The position numbers were made by a program, and so were the translations under genes. DNA of 64,000 nucleotides from Sutcliffiella horikoshii (GTDB lineage Bacteria; Bacillota; Bacilli; Bacillales; Bacillaceae_I): NCBI GenBank assembly GCA_001636495.1, contig KV440964.1, positions 1,070,666 through 1,134,665 of the forward strand, read 5' to 3'. Numbering within the stretch: position 1 is the first letter of the stretch; each line of letters begins with the position of its first letter. The notes beneath the pieces are model-generated. The model was not told the origin of the DNA, did not search any database, and worked only from the letters and a program-made list of their open reading frames with translations. Shown here piece by piece: positions 1 to 64,000 of the stretch.

Positions 1-1
1 C

Positions 2-397
2 GATCTTGGGTTGGTGCCTACTTTAAAGAAATATATTTCGACTATCGAGGATTATCATAACGGTTATCCACGAATTGAATTCATGAACCTTGGAGTGGAA
101 CATCGCATTTCCGCCAACCTTGAAGTGGCAGTGTTCAGGCTTGTGCAGGAATCGCTCACAAATGCGATCAAGCACGCACAAGCAAGCTCCATCTATGTGA
201 AATTGGAAGTGAAGCCTACCCATATTATTGTCATTGTCAAAGATGACGGTGTAGGATTTGATACGACAGAAAAAAAAGAAAAGTCGTTTGGTTTGATCGG
301 AATGAGAGAGCGAGTGGAGCTTATCAGCGGCGAGCTGGACGTCCAGTCCTCAGCTGGAAAGGGAACCACCGTTTTTATCAAAATTCCGTTAGGCTAA
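2..397 (+). CDS. degS: Sensor histidine kinase DegS, C-terminal part
   Basis: The reading frame is open from the window edge, so only the C-terminal ~131 residues are present. They contain the HATPase_c domain of a HisKA_3-type cytoplasmic sensor kinase: an N box around [15 protein letters not shown], a G1 box VKDDGVGFD and a G2 box [10 protein letters not shown], ending in [13 protein letters not shown]. In Bacillus, DegS autophosphorylates and passes the phosphate to DegU, controlling exoenzymes, competence and motility. The downstream neighbour 25 bp away is the DegU regulator, which confirms the assignment. The dimerisation/phospho-acceptor half lies outside the window. Confidence 0.95.
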
Positions 398-422
398 AGA
401 TGTATTTGGGAGGATGAGAGGA

Positions 423-1139
423 ATGGATACGACAAAAATCGTTATTATTGATGATCATCAGCTTTTCCGTGAAGGAGTGAAACGCATTCTCGATTTCGAA
501 GCGAACTTTCACGTAGTTGCGGAAGGGGACGACGGAGCAGAGGCGCTTGAGTTGATGGAAAAGCATGAGCCGGACGTGTTCATCATGGACATCAACATGC
601 CGAAAATGAACGGTGTAGAGGCGACCAGACTGCTTGTTGATGCCAACCCGGAAGCGAAGGTCATCGTACTATCCATTCATGATGACGAAAACTATGTAAC
701 GCATGCCTTGCAAACAGGTGCACGCGGTTATCTGTTGAAAGAAATGGACGCAGATGCATTGGTGGATGCCGTAAAGGTCGTCGCTGATGGAGGATCTTAT
801 CTGCACCCGAAAGTAACGCACAATCTGGTAAGGGAATACCGTCGACTGTCCGAAAACGGAGTGAGAAGCGGTGCCCGTGGTGGAAGCAACGGTTCAACTG
901 CTACAACGTACCAACAGATCGAAATCCGCCGCCCGCTTCACTTGCTGACGCGCCGTGAGTGCGAAGTGCTTCAGTTGCTTGCAGATGGCAAGAGCAACAA
1001 GGCAATCGGGGAAGCGCTATTCATCAGTGAGAAGACGGTTAAAAACCATGTAAGTAACATCCTTCAAAAAATGAATGTAAATGACCGTACACAGGCTGTT
1101 GTTGTGGCAATCAAGAATGGTTGGGTAGAGGTTAGGTAA
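423..1139 (+). CDS. degU: Two-component response regulator DegU
   Basis: The protein has 238 residues. The N-terminal receiver domain has acidic residues IIDDHQ and the phospho-acceptor Asp56 in FIMDINMP. The C-terminal LuxR/NarL-type helix-turn-helix (about residues 170-235) contains [18 protein letters not shown] and [19 protein letters not shown] at 423 is chosen because GGGAGG lies 9 nt upstream and the family begins there; an in-frame ATG at 414 abuts the Shine-Dalgarno. Partner of DegS, regulating exoprotease, competence and flagellar genes. The linker between domains carries a Gly/Ser/Ala/Thr-rich insertion ([14 protein letters not shown]), making it about nine residues longer than the B. 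subtilis protein. Confidence 0.97.
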
Positions 1140-1170
1140 CCTTGGGGATTTGTTCTCCAAGGTTTTTTTT
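1138..1170 (+). terminator. Rho-independent terminator of degSU
   Basis: AACCTTGG and CCAAGGTT form a perfect 8-bp stem overlapping the degU stop codon, followed by a run of eight T. Confidence 0.9.
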
Positions 1171-1250
1171 GTTTGGATTGGGGGGACGCGGGTTTGCCTG
1201 GCGGGGGGCGGAAATTGTCTATCGGTGTCGAATGGCATTTATATGGTGTG

Positions 1251-1304
1251 AGTTGGCTTATAAATCAAAAAGTTGGCTTATAAAACGTAAACTTGGCTTA
1301 TAAA
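1251..1304. repeat. Array A: 14-nt word repeated at 20-bp phase
   Basis: AGTTGGCTTATAAA occurs at 1251 and 1271, and ACTTGGCTTATAAA at 1291, exactly 20 bp apart with unrelated 6-nt fillers. The array lies in the degU-degV intergenic region, about 120 bp upstream of degV. No coding potential was seen. It resembles the other two phased word arrays in this window (around 23.2 kb and 36.2 kb) in design but not in sequence. Confidence 0.85.
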
Positions 1305-1422
1305 AATTGGACGCGCCAACGCTCTCCCAATAAAAATCAAACAAAAGATGAAACTTATCCACATTTCATGTACAATCTATATAGATAACAGAAATACTTA
1401 GTATAAGGAAGGTCTACTATTT

Positions 1423-2265
1423 ATGAAAACGGCGATTGTTACAGACAGTACTGCCTACATCCCAGCAGAATTACGCGCAAAGCATCATATACATATGATC
1501 CCGCTGAATGTCATTTTCGGGAACGAATCATACCAAGAGGAAGTCGATATCAAAGTCGACCAATTCTACGAAGAAGTTAAAAATAGCCGTGAGCTTCCAT
1601 CCACCTCTCAGCCGGCAATTGGTGAGTTTGTGGCACTATATGAGAAACTTGCAAAGGACTACGACGCAGTAGTCAGTATCCACCTTTCCAGTGGTATCAG
1701 CGGAACCTACCAGGGAGCAGTCGCTGCAGGGGATATGGTAGAGGATATCCAGGTTTACGCTTATGATTCGGAAATTAGTTGTATGGTTCAAGGATTATAC
1801 GTCTTGGAAGCAGCAGAGATGGCAGCAGAAGGAAAGGGTCCGGAACAAATTATCGAACGCATGAACGTAATGAAAGAAACGATCCGTGCCTACTTCATGG
1901 TGGACGATCTTTCTCACCTACAGCGCGGCGGACGTCTAAGCAGCGCCCAGGCGATTGTCGGTAGCCTTCTGCAAGTGAAACCACTCTTGCATTTTGTCGA
2001 TACGAAAATTGTTCCTTTTGAAAAGATTCGTACACGCAAAAAAGCGGTCAAGCGCATCCATGACCTTTTCAATGAAGTGGCTTCAGAGCAGGTACCGATG
2101 CGTGCAGTGGTGATCCACGCGAACCGTGAGGCGGAAGCGGAAGAGATGAAGAAAGAGCTCGAACAGAAGTATCCGCATGTCGAATTTTTTATCAGTTATT
2201 TTGGTCCGGTTATCGGAACTCATTTGGGTGAAGGTGCATTGGGGCTTGGCTGGTATAAGCGATAA
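1423..2265 (+). CDS. degV: DegV family fatty-acid-binding protein
   Basis: The 280-residue protein belongs to the DegV/FakB family. These proteins bind a fatty acid between an N-terminal EDD-like domain and a C-terminal domain, and in the FakAB system present it to the kinase FakA for phosphorylation. Family hallmarks are the N-terminal IVTDSTAYIP, the ligand-loop SIHLSSGISGTYQ and the DDLSHLQRGGRLS segment. ATG at 1423 follows AGGAAGG at a suitable distance. It stands alone between the degU terminator and comFA, as in B. subtilis. Which of several possible paralogues it is cannot be told, so the symbol rests on position next to degU. Confidence 0.9.
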   Translation: MKTAIVTDSTAYIPAELRAKHHIHMIPLNVIFGNESYQEEVDIKVDQFYEEVKNSRELPSTSQPAIGEFVALYEKLAKDYDAVVSIHLSSGISGTYQGAVAAGDMVEDIQVYAYDSEISCMVQGLYVLEAAEMAAEGKGPEQIIERMNVMKETIRAYFMVDDLSHLQRGGRLSSAQAIVGSLLQVKPLLHFVDTKIVPFEKIRTRKKAVKRIHDLFNEVASEQVPMRAVVIHANREAEAEEMKKELEQKYPHVEFFISYFGPVIGTHLGEGALGLGWYKR

Positions 2266-2364
2266 ACATTTATTATGACATTTATTATACAAACATAATG
2301 ACGAAATCAGACATCATGAGCAGTTTTGCTTGTGGTGTTTTTTTTATAGTGTCTCTTAACCACC

Positions 2365-2491
2365 GCTGTTGATTTCCGCGCCAGGCTTCGCTTTCCGCGG
2401 GGCGCTGCTGGAGCCTCCTCGGCAAGCCTGCGGGGTCTCCACCAACCGCTACCTCCCGCTGGAGTCTTCGCCTTTCGCTCCAATCACCAGC
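2365..2491 (+). repeat. 127-bp GC-rich intergenic repeat, copy 1 (forward)
   Basis: Starts GCTGTTGATT and ends AATCACCAGC (imperfect inverted termini). Core landmarks are GCTTTCCGCGGGGCG, TGGAGCCTCCTC, TGCGGGGTCTCCA and CTACCTCCCGCTGGAGTC. The inner arms TGGAG/CTCCA are complementary. It lies 28 bp upstream of comFA and is open in the comFA frame, so it mimics a 50-codon N-terminal extension. Confidence 0.93.
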
Positions 2492-2518
2492 TATAAATTT
2501 ATATTAAGGAGGAATTCA

Positions 2519-4006
2519 ATGCTTTTCGATACTTTACAAAATAATATGTTGACCATCAAACTGGATGGCACGAAGAGGATATCCGACTTCCTAGAAATCC
2601 CTCATACGCAAACCCAACACTCATTTCCCTTCAACCACGATCTCCATCAGTACCTCATCGGCAAACGACTTCTCCTAGATGAAATTCCATTTTCCTTAGA
2701 AACCATTCAATCTCATTACGTGCATGGATATTTAAGATATGGTCACGGTGTGACTTCTACTAAGACTGGTCATGTTTGTCAGAGGTGTGGAAACGGTGAA
2801 AAGAGTCTTTTTGCTACATTTGATTGTGCCCGTTGCCAGCGGGAATGCACGTATTGTCGGAACTGCATTAAGATGGGGAGGGTAAGTGAATGCACGCCGC
2901 TCATTAGCTGGAGCGGACCAAAATCTGAAAGGTTTTCTCAGAAAAGGATGCTCGACTGGGAGGGCACCCTTTCAAAAGGGCAACAACTAGCATCGGATAA
3001 GGTGGTCGAAGCTATCCAAGCCAACACTTCCCTGCTAGTTTGGGCCGTTTGTGGCGCGGGAAAGACGGAGGTTCTTTTCAAGGGAATTGAAGCGGCATTA
3101 TCCAAAGGCAAGCGAGTGTGTATCGCGTCACCACGTACCGACGTTGTCCTTGAACTGTCCCCTCGCCTTCAACAGGTGTTTCCGGGTGTTGATATTGCCA
3201 TCCTTTTTGGGGGCAGTGAGGACCGGACGAAAAACTCTCCGCTCACTATCGCTACGACCCACCAGCTTCTTCGTTACTACCGCGCCTTTGATATCCTCAT
3301 TATTGATGAAGTCGATGCTTTTCCCTATTCTGTCGACCCGGCTTTGGAATATGCGGCGAGCCAAGCGCGAACAGAAGAGGCTAGCACCATCTATTTAAGT
3401 GCGACGCCATCCCGAAACATGCAGCGTGATGCACGGTCAGACAGGCTCCCCTCTGTCATCATACCTGCGAGATATCATCGGAAACCTTTACCGGTCCCTT
3501 CCATGGAGTGGTGTGGGAATTGGGAGAAACGGGTGAAAAAGAACAGGATTTCGGGGAACGTGTTTTATTGGATCAACAAGCACAAGGCCGCAAATCGTCC
3601 GATTTTCCTCTTTGTCCCTAATATTGAGCTACTGAAACAGGTGGTGGCCATCCTTGAAAAGGAGCATGGAGATCTTGTGGCTGGTGTTCACGCTAAGGAT
3701 AAGAATCGCAAGGAAAAGGTGGCGGGCTTTCGTAAGGGGAGGATCAATATTTTGGTGACGACCACGATCCTCGAGCGTGGGGTAACGGTTGCAAATGTTC
3801 AGGTGGGTGTACTGGGGGCGGAGGATAGTCTATTTACGGAAAGTGCGCTTGTGCAGATTGCAGGCAGGTCAGGTCGCAGCAGTAAGCATCCGGACGGGGA
3901 TGTGCGATTTTTCCATTATGGTCGGACCCGCGAAATGATTGCTGCAATTGACCATATAAGACGCATGAATTACCGGGCGGAGAAGGGAGGTTTTTTTAAT
4001 GAATAA
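2519..4006 (+). CDS. comFA: Late competence helicase ComFA
   Basis: The 495-residue DEAD-like ATPase drives DNA uptake during transformation. It has an N-terminal four-cysteine zinc region (CQRCG, CARCQRECTYCRNC), a Walker A motif AVCGAGKTEVLF, a DEVD box in LIIDEVDAFPY, motif III LSATPS and a C-terminal helicase domain with QIAGRSGRSS. ATG at 2519 follows AAGGAGGAATTCA; upstream in-frame codons belong to a repeat element. The stop overlaps the start of comFC by 8 bp. B. subtilis has comFB between these two genes; it is absent here. Confidence 0.95.
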   Translation: MLFDTLQNNMLTIKLDGTKRISDFLEIPHTQTQHSFPFNHDLHQYLIGKRLLLDEIPFSLETIQSHYVHGYLRYGHGVTSTKTGHVCQRCGNGEKSLFATFDCARCQRECTYCRNCIKMGRVSECTPLISWSGPKSERFSQKRMLDWEGTLSKGQQLASDKVVEAIQANTSLLVWAVCGAGKTEVLFKGIEAALSKGKRVCIASPRTDVVLELSPRLQQVFPGVDIAILFGGSEDRTKNSPLTIATTHQLLRYYRAFDILIIDEVDAFPYSVDPALEYAASQARTEEASTIYLSATPSRNMQRDARSDRLPSVIIPARYHRKPLPVPSMEWCGNWEKRVKKNRISGNVFYWINKHKAANRPIFLFVPNIELLKQVVAILEKEHGDLVAGVHAKDKNRKEKVAGFRKGRINILVTTTILERGVTVANVQVGVLGAEDSLFTESALVQIAGRSGRSSKHPDGDVRFFHYGRTREMIAAIDHIRRMNYRAEKGGFFNE

Positions 4007-4715
4007 TTGTTTGGTCTGTTATGAAGAGATTGCTTCCTCTTTCGGGTGGGGAGAATTCCTTGGAATTAGCAAGCCCAATCCTGTTTGCGAAACATGTGAA
4101 CATGCTTTTCAGAAAATCAGTGGGAAGTTATGCAGAATATGCGGCAGGGTGTGGGAGGAAATTTCGCCGGAGAATCGACAAGAGGATATCTGTTTTGACT
4201 GTCACAGATGGGAAAGCGATATGGAAACAGCGGGACTCCTTTGGGCGAACCGTTCTTGTTTTCAATATAACGAACGTATGAAGGAAGTATTGGCGCTCTA
4301 CAAATTCAGAGGGGACGCCATCCTTGCTGAAGCTTTCACCAACGATTTCAAGCAAACGTATGAATTTTTTTTCAAAAAAGAGCAACGCATTCTTGTTCCC
4401 ATCCCGCTAAGTCCCGAACGCCTCTATGATCGGGGATTCAACCAGTCCCTCCTTTTGGCGAAACAACTATCTCCCATTGAAATCGTTGAGCCTCTGGCTA
4501 AAAACGACTCCGTCAAGCAATCAAAAAAAGCCCGACAAGAACGGATGCACCAAGAAAATCCGTTTTACGTAACAGAGCCTCAAAAGGTTGTGGGGAAAAG
4601 CATTCTTTTAATTGATGATATCTACACAACTGGAACGACTTTACGGATGGCGGCAAAGGTCTTGAAAGAGGCAGGGGCTACAGATATCTCCTCGCTCACC
4701 TTAGTTCGCAGTTAA
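3999..4715 (+). CDS. comFC: Competence protein ComFC, phosphoribosyltransferase fold
   Basis: The 238-residue protein is a ComF/GntX-type phosphoribosyltransferase homologue required for transformation, thought to act with ComFA. The N-terminus has zinc-ribbon cysteines (CLVC, CETC, CRICG, CFDC). The C-terminus carries the PRPP-binding signature ILLIDDIYTTGTTL, and RGFNQSLLLA is the conserved ComF segment. ATG at 3999 has GGGAGG upstream and overlaps comFA in another frame, implying translational coupling. Confidence 0.95.
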   Translation: MNNCLVCYEEIASSFGWGEFLGISKPNPVCETCEHAFQKISGKLCRICGRVWEEISPENRQEDICFDCHRWESDMETAGLLWANRSCFQYNERMKEVLALYKFRGDAILAEAFTNDFKQTYEFFFKKEQRILVPIPLSPERLYDRGFNQSLLLAKQLSPIEIVEPLAKNDSVKQSKKARQERMHQENPFYVTEPQKVVGKSILLIDDIYTTGTTLRMAAKVLKEAGATDISSLTLVRS

Positions 4716-4738
4716 CATTTCCCCTTTTTTTACGATAT
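4713..4738 (+). promoter_or_regulatory. Possible sigma-D promoter before yvyF-flgM
   Basis: TACGATAT at 4731-4738 matches six of eight bases of the sigma-D -10 (GCCGATAT), with a weak TAAC 14 nt upstream. The position suits late flagellar control of the following genes, but the -35 is poor. Confidence 0.35.
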
Positions 4739-4776
4739 AAAGAGTAAGAACTTATTGCTCGAAAGGAAGTTGCCTC

Positions 4777-5193
4777 ATGTCCCAACTCGATAATTGTCCA
4801 AACTGTGGGGAGATTTATGTAAAAAATGCCTTCAGGGAAGTGTGTGAAGCATGTTATAAAGAAGAGGAAGCCAAATACCAGAATGTGTACAAATACATTC
4901 GCCAACGAGAAAACAGGATGGCGAGGCTGGACCAGGTCGTAGAAGACACAGGAGTGTCAGAGACTCTGATTCTTAAGTTCATCCGAAAAGGCAGGATACA
5001 GCTCGCGCATTTTCCAAATTTGGGGTATCCGTGCGACCGGTGTGGTAGGATGATTAGAGAAGATAAGCTTTGTATCGGCTGTAAAAAAGATATCCAAGGA
5101 CAGCTTTCCCAACTAGACCGTGAAGAGCAACGTCAGCGTGAAATGCGTAGTGAAGGAAGAACCTACCATGCAATTGATAAGAAATTCCTATAA
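4777..5193 (+). CDS. yvyF: YvyF, flagellar operon protein (TIGR03826-like)
   Basis: The 138-residue protein matches the YvyF family found between comF and flgM in bacilli. It has an N-terminal CPNCG...CEACY zinc-binding pair. The middle segment (RLDQVVEDTGVSETLILKFIRKGRIQ) looks like a MerR/helix-turn-helix-like fold. A second Cys pair, CDRCG...CIGCK, follows, and the C-terminus is charged and helical. The biochemical role is not established; in B. subtilis it is co-transcribed with flgM. ATG at 4777 follows GAAAGGAAG. Confidence 0.88.
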   Translation: MSQLDNCPNCGEIYVKNAFREVCEACYKEEEAKYQNVYKYIRQRENRMARLDQVVEDTGVSETLILKFIRKGRIQLAHFPNLGYPCDRCGRMIREDKLCIGCKKDIQGQLSQLDREEQRQREMRSEGRTYHAIDKKFL

Positions 5194-5256
5194 ACATTTG
5201 AGAATCTGTGCCGATATTCATAAATAGATAAACTGTTCGAAAAGGAAGGGATAACA

Positions 5257-5520
5257 ATGAAGATAAATAATATTGGTCCTTCAGGAGTAAACCCATATAA
5301 GAATCACATGAAACAACAGCAGGTTCCAACACCTAACCAGGCGAAGAGCGACCAGGTGGAGATCTCGAGCAAGGCTAAAGAGATGCAGGAGCGTTCCCAA
5401 TTTGCGGAAGCCCGCCAAGAGAAAATCGCCAAGCTGAAGGTTTCCGTAGAAAATGGCACCTATCAAGTAGACCCTAAGACCGTTGCCAATAAGATGATCG
5501 ATTTTTATTTTAATAAATAG
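5257..5520 (+). CDS. flgM: Anti-sigma-D factor FlgM
   Basis: The 87-residue protein starts MKINNIGPSGVNPYKNHMK, and its C-terminal helices (KIAKLKVSVENGTYQVDPKTVANKMIDFYF) are the sigma-binding FlgM signature. FlgM holds sigma-D inactive until the hook-basal body is finished and the factor is neutralised or exported. It sits between yvyF and flgN, separated from flgN by a repeat element. A Shine-Dalgarno AAGGAAGGG precedes ATG 5257. Confidence 0.95.
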   Translation: MKINNIGPSGVNPYKNHMKQQQVPTPNQAKSDQVEISSKAKEMQERSQFAEARQEKIAKLKVSVENGTYQVDPKTVANKMIDFYFNK

Positions 5521-5534
5521 GAACTGTTTACGCC

Positions 5535-5660
5535 GCTGTTGACTTCCGCACTTGGCTTCGCTTTCCGCGGGGCGGTGCTTGAGCCTCCTCACTGCGTTGC
5601 GGGGTCTCAACCTACCGCTACCTCCCGCAGGAGTCTCCGCCATGTGCTCCAATCAACAGC
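5535..5660 (+). repeat. 127-bp-type intergenic repeat, copy 2 (forward)
   Basis: Runs from GCTGTTGACT to AATCAACAGC within the flgM-flgN gap. The inner arms are TTGAG/CTCAA, whereas copy 1 has TGGAG/CTCCA: both sides of the stem changed together. The copy interrupts what is normally a tight flagellar operon. Confidence 0.93.
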
Positions 5661-5695
5661 TGGATATCAGCAGAGCCTTCAAATAAGGAGAACTT

Positions 5696-6160
5696 ATGTC
5701 AATCCCAACGATTATAACGATACTTGAAAAAATGCTCACCTTGCACTCCTACCTCTATGAATTGACTGTTCGGAAAGAAGAGGTTGTGAAAGCAAACAAG
5801 GTGGACGAGCTTCAACAGATTACAAGAGAAGAAAAGCAATATACCAGAGCGATTGTCCAGCTAGAAAAGCAACGGGCGGAGCTATCTGATGGAAAAACGG
5901 TAACCGAGCTTACAGAAATGGGCACACCCACGGAGAAAAGTACGCTGCTTGACCTGAAAGCAAGACTCACTGAAACCATCGCTAACATTCAAAAGCAGAA
6001 CGAGCTTAATCAACTCCTTCTACAGCAGTCTCTGCAATTTGTCACGATGACCCTAAATACCTTAAATCCACAGCCCAATGCTGTAAACTACGAAAAACCT
6101 GCGAACACGAAGAAAAGTGTGAGTGCTCCTGCGCGCTCCCTGTTCGATTCAAAAGCTTAG
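5696..6160 (+). CDS. flgN: Flagellar chaperone FlgN
   Basis: The 154-residue, almost entirely helical protein has the FlgN coiled-coil layout and lies directly upstream of flgK and flgL, its export substrates. FlgN keeps the hook-filament junction proteins FlgK and FlgL soluble and brings them to the flagellar export gate. ATG at 5696 follows AAGGAGAACTT; the stop is 12 bp before flgK. Confidence 0.9.
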   Translation: MSIPTIITILEKMLTLHSYLYELTVRKEEVVKANKVDELQQITREEKQYTRAIVQLEKQRAELSDGKTVTELTEMGTPTEKSTLLDLKARLTETIANIQKQNELNQLLLQQSLQFVTMTLNTLNPQPNAVNYEKPANTKKSVSAPARSLFDSKA

Positions 6161-6172
6161 GAGGAACACCAC

Positions 6173-8035
6173 ATGCGTTCAACATTTCATAGTCTCGAAG
6201 TTGCGAGACGTGGTCTGGTTACCCAGCAAACTGCCCTTCAAACGGTCGGCCATAATATTGCCAATGCCAATACACCGGGGTACACAAGACAACGAGTCAA
6301 TTTTGTCCAAACAGAACCGTACCCGGCAGCATCCCTGAATCGACCGCAAATTCCGGGACAGACGGGAACCGGGGTGGAGGCAGGCAGCATCCAGCGTGTG
6401 CGGGAGAGTTTCCTGGATATCCAGTATCGTGGTGAAAACAACAAGCTTGGCTATTGGGAATCTCGTGCCGATTCCCTTCAAAAAATGGAGGAGATCATGA
6501 ACGAGCCATCGGAGACAGGTCTTTCCACCACCCTTGACCGCTTCTGGCAGGCATTTCAGGATCTGGCGGTCAATCCGACAAATGCCGGTGCCCGTTCGGT
6601 GGTAAGGCAGCGCGGTTTGGCTGTTGCGGAGACGTTCCGATTCCTTTTTGACTCATTATCTTCCGTACAGGGCGATATCAAAAACGAAATGGATGTCACT
6701 GTGAAGCAGGTCAACGCGCTCAGCCAGCAAATCAATAATGTAAACAAACAAATCGGGGAACTAGAACCACATGGCTATCTTGCAAATGACCTTTATGACG
6801 AAAGAGACCGACTGGTGGATGAGCTTTCCCAGCTTGTTAATATCAAAACGACACGAGTGGGAACTGGCGGAAGCCCAAGTCCTCTAGCGGAAGGAAAGCT
6901 GACCATTGAAATGGTGAACGACTCTGGCCGTTCAATAGGTACACTTGTGGATGCAACCAGTTTGAGGGTAAACAGCCTTTCCCTTGAGTTTCGTGCAGAT
7001 ACTGGACTTGTCGATGGCTACAGACTCGGAGATACAAGCTTCGGTATCGGCAGCATGCAGGCTTCTGGAAAACTGCGTGGCCTGATTGACTCTTACGGGT
7101 TTATGGATGGTAATGTCGAAAAAGGTCTATACCCTGATATGTTGAACCATTTGGATACGGTTGCTTATGAATTCGCTCAAGAGATCAATAGGGTGCATGA
7201 ATCCGGTTGGAGCATTTCAAGTATGGAAACAGGCGAACACACAGCCTTCAAGTTCTTTGAGTTTAAAAATACGGACATCGCTGCTGACAATAAAAAGAAT
7301 GCTGCAAAGCTGTTCACGGTATCCGCTGACATCGTTCAGTCACTGGACAATATCGCGGCATCCGGCTACAACAAAGGAATCATTACGACAGGGGAATTCC
7401 ATGGTTATAACGGAGTGGAAAACGTATCTGTTACAGTTCAGTCTACTGTAGATGCCGCTGGCGTTCAGCAGTTCACCTACACGGTATATAACGCTGCCCA
7501 GTCGCCAAAACAGGAAATGAAAACCTCTGGGAACTATGCGAGTTTGGAAGAGCTTGGGCAAGGGTTATCCGAAGAGTTTGTAGATGCGAGTGGCAATCCA
7601 TCGGTAAACTTTGATTTAGATAAAGTTCGCCTGGAAGACATCTCAAAAGGGAATTTTATTACGGTTGATATCCCGAAAGTCGGCCAGGTCGGCGGACGTG
7701 TCGGGGATGGAAGCAATGCGGTAGCTTTGGCGGAAGTAAAAGCGCGTTCGCTCCAGTTGAACGGTGTTTCTACTACTTTCCAAAACTATTACGAGAGTGT
7801 TATAGGTGGATTGGCGGTAGATGCCCAGGAAGCCAACCGACTTGCCTATAATAGCGAAACGTTGAGACTATCAGTTGATCAGCGACGCCAATCAGTAAGC
7901 GGTGTCTCCCTGGATGAGGAAATGACCAACATGATCCAGTTCCAGCATGCATACAACGCTTCGGCAAGAATGATCACGTTGACAGATGAACTTTTAGATA
8001 GAATCATAAACGGAATGGGAATAGGCGGAAGGTAG
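6173..8035 (+). CDS. flgK: Hook-filament junction protein FlgK (HAP1)
   Basis: The 620-residue protein has the N-terminal flagellar rod motif (GLVTQQTALQTVGHNIANANTPGYTRQRV) and the C-terminal FlgK domain (SVSGVSLDEEMTNMIQFQHAYNASARMITLTDELLDRIINGM). These D0/D1 segments assemble on the distal hook as the first junction ring. It is about 110 residues longer than B. subtilis FlgK. The excess lies in the variable surface-exposed middle (roughly residues 330-530), which often varies between strains. RBS AGGAGGAACACC precedes ATG 6173; flgL follows after 9 bp. Confidence 0.96.
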   Translation: MRSTFHSLEVARRGLVTQQTALQTVGHNIANANTPGYTRQRVNFVQTEPYPAASLNRPQIPGQTGTGVEAGSIQRVRESFLDIQYRGENNKLGYWESRADSLQKMEEIMNEPSETGLSTTLDRFWQAFQDLAVNPTNAGARSVVRQRGLAVAETFRFLFDSLSSVQGDIKNEMDVTVKQVNALSQQINNVNKQIGELEPHGYLANDLYDERDRLVDELSQLVNIKTTRVGTGGSPSPLAEGKLTIEMVNDSGRSIGTLVDATSLRVNSLSLEFRADTGLVDGYRLGDTSFGIGSMQASGKLRGLIDSYGFMDGNVEKGLYPDMLNHLDTVAYEFAQEINRVHESGWSISSMETGEHTAFKFFEFKNTDIAADNKKNAAKLFTVSADIVQSLDNIAASGYNKGIITTGEFHGYNGVENVSVTVQSTVDAAGVQQFTYTVYNAAQSPKQEMKTSGNYASLEELGQGLSEEFVDASGNPSVNFDLDKVRLEDISKGNFITVDIPKVGQVGGRVGDGSNAVALAEVKARSLQLNGVSTTFQNYYESVIGGLAVDAQEANRLAYNSETLRLSVDQRRQSVSGVSLDEEMTNMIQFQHAYNASARMITLTDELLDRIINGMGIGGR

Positions 8036-8044
8036 GTTAGATAG

Positions 8045-8923
8045 ATGCGAGTCACACAAAGCATGCTGACGCAGAACTCACTGCGACAATTAAGCACAAG
8101 CTACAGCAAAATGGGCAAGTTGATGGAACAGCTCTCCACAGGCAAGAAAATCTCCCGGCCATCCGATGACCCGGTTGTTGCGATGAAGGGGATGTACTAC
8201 CGTACAAACCTGACGGAGCTTGAGCAATACAAACGTAACCTGAGTGAATCGTATGCTTGGATGGAGAACTCCGAAGCCGCATTGGATCATGTTCAAAGCG
8301 TGATGCACCGTGCACGTGAATTGGTGGTGCAGGGGTCCAATGATACCTACTCACCAGAAGATCGTCAGGCGATGGCAAAAGAGATCGAGCAGCTGAAACA
8401 TGATTTCGTTCAAGTTGCCAACACGCAGGTAGCTGGGAAGTACATTTTTAATGGGACGGCGATTGATAAGCCGCGAATTACGGATGCGAATGATCCTTCG
8501 TCTGTAAGCACGGAAAATTCACCGTTTGAGGTGGAGGTATCTCGTGGAATTAAGCTGCAATCTAACATTAATTCGGAAAATGTTTTTAATAAAGACATGA
8601 TGGAAATTTGGAATAGTCTGCAGTCCGCGCTGGAAACGAGTGATACGGGAGCTTTGAAAGATTTGATGGGACGTTTTGATAAGGCTGCCGATACGATTTC
8701 GGCTGAGCGTTCGGAGCTTGGTGCTCGTTACAACCGTTTGGAGATGGTGGACAACCGGATCGGCTATCAGGAAGTGGTGGCAACACGGATCTTGTCCGAT
8801 AATGAGGATGCGGATATTGAGAAGGTTATTACGGATTTGACGTCGCAGGAGAGTGTGCATCGTGCTTCACTTGGTGTAGGTGCGCGTGTGATTCAGCCTT
8901 CGTTGTTGGATTTTTTAAGGTAG
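8045..8923 (+). CDS. flgL: Hook-filament junction protein FlgL (HAP3)
   Basis: The 292-residue flagellin-like protein has N-terminal MRVTQSMLTQNSLRQLSTSYSKM and LSTGKKISRPSDDPV and C-terminal SLGVGARVIQPSLLDFLR, the usual FlgL end. It forms the second junction ring between FlgK and the filament. Co-transcribed with flgK; the next gene, yviE, is separated by a repeat element. Confidence 0.95.
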   Translation: MRVTQSMLTQNSLRQLSTSYSKMGKLMEQLSTGKKISRPSDDPVVAMKGMYYRTNLTELEQYKRNLSESYAWMENSEAALDHVQSVMHRARELVVQGSNDTYSPEDRQAMAKEIEQLKHDFVQVANTQVAGKYIFNGTAIDKPRITDANDPSSVSTENSPFEVEVSRGIKLQSNINSENVFNKDMMEIWNSLQSALETSDTGALKDLMGRFDKAADTISAERSELGARYNRLEMVDNRIGYQEVVATRILSDNEDADIEKVITDLTSQESVHRASLGVGARVIQPSLLDFLR

Positions 8924-9004
8924 GGAGTGGAACTGTCTTGGAGGGAGCTGTTTGGTGGCAGTTGTTTCTGGGGCAGTTTTTATTTTTGGGTCCCACTTGA
9001 CTCT

Positions 9005-9130
9005 TGTTACTTTCCGTTCCGGATGTTCGCTTTCCGCGGGGCGTGTGCTTGAGCCTCCTCACTGCGTTGCGGGGTCTCAAGCTACCGCTACCTCCCGCTG
9101 GAGTCTCACATCCTGCACTCCAATCCACAG
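9005..9130 (+). repeat. 127-bp-type intergenic repeat, copy 3 (forward)
   Basis: The core GTTCGCTTTCCGCGGGGCG...GAGCCTCCTC...GCGGGGTCTC...CTACCTCCCGCTGGAGTC is intact. The inner arms CTTGAG/CTCAAG are complementary. The outer ends (TTGTTACTTT / AATCCACAG) have diverged and no longer pair well. It lies between flgL and yviE. Confidence 0.88.
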
Positions 9131-9204
9131 GTAGATTAGCTAAACACAACCGACCTTCCATTTATAATAAATTAATAGAATTAAATAAAGGAGTGGATGC
9201 TAAG

Positions 9205-9798
9205 ATGCTATTCCCTCAGATACGTTTGCAGTCTAGTTTTGCACAGACGGAGCTTCAGATTCAGAAACCAGTACAGCAGATCGAGCAACCTAAGCCAGAA
9301 CTTAGTATCGAGCAACCTAAGGCGGAATTGACGATGCGGCGGACGCCGGGGAGGTTGACGATTGATCAGTCGCAGGCGCGGGAGGATATGGATTTGAAGA
9401 GTGTCGGGAGAAGGATTGAGGAAGCGGCGCAGCTTGGACGGCAGGATTGGTTGGCAGGGTTGGCACGGGTTGCGCAGGATGGGAATGAAATGATGCGGAT
9501 TGAACATGGCGGCGGGGCGATTGGACGTCAGGCGAAGCGGAATAGTGAAGGTCCACCGAAGGAATTTAATATTGGCTGGATTCCATCGCATTTTAGTGTG
9601 AAAATTGATTATGAACCTGGTTCCCTTGACATCCAGTGGCAGGAGCGGAAGCCTAACATAAATGTGGTGATAAATAAGCCGGTGCATGAGTATACCCCGG
9701 GAGCCACACAAATCAATATGGCTAATTACTCATCGCTTGATATAGACTTTGAGAATTTGAGGTATATTGGAACAGGCGGTTACGAACAAAAAATATAA
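9205..9798 (+). CDS. yviE: YviE family protein (DUF6470)
   Basis: The 197-residue protein sits in the conserved slot between flgL and fliW and begins MLFPQIRLQSSFAQTELQI. It has two near-identical segments, IEQPKPELSIEQPKAEL. The C-terminal part is beta-rich (FSVKIDYEPGSLDIQW, INVVINKPVHEYTPGATQINM). YviE homologues are always found in flagellar loci but have no demonstrated function. ATG 9205 is preceded by AAAGGAGTGG; in-frame codons upstream belong to repeat copy 3 and are not part of the gene. Confidence 0.85.
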   Translation: MLFPQIRLQSSFAQTELQIQKPVQQIEQPKPELSIEQPKAELTMRRTPGRLTIDQSQAREDMDLKSVGRRIEEAAQLGRQDWLAGLARVAQDGNEMMRIEHGGGAIGRQAKRNSEGPPKEFNIGWIPSHFSVKIDYEPGSLDIQWQERKPNINVVINKPVHEYTPGATQINMANYSSLDIDFENLRYIGTGGYEQKI

Positions 9799-9810
9799 GG
9801 TTGTGAGAAG

Positions 9811-10248
9811 ATGAAAATAGAAACAAAGTATCATGGATTAATAGAGATACAGAAAGAAGAAGTGATTAGATTTCCGAATGGCTTGCCAGGGTTCTTGGAG
9901 GAGAAGGAGTTCGAGGTGCTTCCTATTTCAGAGGACGGATCGTTTTATATTTTGCAATCCGTTCAAACACCTGAGCTTGGATTTGTTTTGACCAATCCAT
10001 TTACGTTCTACCCGGACTATGATTTCAACCTGGAGAGCCAAGCGGTAGATGTCCTCGAGTTGGATTCTCCCGAAGATGTGACTGTCTATACAGTCCTGAC
10101 AATGGCAGATCAGTTCCACCTTACCACTGCCAATTTGCAGGCTCCTGTTGTGATTAATGTTAAAAAGAAGATTGGTAAACAAGTAATACTAACAGGTAGT
10201 CCTTATCAAACGAAACATAATCTGTTTCAGGAACCGGTAAAAAAATAG
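9811..10248 (+). CDS. fliW: Flagellar assembly factor FliW
   Basis: The 145-residue FliW binds either unassembled flagellin or the RNA-binding protein CsrA. When flagellin is secreted, FliW is free to sequester CsrA and relieve repression of hag translation. Signature stretches include IRFPNGLPGFLEEKEFEVLP and VLTMADQFHLTTANLQAPVVIN. It lies 12 bp after yviE and 15 bp before csrA, the standard order, and upstream of the hag leader with its CsrA sites. Confidence 0.95.
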   Translation: MKIETKYHGLIEIQKEEVIRFPNGLPGFLEEKEFEVLPISEDGSFYILQSVQTPELGFVLTNPFTFYPDYDFNLESQAVDVLELDSPEDVTVYTVLTMADQFHLTTANLQAPVVINVKKKIGKQVILTGSPYQTKHNLFQEPVKK

Positions 10249-10263
10249 AGAGGAGGAGAACGC

Positions 10264-10491
10264 ATGCTAGTATTAACTCGTAAGAAAGATGAGGTCATCA
10301 AGATTGGGGATGACATCGAGATTACGGTCATTGGTATAAATGGCGACCAAGTAAAGTTGGGCATCCAAGCCCCAAAGCATATCGAGATACATAGAAAAGA
10401 AATATACCTTTCCATCCAAGAGGAAAACAACGCAGCATCCCACTCCTCTCTTGATTTTCTGACAGCTTTGAGCAATCAACTGAAAAAATAA
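10264..10491 (+). CDS. csrA: Carbon storage regulator CsrA
   Basis: The 75-residue RNA-binding translational repressor begins [20 protein letters not shown] and contains [25 protein letters not shown], the dimer RNA-binding strands with the conserved Arg in HRKEIY. In this locus it represses flagellin translation by occupying the hag Shine-Dalgarno; FliW antagonises it. The RBS GAGAGGAGGAG is strong. No clear terminator separates csrA from hag, which has its own promoter. Confidence 0.96.
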
Positions 10492-10522
10492 TTCAATTTG
10501 TTAAAAATTCTCTCTCAACCTC

Positions 10523-10549
10523 TAAACAGTTGTCGGGACAGGTCGATAT
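10523..10549 (+). promoter_or_regulatory. Sigma-D promoter of hag
   Basis: TAAA at 10523-10526, a 15-nt spacer and GTCGATAT at 10542-10549 match the sigma-D consensus TAAA-N15-GCCGATAT with one mismatch. Transcription would start near 10557, giving a leader of about 105 nt. Confidence 0.9.
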
Positions 10550-10611
10550 AAAACATGTAAGCAAATAGAATCAAAAGGCGGCCGACTTTTGATCTATCTG
10601 CAAATCTAACA

Positions 10612-10653
10612 CCGATTACACAAGGACGTGAAATCGGCGACAACTCAAGGAGG
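10612..10653 (+). promoter_or_regulatory. Two CsrA-binding sites in the hag leader
   Basis: Site 1 is ACACAAGGACGT (10618-10629), a near-consensus CsrA target. It is presented in the loop of a hairpin with stem CCGAT (10612-10616) / ATCGG (10633-10637). Site 2 is CTCAAGGAGG (10645-10653 region), overlapping the hag Shine-Dalgarno. This two-site layout matches the known B. subtilis hag leader. Confidence 0.85.
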
Positions 10654-10662
10654 AAAAATGTA

Positions 10663-11478
10663 ATGAGAATTAATCACAATATTGCTGCGTTGAACACGCA
10701 CCGTCAGCTAGGTACTGCTAACAATGCGCAAATGAAGTCAATGGAGAAACTTTCTTCTGGATTAAGAATTAACAGAGCAGGAGATGACGCTGCTGGTCTT
10801 GCAATTTCCGAAAAAATGAGAGCCCAGGTAAAAGGATTAGATCAAGCTTCTAGGAATAGCCAGGATGCGATCAGTTTAATTCAAACAGCAGAAGGAGCGT
10901 TGAATGAAACTCACTCGATTCTTCAACGTATGCGTGAACTAACTGTTCAAGCAGGTAACACAGGAACTCAACAAGAAGAAGACCTACAAGCAATTCAAGA
11001 CGAATTGGATTCTTTAGTTTCAGAAATAGACGGAATTTCAGAGCGCACAGAATTTAACGGAAAAAAGCTTCTTGATGGTAATTTCAACGGAAAGTTCCAA
11101 ATTGGTGCTAACTCTACACAACAACTTGACCTTGCAATCGCAGCAGCGGATTCAGCTACATTAACTGTTGATACTGTAGATGTAACTGCTGTAACTTTTG
11201 ACTTTGATACAGAAGTTGCTAAAATTGATGAAGCTATCAAACTTGTATCGAGTGAACGTTCTAATCTTGGTGCTACACAAAACAGACTAGAGCATACAAT
11301 CAACAACTTAAGTACTTCTTCTGAAAACCTAACAGCTGCGGAATCTCGTATCCGTGACGTTGATATGGCAAAAGAAATGATGGAACAAACTAAGAATTCT
11401 ATTCTTGCACAAGCATCACAAGCGATGTTGGCTCAATCCAATCAAATGCCTCAAGGTGTACTTCAACTCTTGAGATAA
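10663..11478 (+). CDS. hag: Flagellin Hag (unspliced reading)
   Basis: The 271-residue flagellin starts MRINHNIAALNTHRQLG. D0/D1 helices are conserved at both ends (LSSGLRINRAGDDAAGLAISEKM; AKEMMEQTKNSILAQASQ). A short variable domain lies near residues 150-190, making the protein shorter than the 304-residue B. subtilis Hag. Read without splicing, it ends AQSNQMPQGVLQLLR at 11478, a complete flagellin terminus. A group I intron core follows immediately, and beyond it the same terminus is encoded again (NQQPQGVLQLLR, stop 11851-11853). The C-terminal codons therefore exist twice. RBS AGGAGG at 10648. Confidence 0.95.
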   Translation: MRINHNIAALNTHRQLGTANNAQMKSMEKLSSGLRINRAGDDAAGLAISEKMRAQVKGLDQASRNSQDAISLIQTAEGALNETHSILQRMRELTVQAGNTGTQQEEDLQAIQDELDSLVSEIDGISERTEFNGKKLLDGNFNGKFQIGANSTQQLDLAIAAADSATLTVDTVDVTAVTFDFDTEVAKIDEAIKLVSSERSNLGATQNRLEHTINNLSTSSENLTAAESRIRDVDMAKEMMEQTKNSILAQASQAMLAQSNQMPQGVLQLLR

Positions 11479-11814
11479 TTGATTTAGAGGGCGTCTAGAT
11501 TGGTAACGAGCTAGAGTATAACTGGGTGAATTGCTGGAACCTCCTAAAGCCACTTCAACCACAGCGAAACTGGAAACAGTAGGCGTTAAGGTATGAAAAT
11601 GAAGGGGATGTAACAATGGACAATCAGCAGCCAAGCTCCTGAGAGGAAACTCTGGAGAAGGTTCAACGACTAGAGAATACGGTCTAAGGTGAAAGCTATG
11701 ACTATGAATCTCGTAGGGCAGCCTTAAAGCTGTTCGAAGTGCCCAGCTCCTACTTAAAATAGGATGAAGATATAGTCTATTCTATGATCGAAAGACATAG
11801 TCGCAAAGCAAGCG
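11452..11814 (+). ncRNA. Group I intron at the 3' end of hag
   Basis: All core group I elements are visible: P AATTGCTGGAAC (11529), Q AATCAGCAGCCAAG (11622), R GTTCAACGACTAGA (11661) and S AAGATATAGTC (11767). Helices: P3 CTGGGT/GCCCAG (11522/11741), P4 TGCTG/CAGCA, P6 CTCC/GGAG, P7 GACTA/TAGTC, P8 TCCTA/TAGGA, P9 CTATG/CATAG with a GAAA loop, and P2 TCTAG/CTAGA. The 60-odd nt between R and P3' suggests an IA-type P7 extension. There is no homing endonuclease frame. Boundaries are uncertain. The given start uses a 6-bp P1 (AUGCCU with GGGCGU at 11489-11494) and the end uses the G at 11814. An alternative is 11438-11812, which would splice to an exactly canonical flagellin end. Confidence 0.88.
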
Positions 11815-11853
11815 AACCAACAACCACAAGGAGTTTTACAGCTTCTTCGTTAA
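11815..11853 (+). other. hag: 3' exon of hag: second copy of the flagellin C-terminus
   Basis: The codons read NQQPQGVLQLLR followed by TAA. They encode nearly the same residues as the end of the upstream hag frame, but with different synonymous codons (for example tta-cag-ctt-ctt-cgt against ctt-caa-ctc-ttg-aga). The copy has no start codon or RBS and can only be expressed by splicing. The hag terminator follows it. Confidence 0.85.
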
Positions 11854-11864
11854 TAATAATTCTA

Positions 11865-11900
11865 AAAGGGACTCTAGATTAATAGGGTCTCTTTCCTTTT
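11865..11900 (+). terminator. Terminator of hag
   Basis: AAAGGGACTC (11865-11874) pairs with GGGTCTCTTT (11885-11894) with two wobble pairs, followed by a short T-rich tail. It lies after the second flagellin terminus, consistent with that being the ancestral gene end. Confidence 0.75.
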
Positions 11901-12020
11901 GTGAAAGTCCTAACCTATGAATTACCTCCGTAGCATATAATTTCTTCCTAAACCCCTTTATTTCTTTTTCAATCTACCGATAATACTACTAGAGTAAACA
12001 TTTCCACGGAGGGGACCCGT

Positions 12021-12365
12021 ATGCACATTTCGCCAATGGCCAGCAACTTAGATCCCACAACTAGAACGCATTCACTAGGAACAGTTTCAACAAAAGTAGA
12101 TGTTTCCATTAAGGAAACAAAGCAAGCTCATCCTGAACAGAGCAGGCGTCAAATGGAGACAATCGTGGACGGTATGAATGATTTTATGAAGCCAATGAAT
12201 ATGTCCGTAAGGTTTGAGCTGCATGATGAATTGAATGAGTATTATGTGACGGTGGTGGATGTTGCCACTGATGAAGTTATACGGGAGATTCCTTCCAAAA
12301 AATTTTTGGATATGTATGCAGCAATGACCGAGTATATGGGGTTATTTGTCGATAAAAAGATTTAG
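12021..12365 (+). CDS. flaG: Flagellar protein FlaG
   Basis: The 114-residue protein has the C-terminal FlaG domain (MNMSVRFELHDELNEYYVTVVDVATDEVIREIPSKKFLDMYAAM). FlaG proteins influence filament length or cap assembly; the exact role in bacilli is unclear. It begins a tight set flaG-fliD-fliS-fliT; RBS GGAGGGGA lies before ATG 12021, and the stop is 12 bp from the fliD ATG. Confidence 0.93.
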   Translation: MHISPMASNLDPTTRTHSLGTVSTKVDVSIKETKQAHPEQSRRQMETIVDGMNDFMKPMNMSVRFELHDELNEYYVTVVDVATDEVIREIPSKKFLDMYAAMTEYMGLFVDKKI

Positions 12366-12377
12366 GTGGTGAAAGAG

Positions 12378-13886
12378 ATGCGCTTAACTGGATTTCAAAG
12401 TGGGTTGGATATTAATCAGATGGTAGCAGATCTGATGAAAGCCCAGCGTATGCCAATGAACAAGCTTACCCAGCAGAAGCAGCTGTTGGAGTGGAAGCGT
12501 GATGATTACCGCGAAACTAATAGACTATTGAACGATTTTCGTAATCTATCTTTTGATATGACTCTTCAACGGACTTATTCACAAAAGCAGGTAACATCTA
12601 GTAATGAAAAAGTAACGGCAACAGCTTCCTCAACTGCAGCAAACGTTACATATACCATTTCAGATGTCAAAGTAGCTACTCCTGCCACTGTTCACTCAAA
12701 GGAAATTTTGAATGGTACAGGAGAAAAGTTCGATCCTAGCAAAAGTATTATGGATCAGCGAAATAAGTTTTCTACTTCACCAGCCGTATTAGGAGATGGA
12801 GAGGAACATAGTTTTACCATTTCAACCTTTGATGCCGATGGAAATGAAATACAGGATACTTTTAAAATAAATCAAACAACTACAATGAATGATTTAATGA
12901 ATAAAATAAGCACATCGAAAATTGGGGTCACAGCCTTTTTTGATGAAGTGAATGGTCAATTGATGCTGACTAGGAAAAATGCCGGAAACTTGGTGGGAGC
13001 AGAAGGGAAAGCTTTCACCTTTGAGGGTGATTTCCTGACTGATACTCTAAATTTAGGTGGATCGCCCGAAGAAGTAATGGGTACTGACGCTCAGTTGAAA
13101 ATCAATGGAGTAGATACGACAAGGAAGTCTAACACGTTTTCTGTAAACGGTGTAACTTTTACATTACACGGTGATATGGAAGGGGATTCTGCTGTAGTAG
13201 CAGTGAGAAACGACACCGAGAAAACCTTTAATGCTATTAAGGACTATATTACAAAATATAATGAACTAATAGAGAAAATAAACGGAAAGATCGGAGAACC
13301 GGTCTACCGTGACTATAAACCATTATCAGATCAAGAAAGAGAATCTCTTTCTGAAAAACAGATTGAACAATGGGAAGAAAAAGCAAGAAGTGGTTTGTTA
13401 AGAAATGACTCTATTCTTTCCTCAGGCTTAAACAAAATGCGATTGAGTTTATATGAGAAAGTTGGCGGAGTGTCTGGATCGTTCAGTCAACTTTCTGAAA
13501 TAGGTATCGCTACAGGAGCTAACTATCGAGACAAAGGAAAGTTGATGATTGATGAAGACAAGCTGAGAGCGGCAATAGAAAATGATCCAAACTCAGTCAT
13601 GGAGCTCTTCACAGCAAATGGTACAGGAATAGCACGGAAATTACGTGAATCTGCAACAGCAACTGTCCAAAGCATTGAAGCGCGTGCTGGAAATGCAAGT
13701 CGTACCGCACAGCAGTTCACAATTGGTCGCGAGTTAATGAGTGTAGACAAACGTATTTCGGCTTTTGAGAAACGGATGCAAACCGTAGAGGCACGATATT
13801 GGCGTCAATTTACCGCAATGGAAAAAGCAATAGGACAGTCCAATCAACAATCCATGCAATTAATGAGTCAATTTTATAATGGCTGA
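12378..13886 (+). CDS. fliD: Flagellar cap protein FliD (HAP2)
   Basis: The 502-residue filament cap protein promotes flagellin insertion at the growing tip. The N-terminus MRLTGFQSGLDINQMVADLMKAQRMPMNKL is the FliD_N signature. The C-terminal FliD domain includes GLNKMRLSLYEKV and the helical tail KRISAFEKRMQTVEARYWRQFTAMEKAI. ATG 12378 is preferred over in-frame GTG codons at 12366 and 12369, because AGGTGGTG then serves as the ribosome binding site. Confidence 0.95.
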   Translation: MRLTGFQSGLDINQMVADLMKAQRMPMNKLTQQKQLLEWKRDDYRETNRLLNDFRNLSFDMTLQRTYSQKQVTSSNEKVTATASSTAANVTYTISDVKVATPATVHSKEILNGTGEKFDPSKSIMDQRNKFSTSPAVLGDGEEHSFTISTFDADGNEIQDTFKINQTTTMNDLMNKISTSKIGVTAFFDEVNGQLMLTRKNAGNLVGAEGKAFTFEGDFLTDTLNLGGSPEEVMGTDAQLKINGVDTTRKSNTFSVNGVTFTLHGDMEGDSAVVAVRNDTEKTFNAIKDYITKYNELIEKINGKIGEPVYRDYKPLSDQERESLSEKQIEQWEEKARSGLLRNDSILSSGLNKMRLSLYEKVGGVSGSFSQLSEIGIATGANYRDKGKLMIDEDKLRAAIENDPNSVMELFTANGTGIARKLRESATATVQSIEARAGNASRTAQQFTIGRELMSVDKRISAFEKRMQTVEARYWRQFTAMEKAIGQSNQQSMQLMSQFYNG

Positions 13887-13905
13887 TAATAAGGAGTGAT
13901 CAACA

Positions 13906-14307
13906 ATGGCAATGAAAAATCCCTATCAAGCCTACCGGCAAAATTCCGTCAACACCGCTACGCCTGGTGAGTTGACGTTGATGCTATATAATGGGGCAAT
14001 AAAATTTATGAAGCTTGCCAAAAAGGGAATGGAAGATGAGAACATCGAACTGAAAAACACGAACCTGATTAAGGCGCAGAAGATTGTTCAGGAACTGATG
14101 GTAACATTGGATACGAGTCATGATGTAGGAAAATCCATGATGACGATGTATGATTATATGAACCGCCGCCTGATTGAGGCGAATATAAAGAACGACCCTG
14201 CCATCGTGGAGGATGTGGAAGGCCATATGGTGGAGTTCCGAGATACTTGGAAACAGGTCATCCAATCGAACCGCCAGCAGGCATTTGCGACGGGTAGTCA
14301 GGCGTAA
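13906..14307 (+). CDS. fliS: Flagellin export chaperone FliS
   Basis: The 133-residue helical-bundle chaperone binds the C-terminal D0 helices of flagellin and prevents premature polymerisation. Its N-terminus AYRQNSVNTATPGELTLMLYNGAIKFM is the FliS family hallmark. RBS AAGGAGTGATCA precedes ATG 13906. The stop overlaps the fliT start by one base (TAATG). Because FliS recognises the flagellin C-terminus, the alternative ends encoded around the hag intron fall in its binding region. Confidence 0.95.
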   Translation: MAMKNPYQAYRQNSVNTATPGELTLMLYNGAIKFMKLAKKGMEDENIELKNTNLIKAQKIVQELMVTLDTSHDVGKSMMTMYDYMNRRLIEANIKNDPAIVEDVEGHMVEFRDTWKQVIQSNRQQAFATGSQA

Positions 14308-14660
14308 TGAACGTCGTCGATAACTTGGACAAAGTGACCACACATCTTTTGACCTTACTCGATGGGCCTTTCCCAGCGGAAGAAGAACGTGATGCCCTCC
14401 TGGAAGAAATCGATAAGGCGTTGCAAATAAGGGATTCCTTGCTTCAGCGCCTTTCTCCTCCTTTTTCGGAAGAGGAAATAGAACTGGGGAAAAAAGTGGC
14501 GGTTGCGAGCCAGCAGGTTACACCGAAGCTTGAGGTTTTCCATAAGCAATTAAAGCAGGAGTGGGCTCAAATCCAACAGTCCAAAAAGACGGCCAAGGCA
14601 TATGGTCAGGCCTACAACTCACCAACAGCAGACGGGATGTATTATGACAAAAGAAACTAG
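14307..14660 (+). CDS. fliT: FliT-like flagellar chaperone
   Basis: The 117-residue, mostly helical protein lies directly after fliS in the FliT position, with start and stop overlapping as TAATG. Sequence similarity to FliT is weak by eye (LDKVTTHLLTLLDGPFPAEEERDALLEEIDKAL), so the name rests on size, helicity and order. FliT proteins chaperone the cap protein FliD. Confidence 0.75.
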   Translation: MNVVDNLDKVTTHLLTLLDGPFPAEEERDALLEEIDKALQIRDSLLQRLSPPFSEEEIELGKKVAVASQQVTPKLEVFHKQLKQEWAQIQQSKKTAKAYGQAYNSPTADGMYYDKRN

Positions 14661-14669
14661 GTGTATAGG

Positions 14670-15056
14670 ATGGCTGGATTGACAACAAGAGAATTTCTAT
14701 TATTAAAACAATATAATGCCCTACTGGAGACGGTAGAAGAGGCTTTCGATTACTTGAGCGACGAAAACCTAAACGCCTCCGCACCTGTCACACGTCAAGT
14801 GGTACTAGACAGCTACGAGGCTATCGGTAAAATTGCTGAAGCGCACGTAAATCTCGTCATACTCTTCGAAAAAAACGAGGAGGCCCTTCAGGTCATTGCG
14901 CAGTTTGGCGTCCTTGTAGATGAACTAGAACAAATCGGCCATTTTGAACAAAACAACGTCCCAGAAAAAGAAGCATTACAAACCTATATCAAGCCAGCAT
15001 ACGAAACCTGGAAAAACCAAATTCAACACCATATCTTACCCCATATCGCCCACTAA
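14670..15056 (+). CDS. Uncharacterised helical protein at the end of the flagellar operon
   Basis: The 128-residue acidic, helical protein begins MAGLTTREFLLLKQYNALLE. I do not recognise a family; B. subtilis has no gene between fliT and hpf. Spacing to fliT is 9 bp and the operon terminator follows immediately, so it is co-transcribed with fliDST. Its length and helicity are like a third small flagellar chaperone, but that is inference. ATG 14670 is preferred over an in-frame GTG at 14661, which abuts the fliT stop. Confidence 0.75.
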   Translation: MAGLTTREFLLLKQYNALLETVEEAFDYLSDENLNASAPVTRQVVLDSYEAIGKIAEAHVNLVILFEKNEEALQVIAQFGVLVDELEQIGHFEQNNVPEKEALQTYIKPAYETWKNQIQHHILPHIAH

Positions 15057-15087
15057 CTCTCCATTGCACCTTGGAGAGTTTTCTTTT
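15055..15087 (+). terminator. Terminator of the fliDST operon
   Basis: AACTCTCCA (15055) pairs perfectly with TGGAGAGTT (15072) and is followed by TTCTTTTT. Confidence 0.9.
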
Positions 15088-15129
15088 TCTGATTATTATA
15101 AGTTAAAGGTGCTGTCAAAAAGATTCCCC

Positions 15130-15256
15130 CTGTTTCCTGCAGTACAGGGTGTTCGACTCCAGCGGGGGAGTAACGGTTGGTTGAGACCCCGCAACGAAGT
15201 TAGGAGGCTCAAACACCGTCCCGCGGAAAGCGAACACCCGGAACGAAAGGAAACAG
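15130..15256 (-). repeat. 127-bp intergenic repeat, copy 4 (reverse)
   Basis: The ends are CTGTTTCCT and AGGAAACAG, perfectly complementary but different from the GCTGTTGATT ends of other copies. The inner arms GTTGAG/CTCAAAC also pair with one exception. It lies after the fliDST terminator and before the hpf promoter; the remaining ~120 bp before the promoter hold nothing recognised. Confidence 0.92.
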
Positions 15257-15374
15257 AAGTAGAATGTAGTAACCAAAATACATGAAAGTTTTCCCATCCC
15301 CTCGCATATACTTGATTCACCCCACAAGAACAGCCGTCCCATAACGATTCACAAAATCTTAACATTTCTTTTAC

Positions 15375-15400
15375 GTTTAGGCAGGAATTCTGTTGGGTAT
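15375..15400 (+). promoter_or_regulatory. Sigma-B promoter of hpf, overlapping a possible sigma-H promoter
   Basis: GTTTAG, a 14-nt spacer and GGGTAT match the sigma-B consensus GTTTAA-N13-15-GGGTAT. AGGAATT (15383) with GTAGAAAT 12 nt downstream loosely matches sigma-H. B. subtilis hpf (yvyD) is known to use both factors. Confidence 0.75.
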
Positions 15401-15522
15401 TGTAGAAATATGTTTACATAAGCTTAATGCAAGCTTAACCTCCACCATTCTGGAGGGAAATGTAGGCAGATTGTTTGGATGAAGCACAGTTCCAAACAGG
15501 AACAAAAGGAGGAGTTCATTTT

Positions 15523-16083
15523 ATGAAGTACAACGTACGCGGTGAAAACATTGAGGTAACTCCAGCAATCCGAGATTATGTAGAGAATAAGATCGGAAAG
15601 ATTGAACGCTATTTTGATTCCACTGACAATGCAGAATGCAAAGTGAATCTGAAAGTCTACAACAACCAACAAAAAATTGAAGTGACCATTCCTATGACAG
15701 GCCTAGTGTTACGTGCAGAAGAAAGTCACGATGATCTCTATGCAGCGATAGACCTTGTCGTAGATAAACTAGAGCGACAAATAAGAAAGCATAAAACAAA
15801 GGTCAACCGTAAACTTCGCGATACAGGTTCACCTAAATACTTATTTAACGAAGTAATTGATAATGGTGCTCCAGCCCATGTGGCAGTAGAGGATGATGAG
15901 GACGAAGCAGACTTGGTTCGTACGAAACGCTACAACCTGAAGCCAATGGACAGCGAGGAAGCAATTCTTCAAATGAACCTGTTAGGACATAACTTCTTCG
16001 TATTCTTAAACGCAGCAACAAACGAAACAAATGTGGTGTATAAGCGTAACGATGGGAAATATGGATTGATTGAGTCTTACTGA
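15523..16083 (+). CDS. hpf: Long ribosome hibernation promoting factor HPF
   Basis: The 186-residue long-form HPF (YvyD) dimerises 70S ribosomes into inactive 100S particles in stationary phase and stress. The N-terminal RaiA-like domain begins MKYNVRGENIEVTPAIRDYVENKIGKIERYF. The C-terminal dimerisation domain (about residues 128-186) contains VRTKRYNLKPMDSEEAILQMNLLGHNFFVFLN. ATG 15523 follows AAAGGAGGAG; in-frame codons upstream are not conserved. A sigma-B-type promoter lies about 125 bp upstream. Confidence 0.96.
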   Translation: MKYNVRGENIEVTPAIRDYVENKIGKIERYFDSTDNAECKVNLKVYNNQQKIEVTIPMTGLVLRAEESHDDLYAAIDLVVDKLERQIRKHKTKVNRKLRDTGSPKYLFNEVIDNGAPAHVAVEDDEDEADLVRTKRYNLKPMDSEEAILQMNLLGHNFFVFLNAATNETNVVYKRNDGKYGLIESY

Positions 16084-16104
16084 TAACTGAATGCTATTCA
16101 ATTA

Positions 16105-16128
16105 AGGGACCCTATATGGGTCTCTTTT
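16105..16128 (+). terminator. Terminator of hpf
   Basis: AGGGACCC, loop TATA, GGGTCTCT, followed by a T run. Confidence 0.88.
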
Positions 16129-16260
16129 TATGTCGAAATTTCTCGGGAAATGATGTAGGATATTGTCGGAAAACAACCTTCTATTACTCCCTATTATGAT
16201 AAAATATCAATAGGTACCATTGGAGGATATTGGTTCTCTTGGAAAAAGGGGAGAGAAAAA

Positions 16261-17142
16261 ATGTTATTGAGAAAATTAGTGGCAGCATTGTTTTCAAGTA
16301 TTATTTTATCAATAGGTTTATTGTTAATGAGCTCTTGGGATTCAGGAGAAATAGGGTTTATTTTTCTTGTACTGATATTATCCCTGTTCGGAAATTTTAT
16401 CTATGGTGTACCGGTTTCGTTTCTATCTGAATTTCTTACCAAACGTTTAATGAAGAGCAGGGTTTATGTTGCCGGTTTTTTATATGTGTTTTTTGCTTAC
16501 TTAACAGTGTTCCTGATACAAGGACTTGCAATCTTTTCTATCTTTTGTGCTGTATTGTTCTATTTTATTTATGAAGGAATTAAGGTTGTCAAGGATACAT
16601 CAAAGGACAAAAGTAAAAAGCTGTATTTCTTGAAGTTGTTGGTTGTAATTCCGTTTGCTGCATTAGCGATCTGGGGTGTGAATGTGCAAATAATTACTAC
16701 AAGCAGTGAGGAGGAGGAGACGAATACCATTTATTTAATTCCTGAGGGGTATGAGGGATCAATTGTTGTTTTATATAATGCACAAAATGAAGAAAGCATA
16801 GCTAAAGAAGAGGAGTTCTTCATTATTCCTACAAGTTTGGAGAAACTTCCAACCTTAAAAGGTTCAGATATAGAGGAGTATGCCATTTTTCAGACATCTA
16901 GTGAAAAGAGATACGGAATAGTAACCGATAAATATTTCTATGTAGATGAACAAGGAAACAGGTCGGAGATTGAAGCGTCCTGTATTCATCATGGACCTAG
17001 TATTAGTTCGAGTACGGGAACGGAATACGAGGTGCTGCAGGTAACAAATTCGAGTTGCGGGGAGCAATTCCAGTGGTCTGGAAAGGAGAGATATGACGCG
17101 CAGGCAAGAGAAGTATTAAAGTATTGGGGACGTCATAATTAG
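16261..17142 (+). CDS. Membrane protein with extracytoplasmic DUF6843-like domain
   Basis: The 293-residue protein has an N-terminal half with about four to five hydrophobic helices (residues 1-150). An exported C-terminal domain follows, starting near NTIYLIPEGYEGSIVVLYN, a phrase typical of DUF6843 lipoproteins in bacilli. Two cysteines (ASCIHHG and NSSCGEQ) could form a disulfide. It is monocistronic, with Shine-Dalgarno AAGGGGAG, and its codon content is more AT-rich than its neighbours. Function unknown. A Spo0A-type heptamer TGTCGAA lies about 125 bp upstream, possibly by chance. Confidence 0.8.
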   Translation: MLLRKLVAALFSSIILSIGLLLMSSWDSGEIGFIFLVLILSLFGNFIYGVPVSFLSEFLTKRLMKSRVYVAGFLYVFFAYLTVFLIQGLAIFSIFCAVLFYFIYEGIKVVKDTSKDKSKKLYFLKLLVVIPFAALAIWGVNVQIITTSSEEEETNTIYLIPEGYEGSIVVLYNAQNEESIAKEEEFFIIPTSLEKLPTLKGSDIEEYAIFQTSSEKRYGIVTDKYFYVDEQGNRSEIEASCIHHGPSISSSTGTEYEVLQVTNSSCGEQFQWSGKERYDAQAREVLKYWGRHN

Positions 17143-17150
17143 AAATAAGA

Positions 17151-17180
17151 AAAAAGCACTGCGCGGTTGCAGTGCTTTTT
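17151..17180. terminator. Bidirectional terminator
   Basis: AAAAAGCACTGC / GCAGTGCTTTTT with a 6-nt loop. Both arms carry A/T runs, serving the rightward membrane-protein gene and the leftward surface-protein gene. Confidence 0.9.
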
Positions 17181-17192
17181 CGCATTTATCTA

Positions 17193-18665
17193 TTAGTCAC
17201 GTAACAACTGATCTACTACAAATTCAGGTACAGAAGCTTCTCCGCCTAAAATAGTAAAGTTGTTGATGTTGTATTTTTCTACAGCCATCATTGTCGCTGC
17301 AGGAGCTTCATCTGGATTAACCAAAAGAAGTGGGGAACCGTAGTAACCTGCAAGTACAGAGCCAGTTAAAGCATCTGCAAATCCTCTGCCGTTAGCAACG
17401 AAGACATGCATAGCATCCATTTCTAACACATCGATTACTTTCGCTGCCGTTTCATAGCGGTTCGCACCGGAAATACGAGTGTGTTTCGGGAATTCTTTTT
17501 CAAGAGATTTACCGATTGCAGCGTGGCCACCGATTACAAGCGTTTTAGTAGCTTTGCTTAATACTGTTTTAGTAGAAGTTGGAACTTTGTCTGGTGCCAC
17601 TAAAAGGATTGGTAGTTCGTTCATCGCTGCATAAGGTGCGATGGATAATGCGTCTGGGTAGTTCTTTCCGTTTACTACAACTACTTCTTCATGTTGGGAA
17701 CCTAAACGATCAGCAATCTTTTTAGCTGTTTCGTAACGGTCCGTACCACTGATTCTATCAATCTTGATTCCAAGTGCTTTAATTTGGTTTTCTACTTTTT
17801 CAGAAACTGCAGCTTTTCCACCAAGAATGACAACTTTCTTAGCACCTAAACGAAGGATTTCTTCTTTTGTAGCTGCATGTAATGTTTCTGGGCGAGTCAA
17901 TAGGATTGGCGCATCCATAGCATATGCTAAAGGACCGCCAGCAAGTGCGTCAGGAAAGTTCAAGCCGTTTGCAAGTACTACTGTATCTGCTTCATACCAA
18001 CCTGTCATGGAAATTTCAACAGCTGTTTCAAATCTGGATTTTCCAGAAATACGGTCTGCAAATTTAGAGCCGTCATGAAGAATCATTAAATCTTCATTTT
18101 TCTCAAGCTGTTTGATTAGCTCTAAAGATTTATCATTTAATGGATTTTCAAATAAGAAAACCATACCTTCTTTCATGTCTTTCAGTGGAGTGATATCCGT
18201 AATATTGTTACCGGACAGGTCCAACATACCAGAAGTCCATCCTTTAAAGGCAGAAAGATCTGAAATGTCGTTGTACCCAAGTGATAAGAATGTATCTTTC
18301 ATTCCACTAAGTGGTTTGATGTTTTTAATATTATTTGAAGACAGTTCCAAGTGTTGTATTTGCGATAAGTTTGTTAATGGTGTTAAGTCAGAAATATTGT
18401 TGCTGTCTAAAAGGACAAACTCAAGTTTAGTGCCGTAAGTTTGTAAACCTTCTAAACTATTAATTCCATATTCTGAAGCATAAAGCTCCGTGAAGTTTGC
18501 GAAACTTTTGTCTGTCAGCTTGTCCACTTCAAGGCTGTCTTTTACTGCTTGCTCAAGATTTGCATCCTTGAAAAATGAGCCGGAAGCATTTGCAACAGGA
18601 GTGGCAAGTGACGATAACACAAAAATAAAGGCTAGGGCAACGACAAAAATTTTACTTTTTAACAC
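17193..18665 (-). CDS. Cell-surface protein: leucine-rich repeats plus three CWB2 repeats
   Basis: The 490-residue secreted protein has a signal peptide (LKSKIFVVALAFIFVLSSLATPVANASG). An LRR domain follows (about residues 45-200; LEFVLLDSNNISDLTPLTNL, ELSSNNIKNIKPL, DLSGNNITDITPL), similar to internalin-type repeats. Three PF04122 cell-wall-binding repeats come last, each opening with a RISG motif (RISGKSRFETA, RISGTDRYETA, RISGANRYETA). CWB2 repeats bind anionic wall polymers non-covalently. The GTG start at 18665 is preceded by CGGAGGA; the frame continues upstream without an RBS. The ligand is unknown. Confidence 0.9.
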   Translation of the reverse strand: MLKSKIFVVALAFIFVLSSLATPVANASGSFFKDANLEQAVKDSLEVDKLTDKSFANFTELYASEYGINSLEGLQTYGTKLEFVLLDSNNISDLTPLTNLSQIQHLELSSNNIKNIKPLSGMKDTFLSLGYNDISDLSAFKGWTSGMLDLSGNNITDITPLKDMKEGMVFLFENPLNDKSLELIKQLEKNEDLMILHDGSKFADRISGKSRFETAVEISMTGWYEADTVVLANGLNFPDALAGGPLAYAMDAPILLTRPETLHAATKEEILRLGAKKVVILGGKAAVSEKVENQIKALGIKIDRISGTDRYETAKKIADRLGSQHEEVVVVNGKNYPDALSIAPYAAMNELPILLVAPDKVPTSTKTVLSKATKTLVIGGHAAIGKSLEKEFPKHTRISGANRYETAAKVIDVLEMDAMHVFVANGRGFADALTGSVLAGYYGSPLLLVNPDEAPAATMMAVEKYNINNFTILGGEASVPEFVVDQLLRD

Positions 18666-18719
18666 GCTTTGTTCCTCCGATTTTGTCAAATATTTTGTTG
18701 TGACAGAATGATTATAGGG

Positions 18720-18751
18720 CCATTTTACTGAAAATGGAATAGTCATTTTCA
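18720..18751 (-). promoter_or_regulatory. Overlapping inverted repeats in the promoter of the CWB2 gene
   Basis: CCATTTT-ACTG-AAAATGG (18720-18737) and TGAAAATG-N7-CATTTTCA (18729-18751) overlap, giving three CATTTT half-sites. On the minus strand a TATAAT-like -10 lies just downstream (about 18711-18718), so a bound protein would block or assist the promoter. The regulator is unknown. Confidence 0.5.
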
Positions 18752-18910
18752 AAATAAATATTTGTTGTTTCGACAGAATTCTTCTTGACAAGTTTCGAGA
18801 AATGTAAAACGTGATTGCAAATATGGCAATAAGTTGTACCAACCCCCAATAAGTGTTAAAATTTATATATTATTTAGGCTATAAGACTATAGTTACAGAG
18901 GAGCGTTTGT

Positions 18911-21421
18911 ATGCTTGGTTTATTGAATAAAGTGTTTGATATGAATAAGCGTCAATTGAAGCGTCTGGAGAAGATGGCGGATCAGATAGATTCCCTTAGT
19001 GAGGATGTGGCAAGGCTGACGGATGAGCAGCTGCGCGCGAAGACGGCTGAGTTCCAAGGCCGCTATCAGAAAGATGAAAAGCTGGAGGACATGATGGTCG
19101 AGGCTTTCGCGGTTGTTCGCGAGGCTTCCAAGCGTGTACTTGGTTTATATCCATATAAAGTGCAGCTCATGGGGGGCGTTTCCTTACACGAAGGAAACAT
19201 TTCCGAGATGAAAACGGGGGAAGGTAAAACATTGACGGCAACAATGCCTGTTTACCTAAACGCGATCACTGGAAAAGGCGTCCATGTTGTAACGGTCAAT
19301 GAATACTTGGCAAGTCGTGACGCGACAGAAATGGGTCAGCTTTATGAGTTCCTTGGCCTTACTGTCGGGTTGAACCTGAACGGACTTTCCCGTGATGAAA
19401 AGATTGAAGCTTATAAAGCAGATATCACATACGGTACTAACAATGAATTCGGTTTTGATTATCTGCGTGACAACATGGTCCTTTACAAAGAGCAGATGGT
19501 ACAACGTCCACTTCACTATGCCGTAATCGATGAGGTCGACTCTATTTTGATCGATGAAGCGCGTACACCATTGATCATCTCGGGTAGTGCTCAAAAATCT
19601 GCAGCTTTGTACATCCAAGCGAATGCGTTTGCCCGTACATTGGTGAAAGATGTGGACTACACGTATGATGTGAAAACAAAAGGCGTGCAGCTGACAGAGG
19701 ACGGAATCACGAAGTCCGAGAAGGCATTCGGTATTGAAAACTTGTTTGATATCGGTAATGTTACTTTGAACCATCACATCAACCAGGCGTTAAAAGCACA
19801 TGTGACCATGCATCATGATGTGGATTATGTGGTCCAGGAAGGCGAAGTTGTCATCGTTGACCAATTTACGGGTCGTCTGATGAAGGGCCGCCGCTATTCC
19901 GATGGGCTACACCAAGCAATTGAGGCGAAAGAAGGCTTGGATATCCAGAATGAAAGCATGACTCTTGCAACGATTACATTCCAGAACTACTTCCGTATGT
20001 ATGAGAAGCTTGCCGGAATGACCGGTACAGCGAAGACAGAGGAAGAGGAGTTCCGTAACATTTATAATATGAGCGTTATTGCGATTCCGACCAATCAGGA
20101 AATCGTGCGTGATGACCGTGCCGATCTTATTTTTAAAACGATTGAAGGCAAGTTTAACGCGGTGGCGGACGATATCGCGGAGCGTAATAAAAATGGGCAA
20201 CCTGTACTTGTTGGTACGGTTGCGATTGAGACGTCTGAGGTTATCTCCAAACTTTTAACGAAGCGCGGCATAAAGCATGACGTGTTAAATGCGAAAAACC
20301 ATGCTCGTGAAGCAGATATCATTTTAGGTGCAGGTCAAAAGGGTTCTGTTACGATTGCAACGAACATGGCCGGTCGTGGTACAGACATCAAGCTTGGCGA
20401 AGGCGTGAAAGAGGTTGGCGGTCTTGCTGTTATCGGTACAGAGCGTCATGAATCCCGCCGTATCGATAACCAGCTTCGTGGACGTTCCGGACGTCAGGGA
20501 GACCCTGGTGTGACGCAGTTCTATCTTTCCATGGAAGATGAATTGATGCGCCGTTTCGGTTCCGACAACATGAAGACGATGATGGAGCGTCTAGGTATGG
20601 ACGATACCCAGCCGATTCAGAGTAAAATGGTTTCCCGTGCTGTGGAATCTGCGCAAAAACGTGTAGAGGGGAACAACTTCGATGCGCGTAAGCAGCTTCT
20701 ACAATATGATGATGTTCTTCGTCAGCAACGTGAAGTCATTTATACGCAGCGTTTTGAGGTACTGGATTCCGAGAACCTGCGTGAAGTGGTGGAAAGAATG
20801 CTTGTTTCCACTATCGAGCGTCAAGTAGGGCTATACACGCCGAAAGAGGAGGTTCCAGAGGATTGGAACCTGCAGGGAATCGTTGACTATGTGGACGCAA
20901 ACTTGTTAGAAGAGGGAGCGTTGACACTTAACGACTTGCGCGGCAAAGAGCCGGAAGAAATGTCCGAGCTGATCGTGGAGAAAGTGAAAGCTCGCTATGA
21001 CGAGAAAGAGCAGGAGCTTTCTGCGGAACAGATGCGTGAGTTTGAAAAGGTTGTCGTACTGCGTGCTGTGGATAGCAAATGGATGGATCACATTGACGCG
21101 ATGGATCAGCTTCGTCAAGGTATCCACCTTCGTGCATATGGTCAGATCGATCCGCTTCGTGAATACCAGTTTGAAGGCTTCGCAATGTTTGAGACCATGA
21201 TTGCTTCTATTGAGGAAGATGTGGCGAAATATGTGATGAAGGCTCAGATCCGCAACAACTTGCAACGTGAAGAAGTGGCAAAAGGGCAGGCGGTTGTTCC
21301 GAAAGAGAGCGGCGGCGAGCCTCCGAAGAAAAAGCCAGTGAAAAAAGTGATGGACGTTGGCCGTAATGATGCTTGCATATGCGGCAGCGGAAAGAAATAT
21401 AAAAACTGCTGCGGGAAGTAA
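18911..21421 (+). CDS. secA: Preprotein translocase ATPase SecA
   Basis: The 836-residue motor drives preproteins through SecYEG. Motifs in order: Walker [15 protein letters not shown]-type box [17 protein letters not shown], preprotein cross-linking domain, motif [10 protein letters not shown], and the second nucleotide domain with [13 protein letters not shown] and [13 protein letters not shown]. The C-terminal zinc SEC-C motif is [13 protein letters not shown]. Length matches B. subtilis SecA (841). It lies upstream of prfB as in many bacilli. Confidence 0.98.
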
Positions 21422-21440
21422 TGGTGGTTTTAGGAGAGAA

Positions 21441-21466
21441 GTGGGGCTGTCTTGGCCCCGCTTTTT
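21441..21466 (+). terminator. Terminator of secA
   Basis: GTGGGGC / GCCCCGC stem with one G-T pair, followed by five T. Confidence 0.88.
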
Positions 21467-21488
21467 GCATGTGTGGATTGTTGTATTA

Positions 21489-21741
21489 CCTTTTGTGATA
21501 TAACAATTTTTAAACAAACGTTGGTATAAGTGGAAATGGAAACTTAGGAATCCCAATGGATACAGCCGTTAAGTTTCAGATTAACTTTTGATAATGTTAT
21601 GGTAGAATAGTGAGGATTTTTTATTGTTTTAGCCGTTTTTCCTTTGTTAAGATAGCAATTTTTAAACAAACGATTGATTAACCGAAAATGGAAAATCAGG
21701 TCTCTCAAGGGATACAGTGTTTCAGTTTCGGATTAACTTTT
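21489..21741 (+). repeat. Tandem pair of a ~101-bp element upstream of prfB
   Basis: The copies at 21489-21589 and 21641-21741 align without gaps at an exact 152-bp offset and are roughly three-quarters identical. Best-conserved blocks are CAATTTTTAAACAAACG, AAATGGAAA, GGATACAG and GATTAACTTTT. Each copy can form a stem-loop: copy 1 GAAACTT/AAGTTTC, copy 2 CCGAAA/TTTCGG. They occupy most of the 500-bp gap between the secA terminator and prfB. No frame or known RNA family was recognised. Confidence 0.75.
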
Positions 21742-21922
21742 CAAAAAGGTATTTCAGGAAAGATAATTTGACGTTGTGCGCGAAATTCCCCATGTGAATT
21801 TCCGCTACGAGGCACAGGTACTTTTTTATTTTGATGAAATACGATAATATAGACTATTAGTTGCCCAGTTAAGTTGAGGTGGGCTAAAATTCGGTTAGCG
21901 AAAATTTTATGAGGTGAAATGA

Positions 21923-23021
21923 ATGGAATTAGTAGAGATTCGTCATGAGTTGGAAAAAATGGCTAAGCGATTAGTCGAGTTTAGGGGGTCTCTTTGACTT
22001 AGAGGCCAAAGAACGCCGTATTGCCGAGCTTGATAATGAGATGTCCAACCCGGAATTCTGGAACAACCAGAATGCGGCGCAGGTGGTCATCAATGAAGCG
22101 AACACATTGAAAGAACCTGTCGGGCAATTTCATGAGTTGAGTGAGAACTACGAAAATCTGCAATTAACATATGAATTGGTAAAAGAAGAGCCGGATGCCG
22201 AGCTGCAAGCAGAGCTTGGAAGCGAAGTGAAAACAGTAGCGGAAGATTTCAACAAGTTCGAGCTTCAATTATTGTTGAGCGGTGAGCATGACAAGAACAA
22301 TGCGATCCTTGAGTTGCATCCAGGTGCTGGCGGTACCGAGTCACAAGACTGGGGATCCCTGTTGCTACGCATGTACACGCGTTGGGCGGAGCGTAAAGGC
22401 TTCAAGGTCGAGACGCTTGATTATCTGCCAGGAGACGAAGCGGGAATTAAAAGTGTTACGTTATTGATCAAAGGTCACAATGCCTATGGTTATTTGAAAG
22501 CGGAAAAAGGGGTTCACCGTCTTGTGCGTATATCCCCGTTCGATTCTTCTGGCCGTCGCCACACGAGCTTTGTGTCTTGTGAGGTTATGCCGGAGTTTGA
22601 TGATACCATCGAGATAGATATCCGTACGGAAGACTTGAAGATTGATACGTACCGCGCGAGTGGAGCGGGTGGACAGCATATCAATACGACCGATTCTGCG
22701 GTTCGTATTACCCATACACCGACGAATGTGGTCGTAACATGTCAGACAGAGCGTTCCCAGATTAAGAACCGTGAGCGCGCAATGAAAATGTTGCAAGCAA
22801 AGCTTTACCAGAAGAAGCTGGATGAACAGCAGGCGGAGTTGGATGAGATCCGCGGCGAGCAGAAGGAAATCGGCTGGGGCTCCCAGATCCGTTCCTATGT
22901 CTTCCATCCATATTCCATGGTAAAAGACCACCGTACGAATACGGAGGTCGGAAACACGCAAGCAGTGATGGACGGGGACTTGGATCCGTTTATTGATGCG
23001 TATTTGAGATCCAAATTGTAA
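21923..23021 (+). CDS. prfB: Peptide chain release factor 2 (programmed +1 frameshift)
   Basis: RF2 recognises UGA and UAA stop codons. Translation starts at ATG 21923 after GAGGTGA, reads [24 protein letters not shown] to an in-frame TGA at 21995, shifts +1 and continues [16 protein letters not shown] to 23021, giving 365 residues. Visible signatures are the codon-recognition [12 protein letters not shown] and the peptidyl-hydrolysis [18 protein letters not shown]. The frameshift is autoregulatory, since low RF2 favours shifting, and is conserved in most bacteria. Confidence 0.98.
21983..21998 (+). promoter_or_regulatory. prfB: RF2 programmed frameshift site
   Basis: The sequence is AGGGGGTCTCTTTGAC: an internal Shine-Dalgarno-like AGGGGG three nt before the slippery CTT, followed by in-frame TGA and C, the classic RF2 arrangement. 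Confidence 0.97.
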
Positions 23022-23033
23022 GAGATTATTTGA

Positions 23034-23070
23034 AACACCTCTGGCCTGGGTTGGCTGGAGGTGTTTTTTA
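23034..23070 (+). terminator. Terminator of prfB
   Basis: AACACCTCTGGCC / GGCTGGAGGTGTT with a T6 tail. Confidence 0.88.
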
Positions 23071-23179
23071 TGGAAAAAAGGTGAAATCAAATAAGTATAG
23101 AGCTGTTACGTAAGGACAATCTAACAATAATTCTTTTAGAAAAAATGTTGTATCGTAGTTTAAGAAGAGTCTTTTGAAT

Positions 23180-23380
23180 AATTCCGTCACAATTATCGGT
23201 AATCCAGTCATAAGAATGCTCCATCCCTTCATAATTAAGAATTTTTTATTAGGAAACCGGTTTTGCATGCAGGGGTTCGTTATAATCCCGTCATAAGAGT
23301 GCGGATTCCGATCACAAGAGGTGAAAATCCCGTCACAATGAACAAGAATCCCTTCACAAGTTAATAAAATCCCATCACAG
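23180..23380. repeat. Array B: AATCCCGTCACAA words at 21-bp phase
   Basis: Eight 13-nt words related to AATCCCGTCACAA start at 23180, 23201, 23222, 23284, 23305, 23326, 23347 and 23368. Within each block the spacing is exactly 21 bp. The interruption spans three periods minus one base. The 8-nt fillers are unrelated. It occupies the prfB-yvjA gap, with no open frame on either strand. Spacers are far too short for a CRISPR array. Confidence 0.9.
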
Positions 23381-23569
23381 TACCTAATGTTTGGGTTTCT
23401 GCCTATTCTCTCTGATAACTCTTGGAAAGGAAGTTGGCGAAAACAGGAGGTGATTCTTAGTCTCGTTAACGCTTTACCACGTTATACCAATGCCATTTAC
23501 ACCCTCATCATCGCGTGCTATACTCTTGCTCGTTGTGTGTAATTTAGAAAGATTTTGGAGGGCTTAAAG

Positions 23570-24439
23570 TTGAGTCGTAAAAATAGAAATGGGTATCAGG
23601 TGAATCCCGTGTATCAACGGGTGAAGGAATATACATATGTGGTGTTGGGGTCGGCGATTGTGGCGATGGCGTTCAACATGTTCTTACTGCCGAATCAGGT
23701 CGCGTCCGGTGGAGTTAGTGGAATCAGTACCATATTGAAATCGCTGTTTGATTGGGAGCCGGGGATCGTGCAGTTGTGCTTTAACATTCCGCTGTTTTTG
23801 GCGGGGGTTATCCTCTTAGGAAAGCAGTTCGGTCTGAAGACGCTAGTGGGAACCATAACACTGCCGTTAATTGTTCTCTGGACGAGTGACATAGCACCTG
23901 CAACAGATAATCCGTTGCTTGGATCATTGTTCGGAGGAATTGGTGTAGGGCTTGGATTGGGACTTGTTTTCCGAGGTCGGGCATCCACTGGCGGAACGGA
24001 TCTTGCTGCACAAATCATTCATAAATATACAGGTCTGACTCTTGGAGCTTGTGTAGCAATCATTGACGGTCTTATCGTTATTTCCGCTGCCGTGGTATTT
24101 GATTTGGAGCTAGGAATGTACGCACTTATCGCTCTTTTTGTGACATCCAAAACAATTGATTTTGTTCAGGTGGGGCTTGGTTATTCCAAAATGGCCATCA
24201 TCATCACGAAAAAAGAAGATGAGGTCAAGGAAGCCATCCTTACAAAAATTGATCGTGGCGTGACAAAGCTTGCGGCTTACGGCGGTTATACGGAAAATGA
24301 GCTGCCTGTATTGATGTGTGTGGTCGACCAGACCGAATTCACAAAATTGAAACAAGTGGTCCGGACCATTGACCCGTCTGCATTTGTGGTTGTAACCAAC
24401 GCTTCCGAGGTGTTAGGTGAGGGTTTTAAAAGAGAATAA
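23570..24439 (+). CDS. yvjA: YitT family membrane protein (YvjA)
   Basis: The 289-residue protein has an N-terminal DUF161 membrane part with about five helices (YVVLGSAIVAMAFNMFLLPNQVASGGVSGISTI; FRGRASTGGTDLAAQII). A C-terminal cytosolic DUF2179 domain follows (GYSKMAIIITKKEDEVKEAI; RTIDPSAFVVVTNASEVLGEGFKR). The family is widespread in Firmicutes; substrate unknown. TTG 23570 is chosen because GGAGGG lies 7 nt upstream. The gene name follows its B. subtilis position next to prfB and cccB. Confidence 0.88.
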   Translation: MSRKNRNGYQVNPVYQRVKEYTYVVLGSAIVAMAFNMFLLPNQVASGGVSGISTILKSLFDWEPGIVQLCFNIPLFLAGVILLGKQFGLKTLVGTITLPLIVLWTSDIAPATDNPLLGSLFGGIGVGLGLGLVFRGRASTGGTDLAAQIIHKYTGLTLGACVAIIDGLIVISAAVVFDLELGMYALIALFVTSKTIDFVQVGLGYSKMAIIITKKEDEVKEAILTKIDRGVTKLAAYGGYTENELPVLMCVVDQTEFTKLKQVVRTIDPSAFVVVTNASEVLGEGFKRE

Positions 24440-24499
24440 ATAGGATATAATAAAAGCAATCTTGGTAATTATTACATCTCAAAATTGGGGGGCCTACCT

Positions 24500-24838
24500 A
24501 TGAAAAAGTATTTTATGGCATTTGTTCTTGGTTCATCACTACTTACGCTTGCAGCATGTGGAGGCGGCGCTGATGAGGAGCAAGAAACATCAGGCGGCGG
24601 TGGCGAATTCGCGATGGTAGAAAATGAAGAGGCACAGCAATTGTATCAAAGCTGTATCGGCTGTCATGGCCGTAACATGGAAGGTGCAAGTGGCCCGAAC
24701 CTTCAAAAAGTGGGAAGCAAGTACAGTCAGGATGAAATTGAAACCATCATTAACAACGGTCAAGGCAGCATGCCAGGTGGCCTTGTGCCAGAAGAGGATG
24801 CTACAGTTTTAGCTGAATGGTTAGCACAGCATAAATAA
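24500..24838 (+). CDS. cccB: Cytochrome c551 lipoprotein
   Basis: The 112-residue lipoprotein has the signal MKKYFMAFVLGSSLLTLAAC, with Cys20 as the lipidation site. A Gly/Glu-rich linker follows, then one class I cytochrome c domain with haem attachment CIGCHG and the axial Met in GSMPGG. It is anchored outside the membrane and carries electrons to a cytochrome c oxidase. ATG 24500 has GGGGGG upstream. Order yvjA-cccB is as in B. subtilis. Confidence 0.94.
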   Translation: MKKYFMAFVLGSSLLTLAACGGGADEEQETSGGGGEFAMVENEEAQQLYQSCIGCHGRNMEGASGPNLQKVGSKYSQDEIETIINNGQGSMPGGLVPEEDATVLAEWLAQHK

Positions 24839-24845
24839 GAATGAC

Positions 24846-24879
24846 AAGAACTCTCCTAAAAAATGGAGGGTTCTTTTTT
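24846..24879 (+). terminator. Terminator of cccB
   Basis: AAGAACTCTCC / GGAGGGTTCTT followed by T5-6. Confidence 0.9.
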
Positions 24880-25011
24880 ATGTTCTTTTATACCCATAGG
24901 TGCATGTTTGGAAATAGGAAATTCAGGGTGTTTTTATTGGGTATTTGTGGGATTTTGTCGGTACCTTTTAACTGAATTGTCGGAATTGTTCGTTTAATGT
25001 ACTAAAGTATA

Positions 25012-25040
25012 TTGAAAATTTAAATTCTTGAAAATATAAT
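25012..25040 (+). promoter_or_regulatory. Sigma-A promoter of the Vpr-like protease
   Basis: TTGAAA, exactly 17 nt, TATAAT. The predicted start is near 25047, leaving a leader of about 95 nt. Nothing else was recognised in the 305-bp gap between cccB and this gene apart from the cccB terminator. Confidence 0.75.
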
Positions 25041-25144
25041 GTGGATTGTAAAGATTTTGGACTTACGTAAGTAAATGGTACTTAAGTATATGTCTAGAAT
25101 TTTTTACATAAGTCGTAAGATACATCAAAGGGGAGTGGGATGAT

Positions 25145-27568
25145 TTGAAACAGAAGTTAATCGCAGCATTCATGCCTTTGCTCGTTTTAGTACTGGTGTT
25201 CAGTACTTTTTCAGCAAATGGCGCATCAGCCAATACAAGCAAAGAAAACCTTGAGTTGGCTACATTACAAGGAGATTTTGATTTATCATCCTCCAAAGCA
25301 GTTAAGGTAATTGTCGAATTACATGAACAGTCTATTGTTGAAGCGAAGCACAGTGGGAAGAAGCAGTCCAAGCAGAATCTGAAAAGTGCTCGAGATAAAG
25401 TGAAAAAGGAAGTGGCAGCACGTACTTCCAAAAGCAAAGTAGAGCGTGAGTATGACCATGTATTCTCTGGTTTTTCTCTTGAAATTCCAGCAAACGAGAT
25501 TCCTAGTCTACTAGCGACTCCAGGTGTTAAAGCGGTATATCCGAACGTGGAATACACAACTACTGAGGTTGTTTCCGAAGAGGAATTTAGCCCAGCTATG
25601 TTCGATTCTGCGCCATTCATCGGTTCTAACGACGCTTGGGACCTTGGTTTCACAGGTGAAGGTGTGAAAGTGGCCATCATCGATACAGGTGTGGATTACA
25701 CACATCCTGATTTGGCAGGTAATTTTGGTGAGTATTTAGGTTGGGACTTTGTTGACAACGACAACGACCCTCAAGAAACGTTCCCTGGTGACCCTCGTGG
25801 AGCGGCAACGACACACGGTTCACACGTTGCAGGAACAGTGGCAGCGAACGGACAAATTAAAGGTGTAGCGCCTGACGCTACATTACTTGCATACCGTGTT
25901 CTAGGGCCTGGCGGAAGCGGATCTACAGAAAATGTAGTAGCAGCTATCGAGCGCGCAGTGCTTGATGGTGCGGACGTCATGAACCTATCTTTAGGAAACT
26001 CTTTAAATGCTCCTGACTGGGCAACTTCCATTGCTCTTGATCATGCAATGGCTGAGGGAGTAGTAGCAGTAACGTCAAATGGTAACGCTGGTCCAAACAA
26101 CTGGACAGTTGGTTCTCCGGGAACTTCCCGTGAAGCAATCTCTGTAGGAGCTACTCAGCTTCCTTACGACGTATTTACAGCAGCAACAACGTCTTCTGAC
26201 GGTGTCTCTTATGCATCTTCTGCAGTACAAGGTTTTCCTTCAGAGGATGCATTATTAGCATTAAACGGAACAGATTATGAATTAGTTGACGTTGGATTTG
26301 GTGCACCTGCTGATTTTGCAGGAAAAGTTTTAACAGGGAAGATTGCTTTGATCAGCCGTGGAGCTGGCATTGCATTTGTCGATAAAGCGACGGAAGCTGC
26401 TAAAGCTGGTGCAGCTGGCGCTATTCTTTATAACAACGTAGCTGGTGACATGCCTCTAATTCCTGGTATGGCAGTACCGACAATTATGTTGAATCAAGCT
26501 GACGGTGAGGCATTGAAAGCTAAAGCAGCTGATGTAACAGTAAGCTTCAATGTTGCATTTTCCGAAAGAGTAGGGGAAACAATGGCAGGATTCTCTTCCC
26601 GCGGTCCTGTAGTGGACACTTGGATGATCAAACCTGACGTTTCCGCTCCTGGTGTGAACATTGTAAGTACAGTTCCAACATTCAATCCTGATGCGCCACA
26701 CGGTTACGGTGCAAAACAAGGTACAAGTATGGCAGCTCCACACGTAGCTGGTGCTGCAGCGGTTATCCTTCAAGCGAACCCTGATTGGGGTGTGTACGAA
26801 GTGAAATCTGCATTAATGAACACAGCGGAAAAATTGATTGACCCAGCAACAGGAAAAGAATATGCACACAACTCTCAAGGTGCAGGAAGCATCCGTGTGG
26901 TTGATGCACTTCAAGCGGAGACACTTGTGAACCCTGGAAGCTACTCTTTCGGAGTATTCGATAAGAAGAAGGGGAAGCAAACAGAAAATCAAAAGTTCGA
27001 AATTAAGAACTTGTCCAATAAGGATAAGAACTACAGTGTAGAGTTTACTTTTAAAAATGAAGTAGGCAAACACGTTAAAGCAAAAACAAGCAAAAATACA
27101 AAAGTAAAAGCTGGTAAAACTCAAAGTGTAAATGTAAACGTACAAGTAGATGCTTCTAAAATTGAGCCTGGTTACTACGAAGGTCACTTAGTAGTAACAG
27201 AAGGTGCCACGGTAATCCAAGTTCCTACTATTCTATTTGTAGGAGAGCCGGACTACCCACGTGTGACTCACTTTGGATTCACGCCACTGGGAGATAACAA
27301 CTTTGAATTCTACTCTTACCTTCCTGGTGGAGCGGAAGAGTTTGAAGTATGGGTCTTCCAAGCAACTGCAACTGGTGGACTAGGTGAGTACTTAGGGGAA
27401 GCACTTTATGATGCAGACCTTGGCAAAGGCTACAACTATCATGACTGGAATGGTTCCCTTGCAGACGGAACTCAACTACCTGCAGGAAACTACCGTGTGG
27501 CAGTATTCGCCAAAAAAGGCAACCTTGATCGTGCAATCGCAGCAACAGACGTGTTGAAAATTCAATAA
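25145..27568 (+). CDS. vpr: Vpr-like secreted subtilisin-family (S8) serine protease
   Basis: The 807-residue preproprotein has a signal peptide (residues 1-30), an I9 inhibitor propeptide (about 50-135) and a peptidase S8 domain. The triad is Asp180 (AIIDTGVDYTHPDL), His224 (THGSHVAGT) and Ser528 (GTSMAAPHVAG). A protease-associated (PA) domain is inserted at about 365-465. Fn3-like and FlgD-Ig-like beta domains follow (YHDWNGSLADGTQLPAGNYRV). Length and layout match B. subtilis Vpr (806). TTG 25145 follows AAAGGGGAGTGGG; an ATG at 25140 terminates at once. Paralogues exist in bacilli, so the symbol is tentative. Confidence 0.9.
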   Translation: MKQKLIAAFMPLLVLVLVFSTFSANGASANTSKENLELATLQGDFDLSSSKAVKVIVELHEQSIVEAKHSGKKQSKQNLKSARDKVKKEVAARTSKSKVEREYDHVFSGFSLEIPANEIPSLLATPGVKAVYPNVEYTTTEVVSEEEFSPAMFDSAPFIGSNDAWDLGFTGEGVKVAIIDTGVDYTHPDLAGNFGEYLGWDFVDNDNDPQETFPGDPRGAATTHGSHVAGTVAANGQIKGVAPDATLLAYRVLGPGGSGSTENVVAAIERAVLDGADVMNLSLGNSLNAPDWATSIALDHAMAEGVVAVTSNGNAGPNNWTVGSPGTSREAISVGATQLPYDVFTAATTSSDGVSYASSAVQGFPSEDALLALNGTDYELVDVGFGAPADFAGKVLTGKIALISRGAGIAFVDKATEAAKAGAAGAILYNNVAGDMPLIPGMAVPTIMLNQADGEALKAKAADVTVSFNVAFSERVGETMAGFSSRGPVVDTWMIKPDVSAPGVNIVSTVPTFNPDAPHGYGAKQGTSMAAPHVAGAAAVILQANPDWGVYEVKSALMNTAEKLIDPATGKEYAHNSQGAGSIRVVDALQAETLVNPGSYSFGVFDKKKGKQTENQKFEIKNLSNKDKNYSVEFTFKNEVGKHVKAKTSKNTKVKAGKTQSVNVNVQVDASKIEPGYYEGHLVVTEGATVIQVPTILFVGEPDYPRVTHFGFTPLGDNNFEFYSYLPGGAEEFEVWVFQATATGGLGEYLGEALYDADLGKGYNYHDWNGSLADGTQLPAGNYRVAVFAKKGNLDRAIAATDVLKIQ

Positions 27569-27603
27569 CTCTAAGCATAACTTTAGAGTATTCTACAAAA
27601 CTT

Positions 27604-27645
27604 CAAAAACACCTTCGGGGGTCAGACCCCCGAAGGTGTTTTTTT
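27604..27645 (+). terminator. Terminator of the Vpr-like gene
   Basis: A perfect stem of about 18 bp, AAACACCTTCGGGGGTC/ACCCCCGAAGGTGTTT, with a T7 tail. Confidence 0.95.
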
Positions 27646-27666
27646 CTCTCCAAACCGACAATATAT

Positions 27667-27896
27667 TTCGACAAACTTCACATCGGAGGAAATTTATCCC
27701 TGTATTACCAAGCTCAACATACAATTGAAAAGAAACTGTAATAATAAATACTCTTATTTTGTCGAAATAGATGCTATAATAATAAAGTGAATTTATGCGG
27801 AAAAATTAGATAAATATACATATTGCATTTTATTAGCAAGTGTTCTAACCGTATTCCGCCAACGTTTAATGAATGCTCTCCTTCCTGTGTGTCGAA
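27667..27896 (+). promoter_or_regulatory. ftsEX leader with three Spo0A-box heptamers
   Basis: TGTCGAA occurs at 27761-27767 and 27890-27896 on the plus strand and at 27667-27673 on the minus strand. The middle one lies just upstream of a TATAAT (27776-27781), where an activator would touch polymerase at a promoter with a weak -35. TGTCGAA is the 0A-box core. The rest of the 379-bp gap shows nothing else besides the preceding terminator. Confidence 0.55.
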
Positions 27897-27947
27897 TAAA
27901 CAGGGAATGCAATGAGATTCAAATCTTTGACCCAGATAGGTGATTAA

Positions 27948-28634
27948 ATGATTGAAATGCAAGACGTCTATAAAAAATACCCAAACGGTGTTCTTGCTGT
28001 GGACGGTATTAATATAAAAATAAAAGCCGGCGAATTTGTCTATGTAGTAGGACCCAGTGGTGCTGGGAAATCCACGTTCATCAAGATGATGTACCGGGAG
28101 GAAAAGCCTACAAACGGTAGTATTATCATAGACGGAGTGAACCTTTCCAAGCTAAAGGAAGGCAAGGTGCCGCTCCTAAGAAGAAACATCGGAGTAGTGT
28201 TCCAGGATTTCAAGCTTCTCCCGCAGCTGACGGTTTACGAAAATGTAGCTTTCGCACTTGAAGTAATAGAAGAAAGTCCTAAAAACATAAAAAAACGTGT
28301 CATGGAAGTACTTGATCTAGTAAAACTGAAGCATAAGGCCCGTCATCTACCAAATGAGCTTTCCGGTGGGGAACAGCAACGTATTTCCATTGCCCGCTCG
28401 ATTGTCAATAAACCGAAAGTGATGATTGCTGATGAGCCGACAGGTAATCTTGATCCAGATACATCCTGGGAGATTATGAGTATCTTTGAAGAAATCAACG
28501 ATAAAGGCACGACAATAATAATGGCCACACATAACCGCGAAATTGTAAACACCATAAAAAAACGTGTAGTTGCAATCGAAAACGGGAAGATAGTGCGAGA
28601 CCAAGCAGAGGGGGACTACGGTTATGAAGCCTAG
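27948..28634 (+). CDS. ftsE: Cell-division ABC transporter ATPase FtsE
   Basis: The 228-residue ABC ATPase has Walker A GPSGAGKSTFIK, signature LSGGEQQRISIARS, Walker B VMIADEPTGNLD and the H-loop MATHNRE. With FtsX it transmits cytosolic ATP hydrolysis across the membrane to activate a peptidoglycan hydrolase; in B. subtilis it also influences entry into sporulation. The 3' end overlaps ftsX by 11 bp. Confidence 0.96.
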   Translation: MIEMQDVYKKYPNGVLAVDGINIKIKAGEFVYVVGPSGAGKSTFIKMMYREEKPTNGSIIIDGVNLSKLKEGKVPLLRRNIGVVFQDFKLLPQLTVYENVAFALEVIEESPKNIKKRVMEVLDLVKLKHKARHLPNELSGGEQQRISIARSIVNKPKVMIADEPTGNLDPDTSWEIMSIFEEINDKGTTIIMATHNREIVNTIKKRVVAIENGKIVRDQAEGDYGYEA

Positions 28635-29517
28635 AACTCTGACGCGACACTTTAAAGAAAGCTTCAAAAGTTTGGCGCGTAACGGTTGGATGACCTTTGC
28701 ATCTGTCAGTGCCGTGACGGTTACTCTCCTATTAGTTGGTGTGTTTCTTGTACTGATGATGAACTTGAACAACGTCGCATCCGAAATTGAAAACGATGTG
28801 GAGATTAGGGTTCATGTTGACCTGACAGCAAATGAGGAAAATCAGGAAGTACTGAGAGAGCAGATAGAGAACCTCCCGGAAGTGGAAACAGTCGACTACT
28901 CCTCAAAGGAAGATGAATTAAAAGGTTTAGTAGACAGTTTTGGTGAGGATGGCGGAGCATTTGAGTTATTTGAACAAAACAATCCGCTATATGATGTTTT
29001 CATCGTAAAGACTGCAACACCGCAAGAAACCATTACTGCCGCCAAGAAAATTGATGAGCTTGATTATACACACAAAGTCATTTACGGCGCAGAAACAGTA
29101 GAAAGATTGTTCAAAGTGTTTGAGATTGCCAGAAACGTAGGATTGGCCCTTATTTTGGGACTAGTATTTACGGCTATGTTCTTAATTTCCAACACCATCA
29201 AAATCACCATTTTTGCCAGAAGAAAAGAAATAGAAATCATGAAATTGGTTGGTGCCACCAACGGTTTCATCCGCTGGCCATTCTTTCTAGAAGGTTTGTG
29301 GTTGGGAGTCCTCGGTTCTCTTGTACCGATTGGAATTATCCTCACATCCTACTATTATTTAATAGATTTAGTGCAGCCAAGAATTCAAGGCACATTCATT
29401 CAAATGCTTCCATTCTACCCTTTCGCCTTCCAGGTCATTGCCATCTTGGTGGCAATTGGAGCGTTTATCGGTATGTGGGGAAGCATGATGTCCGTCCGCA
29501 AGTTCCTTAGAGTTTAA
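28624..29517 (+). CDS. ftsX: Cell-division protein FtsX
   Basis: The 297-residue membrane partner of FtsE has four helices: one near residues 21-45, an extracellular domain at about 45-165 (RVHVDLTANEENQEVLREQI), then three helices in the FtsX permease domain. EIEIMKLVGATNGFIRWPFFLEG is the conserved cytoplasmic loop. The extracellular domain is expected to contact the coiled coil of a hydrolase such as the M23 protein encoded next. Confidence 0.96.
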   Translation: MKPRTLTRHFKESFKSLARNGWMTFASVSAVTVTLLLVGVFLVLMMNLNNVASEIENDVEIRVHVDLTANEENQEVLREQIENLPEVETVDYSSKEDELKGLVDSFGEDGGAFELFEQNNPLYDVFIVKTATPQETITAAKKIDELDYTHKVIYGAETVERLFKVFEIARNVGLALILGLVFTAMFLISNTIKITIFARRKEIEIMKLVGATNGFIRWPFFLEGLWLGVLGSLVPIGIILTSYYYLIDLVQPRIQGTFIQMLPFYPFAFQVIAILVAIGAFIGMWGSMMSVRKFLRV

Positions 29518-29522
29518 GAGAT

Positions 29523-29600
29523 TACTATTTTTAATAGTAGAAATACCCGTTTTAAAAAACATAAAAACCTGAAAGGAACATCCAATTTGTTCCTTTCAGG
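29523..29600 (+). other. Two hairpins between ftsX and the M23 gene
   Basis: TACTATT-TTT-AATAGTA (29523-29539) and CCTGAAAGGAACA-N7-TGTTCCTTTCAGG (29568-29600, 13 perfect pairs). The second has no T run, so it may be an attenuator, an mRNA-stabilising end or a protein site rather than a terminator. Confidence 0.6.
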
Positions 29601-29629
29601 GTACATAAGAGTTTAGGGGGAAATAAGGG

Positions 29630-30973
29630 ATGAGAAGAAAGATAGGTACAATTGCTATTGCAGCAGTCATTGGCTTTTCCGGATTCTTCGCTTCAGGTGT
29701 ATCCGAAAAAGCGTTTGCGAATGAAATGCAGCAAAAGCTTAACGAAGTGAAAGATCAACAATCATCAAATGAATCCACTAGGTCCGAGAAGAAAAATGAA
29801 GTTAATAAACTACAGGCGGAGCAACAGGAAATTAGAGCAGAAGTGGAACGCCTTGATAAAGCTGTAGCAGAAACGAAAAATAAAATCAGTGCAAAAAAAG
29901 AAGAAATCGATACAACTCGTAAAGAGATTGAAAAGTTAAAAGAAGAAATTGAAGTATTAAAAGAGCGTATTGCAAAAAGAAATGAGCTTCTAGAAGATCG
30001 CGCTCGTTCCTTCCAACAAGGTGGAGGAGCTGTGAATTACTTAGATGTATTGTTAGGTGCACAAAGCTTTGGAGATTTTCTGGACCGCGTTGGCGCGGTA
30101 GCAACAATTGTTCAAGCCGATCGTGATATTCTACAAGCTCATCAAGAGGACATGCAAGCTCTCGAACAAAAAGAGCTAGAAATGCGTGAACAGCTTGCTT
30201 CCTTAGAGCAGCAATTGATTGATTTGGAAAACATGGAAGTACAACTTAAAAATCAAATTGCTGAAAAAGACAAGCTACTAGCTGAACTTAAGAAAAAAGA
30301 ACAAGCAACGATGCATGAAATTCATGAGCTTGAGAACGAAGCAGAAGTTTTAGCTTCCCAAGAACAAGCAATCCGTAAAGAAATAAAAGCGGCAGAAGAG
30401 CGCGCTAAGCGTGAAGCGGAAGAACGCGCAAGACAAGAGGCGGAAAGAAAAGCCCTTGAAGAGAAACAACGTAAAGAGCAAGAAGCAGCAGCGGCAGCGG
30501 CAAAAGCTGCAGGTAAGCCAGCACCACCACCGACTCAAGTAGCATCACCGCCACCACCAGTTTCATCCGGATCTTGGACAAGACCGACAACTGGTAGCGT
30601 AACATCCGGATTCGGTACACGTTGGGGCTCCCAGCATTACGGAATTGATATCGGTAAAAACGGAAGAAGCGGAAATGTTCCAGTAGTGGCTGCAGGAAGC
30701 GGTACAGTATTCCAAGCTTACTACTCCAGCTCATACGGTAATGTAGTATTCATCACTCACTACATCGACGGACAAACTTGGACAACTGTTTATGCTCACT
30801 TGGAAAGTCTGGGAGTAAGTGCTGGACAATCCGTATCCAAAGGTCAATTCATCGGCAACATGGGGAACACTGGATTCTCAACAGGCCCTCACTTGCACTT
30901 TGAACTACACAAAGGCGGCTGGAACGGTTCCAAGTCCAATGCAGTGAATCCTGCTTCCTATATCAACTTTTAA
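29630..30973 (+). CDS. Coiled-coil M23 peptidase / murein hydrolase activator (EnvC/PcsB/CwlO-like)
   Basis: The 447-residue exported protein has a signal peptide (ending near KAFA). Two coiled-coil stretches (about 35-125 and 165-290) flank a conserved hinge (QQGGGAVNYLDVLLGAQSFGDFLDRV). A Pro-rich linker and a LytM/M23 domain follow, with zinc-ligand motifs HYGIDIG and GPHLHFELH. Both HxH and HxxxD-type motifs are retained, so it may be an active endopeptidase. Placement after ftsEX strongly suggests it is the hydrolase or activator they control, as PcsB is in streptococci and CwlO in B. subtilis. Confidence 0.9.
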   Translation: MRRKIGTIAIAAVIGFSGFFASGVSEKAFANEMQQKLNEVKDQQSSNESTRSEKKNEVNKLQAEQQEIRAEVERLDKAVAETKNKISAKKEEIDTTRKEIEKLKEEIEVLKERIAKRNELLEDRARSFQQGGGAVNYLDVLLGAQSFGDFLDRVGAVATIVQADRDILQAHQEDMQALEQKELEMREQLASLEQQLIDLENMEVQLKNQIAEKDKLLAELKKKEQATMHEIHELENEAEVLASQEQAIRKEIKAAEERAKREAEERARQEAERKALEEKQRKEQEAAAAAAKAAGKPAPPPTQVASPPPPVSSGSWTRPTTGSVTSGFGTRWGSQHYGIDIGKNGRSGNVPVVAAGSGTVFQAYYSSSYGNVVFITHYIDGQTWTTVYAHLESLGVSAGQSVSKGQFIGNMGNTGFSTGPHLHFELHKGGWNGSKSNAVNPASYINF

Positions 30974-30982
30974 TTTTTAGCC

Positions 30983-31028
30983 AACACAATCTCGCTGTTA
31001 AGTTAATGCGGCGGGGTTGTGTTTTTTT
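30983..31028 (+). terminator. Terminator of the M23 gene
   Basis: AACACAA..CGC / GCG..TTGTGTT with a T7 tail. Confidence 0.82.
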
Positions 31029-31055
31029 ATTTACATAATTTGAGCGAACAGTCTG

Positions 31056-31081
31056 ACACCACCTCTTGAGGTGGTGTTTTT
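31056..31081 (+). terminator. Second hairpin terminator
   Basis: CACCACCTC-TT-GAGGTGGTG followed by TTTTTG, just downstream of the first terminator. Confidence 0.8.
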
Positions 31082-31208
31082 GATATAACTCAAAATTTAA
31101 GGTTGATTTAAGTTTTTGTTAAGTTTCTTGTTAGATTGACCCTGTATATTTAGAATTGTTCATTTTGTGTGGTGTTGTTGTAATAAAGGTTTTAGAGAGG
31201 GTTAGGAA

Positions 31209-31319
31209 ATGATAAAGAGTTTCTATTATTGGTCGGAGTTACTTTCACCTATAGGTAATCTTCCAAATCTGTTCCTCCCACAATTGATATTAATGGAATT
31301 AAAGGAATTAGGAAGATAA
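31209..31319 (+). CDS. Possible 36-residue peptide
   Basis: ATG 31209 follows a GAGAGGGTTAGG ribosome-binding-like sequence and encodes MIKSFYYWSELLSPIGNLPN and so on, ending LMELKELGR. It is AT-rich and directly upstream of another AT-rich orphan gene. It could be a real small protein, a leader peptide or the remnant of a longer gene. Confidence 0.35.
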   Translation: MIKSFYYWSELLSPIGNLPNLFLPQLILMELKELGR

Positions 31320-31347
31320 AGTTCCTATAATAGAGGGGGTCTAACAT

Positions 31348-31902
31348 ATGAAAAGAATTCAAAAACAATCAGAGTTGTTAAAGTTAAAGGAAACATATGA
31401 GAAAGTTATACTTACATCAGATCCATTTATAAATCCCTTTAAAGAAACGGTAGAAAAAAAGCTGATTATCTTTCCTACGGACGGTTACTATTTAAATAAA
31501 GAACAATTCTATGCATTAAAGTATGCAATAGAGTCTGTAGGAGAAGAAGGTTTTTTCATCTCTGAATCAGAAGGTGATAGTTTTACTATCTCATCCGTTC
31601 AAGATGTAGAATTTCCATCACAACACTGGAAAGTTGAGGAGTCTTTAAATTTTAGTGAATATCAATCAATTCCTCTTGTATTAGAAAACACCCTATACTC
31701 ACTCAGAGGGAGATGGGGCGTGCAAATTTCTCATGAAGATCATGCGATTGTTGGGGGAAGTGCTCTATTTATTAAAAAATTCCAAGAAAGCTATCCCAAC
31801 TGGGAACATGACAAAGAAAGATTTCTTGAATATTGGTCCCAAAATAATCAAAGATACAATTCGGATATTCAATGGCTAGAGGAGCTTTTAAAGAATGTCT
31901 AA
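31348..31902 (+). CDS. Hypothetical protein, orphan
   Basis: The 184-residue soluble acidic protein has no signal peptide or membrane segment. It contains a mixed pattern ending in GRWGVQISHEDHAIVGGSALFIKKFQESYP and a C-terminal helix. I do not recognise the family. Size, acidity, AT-rich composition and isolation resemble immunity proteins of polymorphic toxins, but no toxin is adjacent. RBS TAGAGGGGG precedes ATG 31348. It splits the usual ftsX-ctpB neighbourhood, suggesting insertion. Confidence 0.7.
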   Translation: MKRIQKQSELLKLKETYEKVILTSDPFINPFKETVEKKLIIFPTDGYYLNKEQFYALKYAIESVGEEGFFISESEGDSFTISSVQDVEFPSQHWKVEESLNFSEYQSIPLVLENTLYSLRGRWGVQISHEDHAIVGGSALFIKKFQESYPNWEHDKERFLEYWSQNNQRYNSDIQWLEELLKNV

Positions 31903-31966
31903 TATAAAAGGATAGGTTGAATTCTCTCACATAATATACCCTACAAACACATATACTTATTTTATC

Positions 31967-31999
31967 AAAGGCATTACACTTCCCTGTGTGATGCCTTTT
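31967..31999 (+). terminator. Terminator after the orphan gene
   Basis: AAAGGCATTACAC / GTGTGATGCCTTTT, perfect apart from one wobble pair. Confidence 0.85.
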
Positions 32000-32167
32000 G
32001 TAACAAGGTAGAAATGAGGCAACTAGGACAAGCTTACTTTTAGGCTAAAACTAAAAATCACCTTAGCCACTTACATAAGTTTTAATAATTTTCAACCAAC
32101 GCCGGCTATGGTACAATTGCGTCATATCTATCGTTCGGTACGGGGTATAGGATGAGGAGGAGCTTTC

Positions 32168-33646
32168 ATGAATCGCAAAATTGTCACAATATTAATGATG
32201 GTATCAGTTCTAGTTGGAGCAGCAGGAATGTATGCAGGAATTCAATGGTTTGGACACGGGCCAGCAGCGGCCGTGCCTTCCGTGGAGAATCCTCTGACCA
32301 ATAATACAGAACAGGCAGCACCACAGGAAAAACCGAAAAACACAGAAGAGCAGATGGAAAAGATTCAACAGGCTTATGAAATCATTTTTTCCCGATATGT
32401 GGAAGAAACAGATTCTGAAAAACTGATTGAAGGCGCCATTCAAGGGATGGTCAATACACTAGAGGACCCATACTCCGTGTATATGGATAAAGATACTGCA
32501 GAACAATTTACCCAGTCGCTTGAATCTTCTTTTGAAGGAATTGGTGCTGAAGTTGGCATGCAGAACGGAAAGGTGACGATTGTCTCTCCGTTCCGTGGAT
32601 CTCCGGCTGAAAAGGCTGGTTTGCAACCGAATGACCAAATTCTCAAAGTAGATGAAGAAGACATAGAAGGCTTGGATTTATATCAAGCAGTACTTAAAAT
32701 TCGTGGAGAAAAAGGGACTGTCGTAACATTGGAAATCCAGCGTCCTGGCGTGCAGGAGCCATTTAATGTGGATGTAACACGTGATACGATTCCAATTGAA
32801 ACAGTCTACTCCGAAACAATTGATCAAGACGGTAAAAAAGTGGGCTATATCCAGATTACCTCCTTCTCCCAAGATACAGGGAAAGACTTTCAGGAACAAT
32901 TGGCGGCTCTAGAGAAACAGAACATCGAAGGCTTGGTGGTCGATGTCCGTGGTAATCCTGGAGGACTATTGGACCAGGTGCAGATCATTGCTGCTGAACT
33001 TGTAACAAAGGAAAAACCATATGTACAAATCGAACAGCGTAACGGTGAAAAACAGCGTTTCTTCTCCTCTACAACGGAGAGAAAGCCGTATGAAATCGTC
33101 ACCCTGATCGACAAAGGAAGTGCCTCTGCATCAGAAATCCTGGCAGGTGCATTGAAAGAAGCAGGAAACTATGAAGTAGTCGGTGATGCTTCATTTGGGA
33201 AAGGAACAGTCCAGCAGGCGTTAGAGCTTGGAGATGGCAGTAACCTGAAACTGACCCTCTACAAGTGGTTAACACCTGATGGAAACTGGATTCACAATGA
33301 CGGCGTGGAGCCGACAATACCTGTCAAGCAACCTGACTACTTCTATGCGAATCCAATCAATATAGAAGACGATGAAGAACTTGCGCTTGATACGAACAGC
33401 GAAAAAGTAAAGAACGTTCAAGTGATGCTGAAAGGCCTAGGATTTGATCCGGGACGTGAAGATGGATACTTCAGTAAGGAAACAGAAGATGCCCTGAAAT
33501 CCTTCCAAGCTGAAAACGATCTATCTGCTTCCGGAAAAGTTGACATCCAGACAGCAGAACAGTTACAAGCAAAGCTTCTCGAGGCAGTACGGGCGAAAGA
33601 GAATGACGTCCAGCTAAAAGAGGCCATCAAAACATTATTTAAATAA
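32168..33646 (+). CDS. ctpB: Carboxy-terminal processing protease CtpB
   Basis: The 492-residue S41 serine protease has an N-terminal membrane anchor and a PDZ domain (about 115-200; GIGAEVGMQNGKVTIVSPFRGSPAEKAGL). The catalytic core has Ser in GSASASEILAGAL and Lys in SFGKGTVQ, followed by a C-terminal peptidoglycan-binding domain (VKNVQVMLKGLGFDPG). In B. subtilis CtpB cleaves SpoIVFA to trigger sigma-K activation in sporulation. RBS GAGGAGGAGC. Order ftsEX...ctpB-minJ is conserved. Confidence 0.95.
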   Translation: MNRKIVTILMMVSVLVGAAGMYAGIQWFGHGPAAAVPSVENPLTNNTEQAAPQEKPKNTEEQMEKIQQAYEIIFSRYVEETDSEKLIEGAIQGMVNTLEDPYSVYMDKDTAEQFTQSLESSFEGIGAEVGMQNGKVTIVSPFRGSPAEKAGLQPNDQILKVDEEDIEGLDLYQAVLKIRGEKGTVVTLEIQRPGVQEPFNVDVTRDTIPIETVYSETIDQDGKKVGYIQITSFSQDTGKDFQEQLAALEKQNIEGLVVDVRGNPGGLLDQVQIIAAELVTKEKPYVQIEQRNGEKQRFFSSTTERKPYEIVTLIDKGSASASEILAGALKEAGNYEVVGDASFGKGTVQQALELGDGSNLKLTLYKWLTPDGNWIHNDGVEPTIPVKQPDYFYANPINIEDDEELALDTNSEKVKNVQVMLKGLGFDPGREDGYFSKETEDALKSFQAENDLSASGKVDIQTAEQLQAKLLEAVRAKENDVQLKEAIKTLFK

Positions 33647-33654
33647 ATAAAATG

Positions 33655-33690
33655 AGTCAGCTTCCGTTATGGTGGGAGCTGACTTTTTTG
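33655..33690 (+). terminator. Terminator of ctpB
   Basis: AGTCAGCTTCC / GGGAGCTGACT with T6. Confidence 0.92.
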
Positions 33691-33737
33691 TGGTAAAATA
33701 AAAGAAAAAGATTGTATGTTTAGGCGGTGAATGGGTG

Positions 33738-34934
33738 ATGGAATCATGGTTATGGGAGTTACTGATAGGAGTGGGACGCCTTTTCATCCACCCTGTCCTT
33801 TATGTGACGCTAGCAGTTGCAGTAGTATTGGGATATTTTCGCGTTAAAAGAGAACGCTATGACTTTCATATAAGAGTGGAATACGGACTCACAGAGTTCC
33901 AAAAAGCATGCAAAAGCCTTTTGGTGGGACTTGCTTTATCCGTTCTCACCCTTGGTTTAGGCTTCATTCTGCCGTTCGGAACGGTTGTACTGCTCAGTGT
34001 ATTTACAATTCTTTTTACACTTTTCATCAAGCCAAGATGGCTTTCAACTGCTTACATATTCGGATTTTCTATGTTGGGTGTCGTTTTATTACCCAAACTG
34101 GAAACCGGCATCACCATCCTTCAGCGCTTATTTAACTCCTTGGGAGAAACACATCTTCCTACCTTGGCACTGTTGATGGGTATTCTTATGATTGCAGAAG
34201 GTTTGTTTGTCTTGAAGCAGGCGCCGTTTCAGACTTCTCCTCAGCTACAAAAAAGCAAGCGGGGCTTGCCGGTCGGCACACATGTCGTCCAGCGCGTATG
34301 GATCCTTCCGCTATTTCTATTTGTCCCTGTGGGGTCTGGAGGAATTCAAACAAGCTTTGAGTGGTGGCCAGTGCTGCAGATGGGAGAACATACTTTATCT
34401 TTGTGGCTCGTCCCGTTCAGCATGGGCTATTATCAGCGTTTGAAGTCGAGTCTACCGAGCGATGTGATACCTGTTGTCGGTCGTCAATTGTTCTTGCTTG
34501 GGATTTTGGTGATAGCAATTTCTGCAGGCAGCTTCTGGTGGGAAAATGCCGCTATCCTTGCAGCGGTCCTTGCAGTAGTCGGAAGAGAGTGGCTGAACTA
34601 CAGAGCCAGAATGCAAGACGACAAGCATCAGCCGATTTTTGTCCAACGTGATAAAGGGCTAGTGATCCTTGGGGTTATCCCGGAAAGTCCTGCCGAAAAA
34701 ATGAAACTTCAAGTAGGCGAAGTCATTACAAAAGTGAACAATATACCCGTAAATTCGGTGTCCAGTTTTTACGAAGCACTTCAACAAAACAGGGCCTTCT
34801 GCAAGCTGCAGGTTGTGGATGCAAACGGCGAAGCGCGGTTTACACAATGTGCCTTGTACGAAGGGGATCACCATGAATTGGGGCTGCTTTTTGTACAGGT
34901 CGGGAAGAAGTGGAAGCATACCGAAGCGGTGTGA
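33738..34934 (+). CDS. minJ: Division-site protein MinJ
   Basis: The 398-residue membrane protein has about seven to eight hydrophobic helices (residues 5-300). A C-terminal PDZ domain (VILGVIPESPAEKMKLQVGEVITKVNNIPV) ends the protein. This topology and its place downstream of ctpB identify MinJ, the bridge between DivIVA and MinD that limits division to midcell. ATG 33738 has AGGCGGTG upstream; an in-frame GTG at 33735 is less well spaced. The swarming gene swrA, located here in B. subtilis, is absent. Confidence 0.88.
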   Translation: MESWLWELLIGVGRLFIHPVLYVTLAVAVVLGYFRVKRERYDFHIRVEYGLTEFQKACKSLLVGLALSVLTLGLGFILPFGTVVLLSVFTILFTLFIKPRWLSTAYIFGFSMLGVVLLPKLETGITILQRLFNSLGETHLPTLALLMGILMIAEGLFVLKQAPFQTSPQLQKSKRGLPVGTHVVQRVWILPLFLFVPVGSGGIQTSFEWWPVLQMGEHTLSLWLVPFSMGYYQRLKSSLPSDVIPVVGRQLFLLGILVIAISAGSFWWENAAILAAVLAVVGREWLNYRARMQDDKHQPIFVQRDKGLVILGVIPESPAEKMKLQVGEVITKVNNIPVNSVSSFYEALQQNRAFCKLQVVDANGEARFTQCALYEGDHHELGLLFVQVGKKWKHTEAV

Positions 34935-34938
34935 CAAT

Positions 34939-34988
34939 AAAGGGATGGTTTTTGCGCTGTGTTGGATGCGCAAAAACCGTCCCTTTTT
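34939..34988 (+). terminator. Terminator of minJ
   Basis: A long stem AAAGGGATGGTTTTTGCGC / GCGCAAAAACCGTCCCTTT with a T tail. Confidence 0.93.
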
Positions 34989-35111
34989 CTTCGTTCGAAA
35001 AGATTAATAGTTTCATTTGAACCGCCGTAAGCAACAGGCATGTTTGTCCAATACCTGCATATACATGAACCGTTATCTAAAGAATTTTTTCAGACAACGG
35101 GAGTGTGAAAA

Positions 35112-36125
35112 ATGGATTTCGGGTTGATATCGATTTTTCTGGTCGTTTTATTGGGGCCTTTACTTGTCAAAAAAATAGAAGAAAATATGGAAGTGTTCTT
35201 ACTGAGCATGGGGATACTTGCCAGTATGGTTAGTGGTGTCTACAATGAGCATCTATTCCTCATGGCCGCAACCGATCCCATCTTAATTTCACTCGCCGTG
35301 TTAGTGGCTGGCCTGGTGTTCAGATGGTTGCAGATGCCTTTTAGCCGGATCCTCCATTTTTTAAAAAACAGGGTTCCATTTAAGTTGTTTATATTTTTGA
35401 TGGTCGTATTTCTTGGTTTCATTTCAAGTGCGATAACCGCAATTATTGCCGCGCTTCTTCTGGTATTTATAGTGGTAGGCCTTGATCTTGAAAGGAGAGA
35501 GCAAATAAGGCTCACTGTCCTTGCTTGTTTTTCCATCGGCTTGGGTGCTGCTCTGACGCCGATTGGAGAGCCGCTATCCATCGTAACAATCAGCAAGTTG
35601 AATGGAGATTTCTTTTATCTGTTAAGGCTGATTGGCAAAGATGTCATATTCGCATTGATCATATTCGGATTGCTTGCTGCCTTTTTGGTTAAAGTACCAG
35701 TTGCCAACGATTTAAAACGTAGTGTGAAGGACAAGGAAAACTATGAGGAAATCTTTATTCGTGGATTGAAAATATACTTCTTTGTCATGGGACTGACCTT
35801 TCTTGGTGCGGGATTCGAACCATTTGTCTCCGCTTACTTTTTAGGCATGGATCATTCCGTTTTATACTGGTTCAATATGTCCTCCGCCATTTTGGATAAC
35901 GCAACACTAGCGGCTGCAGAAATTAGTGCCGAGCTGGATCCGGCAGTCATCAGGGTAATATTGCTTGGTCTCATGATTAGTGGGGGCATGTTGGTGCCAG
36001 GGAATATACCGAACATCATTGCTGCGGGTAAACTTGGGATTACGAGTAAAGAATGGGCAAAACATGGTGTTCCGGTCGGGCTTTGTGCGATGGTGATTTA
36101 TTATTTTATTGTGGTTATAAACTAG
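35112..36125 (+). CDS. DUF1646 family membrane transporter
   Basis: The 337-residue protein has about ten hydrophobic helices. The ALTPIGEPLSIVTISKL segment resembles the NhaD/ArsB ion-transporter superfamily, and the pattern FISSAITAIIAALLLVFIVVGL is typical of DUF1646 proteins, annotated as putative cation transporters. Substrate unknown. Monocistronic: the minJ terminator lies upstream and a phased repeat array downstream. Confidence 0.8.
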   Translation: MDFGLISIFLVVLLGPLLVKKIEENMEVFLLSMGILASMVSGVYNEHLFLMAATDPILISLAVLVAGLVFRWLQMPFSRILHFLKNRVPFKLFIFLMVVFLGFISSAITAIIAALLLVFIVVGLDLERREQIRLTVLACFSIGLGAALTPIGEPLSIVTISKLNGDFFYLLRLIGKDVIFALIIFGLLAAFLVKVPVANDLKRSVKDKENYEEIFIRGLKIYFFVMGLTFLGAGFEPFVSAYFLGMDHSVLYWFNMSSAILDNATLAAAEISAELDPAVIRVILLGLMISGGMLVPGNIPNIIAAGKLGITSKEWAKHGVPVGLCAMVIYYFIVVIN

Positions 36126-36162
36126 AGAAATATGAGGCTGGGGTGTGACAAGATAAGAGTAG

Positions 36163-36360
36163 TGGGGGGAAAACAATTATTTGTGGGGGGAATAAATTGT
36201 TTTCTGGTTTAATTCCTCCTTGTTATGGGGGGATTAACCTTTTCTGTGGGGGGATTAATATGTTAATGGGGGGATTGTTGTGATATACGGGGGATTTACA
36301 TCTATGAACGGTTGGAATAAGTAGCTATAATGATGAGAAAAACGATTTGAGTGGGGGGAA
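36163..36360. repeat. Array C: TGGGGGGATTA words at 21-bp phase
   Basis: TGGGGGG starts at 36163, 36184, 36226, 36247, 36267 and 36352. Degenerate versions lie at 36205 (TGGTTT), 36288 (CGGGGGA) and 36309 (CGGTTGGA). Steps are 21 bp or multiples with at most one-base drift. Words are usually followed by AATAA or ATTAA. It occupies the gap between the DUF1646 gene and the convergent rpiR gene. Confidence 0.88.
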
Positions 36361-36500
36361 GAGTAGGGTAAGTGATTAAATGAGGAAATATGGGCTGAAA
36401 TAGTATAAGTTTACTGCCAAAAAGCGTGTCCTAGCTCCTGAAGGAATCAGGTGCCTTTCAATTTACATAAGAAAATGAATCTCTAAGAGAAAACACTATA

Positions 36501-36540
36501 AAAACACAGAAGTCACATTCAAAACTTCTGTGTTTTTTGT
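36501..36540. terminator. Bidirectional terminator
   Basis: AACACAGAAGT / ACTTCTGTGTT with T-rich flanks on both strands; mainly terminates the leftward rpiR gene. Confidence 0.85.
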
Positions 36541-36564
36541 TGTTTTCCCTACTCTAAAGTAAAT

Positions 36565-37422
36565 TCAAATACGCTTCACAGATATCGCCGCACGGACTTT
36601 CTGCAACGCCTCTTTTCCTTCATCTTTCTTCGCCATCAGTACATTCACATAAATGGCATCTATCATGGCAAGCTGGGCGATACGAGAGGCCAAGGCTTCC
36701 GATCTGTAATCTGTTTCCTCCGACATCGTATAAAGTGCCATGTCTACGCCCTGGCTCAGCGGGGATTTGGCAAAGTTGGTGATGCCAATCGTCTTGACGC
36801 CGTTTCCTTTTACCACTTCAAGTATATGCATCATGTCTTTCGATGCACCTGTGTGCGAAATGATGATGGCTACGTCTTCCTCCGTCAGCTGGCTAGCTGA
36901 CATGAGCTGCATGTGGGTGTCGGACTGAACGCTAACGGACACTCCTGTGCGGATAAGCTTATGATAGGCGTCCATAGCAATGACGTTGGATCCGCCGCTT
37001 CCGAACAATTCGACTTTACGTGCTCCGAGAATGGCGCTGATCACATTGTGAAAAGCGTTATCGTCGAGAATTTTCAACGTATCTTCCAAAGTTTTTATAT
37101 TGGAACGGAAAACTTTTTCCGCAATCGTTTTTTCACTGTCGTGTTCCATGATATTTTCATGAATGTCTTGGATAGGTTCGACAATCTCCCTGGCAAGAGC
37201 AATTTTCATCGCCTGATATCCTTTGAAGCCAATTCGCTGACAAAAACGGAACACAGTGGAGTCCGCTACACCGAGGTCATCTGCCACCTGATTGATGGTG
37301 CTGTGGACAATTTTCTGTGGATTAGTGAGGATATAGTCCGCAATGACTTGCTCCTTCCCCCTGAACTGTGGATAGTGGGAACGTATGCGCATCATGCAGT
37401 ATTGCGTTTCTTGACTGTTCAT
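36565..37422 (-). CDS. RpiR/MurR family regulator of the gluconate genes
   Basis: The 285-residue regulator has an N-terminal HTH_6 domain (IADYILTNPQKIVHSTINQVADDLGVADSTVFRFCQRIGFKGYQAMK) and a C-terminal SIS phosphosugar-binding domain (VELFGSGGSNVIAMDAY; VAIIISHTGASKDMMHI). It is transcribed divergently from gnd-gntP-gntK, so it probably senses 6-phosphogluconate or a related sugar phosphate and controls that cluster. ATG 37422 follows CTGGAGGG; the longer frame lacks an RBS. It replaces the GntR-family repressor used in B. subtilis. Confidence 0.88.
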   Translation of the reverse strand: MNSQETQYCMMRIRSHYPQFRGKEQVIADYILTNPQKIVHSTINQVADDLGVADSTVFRFCQRIGFKGYQAMKIALAREIVEPIQDIHENIMEHDSEKTIAEKVFRSNIKTLEDTLKILDDNAFHNVISAILGARKVELFGSGGSNVIAMDAYHKLIRTGVSVSVQSDTHMQLMSASQLTEEDVAIIISHTGASKDMMHILEVVKGNGVKTIGITNFAKSPLSQGVDMALYTMSEETDYRSEALASRIAQLAMIDAIYVNVLMAKKDEGKEALQKVRAAISVKRI

Positions 37423-37467
37423 GTTGCGACCCTCCAGAAATAGTAATCTACTATCTATCATAAAGAG

Positions 37468-37605
37468 GTTTCAAAAAAAAAGAAACTATTTTTTGATAAC
37501 GCTTGCATTTTGAGGAATTTTTTTTCATAATAGGAACAAGTTAAAAAATATTTTTCCTCAACAAGGAATGCATACATAGAAGGGAGTTTCACACATATAT
37601 GAAAC
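37468..37605 (+). promoter_or_regulatory. gnt control region: two GTTTC/GAAAC palindromes, promoter and cre site
   Basis: GTTTC-N9-GAAAC (37468-37486) and GTTTC-N10-GAAAC (37586-37605, overlapping the gnd start codon) are likely RpiR operators. Between them TTGCAT (37503), 17 nt, CATAAT (37526) forms a promoter. TTGATAACGCTTGCAT (37493-37508) matches the CcpA cre consensus at 15 of 16 positions and overlaps the -35, implying glucose repression. Confidence 0.75.
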
Positions 37606-38495
37606 TAGCAATGATAGGACTAGGTAAGATGGGGTACAACTTAACTTTAAATTTAATAGATAACAAGCATGAGGTAGTCGCTTTTGATGTGGATCGTGAA
37701 AACGTTGTCAAAAGTGAGAAGGCTGGCGCGATCGGGGCATACTCGATTGAGGAGGCACTGGGCAAGCTGGAATCCCCGAAAGTGGTATGGATGATGGTAC
37801 CGGCAGGAGACATCACGGAAAACGTGCTTTCGGAGATTACTAGTTTTGTTACAGAAGGAGACATCATCATCGACGGTGGGAACTCCAACTACAAAGATAC
37901 GTTGAAGCGTGCGGAAGAACTTGCTGCAAAAGGCGTCCACTACTTGGATGTCGGGACAAGCGGCGGCATGGAAGGCGCGCGCAACGGAGCATGCACCATG
38001 GTTGGTGGAAATGAAGAAGCGTTCAAGCATGTGGAGAAGCTTTTCCAAGATATTTGTGTAGAAAACGGCTACCTATATGCAGGAAAATCTGGTAGCGGTC
38101 ACTTCTTGAAAATGATCCACAATGGAGTCGAGTACGGCATGATGCAAGCAATCGCAGAGGGCTTCGACATCTTAGAAAAAAGTGATTTTGATTTTGACTA
38201 TGAAAAGGTTGCAAGAGTATGGAACAACGGATCCGTCGTTCGCTCATGGCTGATGGAACTAACCGAAAATGCATTCAGTAAGGATGCTAGATTAGAGGGA
38301 ATCAAAGGCGTTATGCATTCATCTGGTGAGGGTAAGTGGACAGTAGAGACAGCACTTGAACTCCAGGCAGCAGCTCCAGTAATCGCCATGTCCCTAATGA
38401 TGCGCTACCGCTCCCTAGAGTCAGACACCTTCTCCGGCAAAGTAGTAGCAGCCCTCCGCAACGAATTCGGCGGCCACGCAGTCGAGAAGAACTAA
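37599..38495 (+). CDS. 6-phosphogluconate dehydrogenase, short (NAD-type) form
   Basis: The 298-residue decarboxylating 6-phosphogluconate dehydrogenase gives ribulose 5-phosphate. It has an N-terminal Rossmann motif GLGKMGYN, substrate loop DVGTSGGMEGARNGACTMVGG and catalytic Lys/Asn in GHFLKMIHNGVEYGMMQ. It is much shorter than the ~468-residue Gnd/GntZ of B. subtilis and belongs to the GndA/YqeC-like short class. First gene of the gluconate cluster; a repeat element separates it from gntP. Confidence 0.9.
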   Translation: MKLAMIGLGKMGYNLTLNLIDNKHEVVAFDVDRENVVKSEKAGAIGAYSIEEALGKLESPKVVWMMVPAGDITENVLSEITSFVTEGDIIIDGGNSNYKDTLKRAEELAAKGVHYLDVGTSGGMEGARNGACTMVGGNEEAFKHVEKLFQDICVENGYLYAGKSGSGHFLKMIHNGVEYGMMQAIAEGFDILEKSDFDFDYEKVARVWNNGSVVRSWLMELTENAFSKDARLEGIKGVMHSSGEGKWTVETALELQAAAPVIAMSLMMRYRSLESDTFSGKVVAALRNEFGGHAVEKN

Positions 38496-38546
38496 GATTA
38501 TAAGATTAATAGAAAACGCGAGATGTAATAGTTAATGAAACTCCAT

Positions 38547-38675
38547 CCTGATGACTGGAGTGCAAGGTGTGAGACTCCTGCGGGGGATAACGGTAGCTTG
38601 AGACCCCGCAACGAAGTGAGGAGGCTCAAGCACACGTCCCGCGGAAAGCGAACACCTGGAACGAAAGTCATCAGG
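38547..38675 (-). repeat. 127-bp-type intergenic repeat, copy 5 (reverse)
   Basis: The ends CCTGATGACT and AGTCATCAGG are perfectly complementary yet differ from the GCTGTTGATT ends of most copies. The inner arms GCTTGAG/CTCAAGC pair. It lies between gnd and gntP, inside the presumed operon. Confidence 0.93.
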
Positions 38676-38735
38676 AAGTAAACGTAAAAACATTTTTTTT
38701 TCAAAATAAAAGTATCCAAAAAGGAGGAACAACCC

Positions 38736-40082
38736 ATGTCAGGATCCATGCTAATCCTAATCGCAGCAGCAGCCATATTCCTGCTATTATTCCTAGTCAT
38801 CCGCACCAAACTACACGCATTCGTAGCCCTGCTCCTTGTCAGCTTACTAGTCGGTATCGCAGCAGGCATGCCGCTAAATGAAGTCATCGCATCCGTCCAG
38901 AACGGTATGGGAGGCACACTTGGATTCGTTGCAGTCGTAGTCGGACTTGGTGCCATGTTCGGTAAAATGCTAGAAGTTTCAGGAGGAGCAGAAAGACTTG
39001 CTCAAACCTTGATGAAGAAATTTGGAGAAGACAAGTCCCAATGGGCACTTGGTATCACAGGTTTCTTAGTAGCAATTCCGGTATTCTTTGATGTAGGTTT
39101 CATCATTTTAGTGCCAATCGTTTATGGCTTGGCGAAAAAAACAGGAAAGTCCCTTTTACACTACGGTATTCCGTTGCTGGCTGGTCTTGCTGTAACGCAC
39201 AGCTTCATCCCACCAACTCCAGGACCCATTGCGGTGGCTGACCTAATCGGTGCTGACCTTGGATGGGTTATCCTGTTTGGTGTTATCGCTGGTATTCCGG
39301 CCATGATTTTAGCTGGACCGGTGTTCGGTAAATATATTGGTAAGAAAATTCATGTTGTGGTTCCAAAGTACATGGAAATTGATGAAGACAAAGTATATGA
39401 CAAGGATCTTCCAGGCTTCGGATTGATCGCTTCTATCATTTTAGTCCCTTTAGTATTGATTTTAGTGAATACGTTTTCAACGGTCATTTATGAAGAAGGG
39501 CATATCGTTCGAGAGATCACGACATTTGTAGGTCACCCATTCGTAGCCTTGACGATTGCAACATTATTGACGTTCTACTTCCTAGGAACAAAACGCGGCT
39601 ACACCAAGCAAGAAGTACAAGACATCTCAACAAAGGCTTTAGAACCTGCTGGGATCATCATCCTTGTAACAGGTGCCGGTGGGGTATTCAAACAAGTATT
39701 GATTGATTCTGGTGTTGGTGATGTTCTTGGTGAAATGATGGCAGGATCGGCATTGCCACCAATCGTGCTTGCGTTCTTAATCGCAGCGGCAGTTCGTGTG
39801 GCCCAAGGTTCCGCGACGGTTTCCATGGTAACAGCGGCAGGTCTGATCACACCGCTTATCAGTATCATGGGTCTTGAAGGACCTGTGCTTGGTCTGATTG
39901 TTATCTCGATCGCTTCCGGTGCAACGGTTCTATCCCACGTAAACGACTCCGGTTTCTGGTTGGTGAACAGATACTTTGGTCTTGATGTAAAAGACACCTT
40001 GAAGTCTTGGACCATGATGGAAACCATCATCGGACTTGTCGGCTTTGCAGTAGCGGTAACTCTTGGTATATTTATAGGATAA
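38736..40082 (+). CDS. gntP: Gluconate permease GntP
   Basis: The 448-residue GntP-family symporter has about twelve hydrophobic helices. Conserved segments include GLGAMFGKMLEVSGGAERLAQ, VGFIILVPIVYGLAKKTGKS, HSFIPPTPGPIAVADLIGADLG and SHVNDSGFWLVNRYFGLDVKDTLKSW. It imports D-gluconate for phosphorylation by GntK. RBS AAGGAGGAAC precedes ATG 38736; its flanking genes form a complete gluconate pathway. Confidence 0.95.
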   Translation: MSGSMLILIAAAAIFLLLFLVIRTKLHAFVALLLVSLLVGIAAGMPLNEVIASVQNGMGGTLGFVAVVVGLGAMFGKMLEVSGGAERLAQTLMKKFGEDKSQWALGITGFLVAIPVFFDVGFIILVPIVYGLAKKTGKSLLHYGIPLLAGLAVTHSFIPPTPGPIAVADLIGADLGWVILFGVIAGIPAMILAGPVFGKYIGKKIHVVVPKYMEIDEDKVYDKDLPGFGLIASIILVPLVLILVNTFSTVIYEEGHIVREITTFVGHPFVALTIATLLTFYFLGTKRGYTKQEVQDISTKALEPAGIIILVTGAGGVFKQVLIDSGVGDVLGEMMAGSALPPIVLAFLIAAAVRVAQGSATVSMVTAAGLITPLISIMGLEGPVLGLIVISIASGATVLSHVNDSGFWLVNRYFGLDVKDTLKSWTMMETIIGLVGFAVAVTLGIFIG

Positions 40083-40091
40083 GTTAAAGCA

Positions 40092-40117
40092 GGGTCAAGG
40101 AGCTATTTCCTTGACCC
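40092..40117 (+). other. Hairpin between gntP and gntK
   Basis: GGGTCAAGGA-GCTATT-TCCTTGACCC is a perfect 10-bp stem without a T run. It may set the relative amount of gntP and gntK mRNA by stabilisation or pausing. Confidence 0.6.
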
Positions 40118-40148
40118 GTTGTGATTTTGAATCAGGGAGGAAGACACC

Positions 40149-41681
40149 ATGACAACATACATGCTAGGCGTTGATATAGGAACAACGAGTACGAAGGCGG
40201 TACTTTTTACAAAGGACGGTAAAGTGAAGAGCCAATATGCCGTGGAATATCCTTTGTACACTCCTGAAATGGGAGCGGCCGAACAGGATCCCGACGAAAT
40301 TCTCGAAGCGGTTGTCACCTCCATCAGGGACGCGGTTCTACTTGGTGGCATCGACCCATCCGAGCTTTCACACGTCAGCTTCAGTGCGGCGATGCACAGC
40401 TTAATAGCAGTGGACGAGAACGGTATGCCACTTACGAAAAGCATCACCTGGGCTGATCAGCGCAGCGAGAAGTGGGCGAAAAAAATCAAGAATGAATGGG
40501 GTGGACATGAAATTTACCGGAGAACGGGTACGCCGATTCATCCGATGTCCCCTTTGGTTAAGCTTATTTGGTTGCGGAACGAACACCCTGCAATTTTTGA
40601 AAAAACAGCTAAGTTCATCTCCATAAAAGAATATGTGTTTCACCAGTTGTTTGGTGAGTACGTGGTGGACCATTCCATTGCTTCAGCAACAGGCTTGTTG
40701 AATCTTGCAAAATTGGATTGGGATGAGGGAGCTCTCGGAGTGGCCGGTGTGACGCCAGGAAAGCTGTCCCGCCTGGTGCCGACAACGGAAATCATCACAG
40801 GATTGAAATTGGATTGGGTCCTAAAACTGGGCTTGCCTGCTGATGTAAAATTTGTCATAGGTGCAAACGATGGTGTCCTTTCCAATCTAGGCGTCAACGC
40901 TGTACAGCCAGGCGTGGTGGCTTTGACTATCGGAACAAGTGGCGCGATCCGCACTGTTGCGGCCAAGCCTATAACTGATCCGAAGGGAAGAACATTTTGC
41001 TATGCACTGACAGAAGACCATTGGGTCATTGGTGGTCCAGTCAACAATGGCGGCATGATTATGCGCTGGCTTCGTGATGAATTTTGCCAAGCAGAAGTCG
41101 AAGAGGCGAAAGCACTCGGTATTGATCCTTATGATGTGATGACAGCTAAAATAGCCCAAGTTAAACCTGGTGCGGAAGGCGTCCTTTTCCACCCTTATCT
41201 TACAGGTGAACGTGCACCATTATGGAACGGAAATGCACGCGGTTCCTTCTACGGACTTGGCATCCACCATAAAAGAGAGCACATGATGCGTGCGGTACTG
41301 GAAGGTATCAATCTTAATCTTTATACGGTCTTGTTGGCATTGGAAGAGATTATCGGAATTCCAGAAAAAATTCACGCCACTGGCGGTTTTGCACGCTCAG
41401 AAGTATGGTGCCAGATGCTTTCTAACATATTTAATCAGGAAGTAAGCATCCCTGAAAGCGTGGAAAGTTCCTGCCTTGGTGCAGCTGTGCTTGGAATGTA
41501 TGCACTAGGTGAAATAGACTCTTTTGATGTGATGAATGAGATGGTGGGGACGACGAATGGATATGTTCCTGATCAGGCGGAAGTGGAAGTTTATAAAGAG
41601 TTGACTCCTTTATTCATCCGTTTGAGCCGTTTGTATGAGCAGGAATTTGATGCGGTGGTGGCGTTTCAGCAGAGGAAATGA
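40149..41681 (+). CDS. gntK: Gluconokinase GntK
   Basis: The 510-residue FGGY-family sugar kinase converts gluconate to 6-phosphogluconate. N-terminal phosphate loop MLGVDIGTTSTKAVLF, ATP-site NDGVLSNLGVNAVQPG, ALTIGTSGAIR, and C-terminal GGFARSEVWCQMLSN and ESSCLGAAVLGMYALG. Order gnd-gntP-gntK with a shared control region supports gluconate rather than xylulose or glycerol as substrate. RBS GGGAGGAAG. Confidence 0.94.
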   Translation: MTTYMLGVDIGTTSTKAVLFTKDGKVKSQYAVEYPLYTPEMGAAEQDPDEILEAVVTSIRDAVLLGGIDPSELSHVSFSAAMHSLIAVDENGMPLTKSITWADQRSEKWAKKIKNEWGGHEIYRRTGTPIHPMSPLVKLIWLRNEHPAIFEKTAKFISIKEYVFHQLFGEYVVDHSIASATGLLNLAKLDWDEGALGVAGVTPGKLSRLVPTTEIITGLKLDWVLKLGLPADVKFVIGANDGVLSNLGVNAVQPGVVALTIGTSGAIRTVAAKPITDPKGRTFCYALTEDHWVIGGPVNNGGMIMRWLRDEFCQAEVEEAKALGIDPYDVMTAKIAQVKPGAEGVLFHPYLTGERAPLWNGNARGSFYGLGIHHKREHMMRAVLEGINLNLYTVLLALEEIIGIPEKIHATGGFARSEVWCQMLSNIFNQEVSIPESVESSCLGAAVLGMYALGEIDSFDVMNEMVGTTNGYVPDQAEVEVYKELTPLFIRLSRLYEQEFDAVVAFQQRK

Positions 41682-41696
41682 TGAATAGATTATAAA

Positions 41697-41823
41697 GCTG
41701 TTGATTGGAGCGAAAGGCGAAGACTCCAGCGGGAGGTAGCGGTAGCTTGAGACCCCACAGCGAAGCGAGGAGGCTCAAGCACACGCCCCGCGGAAAGCGA
41801 AGCCTGGCGCGGAAATCAACAGC
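41697..41823 (-). repeat. 127-bp intergenic repeat, copy 6 (reverse)
   Basis: Perfect 10-bp inverted ends GCTGTTGATT / AATCAACAGC. The inner arms GCTTGAG/CTCAAGC pair. It lies right after gntK and, on the other strand, forms the last codons of the small leftward gene. Confidence 0.95.
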
Positions 41824-42044
41824 GAGCATATACGAACATAAAAATAAAGAACGACATTCTCCCGGTCACCACCATAGCGAGATTGTCGTTCTTTTTTGTA
41901 CAGCTGATTTAATTTTTCTTTTTTTGTCTTAGTCATTTTTGTCGTAAGGTTAGCCAATGCGTAGGTGCCGCGTCCGATTTCAGGATTGCGTCTGCCTTCG
42001 CGGACTTGCTTGTTGCTCAGTTTCTTCGCTTTACTTTTTGCCAA
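41775..42044 (-). CDS. Small basic protein with a 3' end running into a repeat
   Basis: The 89-residue frame starts at a TTG preceded by TTAGGAGTG. It reads MAKSKAKKLSNKQVREGRRNPEIGRG, strongly Lys/Arg-rich, resembling a short conserved bacillar protein of unknown function. Reading continues with no stop through the terminator-like inverted repeat (41846-41896) and 15-odd codons into repeat copy 6. The native C-terminus has therefore probably been altered by the repeat. The N-terminal 55 residues are the credible part. Confidence 0.6.
   Translation of the reverse strand: MAKSKAKKLSNKQVREGRRNPEIGRGTYALANLTTKMTKTKKEKLNQLYKKERQSRYGGDRENVVLYFYVRICSLLISAPGFAFRGACA
41846..41896 (+). terminator. 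Terminator of the gluconate operon
   Basis: AAAGAACGACA / TGTCGTTCTTT followed by TTT on the plus strand, with inner CTC/GAG pairs. It overlaps the 3' codons of the leftward small gene. Confidence 0.8.
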
Positions 42045-42194
42045 AATGATCACTCCTAACATATATTTACAAAGAGTATAACGGAAAATAGGAATATTGG
42101 AAATAGGTTTTCAGCGGATTGCTATATTTTTCTCAAGCAGATTTCTGTTATAATATCACTATTGTGTAATTTTTGAGAGGTAGGTACGGAAACT

Positions 42195-43769
42195 GTGAAA
42201 AATGAACTTTTAAATAAAGAGATAGAACGCCGCAGAACTTTTGCGATCATTTCCCACCCGGATGCCGGGAAAACCACGTTGACGGAAAAACTTTTATTAT
42301 TCGGAAACGTTATTCGTTCAGCTGGTACGGTTAAGGGGAAAAAATCCGGAAAGTTTGCAACTTCTGACTGGATGGAAATTGAGAAGAAGCGTGGAATCTC
42401 GGTAACGTCAAGTGTCATGAGCTTTGAGTATATGGATAAGCATATTAACATTCTTGATACACCTGGACATGAAGATTTCAGTGAAGATACGTATCGTACG
42501 TTGACTGCCGTGGACAGTGCCGTGATGATCATTGACTGTACAAAAGGGGTCGAGCCGCAGACCATCAAGCTTTTCAAGGTTTGTCGTATGCGTGGTATTC
42601 CGATTTTTACTTTTATCAACAAGTTGGACCGTGAAGGAAAAGAGCCGCTTGCGCTTTTAGAAGAGATTGAAGAAGTGCTTGGCATCGAGTCCTATGCGAT
42701 GAACTGGCCGGTTGGAATGGGGAAACGCTTCTTGGGTGTTTACGACCGCTACAACGAAGTGTTTATCCGTTATCAAGGAAAAGATGAAGAGGATCGCATT
42801 CCTTTCAAGGAGTTGGACGGGGTGGAGGAGATTGCTACACACCCAACGTTCATTCAGGCAAAAGAGGATTTTGAACTACTAGAAGAGGCAGGAAACGATT
42901 TTGACATCAATAAGGTGAAGAACGGCCTGCAGACACCTGTATTTTTCGGAAGTGCGATTTCCAATTTTGGTGTGGAAATGTTTTTCCGTACGTTCCTAGA
43001 TCTTGCAAGCGAGCCTCAGCCGCGTCAGACACAGGAGGAAAAAATTGAGCCCCAATCTACCGAGTTCTCCGGCTTTATTTTCAAAATCCAGGCTAACATG
43101 AATCCTGCGCATCGCGACCGTTTAGCGTTTTTACGTATCTGTTCCGGTGTGTTTGACCGTGGAATGACGGTAACGGTAAGCCGTACAGGCAAATCCATCA
43201 AGCTGGCACAATCCCAGCAGTTCCTAGCATCAGATCGTGAAACCGTCGATCTTGCCTACCCTGGTGATATCATCGGGATTTATGATCCTGGTGTATATCA
43301 AATTGGTGACTCCTTATATGGTGGTAGCCATAAGGCCGAGTTCGACGAGATCCCGACGTTCGCACCTGAGCTTTTTGTAAAAGTGGAAGCGAAGAACGTG
43401 ATGAAAGGGAAGCAGTTCGGAAAAGGAATCACTCAGCTTGTTCAGGAGGGTGCCATCCAATTGTTCCGCCAATACGGTACGGAGGCTTACATCTTGGGAG
43501 CGGTTGGTCAGCTTCAATTGGACGTATTCGAATACCGCATGAAGGGCGAGTACAACGTGGAAGTCGTCTACAATATGATCGGCTCAAAAATTCCGCGTTG
43601 GTTGGAAAGCCAGGACGTGGATACAACGTTGTTTGATTCCCGTAACATCCTAGTGAAGGATCGCCATGATAAGTATGTTGCCTTGTTTGATAACGACTTC
43701 TCGTTACGATGGTTCCAGGATAAAAATCCGAAAGTCGGCCTGATTGATATTATGGCGGAAGAGGATTAA
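42195..43769 (+). CDS. prfC: Peptide chain release factor 3
   Basis: The 524-residue translational GTPase recycles RF1/RF2 from ribosomes. G1 [16 protein letters not shown]2 region [12 protein letters not shown]3 [10 protein letters not shown]4 [10 protein letters not shown]3-specific C-terminal domain with [24 protein letters not shown] start 42195. B. subtilis lacks prfC, so its presence here is a lineage difference. Monocistronic with its own terminator. Confidence 0.95.
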
Positions 43770-43786
43770 TTCATTTATAAGCTAGG

Positions 43787-43831
43787 AAGCTCAAGATATC
43801 CTTTTTAGGAAGGGTGTTTTGGGCTTTTTTT
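43787..43831 (+). terminator. Terminator of prfC
   Basis: AAGCTCAA pairs with TTGGGCTT (one wobble) followed by T7. Confidence 0.75.
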
Positions 43832-43921
43832 GTTTTGTATAAGGATGAAGGGAAATCTCACTTAAAATTGCTGGTACCCTGCCGATATAAAAATAAAAGG
43901 ACGGTAGTAGGGGGATTGTAA

Positions 43922-44344
43922 ATGAACGAGCAGAAAGAAAAATTGTTGTGGTTAGGACTTTATCGAACGAGACATTTCGTTGTTGGTGGAATGACAATTC
44001 TACAAGTGAGCGGACGTGATGTGACAACAGGGAGTACAAAGGTATTCGTGGAAGAGCTGAATATGGAAAAATTGAGGTTTATTAGTCGGGTGCAAATTCC
44101 GGAAGGCAGTGATGTGCTGTTAGGGTTGAAATTCATGGTTTCCAATCAGGTGCTCGAATTTAAAGCCAATATTCTTGGAGTGCAGACAAACGTGAAAAAA
44201 AGAAGATACACCTATTTGGTTGAGTTTGTGATTGAAAATGATGATGACAGACAATCCATCCTTACATTCGTGAACAAGATCCAGCTGGCAAATAAACAGA
44301 AGAAATTGAGAAGTGTGACGGAGATTGCTGTGGAGGTTGAGTGA
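43922..44344 (+). CDS. PilZ-like protein of unknown function
   Basis: The 140-residue soluble protein has an N-terminal segment (LLWLGLYRTRHFVVGGMTILQVSG) and a beta-rich body (RVQIPEGSDVLLGLKFMVSNQVLEFKANILG; YTYLVEFVIENDDDRQSI). It follows the PilZ-barrel pattern, but a canonical RxxxR...DxSxxG c-di-GMP motif is not evident, so nucleotide binding is doubtful. Monocistronic, preceded by GTAGGGGG. I cannot place it in a named subfamily. Confidence 0.6.
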   Translation: MNEQKEKLLWLGLYRTRHFVVGGMTILQVSGRDVTTGSTKVFVEELNMEKLRFISRVQIPEGSDVLLGLKFMVSNQVLEFKANILGVQTNVKKRRYTYLVEFVIENDDDRQSILTFVNKIQLANKQKKLRSVTEIAVEVE

Positions 44345-44490
44345 TAAGGGAATATTACTGGGCAACCGTGTATAGGTGGAGATGATATTCAGGTTATTCC
44401 GGTCGACTAATTTTACTTATATCAAGGTTAAAAAACTGCTATACTAACATATAGAAGATTTTCGGATGAGATAGAAATGAGGTTTTCAGA

Positions 44491-44715
44491 TTGTTGGTAA
44501 AGCTGGTTTTAGCATTGGTTATTCCTGCCCTGCTCGTGGTCCTTTTTACAAGAGTGACCTATAGCCTGTATGTTGGTACAGGTTTGGCGATAGTCTTGAT
44601 TCTGGTCTCCATTATGAAGGGGCACGGGAATGAGTGGTATATCATCTTGATCGATATAGTCTCTCTTGTGGTCGGCTATTTGTACTCAAAGAAAATGGTA
44701 GGAAAGTTTAGATAG
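44491..44715 (+). CDS. csbA: CsbA membrane protein
   Basis: The 74-residue protein has two to three hydrophobic helices (LVKLVLALVIPALLVVLF; GTGLAIVLILVSIM; WYIILIDIVSLVVGYLYS). Size and position upstream of uvrB match CsbA, a sigma-B-dependent membrane protein of unknown function in B. subtilis. TTG 44491 is preceded by TGAGG. I could not find a convincing sigma-B promoter here. Confidence 0.85.
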   Translation: MLVKLVLALVIPALLVVLFTRVTYSLYVGTGLAIVLILVSIMKGHGNEWYIILIDIVSLVVGYLYSKKMVGKFR

Positions 44716-44764
44716 AAAAGAGGAAGCGAGATTTCCGTGTTATGGGAGATCTGCTTCCTCTTTT
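44716..44764. terminator. Bidirectional terminator between csbA and the lipoprotein gene
   Basis: AAAAGAGGAAGC / GCTTCCTCTTTT, perfect 12-bp stem with A and T flanks. The lipoprotein stop codon lies within its loop. Confidence 0.88.
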
Positions 44765-45270
44765 GCTTGTTGTGCTGCTTTTTGGTATTTGGCCAAGGAT
44801 TCCTGCTCGTCTGGTGTTGTGGATTCAATTCTCGCAGGCCTTATAACCCAGAGTGGATCTTTCCCAAATGTCTCTCCATAGCCGGTCAGTACGCCTTTAA
44901 AGGTGAGAACGTCTCCTACCTGCGGAGCAGGGTCGAGCTCGTCTGCGAAAGTGACCAGTATGGCTGGCAGAAGCGGCTCCTGAAGCTCAAAAGTTGAGCT
45001 GTTCTCTACCCGGGTTACCGTTGCCGTCCACCTTACTGCCTTGTTTTTGTTATCTTTAATAAAATCATGGACATACGCTCCATCCACTTCACTATAGGTA
45101 AACTCCTCTTCAGGGTTTTCCAAAGCACGCTCATCCAGATAAGGAATGTTGATGGTTTCTTCGGGAATTTCGTTGAATGTACAGCCTGCCAAAAGTATGA
45201 ACAAAATACCCATGCAGAGAGCTGTAAAACCTTTAAATTTCATTTTTCTTCCATTAAATAATAATTTCAT
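44740..45270 (-). CDS. Lipoprotein with OB-fold-like domain
   Basis: The 176-residue protein has a lipoprotein signal MKFKGFTALCMGILFILLAGC. An acidic linker follows, then a domain (VRWTATVTRVENSSTFELQEPLLPAILVTF, QVGDVLTFKGVLTGYG) with the spacing of a small OB-fold such as tRNA_anti-like families. Start at 45270 is favoured by AGGGAGA upstream; a second ATG at 45243 gives a shorter signal and is a fair alternative. Function unknown; convergent with csbA. Confidence 0.78.
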   Translation of the reverse strand: MKLLFNGRKMKFKGFTALCMGILFILLAGCTFNEIPEETINIPYLDERALENPEEEFTYSEVDGAYVHDFIKDNKNKAVRWTATVTRVENSSTFELQEPLLPAILVTFADELDPAPQVGDVLTFKGVLTGYGETFGKDPLWVIRPARIESTTPDEQESLAKYQKAAQQAKEEADLP

Positions 45271-45403
45271 CACAAATCTCCCTAAAAACAGTTTCCGATT
45301 GCATTTACTTGATAATGATAAGAATATAGAAAACAACTATTAAACGCAACAGAGACGGGTATAGAGAAAGAGAACATTTTATTTAAAGGCTTTGTTAAAC
45401 GTC

Positions 45404-45531
45404 GCTATTGATTTCCGCAATAGGCTTCGCTTTCCGCGGGGCGACCTTGAGCCTCCTCGTTTTCACTGCGGGGTCTCAAGATTGTCGCTAATCTCCCGCT
45501 GGAGTCTTCGCCTTTTGCTCCAATCACAAGC
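45404..45531 (+). repeat. 127-bp-type intergenic repeat, copy 7 (forward)
   Basis: The ends GCTATTGATT / AATCACAAGC pair imperfectly. The inner arms CTTGAG/CTCAAG pair. The middle is diverged (TCGTTTTCACTGC). It lies between the divergent lipoprotein gene and uvrB, upstream of the LexA box. Confidence 0.92.
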
Positions 45532-45582
45532 TAAAAACAGGTATTAATCAACAACTAACTTTAACAGTGTTTATTTAAAAAG

Positions 45583-45596
45583 CGAATATAAGTTCG
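45583..45596 (+). promoter_or_regulatory. LexA (DinR) box of uvrBA
   Basis: CGAATATAAGTTCG matches the Bacillus SOS box CGAACNNNNGTTCG at all but one of its fixed positions. It sits just upstream of a plausible promoter (TTGTTT 45605, 16 nt, TAGAAT 45627). Confidence 0.85.
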
Positions 45597-45674
45597 TATT
45601 TTTGTTGTTTTAGGTATCTGATGTGGTAGAATATTAGTAGAGGTTAGATGAACGGAAATGGAGGCTTTTTGTGG

Positions 45675-47654
45675 ATGGAACAGTTTGAGTTAGTTTCTGG
45701 ATATAAGCCGGATGGAGATCAGCCTACTGCAATCGCGGAGATTGTAGAAGGCCTCAAAAGCGGGAAAAAGCATCAAACACTTCTAGGTGCAACAGGTACC
45801 GGGAAGACGTTTACTGTCTCCAATGTGATTCAGGCGGTAAACAAACCGACATTAATTATCGCTCACAACAAAACGTTGGCTGGGCAATTATATAGTGAGT
45901 TCAAGGAATTTTTTCCTAACAATGCAGTCGAGTATTTTGTTAGTTATTATGATTATTATCAACCGGAAGCGTACGTGCCGTCTACCGATACATTTATTGA
46001 GAAAGACGCAAGTATCAATGATGAGATTGACAAACTGCGTCACTCTGCAACGGCCTCACTTTTTGAGCGAAATGATGTTATCATCATTGCCAGTGTGTCT
46101 TGCATATACGGTTTAGGGTCACCGGAAGAATACCGTGACCTTGTTGTCAGCTTAAGAACAGGCATGGAAAAAGAACGAAATGTCTTGCTGCGCGACTTAG
46201 TGGACATTCAGTACAGCAGGAATGACATTGATTTTAAGCGTGGGACGTTCCGAGTTCGTGGGGACGTGGTGGAGATTTTCCCGGCTTCCCGTGACGAACA
46301 CTGCATCCGTGTGGAATTTTTCGGAGATGAAATTGACCGCATTCGGGAAGTGGATGCTCTAACAGGGGAGATACTTGGAGATCGCAATCATGTTTCCATC
46401 TTCCCTGCCTCCCACTTCGTTACCCGTGAAGAGAAGATGAAAAAAGCAATTGTGAACATCCAGGCCGAACTGGAAGAACGTCTGGAAGAGCTTCGTGAAG
46501 CAGGAAAGTTACTAGAGGCACAGCGTCTTGAACAGCGTACACGCTATGATTTGGAAATGATGGCAGAGATGGGCTTCTGTTCCGGAATCGAGAACTATTC
46601 ACGCCACCTGACACTTCGCCCGGCAGGCTCGACTCCATACACTCTAATGGACTTCTTTCCTGAAGATTTCCTGTTGGTGATAGATGAGTCCCACGTTACC
46701 CTGCCGCAAATTCGGGGAATGTTTAATGGAGACCAGGCGAGAAAACAAGTCCTTGTGGATCACGGTTTCCGTCTGCCGTCTGCGAAAGACAACCGCCCAT
46801 TAAGGTTTGAAGAGTTTGAAAAGAAAACAGCGCAGCTTGTCTATGTTTCTGCTACACCAGGACCATACGAGATTGAGCACACACCAAAAATGGTAGAACA
46901 GATCATCCGACCTACTGGGTTGCTTGATCCGGTCATCGAAGTCCGTCCGATCAAAGGGCAGATTGATGATCTTATCGGTGAAATTCATAAACGTGTGGAA
47001 AAGGATGAAAGGGTCCTTGTCACTACGTTAACGAAAAAAATGTCCGAGGATCTTACCGCTTACCTGAAGGAGTTAGGTATTAAGGTGGCGTATCTGCATT
47101 CGGAAATCAAGACACTTGATCGGATTGAAATAATACGAGAACTGAGAATGGGGAAACATGACGTACTTATTGGAATTAACCTTTTAAGAGAAGGGCTCGA
47201 CATACCGGAAGTTTCGCTTGTCACCATTCTCGATGCAGACAAAGAAGGCTTCCTCCGTTCTGAGCGTTCCTTGATCCAAACCATCGGACGAGCAGCGCGT
47301 AACTCTAATGGAAAAGTAATTATGTACGCAGATAAAATAACGAAGTCTATGGATATTGCAATATCTGAAACGAAGCGTCGCCGTGAGATTCAGGAAGCTT
47401 ATAATCTCGAGCATGGCGTTACGCCAACAACTATCCAGAAGAAAGTACCTGAGCTCATTCGTGCTACATTTGTCGCCGAGGAAGATGGCGATTACGATGG
47501 CAAAGTACGGACACTCAGACCGAAGAACAAGAAAGAAAGAGAAAAGCTCATAGAAAGCATGGAGCAGGAAATGAAAGATGCGGCAAAAGCGCTCGATTTC
47601 GAACGTGCTGCCGAACTTCGTGACCTCATCTTGGAGCTCAAAGCGGAAGGATGA
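45675..47654 (+). CDS. uvrB: Excinuclease ABC subunit B
   Basis: The 659-residue damage-verification helicase of nucleotide excision repair. Walker [11 protein letters not shown], beta-hairpin [17 protein letters not shown]-like box [11 protein letters not shown], helicase motif [11 protein letters not shown], and the C-terminal UVR motif [21 protein letters not shown] that contacts UvrC. ATG 45675 gives the family N-terminus; upstream codons from 45648 include the Shine-Dalgarno GGAGG. SOS-controlled with uvrA, 7 bp downstream. Confidence 0.98.
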
Positions 47655-47661
47655 CTTAAGG

Positions 47662-50538
47662 ATGGCAATGGATAAAATCGTAGTAAAAGGGGCCAGAGCC
47701 CATAACTTAAAAAATATAGATGTGACCATTCCCCGCGACAAGCTTGTGGTGTTGACGGGGCTTTCTGGATCGGGGAAATCATCTCTCGCCTTTGACACCA
47801 TCTATGCGGAAGGCCAACGCCGATATGTGGAATCACTATCGGCTTATGCCCGCCAGTTCCTTGGGCAGATGGACAAGCCGGATGTGGATGCGATTGAGGG
47901 GCTTTCACCGGCCATTTCCATTGATCAGAAGACGACAAGCCGTAACCCGCGATCCACGGTGGGAACGGTAACGGAAATCTATGACTATCTTCGTCTTCTT
48001 TTTGCGCGGGTAGGGAGACCAACTTGTCCGAAACATGGCATAGAGATTTCCTCTCAAACAATCGAACAGATGGTAGACCGAATTATGGAATACCCAGAAC
48101 GAACAAAACTTCAAATTCTTGCGCCGGTCATCCAAGGACGAAAAGGGACCCATGTAAAAACACTTGAAGACATAAAAAAGCAAGGATATGTCCGCGTACG
48201 TGTGAACGGGGAAATGATGGAAGTATCCGATGAGATTGAGTTGGAAAAGAACAAAAAGCACTCGATTGAAGTGGTTATTGATCGTATTGTGGTGAAAGAA
48301 GGAGTAGAAACTCGTTTATCTGATTCATTGGAATCAGCGCTCAGACTTGGAGAAGGAAAAGTGATTGTGGATGTCATTGGAGAAGAGGAGCTTCTTTTCA
48401 GTGAGCATCACGCTTGTCCACAATGTGGATTCTCCATTGGTGAACTGGAGCCGAGAATGTTTTCCTTCAACAGTCCATATGGTGCCTGCCAGAAATGTGA
48501 TGGATTGGGGACAAAGCTTGAGGTGGATGTGGATCTGGTATTGCCGAACAAGAACCTCACCTTGAAAGAGCATGCACTTGCTCCATGGGAGCCGACAAGT
48601 TCGCAATATTATCCACAGATGCTACAAGCGGTCTGCAACCACTATGGCATTGATATGGATGTTCCAGTAAAAGATATCCCCAATAACCAATTGGAAAAGG
48701 TACTTTACGGAAGCGGAAAAGAAGAAGTCTACTTCCGCTATGAAAATGACTTTGGTCAGGTGCGGGAAAACTATATCCGATTTGAGGGAGTTATCCCCAA
48801 TGTGGAAAGACGCTATAAGGAAACGAGTTCTGACTATATTCGTGAACAGATGGAAAAGTACATGGCCCAGCAGCCATGCCCTGCTTGTAAAGGGAACCGC
48901 TTGAAAATTGAAAGCTTATCCGTACTTATTAATGAAAGACATATAGGGAATGTCACGAAGTTTTCCATCGTGGAAGCCTTGGACTTCTTTGATAATCTTG
49001 ACCTGACGGAAAAAGAAAGAAAAATAGCCAACCTTATTCTTCGAGAAATCGAGGAACGTCTAGGATTCTTGAATAATGTAGGGTTGGATTATCTGACTCT
49101 GAGCCGTTCAGCCGGAACGCTTTCCGGTGGGGAAGCGCAGCGGATTCGTCTTGCTACTCAGATTGGTTCGCGACTGACCGGAGTTCTGTACATTCTGGAT
49201 GAGCCGTCCATCGGGCTTCATCAACGGGATAATGACCGACTCATACAAACACTGAAAAGCATGCGGGATATAGGGAATACACTAATTGTCGTGGAGCATG
49301 ATGAGGATACGATGATGGCGGCAGACTATCTGCTCGATATCGGACCAGGTGCCGGCGTACATGGGGGTCAGGTGATATCTGCAGGTACCCCGGAAGAAGT
49401 GATGAATGATGAAGCTTCCTTGACAGGACAGTACCTATCAGGTAAAAGGTTCATCCCGCTTCCCACTGAAAGGAAGATTGTGAAGGACCGATTCCTTGAG
49501 GTGATTGGTGCGAACGAAAACAACCTGAGCAATGTGAATGTGAAGCTTCCTCTAGGATGCTTTGTTGCCGTAACAGGTGTATCCGGATCAGGTAAAAGTA
49601 CACTTATCAATGAAATTCTGCACAAAGCGCTTGCGCAAAAATTACACAATGCCAAAACGAAACCTGGTCAGCATAAAGAAATCAAAGGGATTGAGCACCT
49701 TGATAAGGTTATCGACATCGACCAGTCACCGATCGGTAGAACCCCGCGTTCGAACCCGGCTACTTACACGGGTGTATTTGACGATATCCGGGACGTATTT
49801 GCTTCCACCAATGAAGCGAAAGTCCGCGGCTATAAAAAGGGTCGTTTCAGTTTCAATGTAAAAGGTGGTCGCTGTGAAGCGTGCCGCGGGGACGGAATCA
49901 TCAAAATCGAAATGCATTTCCTTCCTGACGTTTATGTCCCATGTGAAGTTTGTCATGGTAAACGTTACAACCGTGAAACGCTTGAGGTTCAATACAAAGG
50001 GAAAAACATTGATGATATTTTGAAAATGACGGTAGAGGATGCTGTAAGCTTCTTCGAGAATATTCCTAAGATCAAGCGGAAGTTGCAAACCATCTATGAT
50101 GTTGGACTTGGCTATATCACACTAGGCCAGCCTGCTACCACCTTATCAGGCGGGGAAGCACAACGTGTCAAATTGGCATCGGAACTGCACCGCAGATCTA
50201 CCGGCCGTTCTCTTTACATTCTGGATGAGCCGACGACAGGGCTGCATGTAGACGATATTGCGAGACTGTTGAAAGTGCTTCAGCGTCTTGTGGAAAATGG
50301 TGATACTGTGCTTGTGATCGAGCATAACCTGGATGTCATCAAAGCGGTTGATTATATGGTGGACCTCGGTCCTGAAGGTGGAGACAAGGGAGGTAGCATC
50401 ATCGCTACGGGTACTCCAGAAGAGATCATTGAAGTGGAAGCCTCCTACACAGGTCAATACCTACGTCCGGTTCTGTTGCGTGATCGCGATCGGATGGAGC
50501 AGAGAGTAAGAGAAGTGGAGACAGTGAGCAAGGGTTGA
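47662..50538 (+). CDS. uvrA: Excinuclease ABC subunit A
   Basis: The 958-residue dimeric ABC ATPase recognises bulky DNA lesions and loads UvrB. It has two nucleotide domains: Walker [13 protein letters not shown] and [12 protein letters not shown], and signatures [12 protein letters not shown] and [12 protein letters not shown]. It also has zinc modules including CPACKGNRL and CEACRGDG...CEVCHG. Start [18 protein letters not shown] at 47662 matches the family. Operon with uvrB. Confidence 0.98.
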
Positions 50539-50556
50539 CCTCGCTTTGACAAATAG

Positions 50557-50603
50557 AAAAAAGGATGATGGACACGCCAGGTCGGCGGCCATCATCCTTT
50601 TTA
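50557..50603. terminator. Bidirectional terminator after uvrA
   Basis: AAAAAGGATGATGG / CCATCATCCTTTTT, 14-bp perfect stem with flanking A and T. Confidence 0.92.
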
Positions 50604-50611
50604 TTTGTCTA

Positions 50612-51019
50612 TTACTGGTTTGTCTCTTGTTCTTTAACTTTCTGTTCAATAATATCCTTTAGGAAACGAACATCCATCTCGTAAGTTTTTTCTTTGAAAC
50701 GAATTTCTCCAGTATTTTCGTTCAGCTTTCCTTTCAGATGAAAGGATGCACTCTGAATGATATACTCTTTTGTTTCTTCATCATAATTAAAATTTGCTCG
50801 ATCTATTTCTTCCGTCACCACAGGACGAATCGTATTCTCAACATAGTTGGAGGATGACTCCGTAAAATCAGGGCCAAGTACTCCGAAGAAAATCAGTCCT
50901 GCCAGCACTAGGCCGACAATAATCAGTTTGGACAAAATGCTTTTCAAGAATGGAATCACCACGAACAAAACGACCAGCACGATAATGATTGTCAACATAT
51001 GATCCATTATAAAATCCAA
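50612..51019 (-). CDS. Membrane-anchored hypothetical protein
   Basis: The 135-residue protein has two adjacent N-terminal hydrophobic helices (HMLTIIIVLVVLFVVIPFL; IIVGLVLAGLIFFGVLG). A charged extracytoplasmic tail of about 80 residues follows (NFNYDEETKEYIIQSASFHLKGKLNENTGEIRF). The TTG start at 51019 is spaced from AAGGAGTGG; an ATG 12 nt later is further from the Shine-Dalgarno. No family recognised. Confidence 0.7.
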   Translation of the reverse strand: MDFIMDHMLTIIIVLVVLFVVIPFLKSILSKLIIVGLVLAGLIFFGVLGPDFTESSSNYVENTIRPVVTEEIDRANFNYDEETKEYIIQSASFHLKGKLNENTGEIRFKEKTYEMDVRFLKDIIEQKVKEQETNQ

Positions 51020-51115
51020 TACAATCCACTCCTTCCACACAATCTATACCCAGAAACTAAGCTCATTATACCATGGCAGCCATCACGACCCAAAAATTTC
51101 GATGTTGATAAGTAC

Positions 51116-51160
51116 TTGTTGATTTCCTTCCAGGTGTTCGCTTTCCGCGGGGCGGTGCTT
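51116..51160 (+). repeat. Truncated copy 8 of the 127-bp repeat (forward)
   Basis: Only the first third (CTTGTTGATTTCC...GTGTTCGCTTTCCGCGGGGCGGTGCTT) is present. It then switches to unrelated sequence containing GGGGTCTGACCCC followed by TTTT (51204-51220), a small terminator-like palindrome. The remainder of the 327-bp gap holds the sigma-W promoter of yvlB. Confidence 0.88.
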
Positions 51161-51259
51161 TCTAAGACTTGAGGCGTACGACGTAAGTTCGAAAAATCCT
51201 GCCGGGGTCTGACCCCTTTTCGCAAGTTTTGTGCAACAATAAGAGTAGAAAGCAAGAAA

Positions 51260-51286
51260 TGAAACTTTTAGGTTGGTTTAGTCGTA
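51260..51286 (+). promoter_or_regulatory. Sigma-W promoter of yvlBCD
   Basis: TGAAAC, 17 nt, CGTA, matching the extracytoplasmic-function sigma-W consensus. The yvl genes belong to the sigma-W regulon in B. subtilis. Confidence 0.82.
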
Positions 51287-51346
51287 GAGTTATTATAGAT
51301 GTGTTTGAAATTTGGGTAGAGTAGTTTAAAAGGAGGATGTTGATAG

Positions 51347-52549
51347 ATGGAAGAGCGTAAACGTATTTTGAAGTTGGTGGAGGAAGGGAAGCTGACGGCG
51401 GAAGAGGCTATCATTTTATTGGAGAGTTTGGAGAAGAATAGTGAAGAGAAGAATTTGAGGCAGGATGAGATTGTTTCAGAGCTGACGAAGGATGCCAAGG
51501 GGTCTCAGGAGGCAGAAGAGAATATTTTCCAAGCATTATCCACGAAGGTATTTTCAAATTCAAATTCAAATTCTCAGTCTAAAACGGGATCTGGCTCTTA
51601 CGACAAGGCAAAATTTGATTCCTATAGTAAGCAGGCTTCCTCTTTTAAGAATAATATTTTGGATTTCGTCGGAAGTGCCCTACAGAAAATCAAAGATCTG
51701 GATCTGGATTTCAACTTTGGTCCTTCGATTTCGATCCAGCACATTTTCCAGCAATCCGATGTTCATTTGCAGCACATTGATTTGGATGTGGCGAATGGAG
51801 CGGTGAAGGTGGTTCCTTGGAAAGAGAACGATGTGAAGATCGAGTGTGAGGCGAAAGTGTATGAAGAGAACAATCAGGACGATGCCCGCAAAGCGTTCTT
51901 GAGTGAAGTGCTTTTTTCGATAGAAGCAGGGAAGCTAAGATTTTCCGTCCAGAAGAAGCATATTAAAGTGAATGCTACGGTTTATGTACCAGAAGAGAAA
52001 TACGATAACCTGAATATCCGGATGTTTAATGGACCGATTTCAGGGGAAGGTTTACATGTAAAGTCGATGAAGTTGAAATCGGCAAATGGCTCGATTGCAT
52101 GGGATAACCTGACGAGCGAATATATTGAGGCGGAAACGGCAAATGGTCATATCAAGCTGATGGATTGCCATGCAAAAGAAATTGAAGCGGAAACCATCAA
52201 CGGTATGCTGAGGGTCCGAGGCGATATTGAAAAGCTGGATGTTCAGAGTTTTAACGGAAGTGTTGTTGGAGAACTTACCGGTTCTGCCGCCCGCTCCATC
52301 ATGGCAAAAACAAAAACAGGCAGTGTCGACCTGTTCATTCCAACAGTCAATGCAGTGGAAGCCGAGCTGAAAACAAACCTTGGAAGCTTCACATGTGAGG
52401 TTCCGGGGATGGATGTGGTGGAAGAGAAGAATGAGGTTGTGCAAAAGGCGCTTCATTTCAAAGCGAAAAAGGAAGATGCAGCCCTTACCTACATCCTTGC
52501 AGAAACGACAACTGGTTCCATTTTAATCAAACCATATGAGGTGAAATAA
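51347..52549 (+). CDS. yvlB: YvlB, DUF4097 envelope-stress protein
   Basis: The 400-residue protein has an N-terminal SHOCT-like helical motif (EERKRILKLVEEGKLTAEEAIILLESLE). A Ser/Asn-rich linker and a repetitive beta-helix-like DUF4097 domain follow (IRMFNGPISGEGLHVKSMKL, ANGSIAWDNLTSEYIEAETANGHIKL). The architecture resembles YvlB and enterococcal LiaX, linked to cell-envelope stress and antimicrobial-peptide response. No signal peptide. First gene of a sigma-W operon with yvlC and yvlD; yvlA is missing. Confidence 0.9.
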   Translation: MEERKRILKLVEEGKLTAEEAIILLESLEKNSEEKNLRQDEIVSELTKDAKGSQEAEENIFQALSTKVFSNSNSNSQSKTGSGSYDKAKFDSYSKQASSFKNNILDFVGSALQKIKDLDLDFNFGPSISIQHIFQQSDVHLQHIDLDVANGAVKVVPWKENDVKIECEAKVYEENNQDDARKAFLSEVLFSIEAGKLRFSVQKKHIKVNATVYVPEEKYDNLNIRMFNGPISGEGLHVKSMKLKSANGSIAWDNLTSEYIEAETANGHIKLMDCHAKEIEAETINGMLRVRGDIEKLDVQSFNGSVVGELTGSAARSIMAKTKTGSVDLFIPTVNAVEAELKTNLGSFTCEVPGMDVVEEKNEVVQKALHFKAKKEDAALTYILAETTTGSILIKPYEVK

Positions 52550-52551
52550 CT

Positions 52552-52752
52552 ATGAAACGTCTAATACGTTCCAAGAACGACCGCAAGCTTGCGGGTGTCC
52601 TTGGTGGTCTAGCTAAATACTTGGGAGTGGATGCAAACCTATTACGTGTCATCTTTGTGATCTTGCTATTCCCAACAGGTGTGATGCCATTAATTCTCAC
52701 GTACTTTGTCCTGACATTTTTACTACCGAATGAAGAGACTGAGATACGCTGA
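52552..52752 (+). CDS. yvlC: PspC domain protein YvlC
   Basis: The 66-residue protein consists of a single PspC domain. It has an N-terminal amphipathic start (MKRLIRSKNDRKLAGVLGGLAKYLGVDANLLRVIFVI) and a hydrophobic helix (LLFPTGVMPLILTYFVLTFLL). PspC proteins act in phage-shock or envelope-stress signalling. It is 2 bp from yvlB and overlaps yvlD by one base. Confidence 0.92.
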   Translation: MKRLIRSKNDRKLAGVLGGLAKYLGVDANLLRVIFVILLFPTGVMPLILTYFVLTFLLPNEETEIR

Positions 52753-53111
52753 TGAGATGGGCAATTAGTATTCTCGTCAATGCATTAGTATTAGTCGTGG
52801 TGGCCGGGTACTTTGACTCGTTCCAACTGAGCGGGGTCGGGGCGGCCATCATCGCCAGTCTTATACTGGCGGTCCTGAATACAATCGTAAGGCCGATCTT
52901 GGTGATTCTCACCTTGCCGGTTACGCTGCTGAGCTTGGGATTGTTCCTGTTCGTCATCAATGCCATCACCTTGATGTTGACCGCCTTCCTAATGGGCGAT
53001 GCTTTCAATATTGATGGTTTTGGAACGGCAATACTTGCGGCGATTGTCATCGCATTGTTGAATCTGTTGATTCAGAAGGCGATTGTCGAGCCTTTGCAAA
53101 ATAAGAAATAG
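52752..53111 (+). CDS. yvlD: YvlD, phage holin family IV-like membrane protein
   Basis: The 119-residue protein has four hydrophobic helices (WAISILVNALVLVVVAGYF; IIASLILAVLNTIVRPILVILTLP; GLFLFVINAITLMLTAFLM; AILAAIVIALLNLLIQKAIV), the Mycobacterial-type phage holin IV pattern of the YvlD family. It probably acts with YvlB/YvlC at the membrane. Overlapping TGATG start implies coupling. Confidence 0.92.
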   Translation: MRWAISILVNALVLVVVAGYFDSFQLSGVGAAIIASLILAVLNTIVRPILVILTLPVTLLSLGLFLFVINAITLMLTAFLMGDAFNIDGFGTAILAAIVIALLNLLIQKAIVEPLQNKK

Positions 53112-53116
53112 ATTGT

Positions 53117-53150
53117 ACGCGAACCTGGGGAAGTGGGTTCGCGTTTTTTA
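53117..53150 (+). terminator. Terminator of yvlBCD
   Basis: ACGCGAACC / GGTTCGCGT followed by T5. Confidence 0.92.
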
Positions 53151-53166
53151 TGTTTTATGAAAGGCC

Positions 53167-53293
53167 GCTGTTGATTTCCGCACCGGCCTTCGCTTTCCGC
53201 GGGGCGCCTGTGGAGCCTCCTCGGCAAGCCTGCGGGGTCTCCACTACGCGCTACCTCCCGCCGGAGTCTTCGCCCTGTGCTCCAATCAACAGC
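53167..53293 (+). repeat. 127-bp intergenic repeat, copy 9 (forward)
   Basis: Perfect 10-bp ends GCTGTTGATT / AATCAACAGC. The inner arms TGGAG/CTCCA pair, as in copy 1. It lies between the yvl terminator and hprK; the following ~165 bp show nothing else recognisable. Confidence 0.95.
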
Positions 53294-53457
53294 TAGGAGA
53301 AACTAAATCCTACTCACTTTCCTCTGCCTCAATCCTCCCACTTAATAAAAAAGCCAAATAGTGCTAAAATGAGAAAAGGTTGTTTTTACATAAGAAAAGT
53401 GACACAGAAGACACTATGTCAAATGTTTATGTGTTTAATATGAAGGAGGTTTTGGCC

Positions 53458-54396
53458 TTGCCAAAGGTTCGGACGAAGGATCTTATTGAGAAATTTAATT
53501 TTGAATTGGTTTGTGGAGAAGAGGGCATTAATCGTCCGATTGCGACAAGTGATATTTCGCGCCCTGGAATAGAGATGGCCGGCTATTTTACTTATTACCC
53601 GGCGGAGCGCATTCAGTTGCTTGGAAAGACGGAGCTGTCTTTTTTTGAAAGGCTCACTCCAAAGGAAAAAAGGGAGCGTACGAGTCAGCTTTGTACAGAC
53701 ATCACTCCAGGGATTATTGTTTCAAGGGATATGGAAGTGCCGCCAGAACTTGTAGAAGCAGCGGAAAAGGAAAGTGTACCGCTCATGCGTTCACCGATGA
53801 AGACCACGAGACTTTCCTCACATCTGACCAACTATTTGGAAGGAAAGCTTGCGCCGACTACGGCGGTTCACGGGGTGCTTGTGGACATTTACGGAGTGGG
53901 CGTGCTCATCACAGGGAAGAGTGGCGTCGGTAAAAGTGAGACGGCACTGGAGCTTGTAAAAAGAGGGCACCGTCTTGTTGCGGACGATTGCGTGGAAATC
54001 AGGCAGGAAGATACGGATACGCTTATCGGGAATTCCCCTGAATTGATTGAGCATCTGCTTGAGATCAGGGGTCTTGGAATCATTAACGTCATGACGCTTT
54101 TCGGAGCGGGAGCTGTGCGAAGCTATAAGCGAATCACACTCGTTATCAATCTAGAGCTTTGGGATAAAAACAAGCAATACGACCGCGTTGGATTGGATGA
54201 AGAGAAGATGAAGATCATCGACTCGGAAGTGACAAGGCTGACGGTACCGGTTCGTCCTGGACGTAACTTGGCTGTTATCATTGAGGTGGCAGCGATGAAC
54301 TTCCGTCTCAAGCGAATGGGCATGAACGCTGCCGAGCAGTTCTCCAACCGTTTGTCCGGTGTTATCAACAGTGAAAACGAGCATGAAGACATTTAA
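53458..54396 (+). CDS. hprK: HPr kinase/phosphorylase
   Basis: The 312-residue bifunctional enzyme phosphorylates Ser46 of HPr (and Crh) and removes the phosphate, setting CcpA-dependent catabolite control. P-loop [26 protein letters not shown], and signature [22 protein letters not shown] 53458 is selected because GAAGGAGG lies 8 nt upstream and the family starts with AKVRTKD-like residues; codons from 53380 are not conserved. Functionally connected to the cre site in the gluconate control region. Confidence 0.97.
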
Positions 54397-54418
54397 TAGA
54401 TAATGGAGTGTGGGGAAC

Positions 54419-55282
54419 ATGTTGTTAGGAAACATTGAACCGTTAAATCCAGTGCTGATCAGCTGGCCAATCACGGTTTACTGGTATGGTGCCATCATCG
54501 GTACCGGGGCACTGCTTGGTTTATGGTTAGCGACAAGGGAGTCGGAAAGGCGCGGACTTAACAAGGATGTATTCGTCGATCTTGTCCTATTTGCCATCCC
54601 GATCGCCATTCTTTGCGCGCGTCTGTATTATGTAATTTTTCAGTGGGATCATTATTCCCAAAACCCGGGCGACATCCTTAAAATTTGGGAAGGTGGCCTT
54701 GCGATTCATGGTGGTTTAATTGGTGCCATTACTACTGGTTTTATTTTTGCTAAAATTAGGGGCATTTCGTTCTGGAAGCTCGCAGATATAGGCGCACCAA
54801 GTATACTTCTAGGTCAGGCTATCGGCCGCTGGGGCAACTTCATGAATCAGGAGGCTCATGGTGGAGAGGTCACTAGAGAGTTCCTCGAAGGCTTGTATCT
54901 CCCTGACTTCATCGTCAACCAAATGTATATAAACGGAGCTTACTATCATCCCACTTTCCTTTATGAATCAATTTGGAATTTTGTCGGAGTCGCTCTGTTG
55001 CTATTACTTAGAAAAGTAAATCTAAGACGCGGGGAGCTCTTCTTGAGCTATGTAATCTGGTATTCTGTCGGACGTTATTTTATAGAAGGACTTCGTACAG
55101 ACAGCTTGATGCTGACGGAATCCTTGCGAGTGGCGCAGGTCATTTCCATTGGACTAGTTATCCTCGCGATTGCGTTAATCATTGTCCGTAGAGTGCTAGG
55201 CATGGCCAACAAGCGCTACCTCGACATTGATAAAAAAGAACGCTACATGGATTCGAAAAACAAGTCGGAAGCGAAAAAGTAA
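54419..55282 (+). CDS. lgt: Prolipoprotein diacylglyceryl transferase
   Basis: The 287-residue membrane enzyme transfers diacylglycerol to the lipobox Cys of prolipoproteins (such as CccB in this window). Seven hydrophobic helices; essential IHGGLIGA, signature [14 protein letters not shown], and [15 protein letters not shown] 54419 is preferred over GTG 54410 on spacing from GGAG. Order hprK-lgt-yvoD-ppaX-yvoF is conserved in bacilli. Confidence 0.97.
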
Positions 55283-55339
55283 ACGAAAGCCTCCAACACA
55301 CAGATAAAAGGAACGGCTACGCCAAGGGGGAGGGGCAAC

Positions 55340-56284
55340 ATGTTTCAAACATTCAAACGGGGACTAAAGGTTGGGCTTGGAACAACGTGGACACTGGGGA
55401 AAGTGATTTTCCCGGTCACCCTCCTTGTTGGCATCCTTCAGCATACACCTGTTTTACAATATCTTATCAAAGCAATCGCGCCGATCATGGGGATCTTCGG
55501 GTTGTCAGGTGAAGCCGCCATACCGCTCGTTATCGGTAATTTCTTGAATCTCTATGCGGGAATTGGGGCCATCCTTACGTTGGATTTGACGGTAAAAGAA
55601 GTGTTTATTTTAGCGGTAATGCTCTCGTTTTCCCATAATCTTCTGGTGGAATCGACGGTCGCTGCAAAAGTAGGCCTGAAAATATGGGTGATTCTTGTTG
55701 TCAGATTGGGCCTCGCCTTTTTCTCGGGAATCATCATCAATCTTGTCTGGAAGGGTGGGGGCGAGCTTGCTCAGTATGGAATGGTCGCAAGGTCCGAAGA
55801 AGCTGTAACAGGCTATCTTCCCATCCTGCTTGATGCGACCCAACGCGGATTGATGGGAATCCTGCAATTGGCCATCATCGTCATCCCTCTCATGATTCTT
55901 GTGCAATATATGAAGGAGCTTGGCTGGTTGGCGGTGTTCTCCAAGTGGATGGGACCGTTCACACGAGCACTCGGAATGAAGGAAAACACCTCGACCACGA
56001 TGGCTGCCGGACTGCTGATTGGCCTTGCTTATGGAGCAGGGGTTATGATTCAGGCGGTAAAAGAGGATAATGTAAGTAAGAAGGACCTTACACTGGCATT
56101 CATCTTTCTCGTTGCCTGCCATGCCGTGGTGGAAGATACGCTGATCTTTATTCCACTTGGAATTCCGGTCTGGCCGCTACTTGCCATCCGCATCGTTACG
56201 GCCGTGCTGCTGACGATCGCAGTGGCCTTCATCTGGAAACGAATAGAACTTGCAAAAAGAAAGGAAGCATCTTATGACCATTAA
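55340..56284 (+). CDS. yvoD: YvoD, nucleoside-recognition (Gate) domain membrane protein
   Basis: The 314-residue membrane protein has two Gate/nucleoside-recognition domains ([45 protein letters not shown]) and about eight helices, including [32 protein letters not shown]. Function unproven; homologues include spore-maturation-like and transporter-like proteins. RBS GGGGGAGGGG; overlaps ppaX by 11 bp. Confidence 0.9.
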
Positions 56285-56924
56285 CACGCTGCTTTTTGAC
56301 TTAGATGGAACTCTGATTGATACGAATGACCTGATTATCGAATCGTTTCTTCATACGCTGGATCACTACTACCCGGAACAATATGGCCGTGAAGACATCC
56401 TTACTTTTCTAGGACCTCCTCTGTACGACACCTTTGTCAAAATGGATGAGTCCCGGGTGGATGAAATGATCACGCATTACCGTGACTTCAATATGACCAA
56501 CCATGACAAGTTAGTAAAAGAATTTGACGGGGTATATGAAACGGTGAAGGCTCTACATGAAAAGGGTTTGAAGCTTGGAATCGTGACGACCAAAATGCGT
56601 CAAACCGTTGTGATGGGTTTAAAGTTAACCGGTCTCGATCAGTTCTTTGATGTGGTCGTATGTCTCGACGATGTCACCAATGCCAAACCAGATCCGGAAC
56701 CAATTCACCTTGCCCTCCGTCAGCTTGGGTCCACACCGGACGAAGCCATCATGGTAGGCGACAATTATCATGATATTTTAGCTGGAAAAAATGCCGGCAC
56801 GAAAACAGCCGCGGTCAGCTGGACCATCAAGGGCGTCGATTACCTCCAATCCTTTGAACCGGATTATATGCTGACCCATATGGAAGACTTGCTGCCACTT
56901 GTAGGAGTGAGCAAAGGTGAGTAG
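56274..56924 (+). CDS. ppaX: Pyrophosphatase PpaX (HAD superfamily)
   Basis: The 216-residue HAD hydrolase removes the pyrophosphate made when HprK/P dephosphorylates HPr. Motif [13 protein letters not shown], motif II VTTK, motif III region [12 protein letters not shown] and motif [11 protein letters not shown]. Length equals the B. subtilis enzyme. Start 56274 lies inside the end of yvoD with AAAGGAAG upstream. Confidence 0.96.
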
Positions 56925-57429
56925 ACGGACCACCCGCTATCCAGTGGAAGGCGCGAATTCCCTTTGGCATGTCTATAAGACGGTCCCTTTTATAAAGGTA
57001 GTTAAGAATTTTGCAGTGATACAGCTTGCCCGATACACCCCGTTTCTTGGGATGAAAAACTGGCTCTACCGCACCTTTTTGCGCATGAAGGTAGGAGACC
57101 AGACATCCTTCGCCTTGATGGTGATGCTCGATGTCATGTTCCCGGAAAAAATAAGTGTTGGCCGCAATACGGTCATCGGCTACAACACGACGATCCTCGC
57201 CCATGAATACTTGGTGAAGGAATACCGTCTGGGCGATGTCGAGATTGGCAGCGAAGTGATGATCGGAGCAAACACGACCATCCTTCCTGGCGTCATCATC
57301 GGCGACGGCGCCATCGTCTCCGCCGGCACACTCGTACATAAAGACGTCCCAGAAGGCGCCTTCGTCGGAGGAAACCCCATGCGTGTGATCTACACCAAAG
57401 AAGAAATGCAAGAGCGATTGAAGTTCTAG
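56917..57429 (+). CDS. yvoF: YvoF, hexapeptide-repeat acyltransferase
   Basis: The 170-residue protein has left-handed beta-helix hexapeptide repeats ([51 protein letters not shown]) and the closing GGNPMRVI. It probably acetylates a sugar or another small substrate, which is unknown. GTG 56917 overlaps ppaX by 8 bp. Last gene of the hprK operon; in B. subtilis yvoF occupies the same place. Confidence 0.93.
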
Positions 57430-57455
57430 ACGGAGGTACCTTCTTAATTGCAGGT

Positions 57456-57589
57456 CTCCCCTGATGATTGGAGTGCAAGGTGTGAGACTCCTGCGGGAGG
57501 TAGCGTTAGGTTGAGACCCCGCAACGAAGTGAGAGGCTCAAGCAACGCCCCGCGGAAAGCGAACACCTGGAACGGAAATCAACAGGGAG
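57456..57589 (-). repeat. 127-bp-type intergenic repeat, copy 10 (reverse)
   Basis: Extended ends CTCCCTGATGATT / AATCAACAGGGAG pair at 12 of 13 positions. The inner arms GTTGAG/CTCAAGC pair. It lies just after yvoF. Confidence 0.93.
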
Positions 57590-57621
57590 TTATAACACTT
57601 ATTTATACTACCTAATACAAC

Positions 57622-57657
57622 AAGCACTTTGTCTGCAAGGATAAAGTGCCTTTTTTT
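57622..57657 (+). terminator. Terminator after yvoF
   Basis: GCACTTT / AAAGTGC stem followed by T7. It closes the hprK-yvoF operon beyond the repeat. Confidence 0.85.
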
Positions 57658-57695
57658 ACCCAAAATATAGAAGACTACACTCAAACCACTAACAC

Positions 57696-57724
57696 TTGAC
57701 CAAAAAGCTTCATTTTGTTAGTAT
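57696..57724 (+). promoter_or_regulatory. Promoter of the histidine operon
   Basis: TTGACC, exactly 17 nt, TAGTAT. The leader to hisZ is only about 50 nt and has no T-box or attenuator features. Confidence 0.75.
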
Positions 57725-57781
57725 GTTACCATATTAGCGAACTAAAGGATTTCAGATTATTTTAAAAAGGTGGGTATCCAC

Positions 57782-58966
57782 ATGTCAAAACTATTCATGT
57801 TCGAAAAACCACTAGGAATGCGGGATACGCTTCCTTCCTTATATGAAGCAAAACAGAACGTTAAAAACACGATGACAGCCGAAATCAGTCAATGGGGCTA
57901 TCAATTCATGGAAACCCCGACACTTGAATACTACGAAACAGTCGGCGAGGCATCCGCCATTCTCGACCAGCAGCTATTCAAGCTACTAGATCAGCAAGGA
58001 CATACACTCGTCTTAAGACCCGACATGACCGCACCAATTGCAAGGGTGGCCGCATCTAGGCTCTTGAATGAAGGCTATCCGCAGCGCCTGGCCTACTCTG
58101 CCAACGTATTCCGTGCCCAGCAAAATGAAGCGGGCAGACCGGCGGAGTTTGAGCAGATCGGTGTTGAGTGCATTGGGGACCGTTCCATCAGTGCCGATGC
58201 CGAGATGATCGCGTTGCTTGTGGCCTTGTTGAAAAAGGCCGGCCTTTCCACGTTCACCGTCGCGATCGGGCACATCGGCTTCCTGCAGGAAATTTTCCTC
58301 GATGTAGTCGGAAACGAAGAGCGCGCGGCTACTTTAAGAAGATACTTATATGAGAAAAATTACGTGGGATACCGCGAGCATGTAAAAAGCTTGCCGTTAT
58401 CCTCCATTGATAAAAAACGTCTTTTAAACTTATTAACATTAAGAGGGGATTCATCTAACATCGAACTGGCAAAAGAAGTGCTCGATGGCGAGGCGGGAAA
58501 GAGGGCTATTCAGGAGCTGGAGCAGCTTTGGACAATGCTTGAAGCCTATGGAGTCACTGATTCCGTGAAGCTGGATCTGAACATTGTCAGTCATATGAGC
58601 TATTACACCGGGATTGTTTTTGAAACGTATGCCGGGAACATCGGTTTTCCTATCGGAAATGGTGGGCGTTACGATAAGCTATTTGAAAAATTTAACCGGG
58701 AAAAATCGGCGACAGGGTTTGGCATTCATCTTGACAGGCTCCTTGAAGCGAAGAATGTACAAAAGGTCGAAGCGGACATCCATGGCGTCCTGTTCAGCCA
58801 GGTGAGAAGAGCGGAAGCCATCGCTTTTGCGAACGAGAAAAGACAGGACGGGGAAAAGGTGGTTCTGCAGGATATCGCCGGTGTGGAAAATGTGGATGCA
58901 TGCACCGCGTCGTTTAGCGATGTGACCTTTTTTCTTGGAAAAGCCAGAAAGGAGAGCGAATCATGA
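57782..58966 (+). CDS. hisZ: ATP phosphoribosyltransferase regulatory subunit HisZ
   Basis: The 394-residue HisRS-like protein lacks tRNA charging but is required with short-form HisG. Class II motifs are visible: [48 protein letters not shown] 57782 has AAAGGTGGG upstream. The stop overlaps hisG (ATGA). HisZ plus a 209-residue HisG is the expected hetero-octameric enzyme with histidine feedback. Confidence 0.95.
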
Positions 58967-59592
58967 GCGTACTGACCATTGCGATGCCAAAGGGGAGAAT
59001 TTTTGAAGAGGCGGCACAGCTGCTGGTGAAAGCAGGATACCGGATTCCTCCCGATTTGGAGAACTCTAGAAAATTAATCATTGATGTACCGGACGAAAAC
59101 ATGCGCTTTATTTTAGCGAAGCCGATGGATGTCACAACCTATGTGGAGCATGGTGTCGCAGATGTCGGGATTGCCGGCAAGGACGTGATGCTGGAAGAGG
59201 AAAGGGACGTCTACGAAGTACTCGATCTAAAAATCAGTGACTGCTATCTCGCGGTTGCCGGACTGCCGGGCACGGAAATGAAGGATGTGGCACCAAAAAT
59301 CGCGACCAAGTATCCTGGAATTGCATCTAGTTACTACCGGGAGCAGGGGGAACAGGTGGAAATCGTCAAATTGAACGGTTCGATCGAGCTTGCGCCACTC
59401 ATTGGTTTGTCTGACAGAATTGTGGATATTGTATCCACAGGTCGGACCTTGAAGGAGAATGGGCTCGTGGAATTCGAGCGGATTGTGGATATCACGTCCC
59501 GCCTGATTGTGAATCCTGTGAGTTACCGTTTGAAAGATAAACAGATTGATGAACTTGTGGATAGATTAGCTGAGGTAGTCGGGGAGGTGTAA
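58963..59592 (+). CDS. hisG: ATP phosphoribosyltransferase, catalytic short form
   Basis: The 209-residue enzyme catalyses the first step of histidine synthesis (ATP + PRPP to phosphoribosyl-ATP). Signatures: [63 protein letters not shown]. It lacks the C-terminal regulatory domain of long HisG, hence the hisZ partner overlapping upstream. Confidence 0.97.
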
Positions 59593-59596
59593 CGCG

Positions 59597-60874
59597 ATGA
59601 AGATAAAGAGAGTGGAAGAATCGGTGTCGCTACGCCGTTCGATCGACCAGGGAACTGAAGAGCAGCGGATCGCGGTTCTTCAAGTGATTCAAGCGGTTAA
59701 AGGGAATGGTGACAAGGCGCTTTACGAATACACCGAAAAATGGGACGGTGCCAAGCTGACCTCATTGAAGGTGACAAAAGAGGAAATTAAGGAAGCATAT
59801 GAACAGATTTCTCCACAGATTATCAACATTATCCAGGAGGCGGCAGAAAATATCCGCAGTTATCACCAGAAACAGGTGAAGCAGTCGTGGTTATCCACAA
59901 AACCTGATGGGACGATGCTTGGACAACAGGTGACCGCCCTTGATGCGGTCGGAGTGTATGTGCCGGGCGGGAAAGCTGCTTACCCATCCTCTGTGCTGAT
60001 GAATGTCATTCCGGCACAGGTGGCGGGAGTCGAGCGGATTGCGATGGTAAGTCCGCCGGCCGCGGATGGAACATTGCCTGCAGGAGTCCTCGTGGCAGCA
60101 GATATTCTAGGTGTGGATGAAATCTACAAAGTCGGCGGGTCGCAGGCGGTCGCAGCGCTTGCCTATGGGACGGAAACCATCAAGCCTGTGGATAAAATCG
60201 TCGGACCGGGGAATATATTTGTCGCCCTTGCGAAAAAAGAAGTGTATGGACTTGTGGATATCGATAGCATCGCAGGACCTAGTGAAATTGTAGTACTTGC
60301 CGATGATACGGCTCACGCAAACGAGATTGCGGCAGACTTGCTGTCCCAGGCGGAGCATGATGAGCGGGCTTCAAGTGTTCTAGTAACCACTTCGGCATCA
60401 CTTGCAGAAATGGTCGCTCAGGAAGTAGAAGAGCAGCTGTCCACCCTTCCACGCGAGGCAATTGCACGTGTTTCCATTGAGGATTATGGCACCATTTTTG
60501 TGACGGATTCGATAGAGGAAGCACTACGTGTCGTCAATGAGCTTGCACCGGAGCATCTGGAAGTGATGACAGCAGAGGCGATGAATCTTCTTCCGTTTAT
60601 CAAACATGCGGGGGCGATTTTCCTCGGAAGATATAGTTCTGAGCCGGTTGGGGATTACTTTGCCGGACCGAACCATGTGTTGCCGACAAACGGGACAGCG
60701 CGCTTTTCCAGTGGATTATCTGTGGATGAATTTGTGAAAAAGTCCAGTGTGATTATGTATAGTGAACAGGCATTGAGAGAGAATGTGGATAAGATTGCGA
60801 CGTTCGCACGGCTAGAGGGTCTAGAAGCACATGCACGGGCAGTGGAATCTAGATTTACTAACAAGAAAAAGTGA
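59597..60874 (+). CDS. hisD: Histidinol dehydrogenase
   Basis: The 425-residue zinc enzyme catalyses the last two oxidations, histidinol to histidine. Conserved [60 protein letters not shown] and [10 protein letters not shown]. It begins 4 bp after hisG with RBS GGGGAGGTG. Confidence 0.97.
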
Positions 60875-60886
60875 GGAGACATTTTG

Positions 60887-61474
60887 ATGACACGAACAGC
60901 CAGTTTAGAGAGAAATACGAAGGAAACGCAGATACAGCTTTCTTTTTCAATAGATGGGGAAGGGTCGGCAAAGCTTGAGACGCCAGTTCCGTTTATGACA
61001 CATATGCTGGATCTTTTTACGAAACACGGTCAGTTTAACCTGGATTTGCAAGCAAGTGGGGATGTGGATATCGATGATCACCATACAACGGAGGATATCG
61101 GGATCTGTCTTGGTCAGGCGTTAAAAGACGCACTTGGGGATAAAGTGGGGATAAAAAGATACGGAAATGCCTTTGTGCCGATGGATGAGGCGCTTGCACA
61201 GGTAGTTGTGGATTTAAGCAATCGCCCGCATCTTGAAATAAGAGCGGAATTCCCAAGCCAGAAAGTCGGCACGTTTGACACAGAACTAGTGCATGAATTT
61301 TTATGGAAGCTTGCGTTGGAGGCCCGGATGAACCTTCATGTGATTGTGCATTATGGAACGAATACCCACCACATCATTGAAGCGATTTTCAAGGCGCTTG
61401 GCCGTGCGTTGGATGACGCGACGACGATTGATCCGCGTGTTAAAGGAGTACCATCGACGAAGGGAATGTTATAG
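60887..61474 (+). CDS. hisB: Imidazoleglycerol-phosphate dehydratase
   Basis: The 195-residue monofunctional HisB has duplicated metal-binding motifs [16 protein letters not shown] and [19 protein letters not shown], and [16 protein letters not shown] 60887 follows GAGGAG; a TTG three bases upstream is less likely. Confidence 0.97.
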
Positions 61475-61477
61475 AAG

Positions 61478-62110
61478 ATGATTGGCATCATTGATTATGG
61501 AATGGGGAATTTATATAGCGTCAGCAAGGCACTCGAGCGGATGGATGTGGAGTATGTCATCTCCAATGACCGGGATGTGCTTTTTGAAGCGGAGGGGCTC
61601 ATTCTCCCTGGGGTCGGCTCGTTCCGTGACGCCATGTCCATTTTACAGGAAACGGGTCTTGATTCTTTTATAAAGGAAGAAGTGGCCAATGGGAAAAAGT
61701 TGCTTGGTATCTGCCTTGGCATGCAGTTGTTGTTTGAGGAAAGTGAAGAAAATGGGATAACAGAAGGTTTGTCCTTGTTAACTGGCAAGGTCGAACGCTT
61801 TCCTGGGGAAACAGCGGAAGGCGCGTCATACAAGGTTCCACATATGGGATGGAACAAGCTTGCGTTTCATCAGGCATCCCCGCTTTTGGACGGGGTACCA
61901 GAGGACTATGTCTATTTTGTCCATTCCTACTATGTAAAGGATTTTGACGAAGCAGAGTTATTGGCTAGCAGTACATATGATGTGCAGGTGCCTGCGGTGG
62001 TTGGGCGTGCAAATGTGTTCGGCACCCAGTTTCACCCGGAAAAAAGCAGCAATGTCGGCTTGGCAATCTTAGAGAACTTTGTAAACCTTGTGAAGGAAGA
62101 GGAGCGATAA
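61478..62110 (+). CDS. hisH: Imidazole glycerol phosphate synthase, glutaminase subunit
   Basis: The 210-residue class I glutamine amidotransferase supplies ammonia to HisF. Catalytic Cys in [13 protein letters not shown], His/Glu in [28 protein letters not shown] at the N-terminus. 3 bp from hisB and 1 bp from hisA. Confidence 0.97.
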
Positions 62111-62111
62111 T

Positions 62112-62843
62112 ATGAGTTTTACCATCTATCCGGCAATTGATATGCGCGGCGGAAAATGTGTGCGCCTGCTGCAAGGCGACTATAGCAAGGAAACGGTTTA
62201 CGGCGATTCCCCGTTTGATATGGCGAAAACGTTTGTGGAGCAGGGAGCGGAGTGGATTCATATGGTGGACCTGGACGGTGCGAAGGCAGGTTCTCCTGTT
62301 AATGATCGGTTTGTGCTGAAGGTGGCCAGCGAGTTGTCTGCAAAGGTGCAAATCGGCGGTGGCATCCGGACTGCAGCGGATGTTGGGCACTATTTATCGA
62401 ACGGAGTGGACCGGGTCATTTTAGGGAGTGCTGCAATCAATGATCCATCCTTCGTTCGTGAGATGCTTGCGAGGTATGGTGGTTCCCGTATAGCAATCGG
62501 CCTTGATGCCAAGGACGGCTATGTGGCAACAGAAGGCTGGGTGGAGACATCCACGGTAAAGGCGACCGTGCTTGGAAAAGAGCTCGCGGACGCCGGAGCG
62601 GATACGTTCATTTTTACGGATATCGCGACGGACGGTATGCTTTCCGGTCCGAATGTAGAGGCGACGGTCGAGCTTGCCCGTGTGACAGGGGCTTCGGTTA
62701 TTGCCTCAGGTGGAGTGAGTTCCGTTGAGGATCTATTGGCATTAAGAAAGTTTGCGGCCGATGGCGTGTCAGGTTCCATTGTCGGGAAAGCGATCTACAC
62801 GGAGAAAATCAACCTTGCCCAAGCATTGGAAGAGGTGAAATAG
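62112..62843 (+). CDS. hisA: ProFAR isomerase
   Basis: The 243-residue (beta-alpha)8 barrel performs the Amadori rearrangement of 5'-ProFAR. Catalytic Asp in [18 protein letters not shown], phosphate sites [13 protein letters not shown] and [12 protein letters not shown], and second acid [14 protein letters not shown]. It abuts hisF. Confidence 0.97.
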
Positions 62844-63602
62844 ATGCTGACGAAACGAATCATACCTTGCTTGGATGTAAAAGAAGGACGTGTTGTAAAG
62901 GGCGTCCAATTTGTGGAGCTTCGTGATGCAGGCGATCCGGTCGAGCTTGCCGCTTTTTATGATGAAGAAGGGGCCGACGAGCTGGTATTTCTGGATATCT
63001 CCGCATCCCATGAAGGTAGGGAAACGATGGTGGATGTGGTCGAGCAGGTGGCGGCAAAATTGGCCATACCGTTTACGGTCGGAGGCGGTATCAACTCCAT
63101 CGAAGATATGAAACGATTATTGCGTGCCGGTGCAGATAAAGTTTCCTTGAATACGGCGGCATTACTGAACCCTTACTTGATTCAGGCTGGAGCGGATTAC
63201 TTTGGCTCGCAATGTATTGTTGTTGCAATTGATGCAAAGTATGACGAGAGCCTTGGATCTTGGAGAGTTTACACACACGGTGGCCGCCGAGAAACGGATC
63301 AGGAAGTGGTGCAATGGGCTCGTGAAGCTGTCCGGTTGGGGGCAGGAGAGATATTATTGACGAGCATGGACAGCGACGGCGAAAAGAAGGGCTTCAACCT
63401 GGCGCTGACAAAAGCGGTGAGTGAAGCTGTATCTGTGCCGGTCATTGCCTCTGGCGGTGCCGGGGAAGCGTCGCATTTCCTTTCGGCGTTTGAAGAAGGT
63501 GCGGCAGATGCAGCATTGGCCGCCTCCATTTTCCACTATAAAGAAACGAGTGTAAAAGAAGTGAAAAGCTACTTGAAGGAGAAAGGGGTGCAGGTTCGAT
63601 GA
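62844..63602 (+). CDS. hisF: Imidazole glycerol phosphate synthase, cyclase subunit
   Basis: The 252-residue barrel has catalytic Asp in [18 protein letters not shown] and in [15 protein letters not shown], and phosphate loops [13 protein letters not shown] and [13 protein letters not shown]. With HisH it makes imidazole glycerol phosphate and AICAR. Overlaps hisI by four bases (ATGA). Confidence 0.97.
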
Positions 63603-64000
63603 TCAATCTTGAAGCGATTAGGTTTGATGAAAAGGGGCTTGTCCCAGCAATCGTGCAGGATGCTTCTAGTAAGGAAGTGTTGACGCTCGCTTATATGAAC
63701 GGGGAGTCCTTGGTGAAAACGGTGGAGACCAGGGAAACTTGGTTCTGGAGCCGTTCTCGTAGTGAGCTATGGCATAAAGGGGCAACTTCCGGTAACACGC
63801 AGCGTGTTGTGGAGATGCGCTATGACTGCGATCAGGACGCAGTGCTTGTGTTGGTGGAGCCAAAAGGGCCAGCATGTCATAAGGGAGAGTCGACTTGTTT
63901 TCATGAGGTGGTGCTGGCTGGTGAGGCTGGAACTTCTGGCGCTTCTGGAACTGGTGTGAGCGTTGGGGCTTCCGGTTCGGCATCTGGTATTTTAGCTCAG
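63599..64000 (+). CDS. hisI: Phosphoribosyl-AMP cyclohydrolase HisI(E), 5' part
   Basis: About 134 residues are present before the window ends. The cyclohydrolase domain is complete: [32 protein letters not shown], metal-binding YDCDQDA and zinc Cys in [11 protein letters not shown]. The frame remains open through a Gly/Ala/Ser-rich stretch ([20 protein letters not shown]), probably a linker to a HisE pyrophosphohydrolase domain as in HisIE fusions; that part lies outside. Confidence 0.93.

Follow-up and report, generated by a model that had tools for sequence, protein, structure and literature searches.

This study analysed a 64,000-nt window of the Sutcliffiella horikoshii genome (contig KV440964.1), and all coordinates given below are positions in that window. 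The flagellin gene hag starts at position 10663 on the + strand, and its product matches the Pfam domains Flagellin_N and Flagellin_C. By their general features, we take its neighbours to be fliW, csrA, flaG, fliD, and fliS. The preliminary description had recognized that the flagellin C-terminus is encoded on both sides of an intron in different synonymous codons, and the results agreed: the reading frame entering the intron ends in AQSNQMPQGVLQLLR-stop, and the segment following the intron reads QANQQPQGVLQLLR-stop. The copy in the intron comprises the last 14 codons of hag and the stop codon. The features of the locus are as follows.

10663 to 11433, + strand: hag 5' exon, up to ...MLA, within the 271-aa ORF 10663-11478; its predicted 5' splice site, set by P1, follows GCU.
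11431 to 11434, + strand: predicted P1 5' strand GCU^C, with U11433 at the splice site (GCTC in 60/60 carriers; window fold).
11434 to 11808, + strand: group I intron, 375 nt (RF00028 match; ends placed from P1 covariation and from P9.0 pairing by eye).
11434 to 11478, + strand: intronic copy of the terminal exon, QSNQMPQGVLQLLR and stop (frame and coding constraint), read solely from unspliced RNA.
11440 to 11445, + strand: predicted 5' strand of the P1 extension, AAUCAA, in codons 3-4 of the copy (folds onto 11479-11484; covaries between lineages).
11479 to 11484, + strand: predicted P1 extension, 3' strand UUGAUU, between the stop codon of the copy and the guide (fold; covariation).
11489 to 11492, + strand: predicted P1 3' strand (internal guide) GGGC, with G11490 facing U11433 (GGGC in 60/60 carriers; window fold).
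11809 to 11853, + strand: 3' exon, QANQQPQGVLQLLR and stop (frame; matches intronless hag endings), read solely after splicing.
11865 to 11894, + strand: terminator-like stem-loop after hag (pattern scan).

The host genome held no other close match to hag; the second match, at 31% over residues 1-146, was to a 292-aa ORF at window position 8045, which we read as FlgL. The pattern scan found one stem-loop after hag, and since shuffled sequences gave a mean of 1.1, this stem-loop alone is no evidence of function.

The Rfam model RF00028 matched positions 11471-11800 with 77.4 bits (cut-off 50; E 6.1e-18), covering model positions 1-253 of 253. By sequence, the element carries the conserved core, a 5' exon U that pairs as U.G with the internal guide sequence, and a terminal G with an adjoining P9.0, and its removal restores the host frame. 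We classed the element as a group I intron because the core, P1, and terminal G were each tested for and found. The sole other DNA match to it spanned 46 bases at 81%. Two further group I matches lie outside the window: one of 73.6 bits (L027, G000:C1:2032329-2032657) interrupts a gene read as nrdE, and the other, of 41.8 bits, falls below the cut-off (L028, G000:C1:1162842-1163122). The nrdE intron was considered as a guide to the 3' splice rule and set aside, its junction not being assignable.

At the 3' end of the intron, inspection by eye revealed that just the G before CAA is conserved in more distant relatives. The bases preceding this terminal G pair with those before P9 at several loci (also by eye); these P9.0 pairs are UU/AA in the window, CA/UG in L193, GAG/CUC in L191, AAG/CUU in L192, and GU/AC in a different group I intron of hag (intron 1, see below). 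The Ala codon 3' of the splice site is variable (GCG, GCC, GCA), as exon sequence would be. These three observations, combined with the 5' site indicated by P1, place the intron at 11434-11808. Inspection by eye showed no P10 pairing to the 3' exon.

The 5' splice site was placed after GCU, at U11433, because GCUC can pair with GGGC in all 60 carriers with an intronic copy and because the stem extension covaries. By sequence, GCTC and GGGC, with the U.G pair at the splice site, occur in 60/60 of these loci. The basal helix has just 4 bp; in predicted duplexes it formed in 58/60 loci (L060 and L091 adopted another register), and the extension formed in 59/60 (not in L056). In the extension, the codons after GCTCAA pair with the segment between the stop codon of the copy and the guide, and both strands change together. 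The strands of each locus paired at -8.12 kcal/mol, against a permuted mean of -7.26 (SD 0.20), and 1 of 20000 permutations was as good, a figure that, like the binomial ones below, ignores shared ancestry. A copy class paired best with its own strand for QSNQ (49 loci), QANS (7), and QAQQ (1), whereas QSQQ (2 loci) paired better with the QAQQ strand (-8.2 vs -6.5 with its own) and QSNS (1 locus) paired weakly with its own (-1.7 vs -3.9 with the QANS strand). The P1 hairpin of the window folded at -17.6 kcal/mol, and 1 of 200 shuffles was equally stable. The Ala codon before the splice site is GCT in 60/60 carriers vs 21/27 intronless genes from two genera (Fisher p 0.0006). The supported splice pair is therefore predicted as 11433/11434 with 11808/11809, and the intronic copy would lie wholly within the intron, in the P1 stem-loop; capture of the host 3' end inside P1, raised earlier just as a possibility, is borne out in that 11434-11478 falls inside the predicted P1.

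Several other splice sites were considered. Splicing from 11437 to 11813, proposed in the preliminary description, did not hold, since no conserved P1 was found for it in the 60 loci. Its second proposal, splicing from 11451 to 11815, draws on the 6-bp helix AUGCCU/GGGCGU in the window, and across the 60 loci the required U is present in 54 and at least 4 contiguous pairs form in 44. Given this helix, some use of the 11451 site may occur. As a route to a longer flagellin, splicing from 11451 is exceedingly improbable: the U is missing from 6/60 loci despite an invariant guide sequence (GGGCGT in all 60), the window fold reaches -8.7 vs -17.6 kcal/mol for the supported P1, joining to the supported 3' site would insert six residues, and the site is absent from three more distant loci that carry the intron (L193, L198, and L200). 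A 5' site after AUGUU, which pairs with GGCGU in 60/60, was rejected for want of a fitting in-frame 3' site with a preceding G. The idea that gene conversion had destroyed the 5' splice site is not supported, given the presence of both GCTC and GGGC in 60/60 carriers.

In silico joining of 11433 to 11809 restored the host frame and gave a 271-aa product, ...MLA followed by QANQQPQGVLQLLR. The spliced product is thus predicted to end exactly in the native AQANQQPQGVLQLLR, in place of the AQSNQQP... ending, or the one longer by four residues, expected earlier. Unspliced RNA also encodes a full flagellin, as had been proposed; its 271-aa frame continues from ...MLA into QSNQMPQGVLQLLR-stop. The spliced and unspliced products differ at two positions, residue 259 (A/S) and residue 262 (Q/M). 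The spliced ending is identical to that of 25 of the 27 intronless hag genes from two genera, and the remaining 2 end in QANQAPQGVLQLLR. (L141 and L150, which bear no intron mark in the intronless listing yet contain the guide sequence, were counted as carriers.) This near identity indicates that the intronic copy is the derived one in those two genera, and it led us to reject the converse, in which the intronic copy would be the native end of the host and the 3' copy would have been brought by the element. An intronless flagellin of another family (L201) ends in QSNQTPQGVLQLLR, which shows that the intronic type of ending also exists by itself.

The arrangement recurs in many Bacillaceae. The intron matched over the full query length in 7/16 genomes of the genus, and both endings were present at all 7 loci. 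A scan of a genome collection (84,980 species) for the 3' junction returned 65 stretches, in Sutcliffiella, Peribacillus, Rossellomorea, Niallia, Metabacillus, Mesobacillus, Fictibacillus, Heyndrickxia, Priestia, Neobacillus, Sporosarcina, and others; the same pattern gave 0 stretches in the viral contigs scanned. Pooling the genus loci with the scan stretches and removing duplicates left 65 distinct carrier loci, and the intronic copy was present in 60 of them; 4 were cut off by the locus end (L033, L040, L053, and L075) and 1 had a broken intron (L041). The contig carrying L053 is labelled Pseudomonas sp. ISL-84, and with its Bacillaceae-type junction this label is probably wrong. Recurrence in 7/16 genus genomes and 60/65 distinct carrier loci argues that the double ending is not a product of chance. 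A pattern of the intron 3' end that left the 3' exon free occurred in 33/397 genomes of the order, at 38 places; among 30 loci fetched from it, 27 had exactly QANQQPQGVLQLLR, 1 had S for N (L122), and 2 were decayed (L113 and L117). A core pattern was found in 12/398 genomes of the class, and 8 of these lie outside the order of the window; the intronic copy was present in 11 of the 12 and absent from 1 (L193).

We compared the evolution of both copies by counting codon changes on a tree of the intron core, for which 60 of 68 distinct loci were usable (L012, L033, L040, L041, L053, L059, L113, and L117 were dropped as truncated loci or broken introns); these parsimony counts are approximate. 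The comparison was limited to codons 7-14 because codons 1-6 were, in most 3' copies, already set by the scan pattern. The intronic copy accumulated 94 codon changes with 4 amino-acid changes, and the exonic copy accumulated 61 with 1, where about 71% of random changes in these codons would alter the protein (the binomial probabilities, run with 0.68, are approximate). As the intronic copy is read solely from unspliced RNA and the exonic copy solely from spliced RNA, constraint on both implies effective translation of each RNA; on this sequence evidence, each copy appears to be translated. In L188 and L190, both copies read QAVLQLLR, through either gene conversion or shared selection. In a further observation, the first 17 or so nucleotides of the 3' exon (CAAGCGAACCAACAACC, window 11809-11825; L096-L125) are nearly invariant in the order, silent sites included.

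These counts bear on two rival explanations. One is that splicing always takes place and that the intronic copy persists purely as P1 structure. Part of the copy does form the P1 stem and covaries, yet 90 of the 94 codon changes in QGVLQLLR (eight codons) are silent, the stop codon follows in 60/60, and L193, L198, and L200 form a P1 without any copy; we consider this explanation very unlikely. The other is that the intron no longer splices and that the 3' copy is a fossil. Loci with a broken intron lend it something, since the 3' copy proved dispensable in three of them (L012, L113, and L117). With intact introns, however, the 3' copy shows the single amino-acid change noted above among 61 codon changes, and P1 and the core are conserved, so that there is little chance of the 3' copy being a fossil. 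Among 61 intact introns, 59 had an exact 3' copy, 1 had S for N (L122), and 1 was cut by the locus end (L059); among 4 broken introns, the 3' copy was decayed in 3 (L012, L113, and L117) and intact in 1 (L041).

Two of the broken loci have structures of their own. L012 (reverse complement, about 1000-1700) contains an intact intronless hag with its own ending and, about 400 nt on, an intron 3'-end remnant with a decayed second C-terminus. L113 (about 1070-1610) looks chimeric, a joined element to which intron 1 contributes its 5' half and the C-terminal intron its 3' half; the exon between the joined halves is lost and the 3' copy is decayed.

Constraint on both copies, with a consensus that differs between them, would also fit a regulated splicing switch between functionally different C-termini (S259/M262 vs A259/Q262), for instance by temperature, and PMC4853749, in its excerpted text, reports that the splicing of thermophile flagellin introns depends on temperature. 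The differing residues, however, fall at the variable positions (17 amino-acid changes at codon 5 of the intronic copy), intronless genes end similarly (for example QSNQTP in L201, and QANQAP), and nothing points to a regulator. We therefore regard such a switch as improbable.

The same intron was found at the same site without the copy in three more distant loci. Their unspliced frames run from MLA into QLLVA-stop (L193), QFEQIAA-stop (L198), and QFEQVA-stop (L200), and single endings follow the 3' site: QANQQPQGILQLLR in L193, QANQMPQGVLQLLQ in L198, and QANQTPQGVLQLLR in L200. Each retains GCUC/GGGC with a stem above it. The preliminary description had named relatives with the same intron, a single C-terminus, and a 5' splice site elsewhere as evidence against its proposal; the single ending was found in these three loci, and the 5' site was in the same place. 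Because of this combination, the copy-less loci look like the state before exon capture, which is a plausible reading of their sequences. The likely history is intron insertion followed by capture of the exon into the P1 loop, a direction that is presumed here. Patterns for copy-less introns matched 2/397 genomes of the order (L198 is real; L197 is not a flagellin) and 9/398 of the class, where the real cases were G443 (L196, the same place as L193) and L200. The others in the class were L199, which is not a flagellin, the intronless flagellins L201 and L206, and L202-L205, judged intronless solely from matched strings identical to, or one base off, those of L201.

Another group I intron, intron 1, interrupts hag after RDVD in many relatives (for example L006, L010, and L034) and is absent from the window. 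Its unspliced tails at 34 loci were YALAA (27), YALVA (3), YVLAA (3), and YALAV (1), and those in L198 and L200 were YDSAA and HTEAA. When intron 1 was taken together with the uncaptured form of the C-terminal intron (intron 2), which gives the tails QLLVA, QFEQIAA, and QFEQVA, 38/39 unspliced tails ended in Ala, with differing residues upstream. Such tails resemble the SsrA degradation tag. The Ala-ended tails are a lead and not a result, as RNA pairing could explain part of the pattern in the common YALAA form; the nucleotides of that form also form the P1 stem (by eye), and the tail of intron 1 was for this reason rejected as a proven degron. A broader reading treats the two endings as bacterial alternative terminal exons, in which self-splicing would pick between two maintained C-termini and hag introns would have two answers to unspliced RNA: an SsrA-like Ala tail where the exon is uncaptured and a completed protein where it is captured. 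The YDSAA and HTEAA tails make this reading slightly likelier, and we put it forward tentatively, as one that is probably not correct.

Near two intron-bearing hag genes, LAGLIDADG_2 ORFs lie just downstream on the opposite strand (L011, 166-1170, + strand; L013, 2050-3057, - strand; Pfam 101.7 and 97.2 bits), and these are possible free-standing homing endonucleases.

The explanation that we favour, and hold to be quite probable, is that a self-splicing group I intron captured the terminal exon of its host, that the gene tolerates failed splicing, and that both outcomes are used. It draws on both frames, the conserved and covarying P1, the retained arrangement, the constraint on both copies, and the copy-less loci, each of which is visible in the sequence itself. 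A group I intron would have inserted in hag between GCU and CAA, 14 codons before the stop, and would later have taken up a copy of the terminal exon in its P1 stem-loop. Ribosomes following RNA polymerase closely would read unspliced hag past the 5' splice site and into P1 while the ribozyme is still incomplete; translation would then yield a complete 271-aa flagellin (...QSNQMPQGVLQLLR) and terminate 10 nt short of the guide sequence, without reaching the ribozyme core. Spliced molecules would yield the native 271-aa flagellin (...QANQQPQGVLQLLR). With a complete flagellin either way, the gene would not depend on splicing efficiency. We infer that splicing occurs in vivo and that both proteins are made in useful amounts; the copy was presumably kept for tolerance of failed splicing, and the order of events given here is likewise presumed.

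Bacterial protein genes are considered unfavourable sites for group I introns, as translation close behind transcription can disturb folding (PMC3984707, in its excerpted text). By bringing the missing exon with it, the hag intron appears to have got round this limit. At the level of sequence, the constraint on both copies points to use of spliced as well as unspliced RNA, and the cost of failed splicing, together with the states before and after exon capture, can be put to direct test in a motility gene that is highly expressed.

Flagellin genes of thermophilic Bacillaceae can contain group I introns (Hayakawa and Ishizuka 2009, 2012), whose splicing is needed for motility at higher temperature, as far as excerpts of PMC3984707 and PMC4853749 relate; stop codons in frame within introns of this kind have been discussed before (excerpt of PMC3984707). 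These introns resemble the hag intron in lying within a flagellin gene in the same broad bacterial group, whereas a second copy of the flagellin end is not mentioned in the excerpts. IStrons and the c-di-GMP-controlled group I intron of Clostridioides difficile are likewise bacterial group I introns, and their splicing is regulated or uses alternative sites (PMC4853749, PMC3984707, PMC8987985); unlike the hag intron, they have no captured terminal exon, and unspliced RNA is not described as encoding a complete host protein in the passages of those papers that treat them. The C-terminal duplications of mitochondrial cob and atp6 in Endoconidiophora resinifera (PMC6279837) also place a second 3'-end copy near mobile-intron genes, as in hag, but in intergenic spacers beside homing endonuclease ORFs, and the relevant section describes neither a location in P1 nor joint use in splicing. 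A search of open-licence PMC literature, as far as its excerpts reach, found no report of a terminal exon captured by a flagellin group I intron. The presence of such introns in flagellin genes is already known, and what appears new here, at the level of sequence, is the captured and constrained terminal exon.
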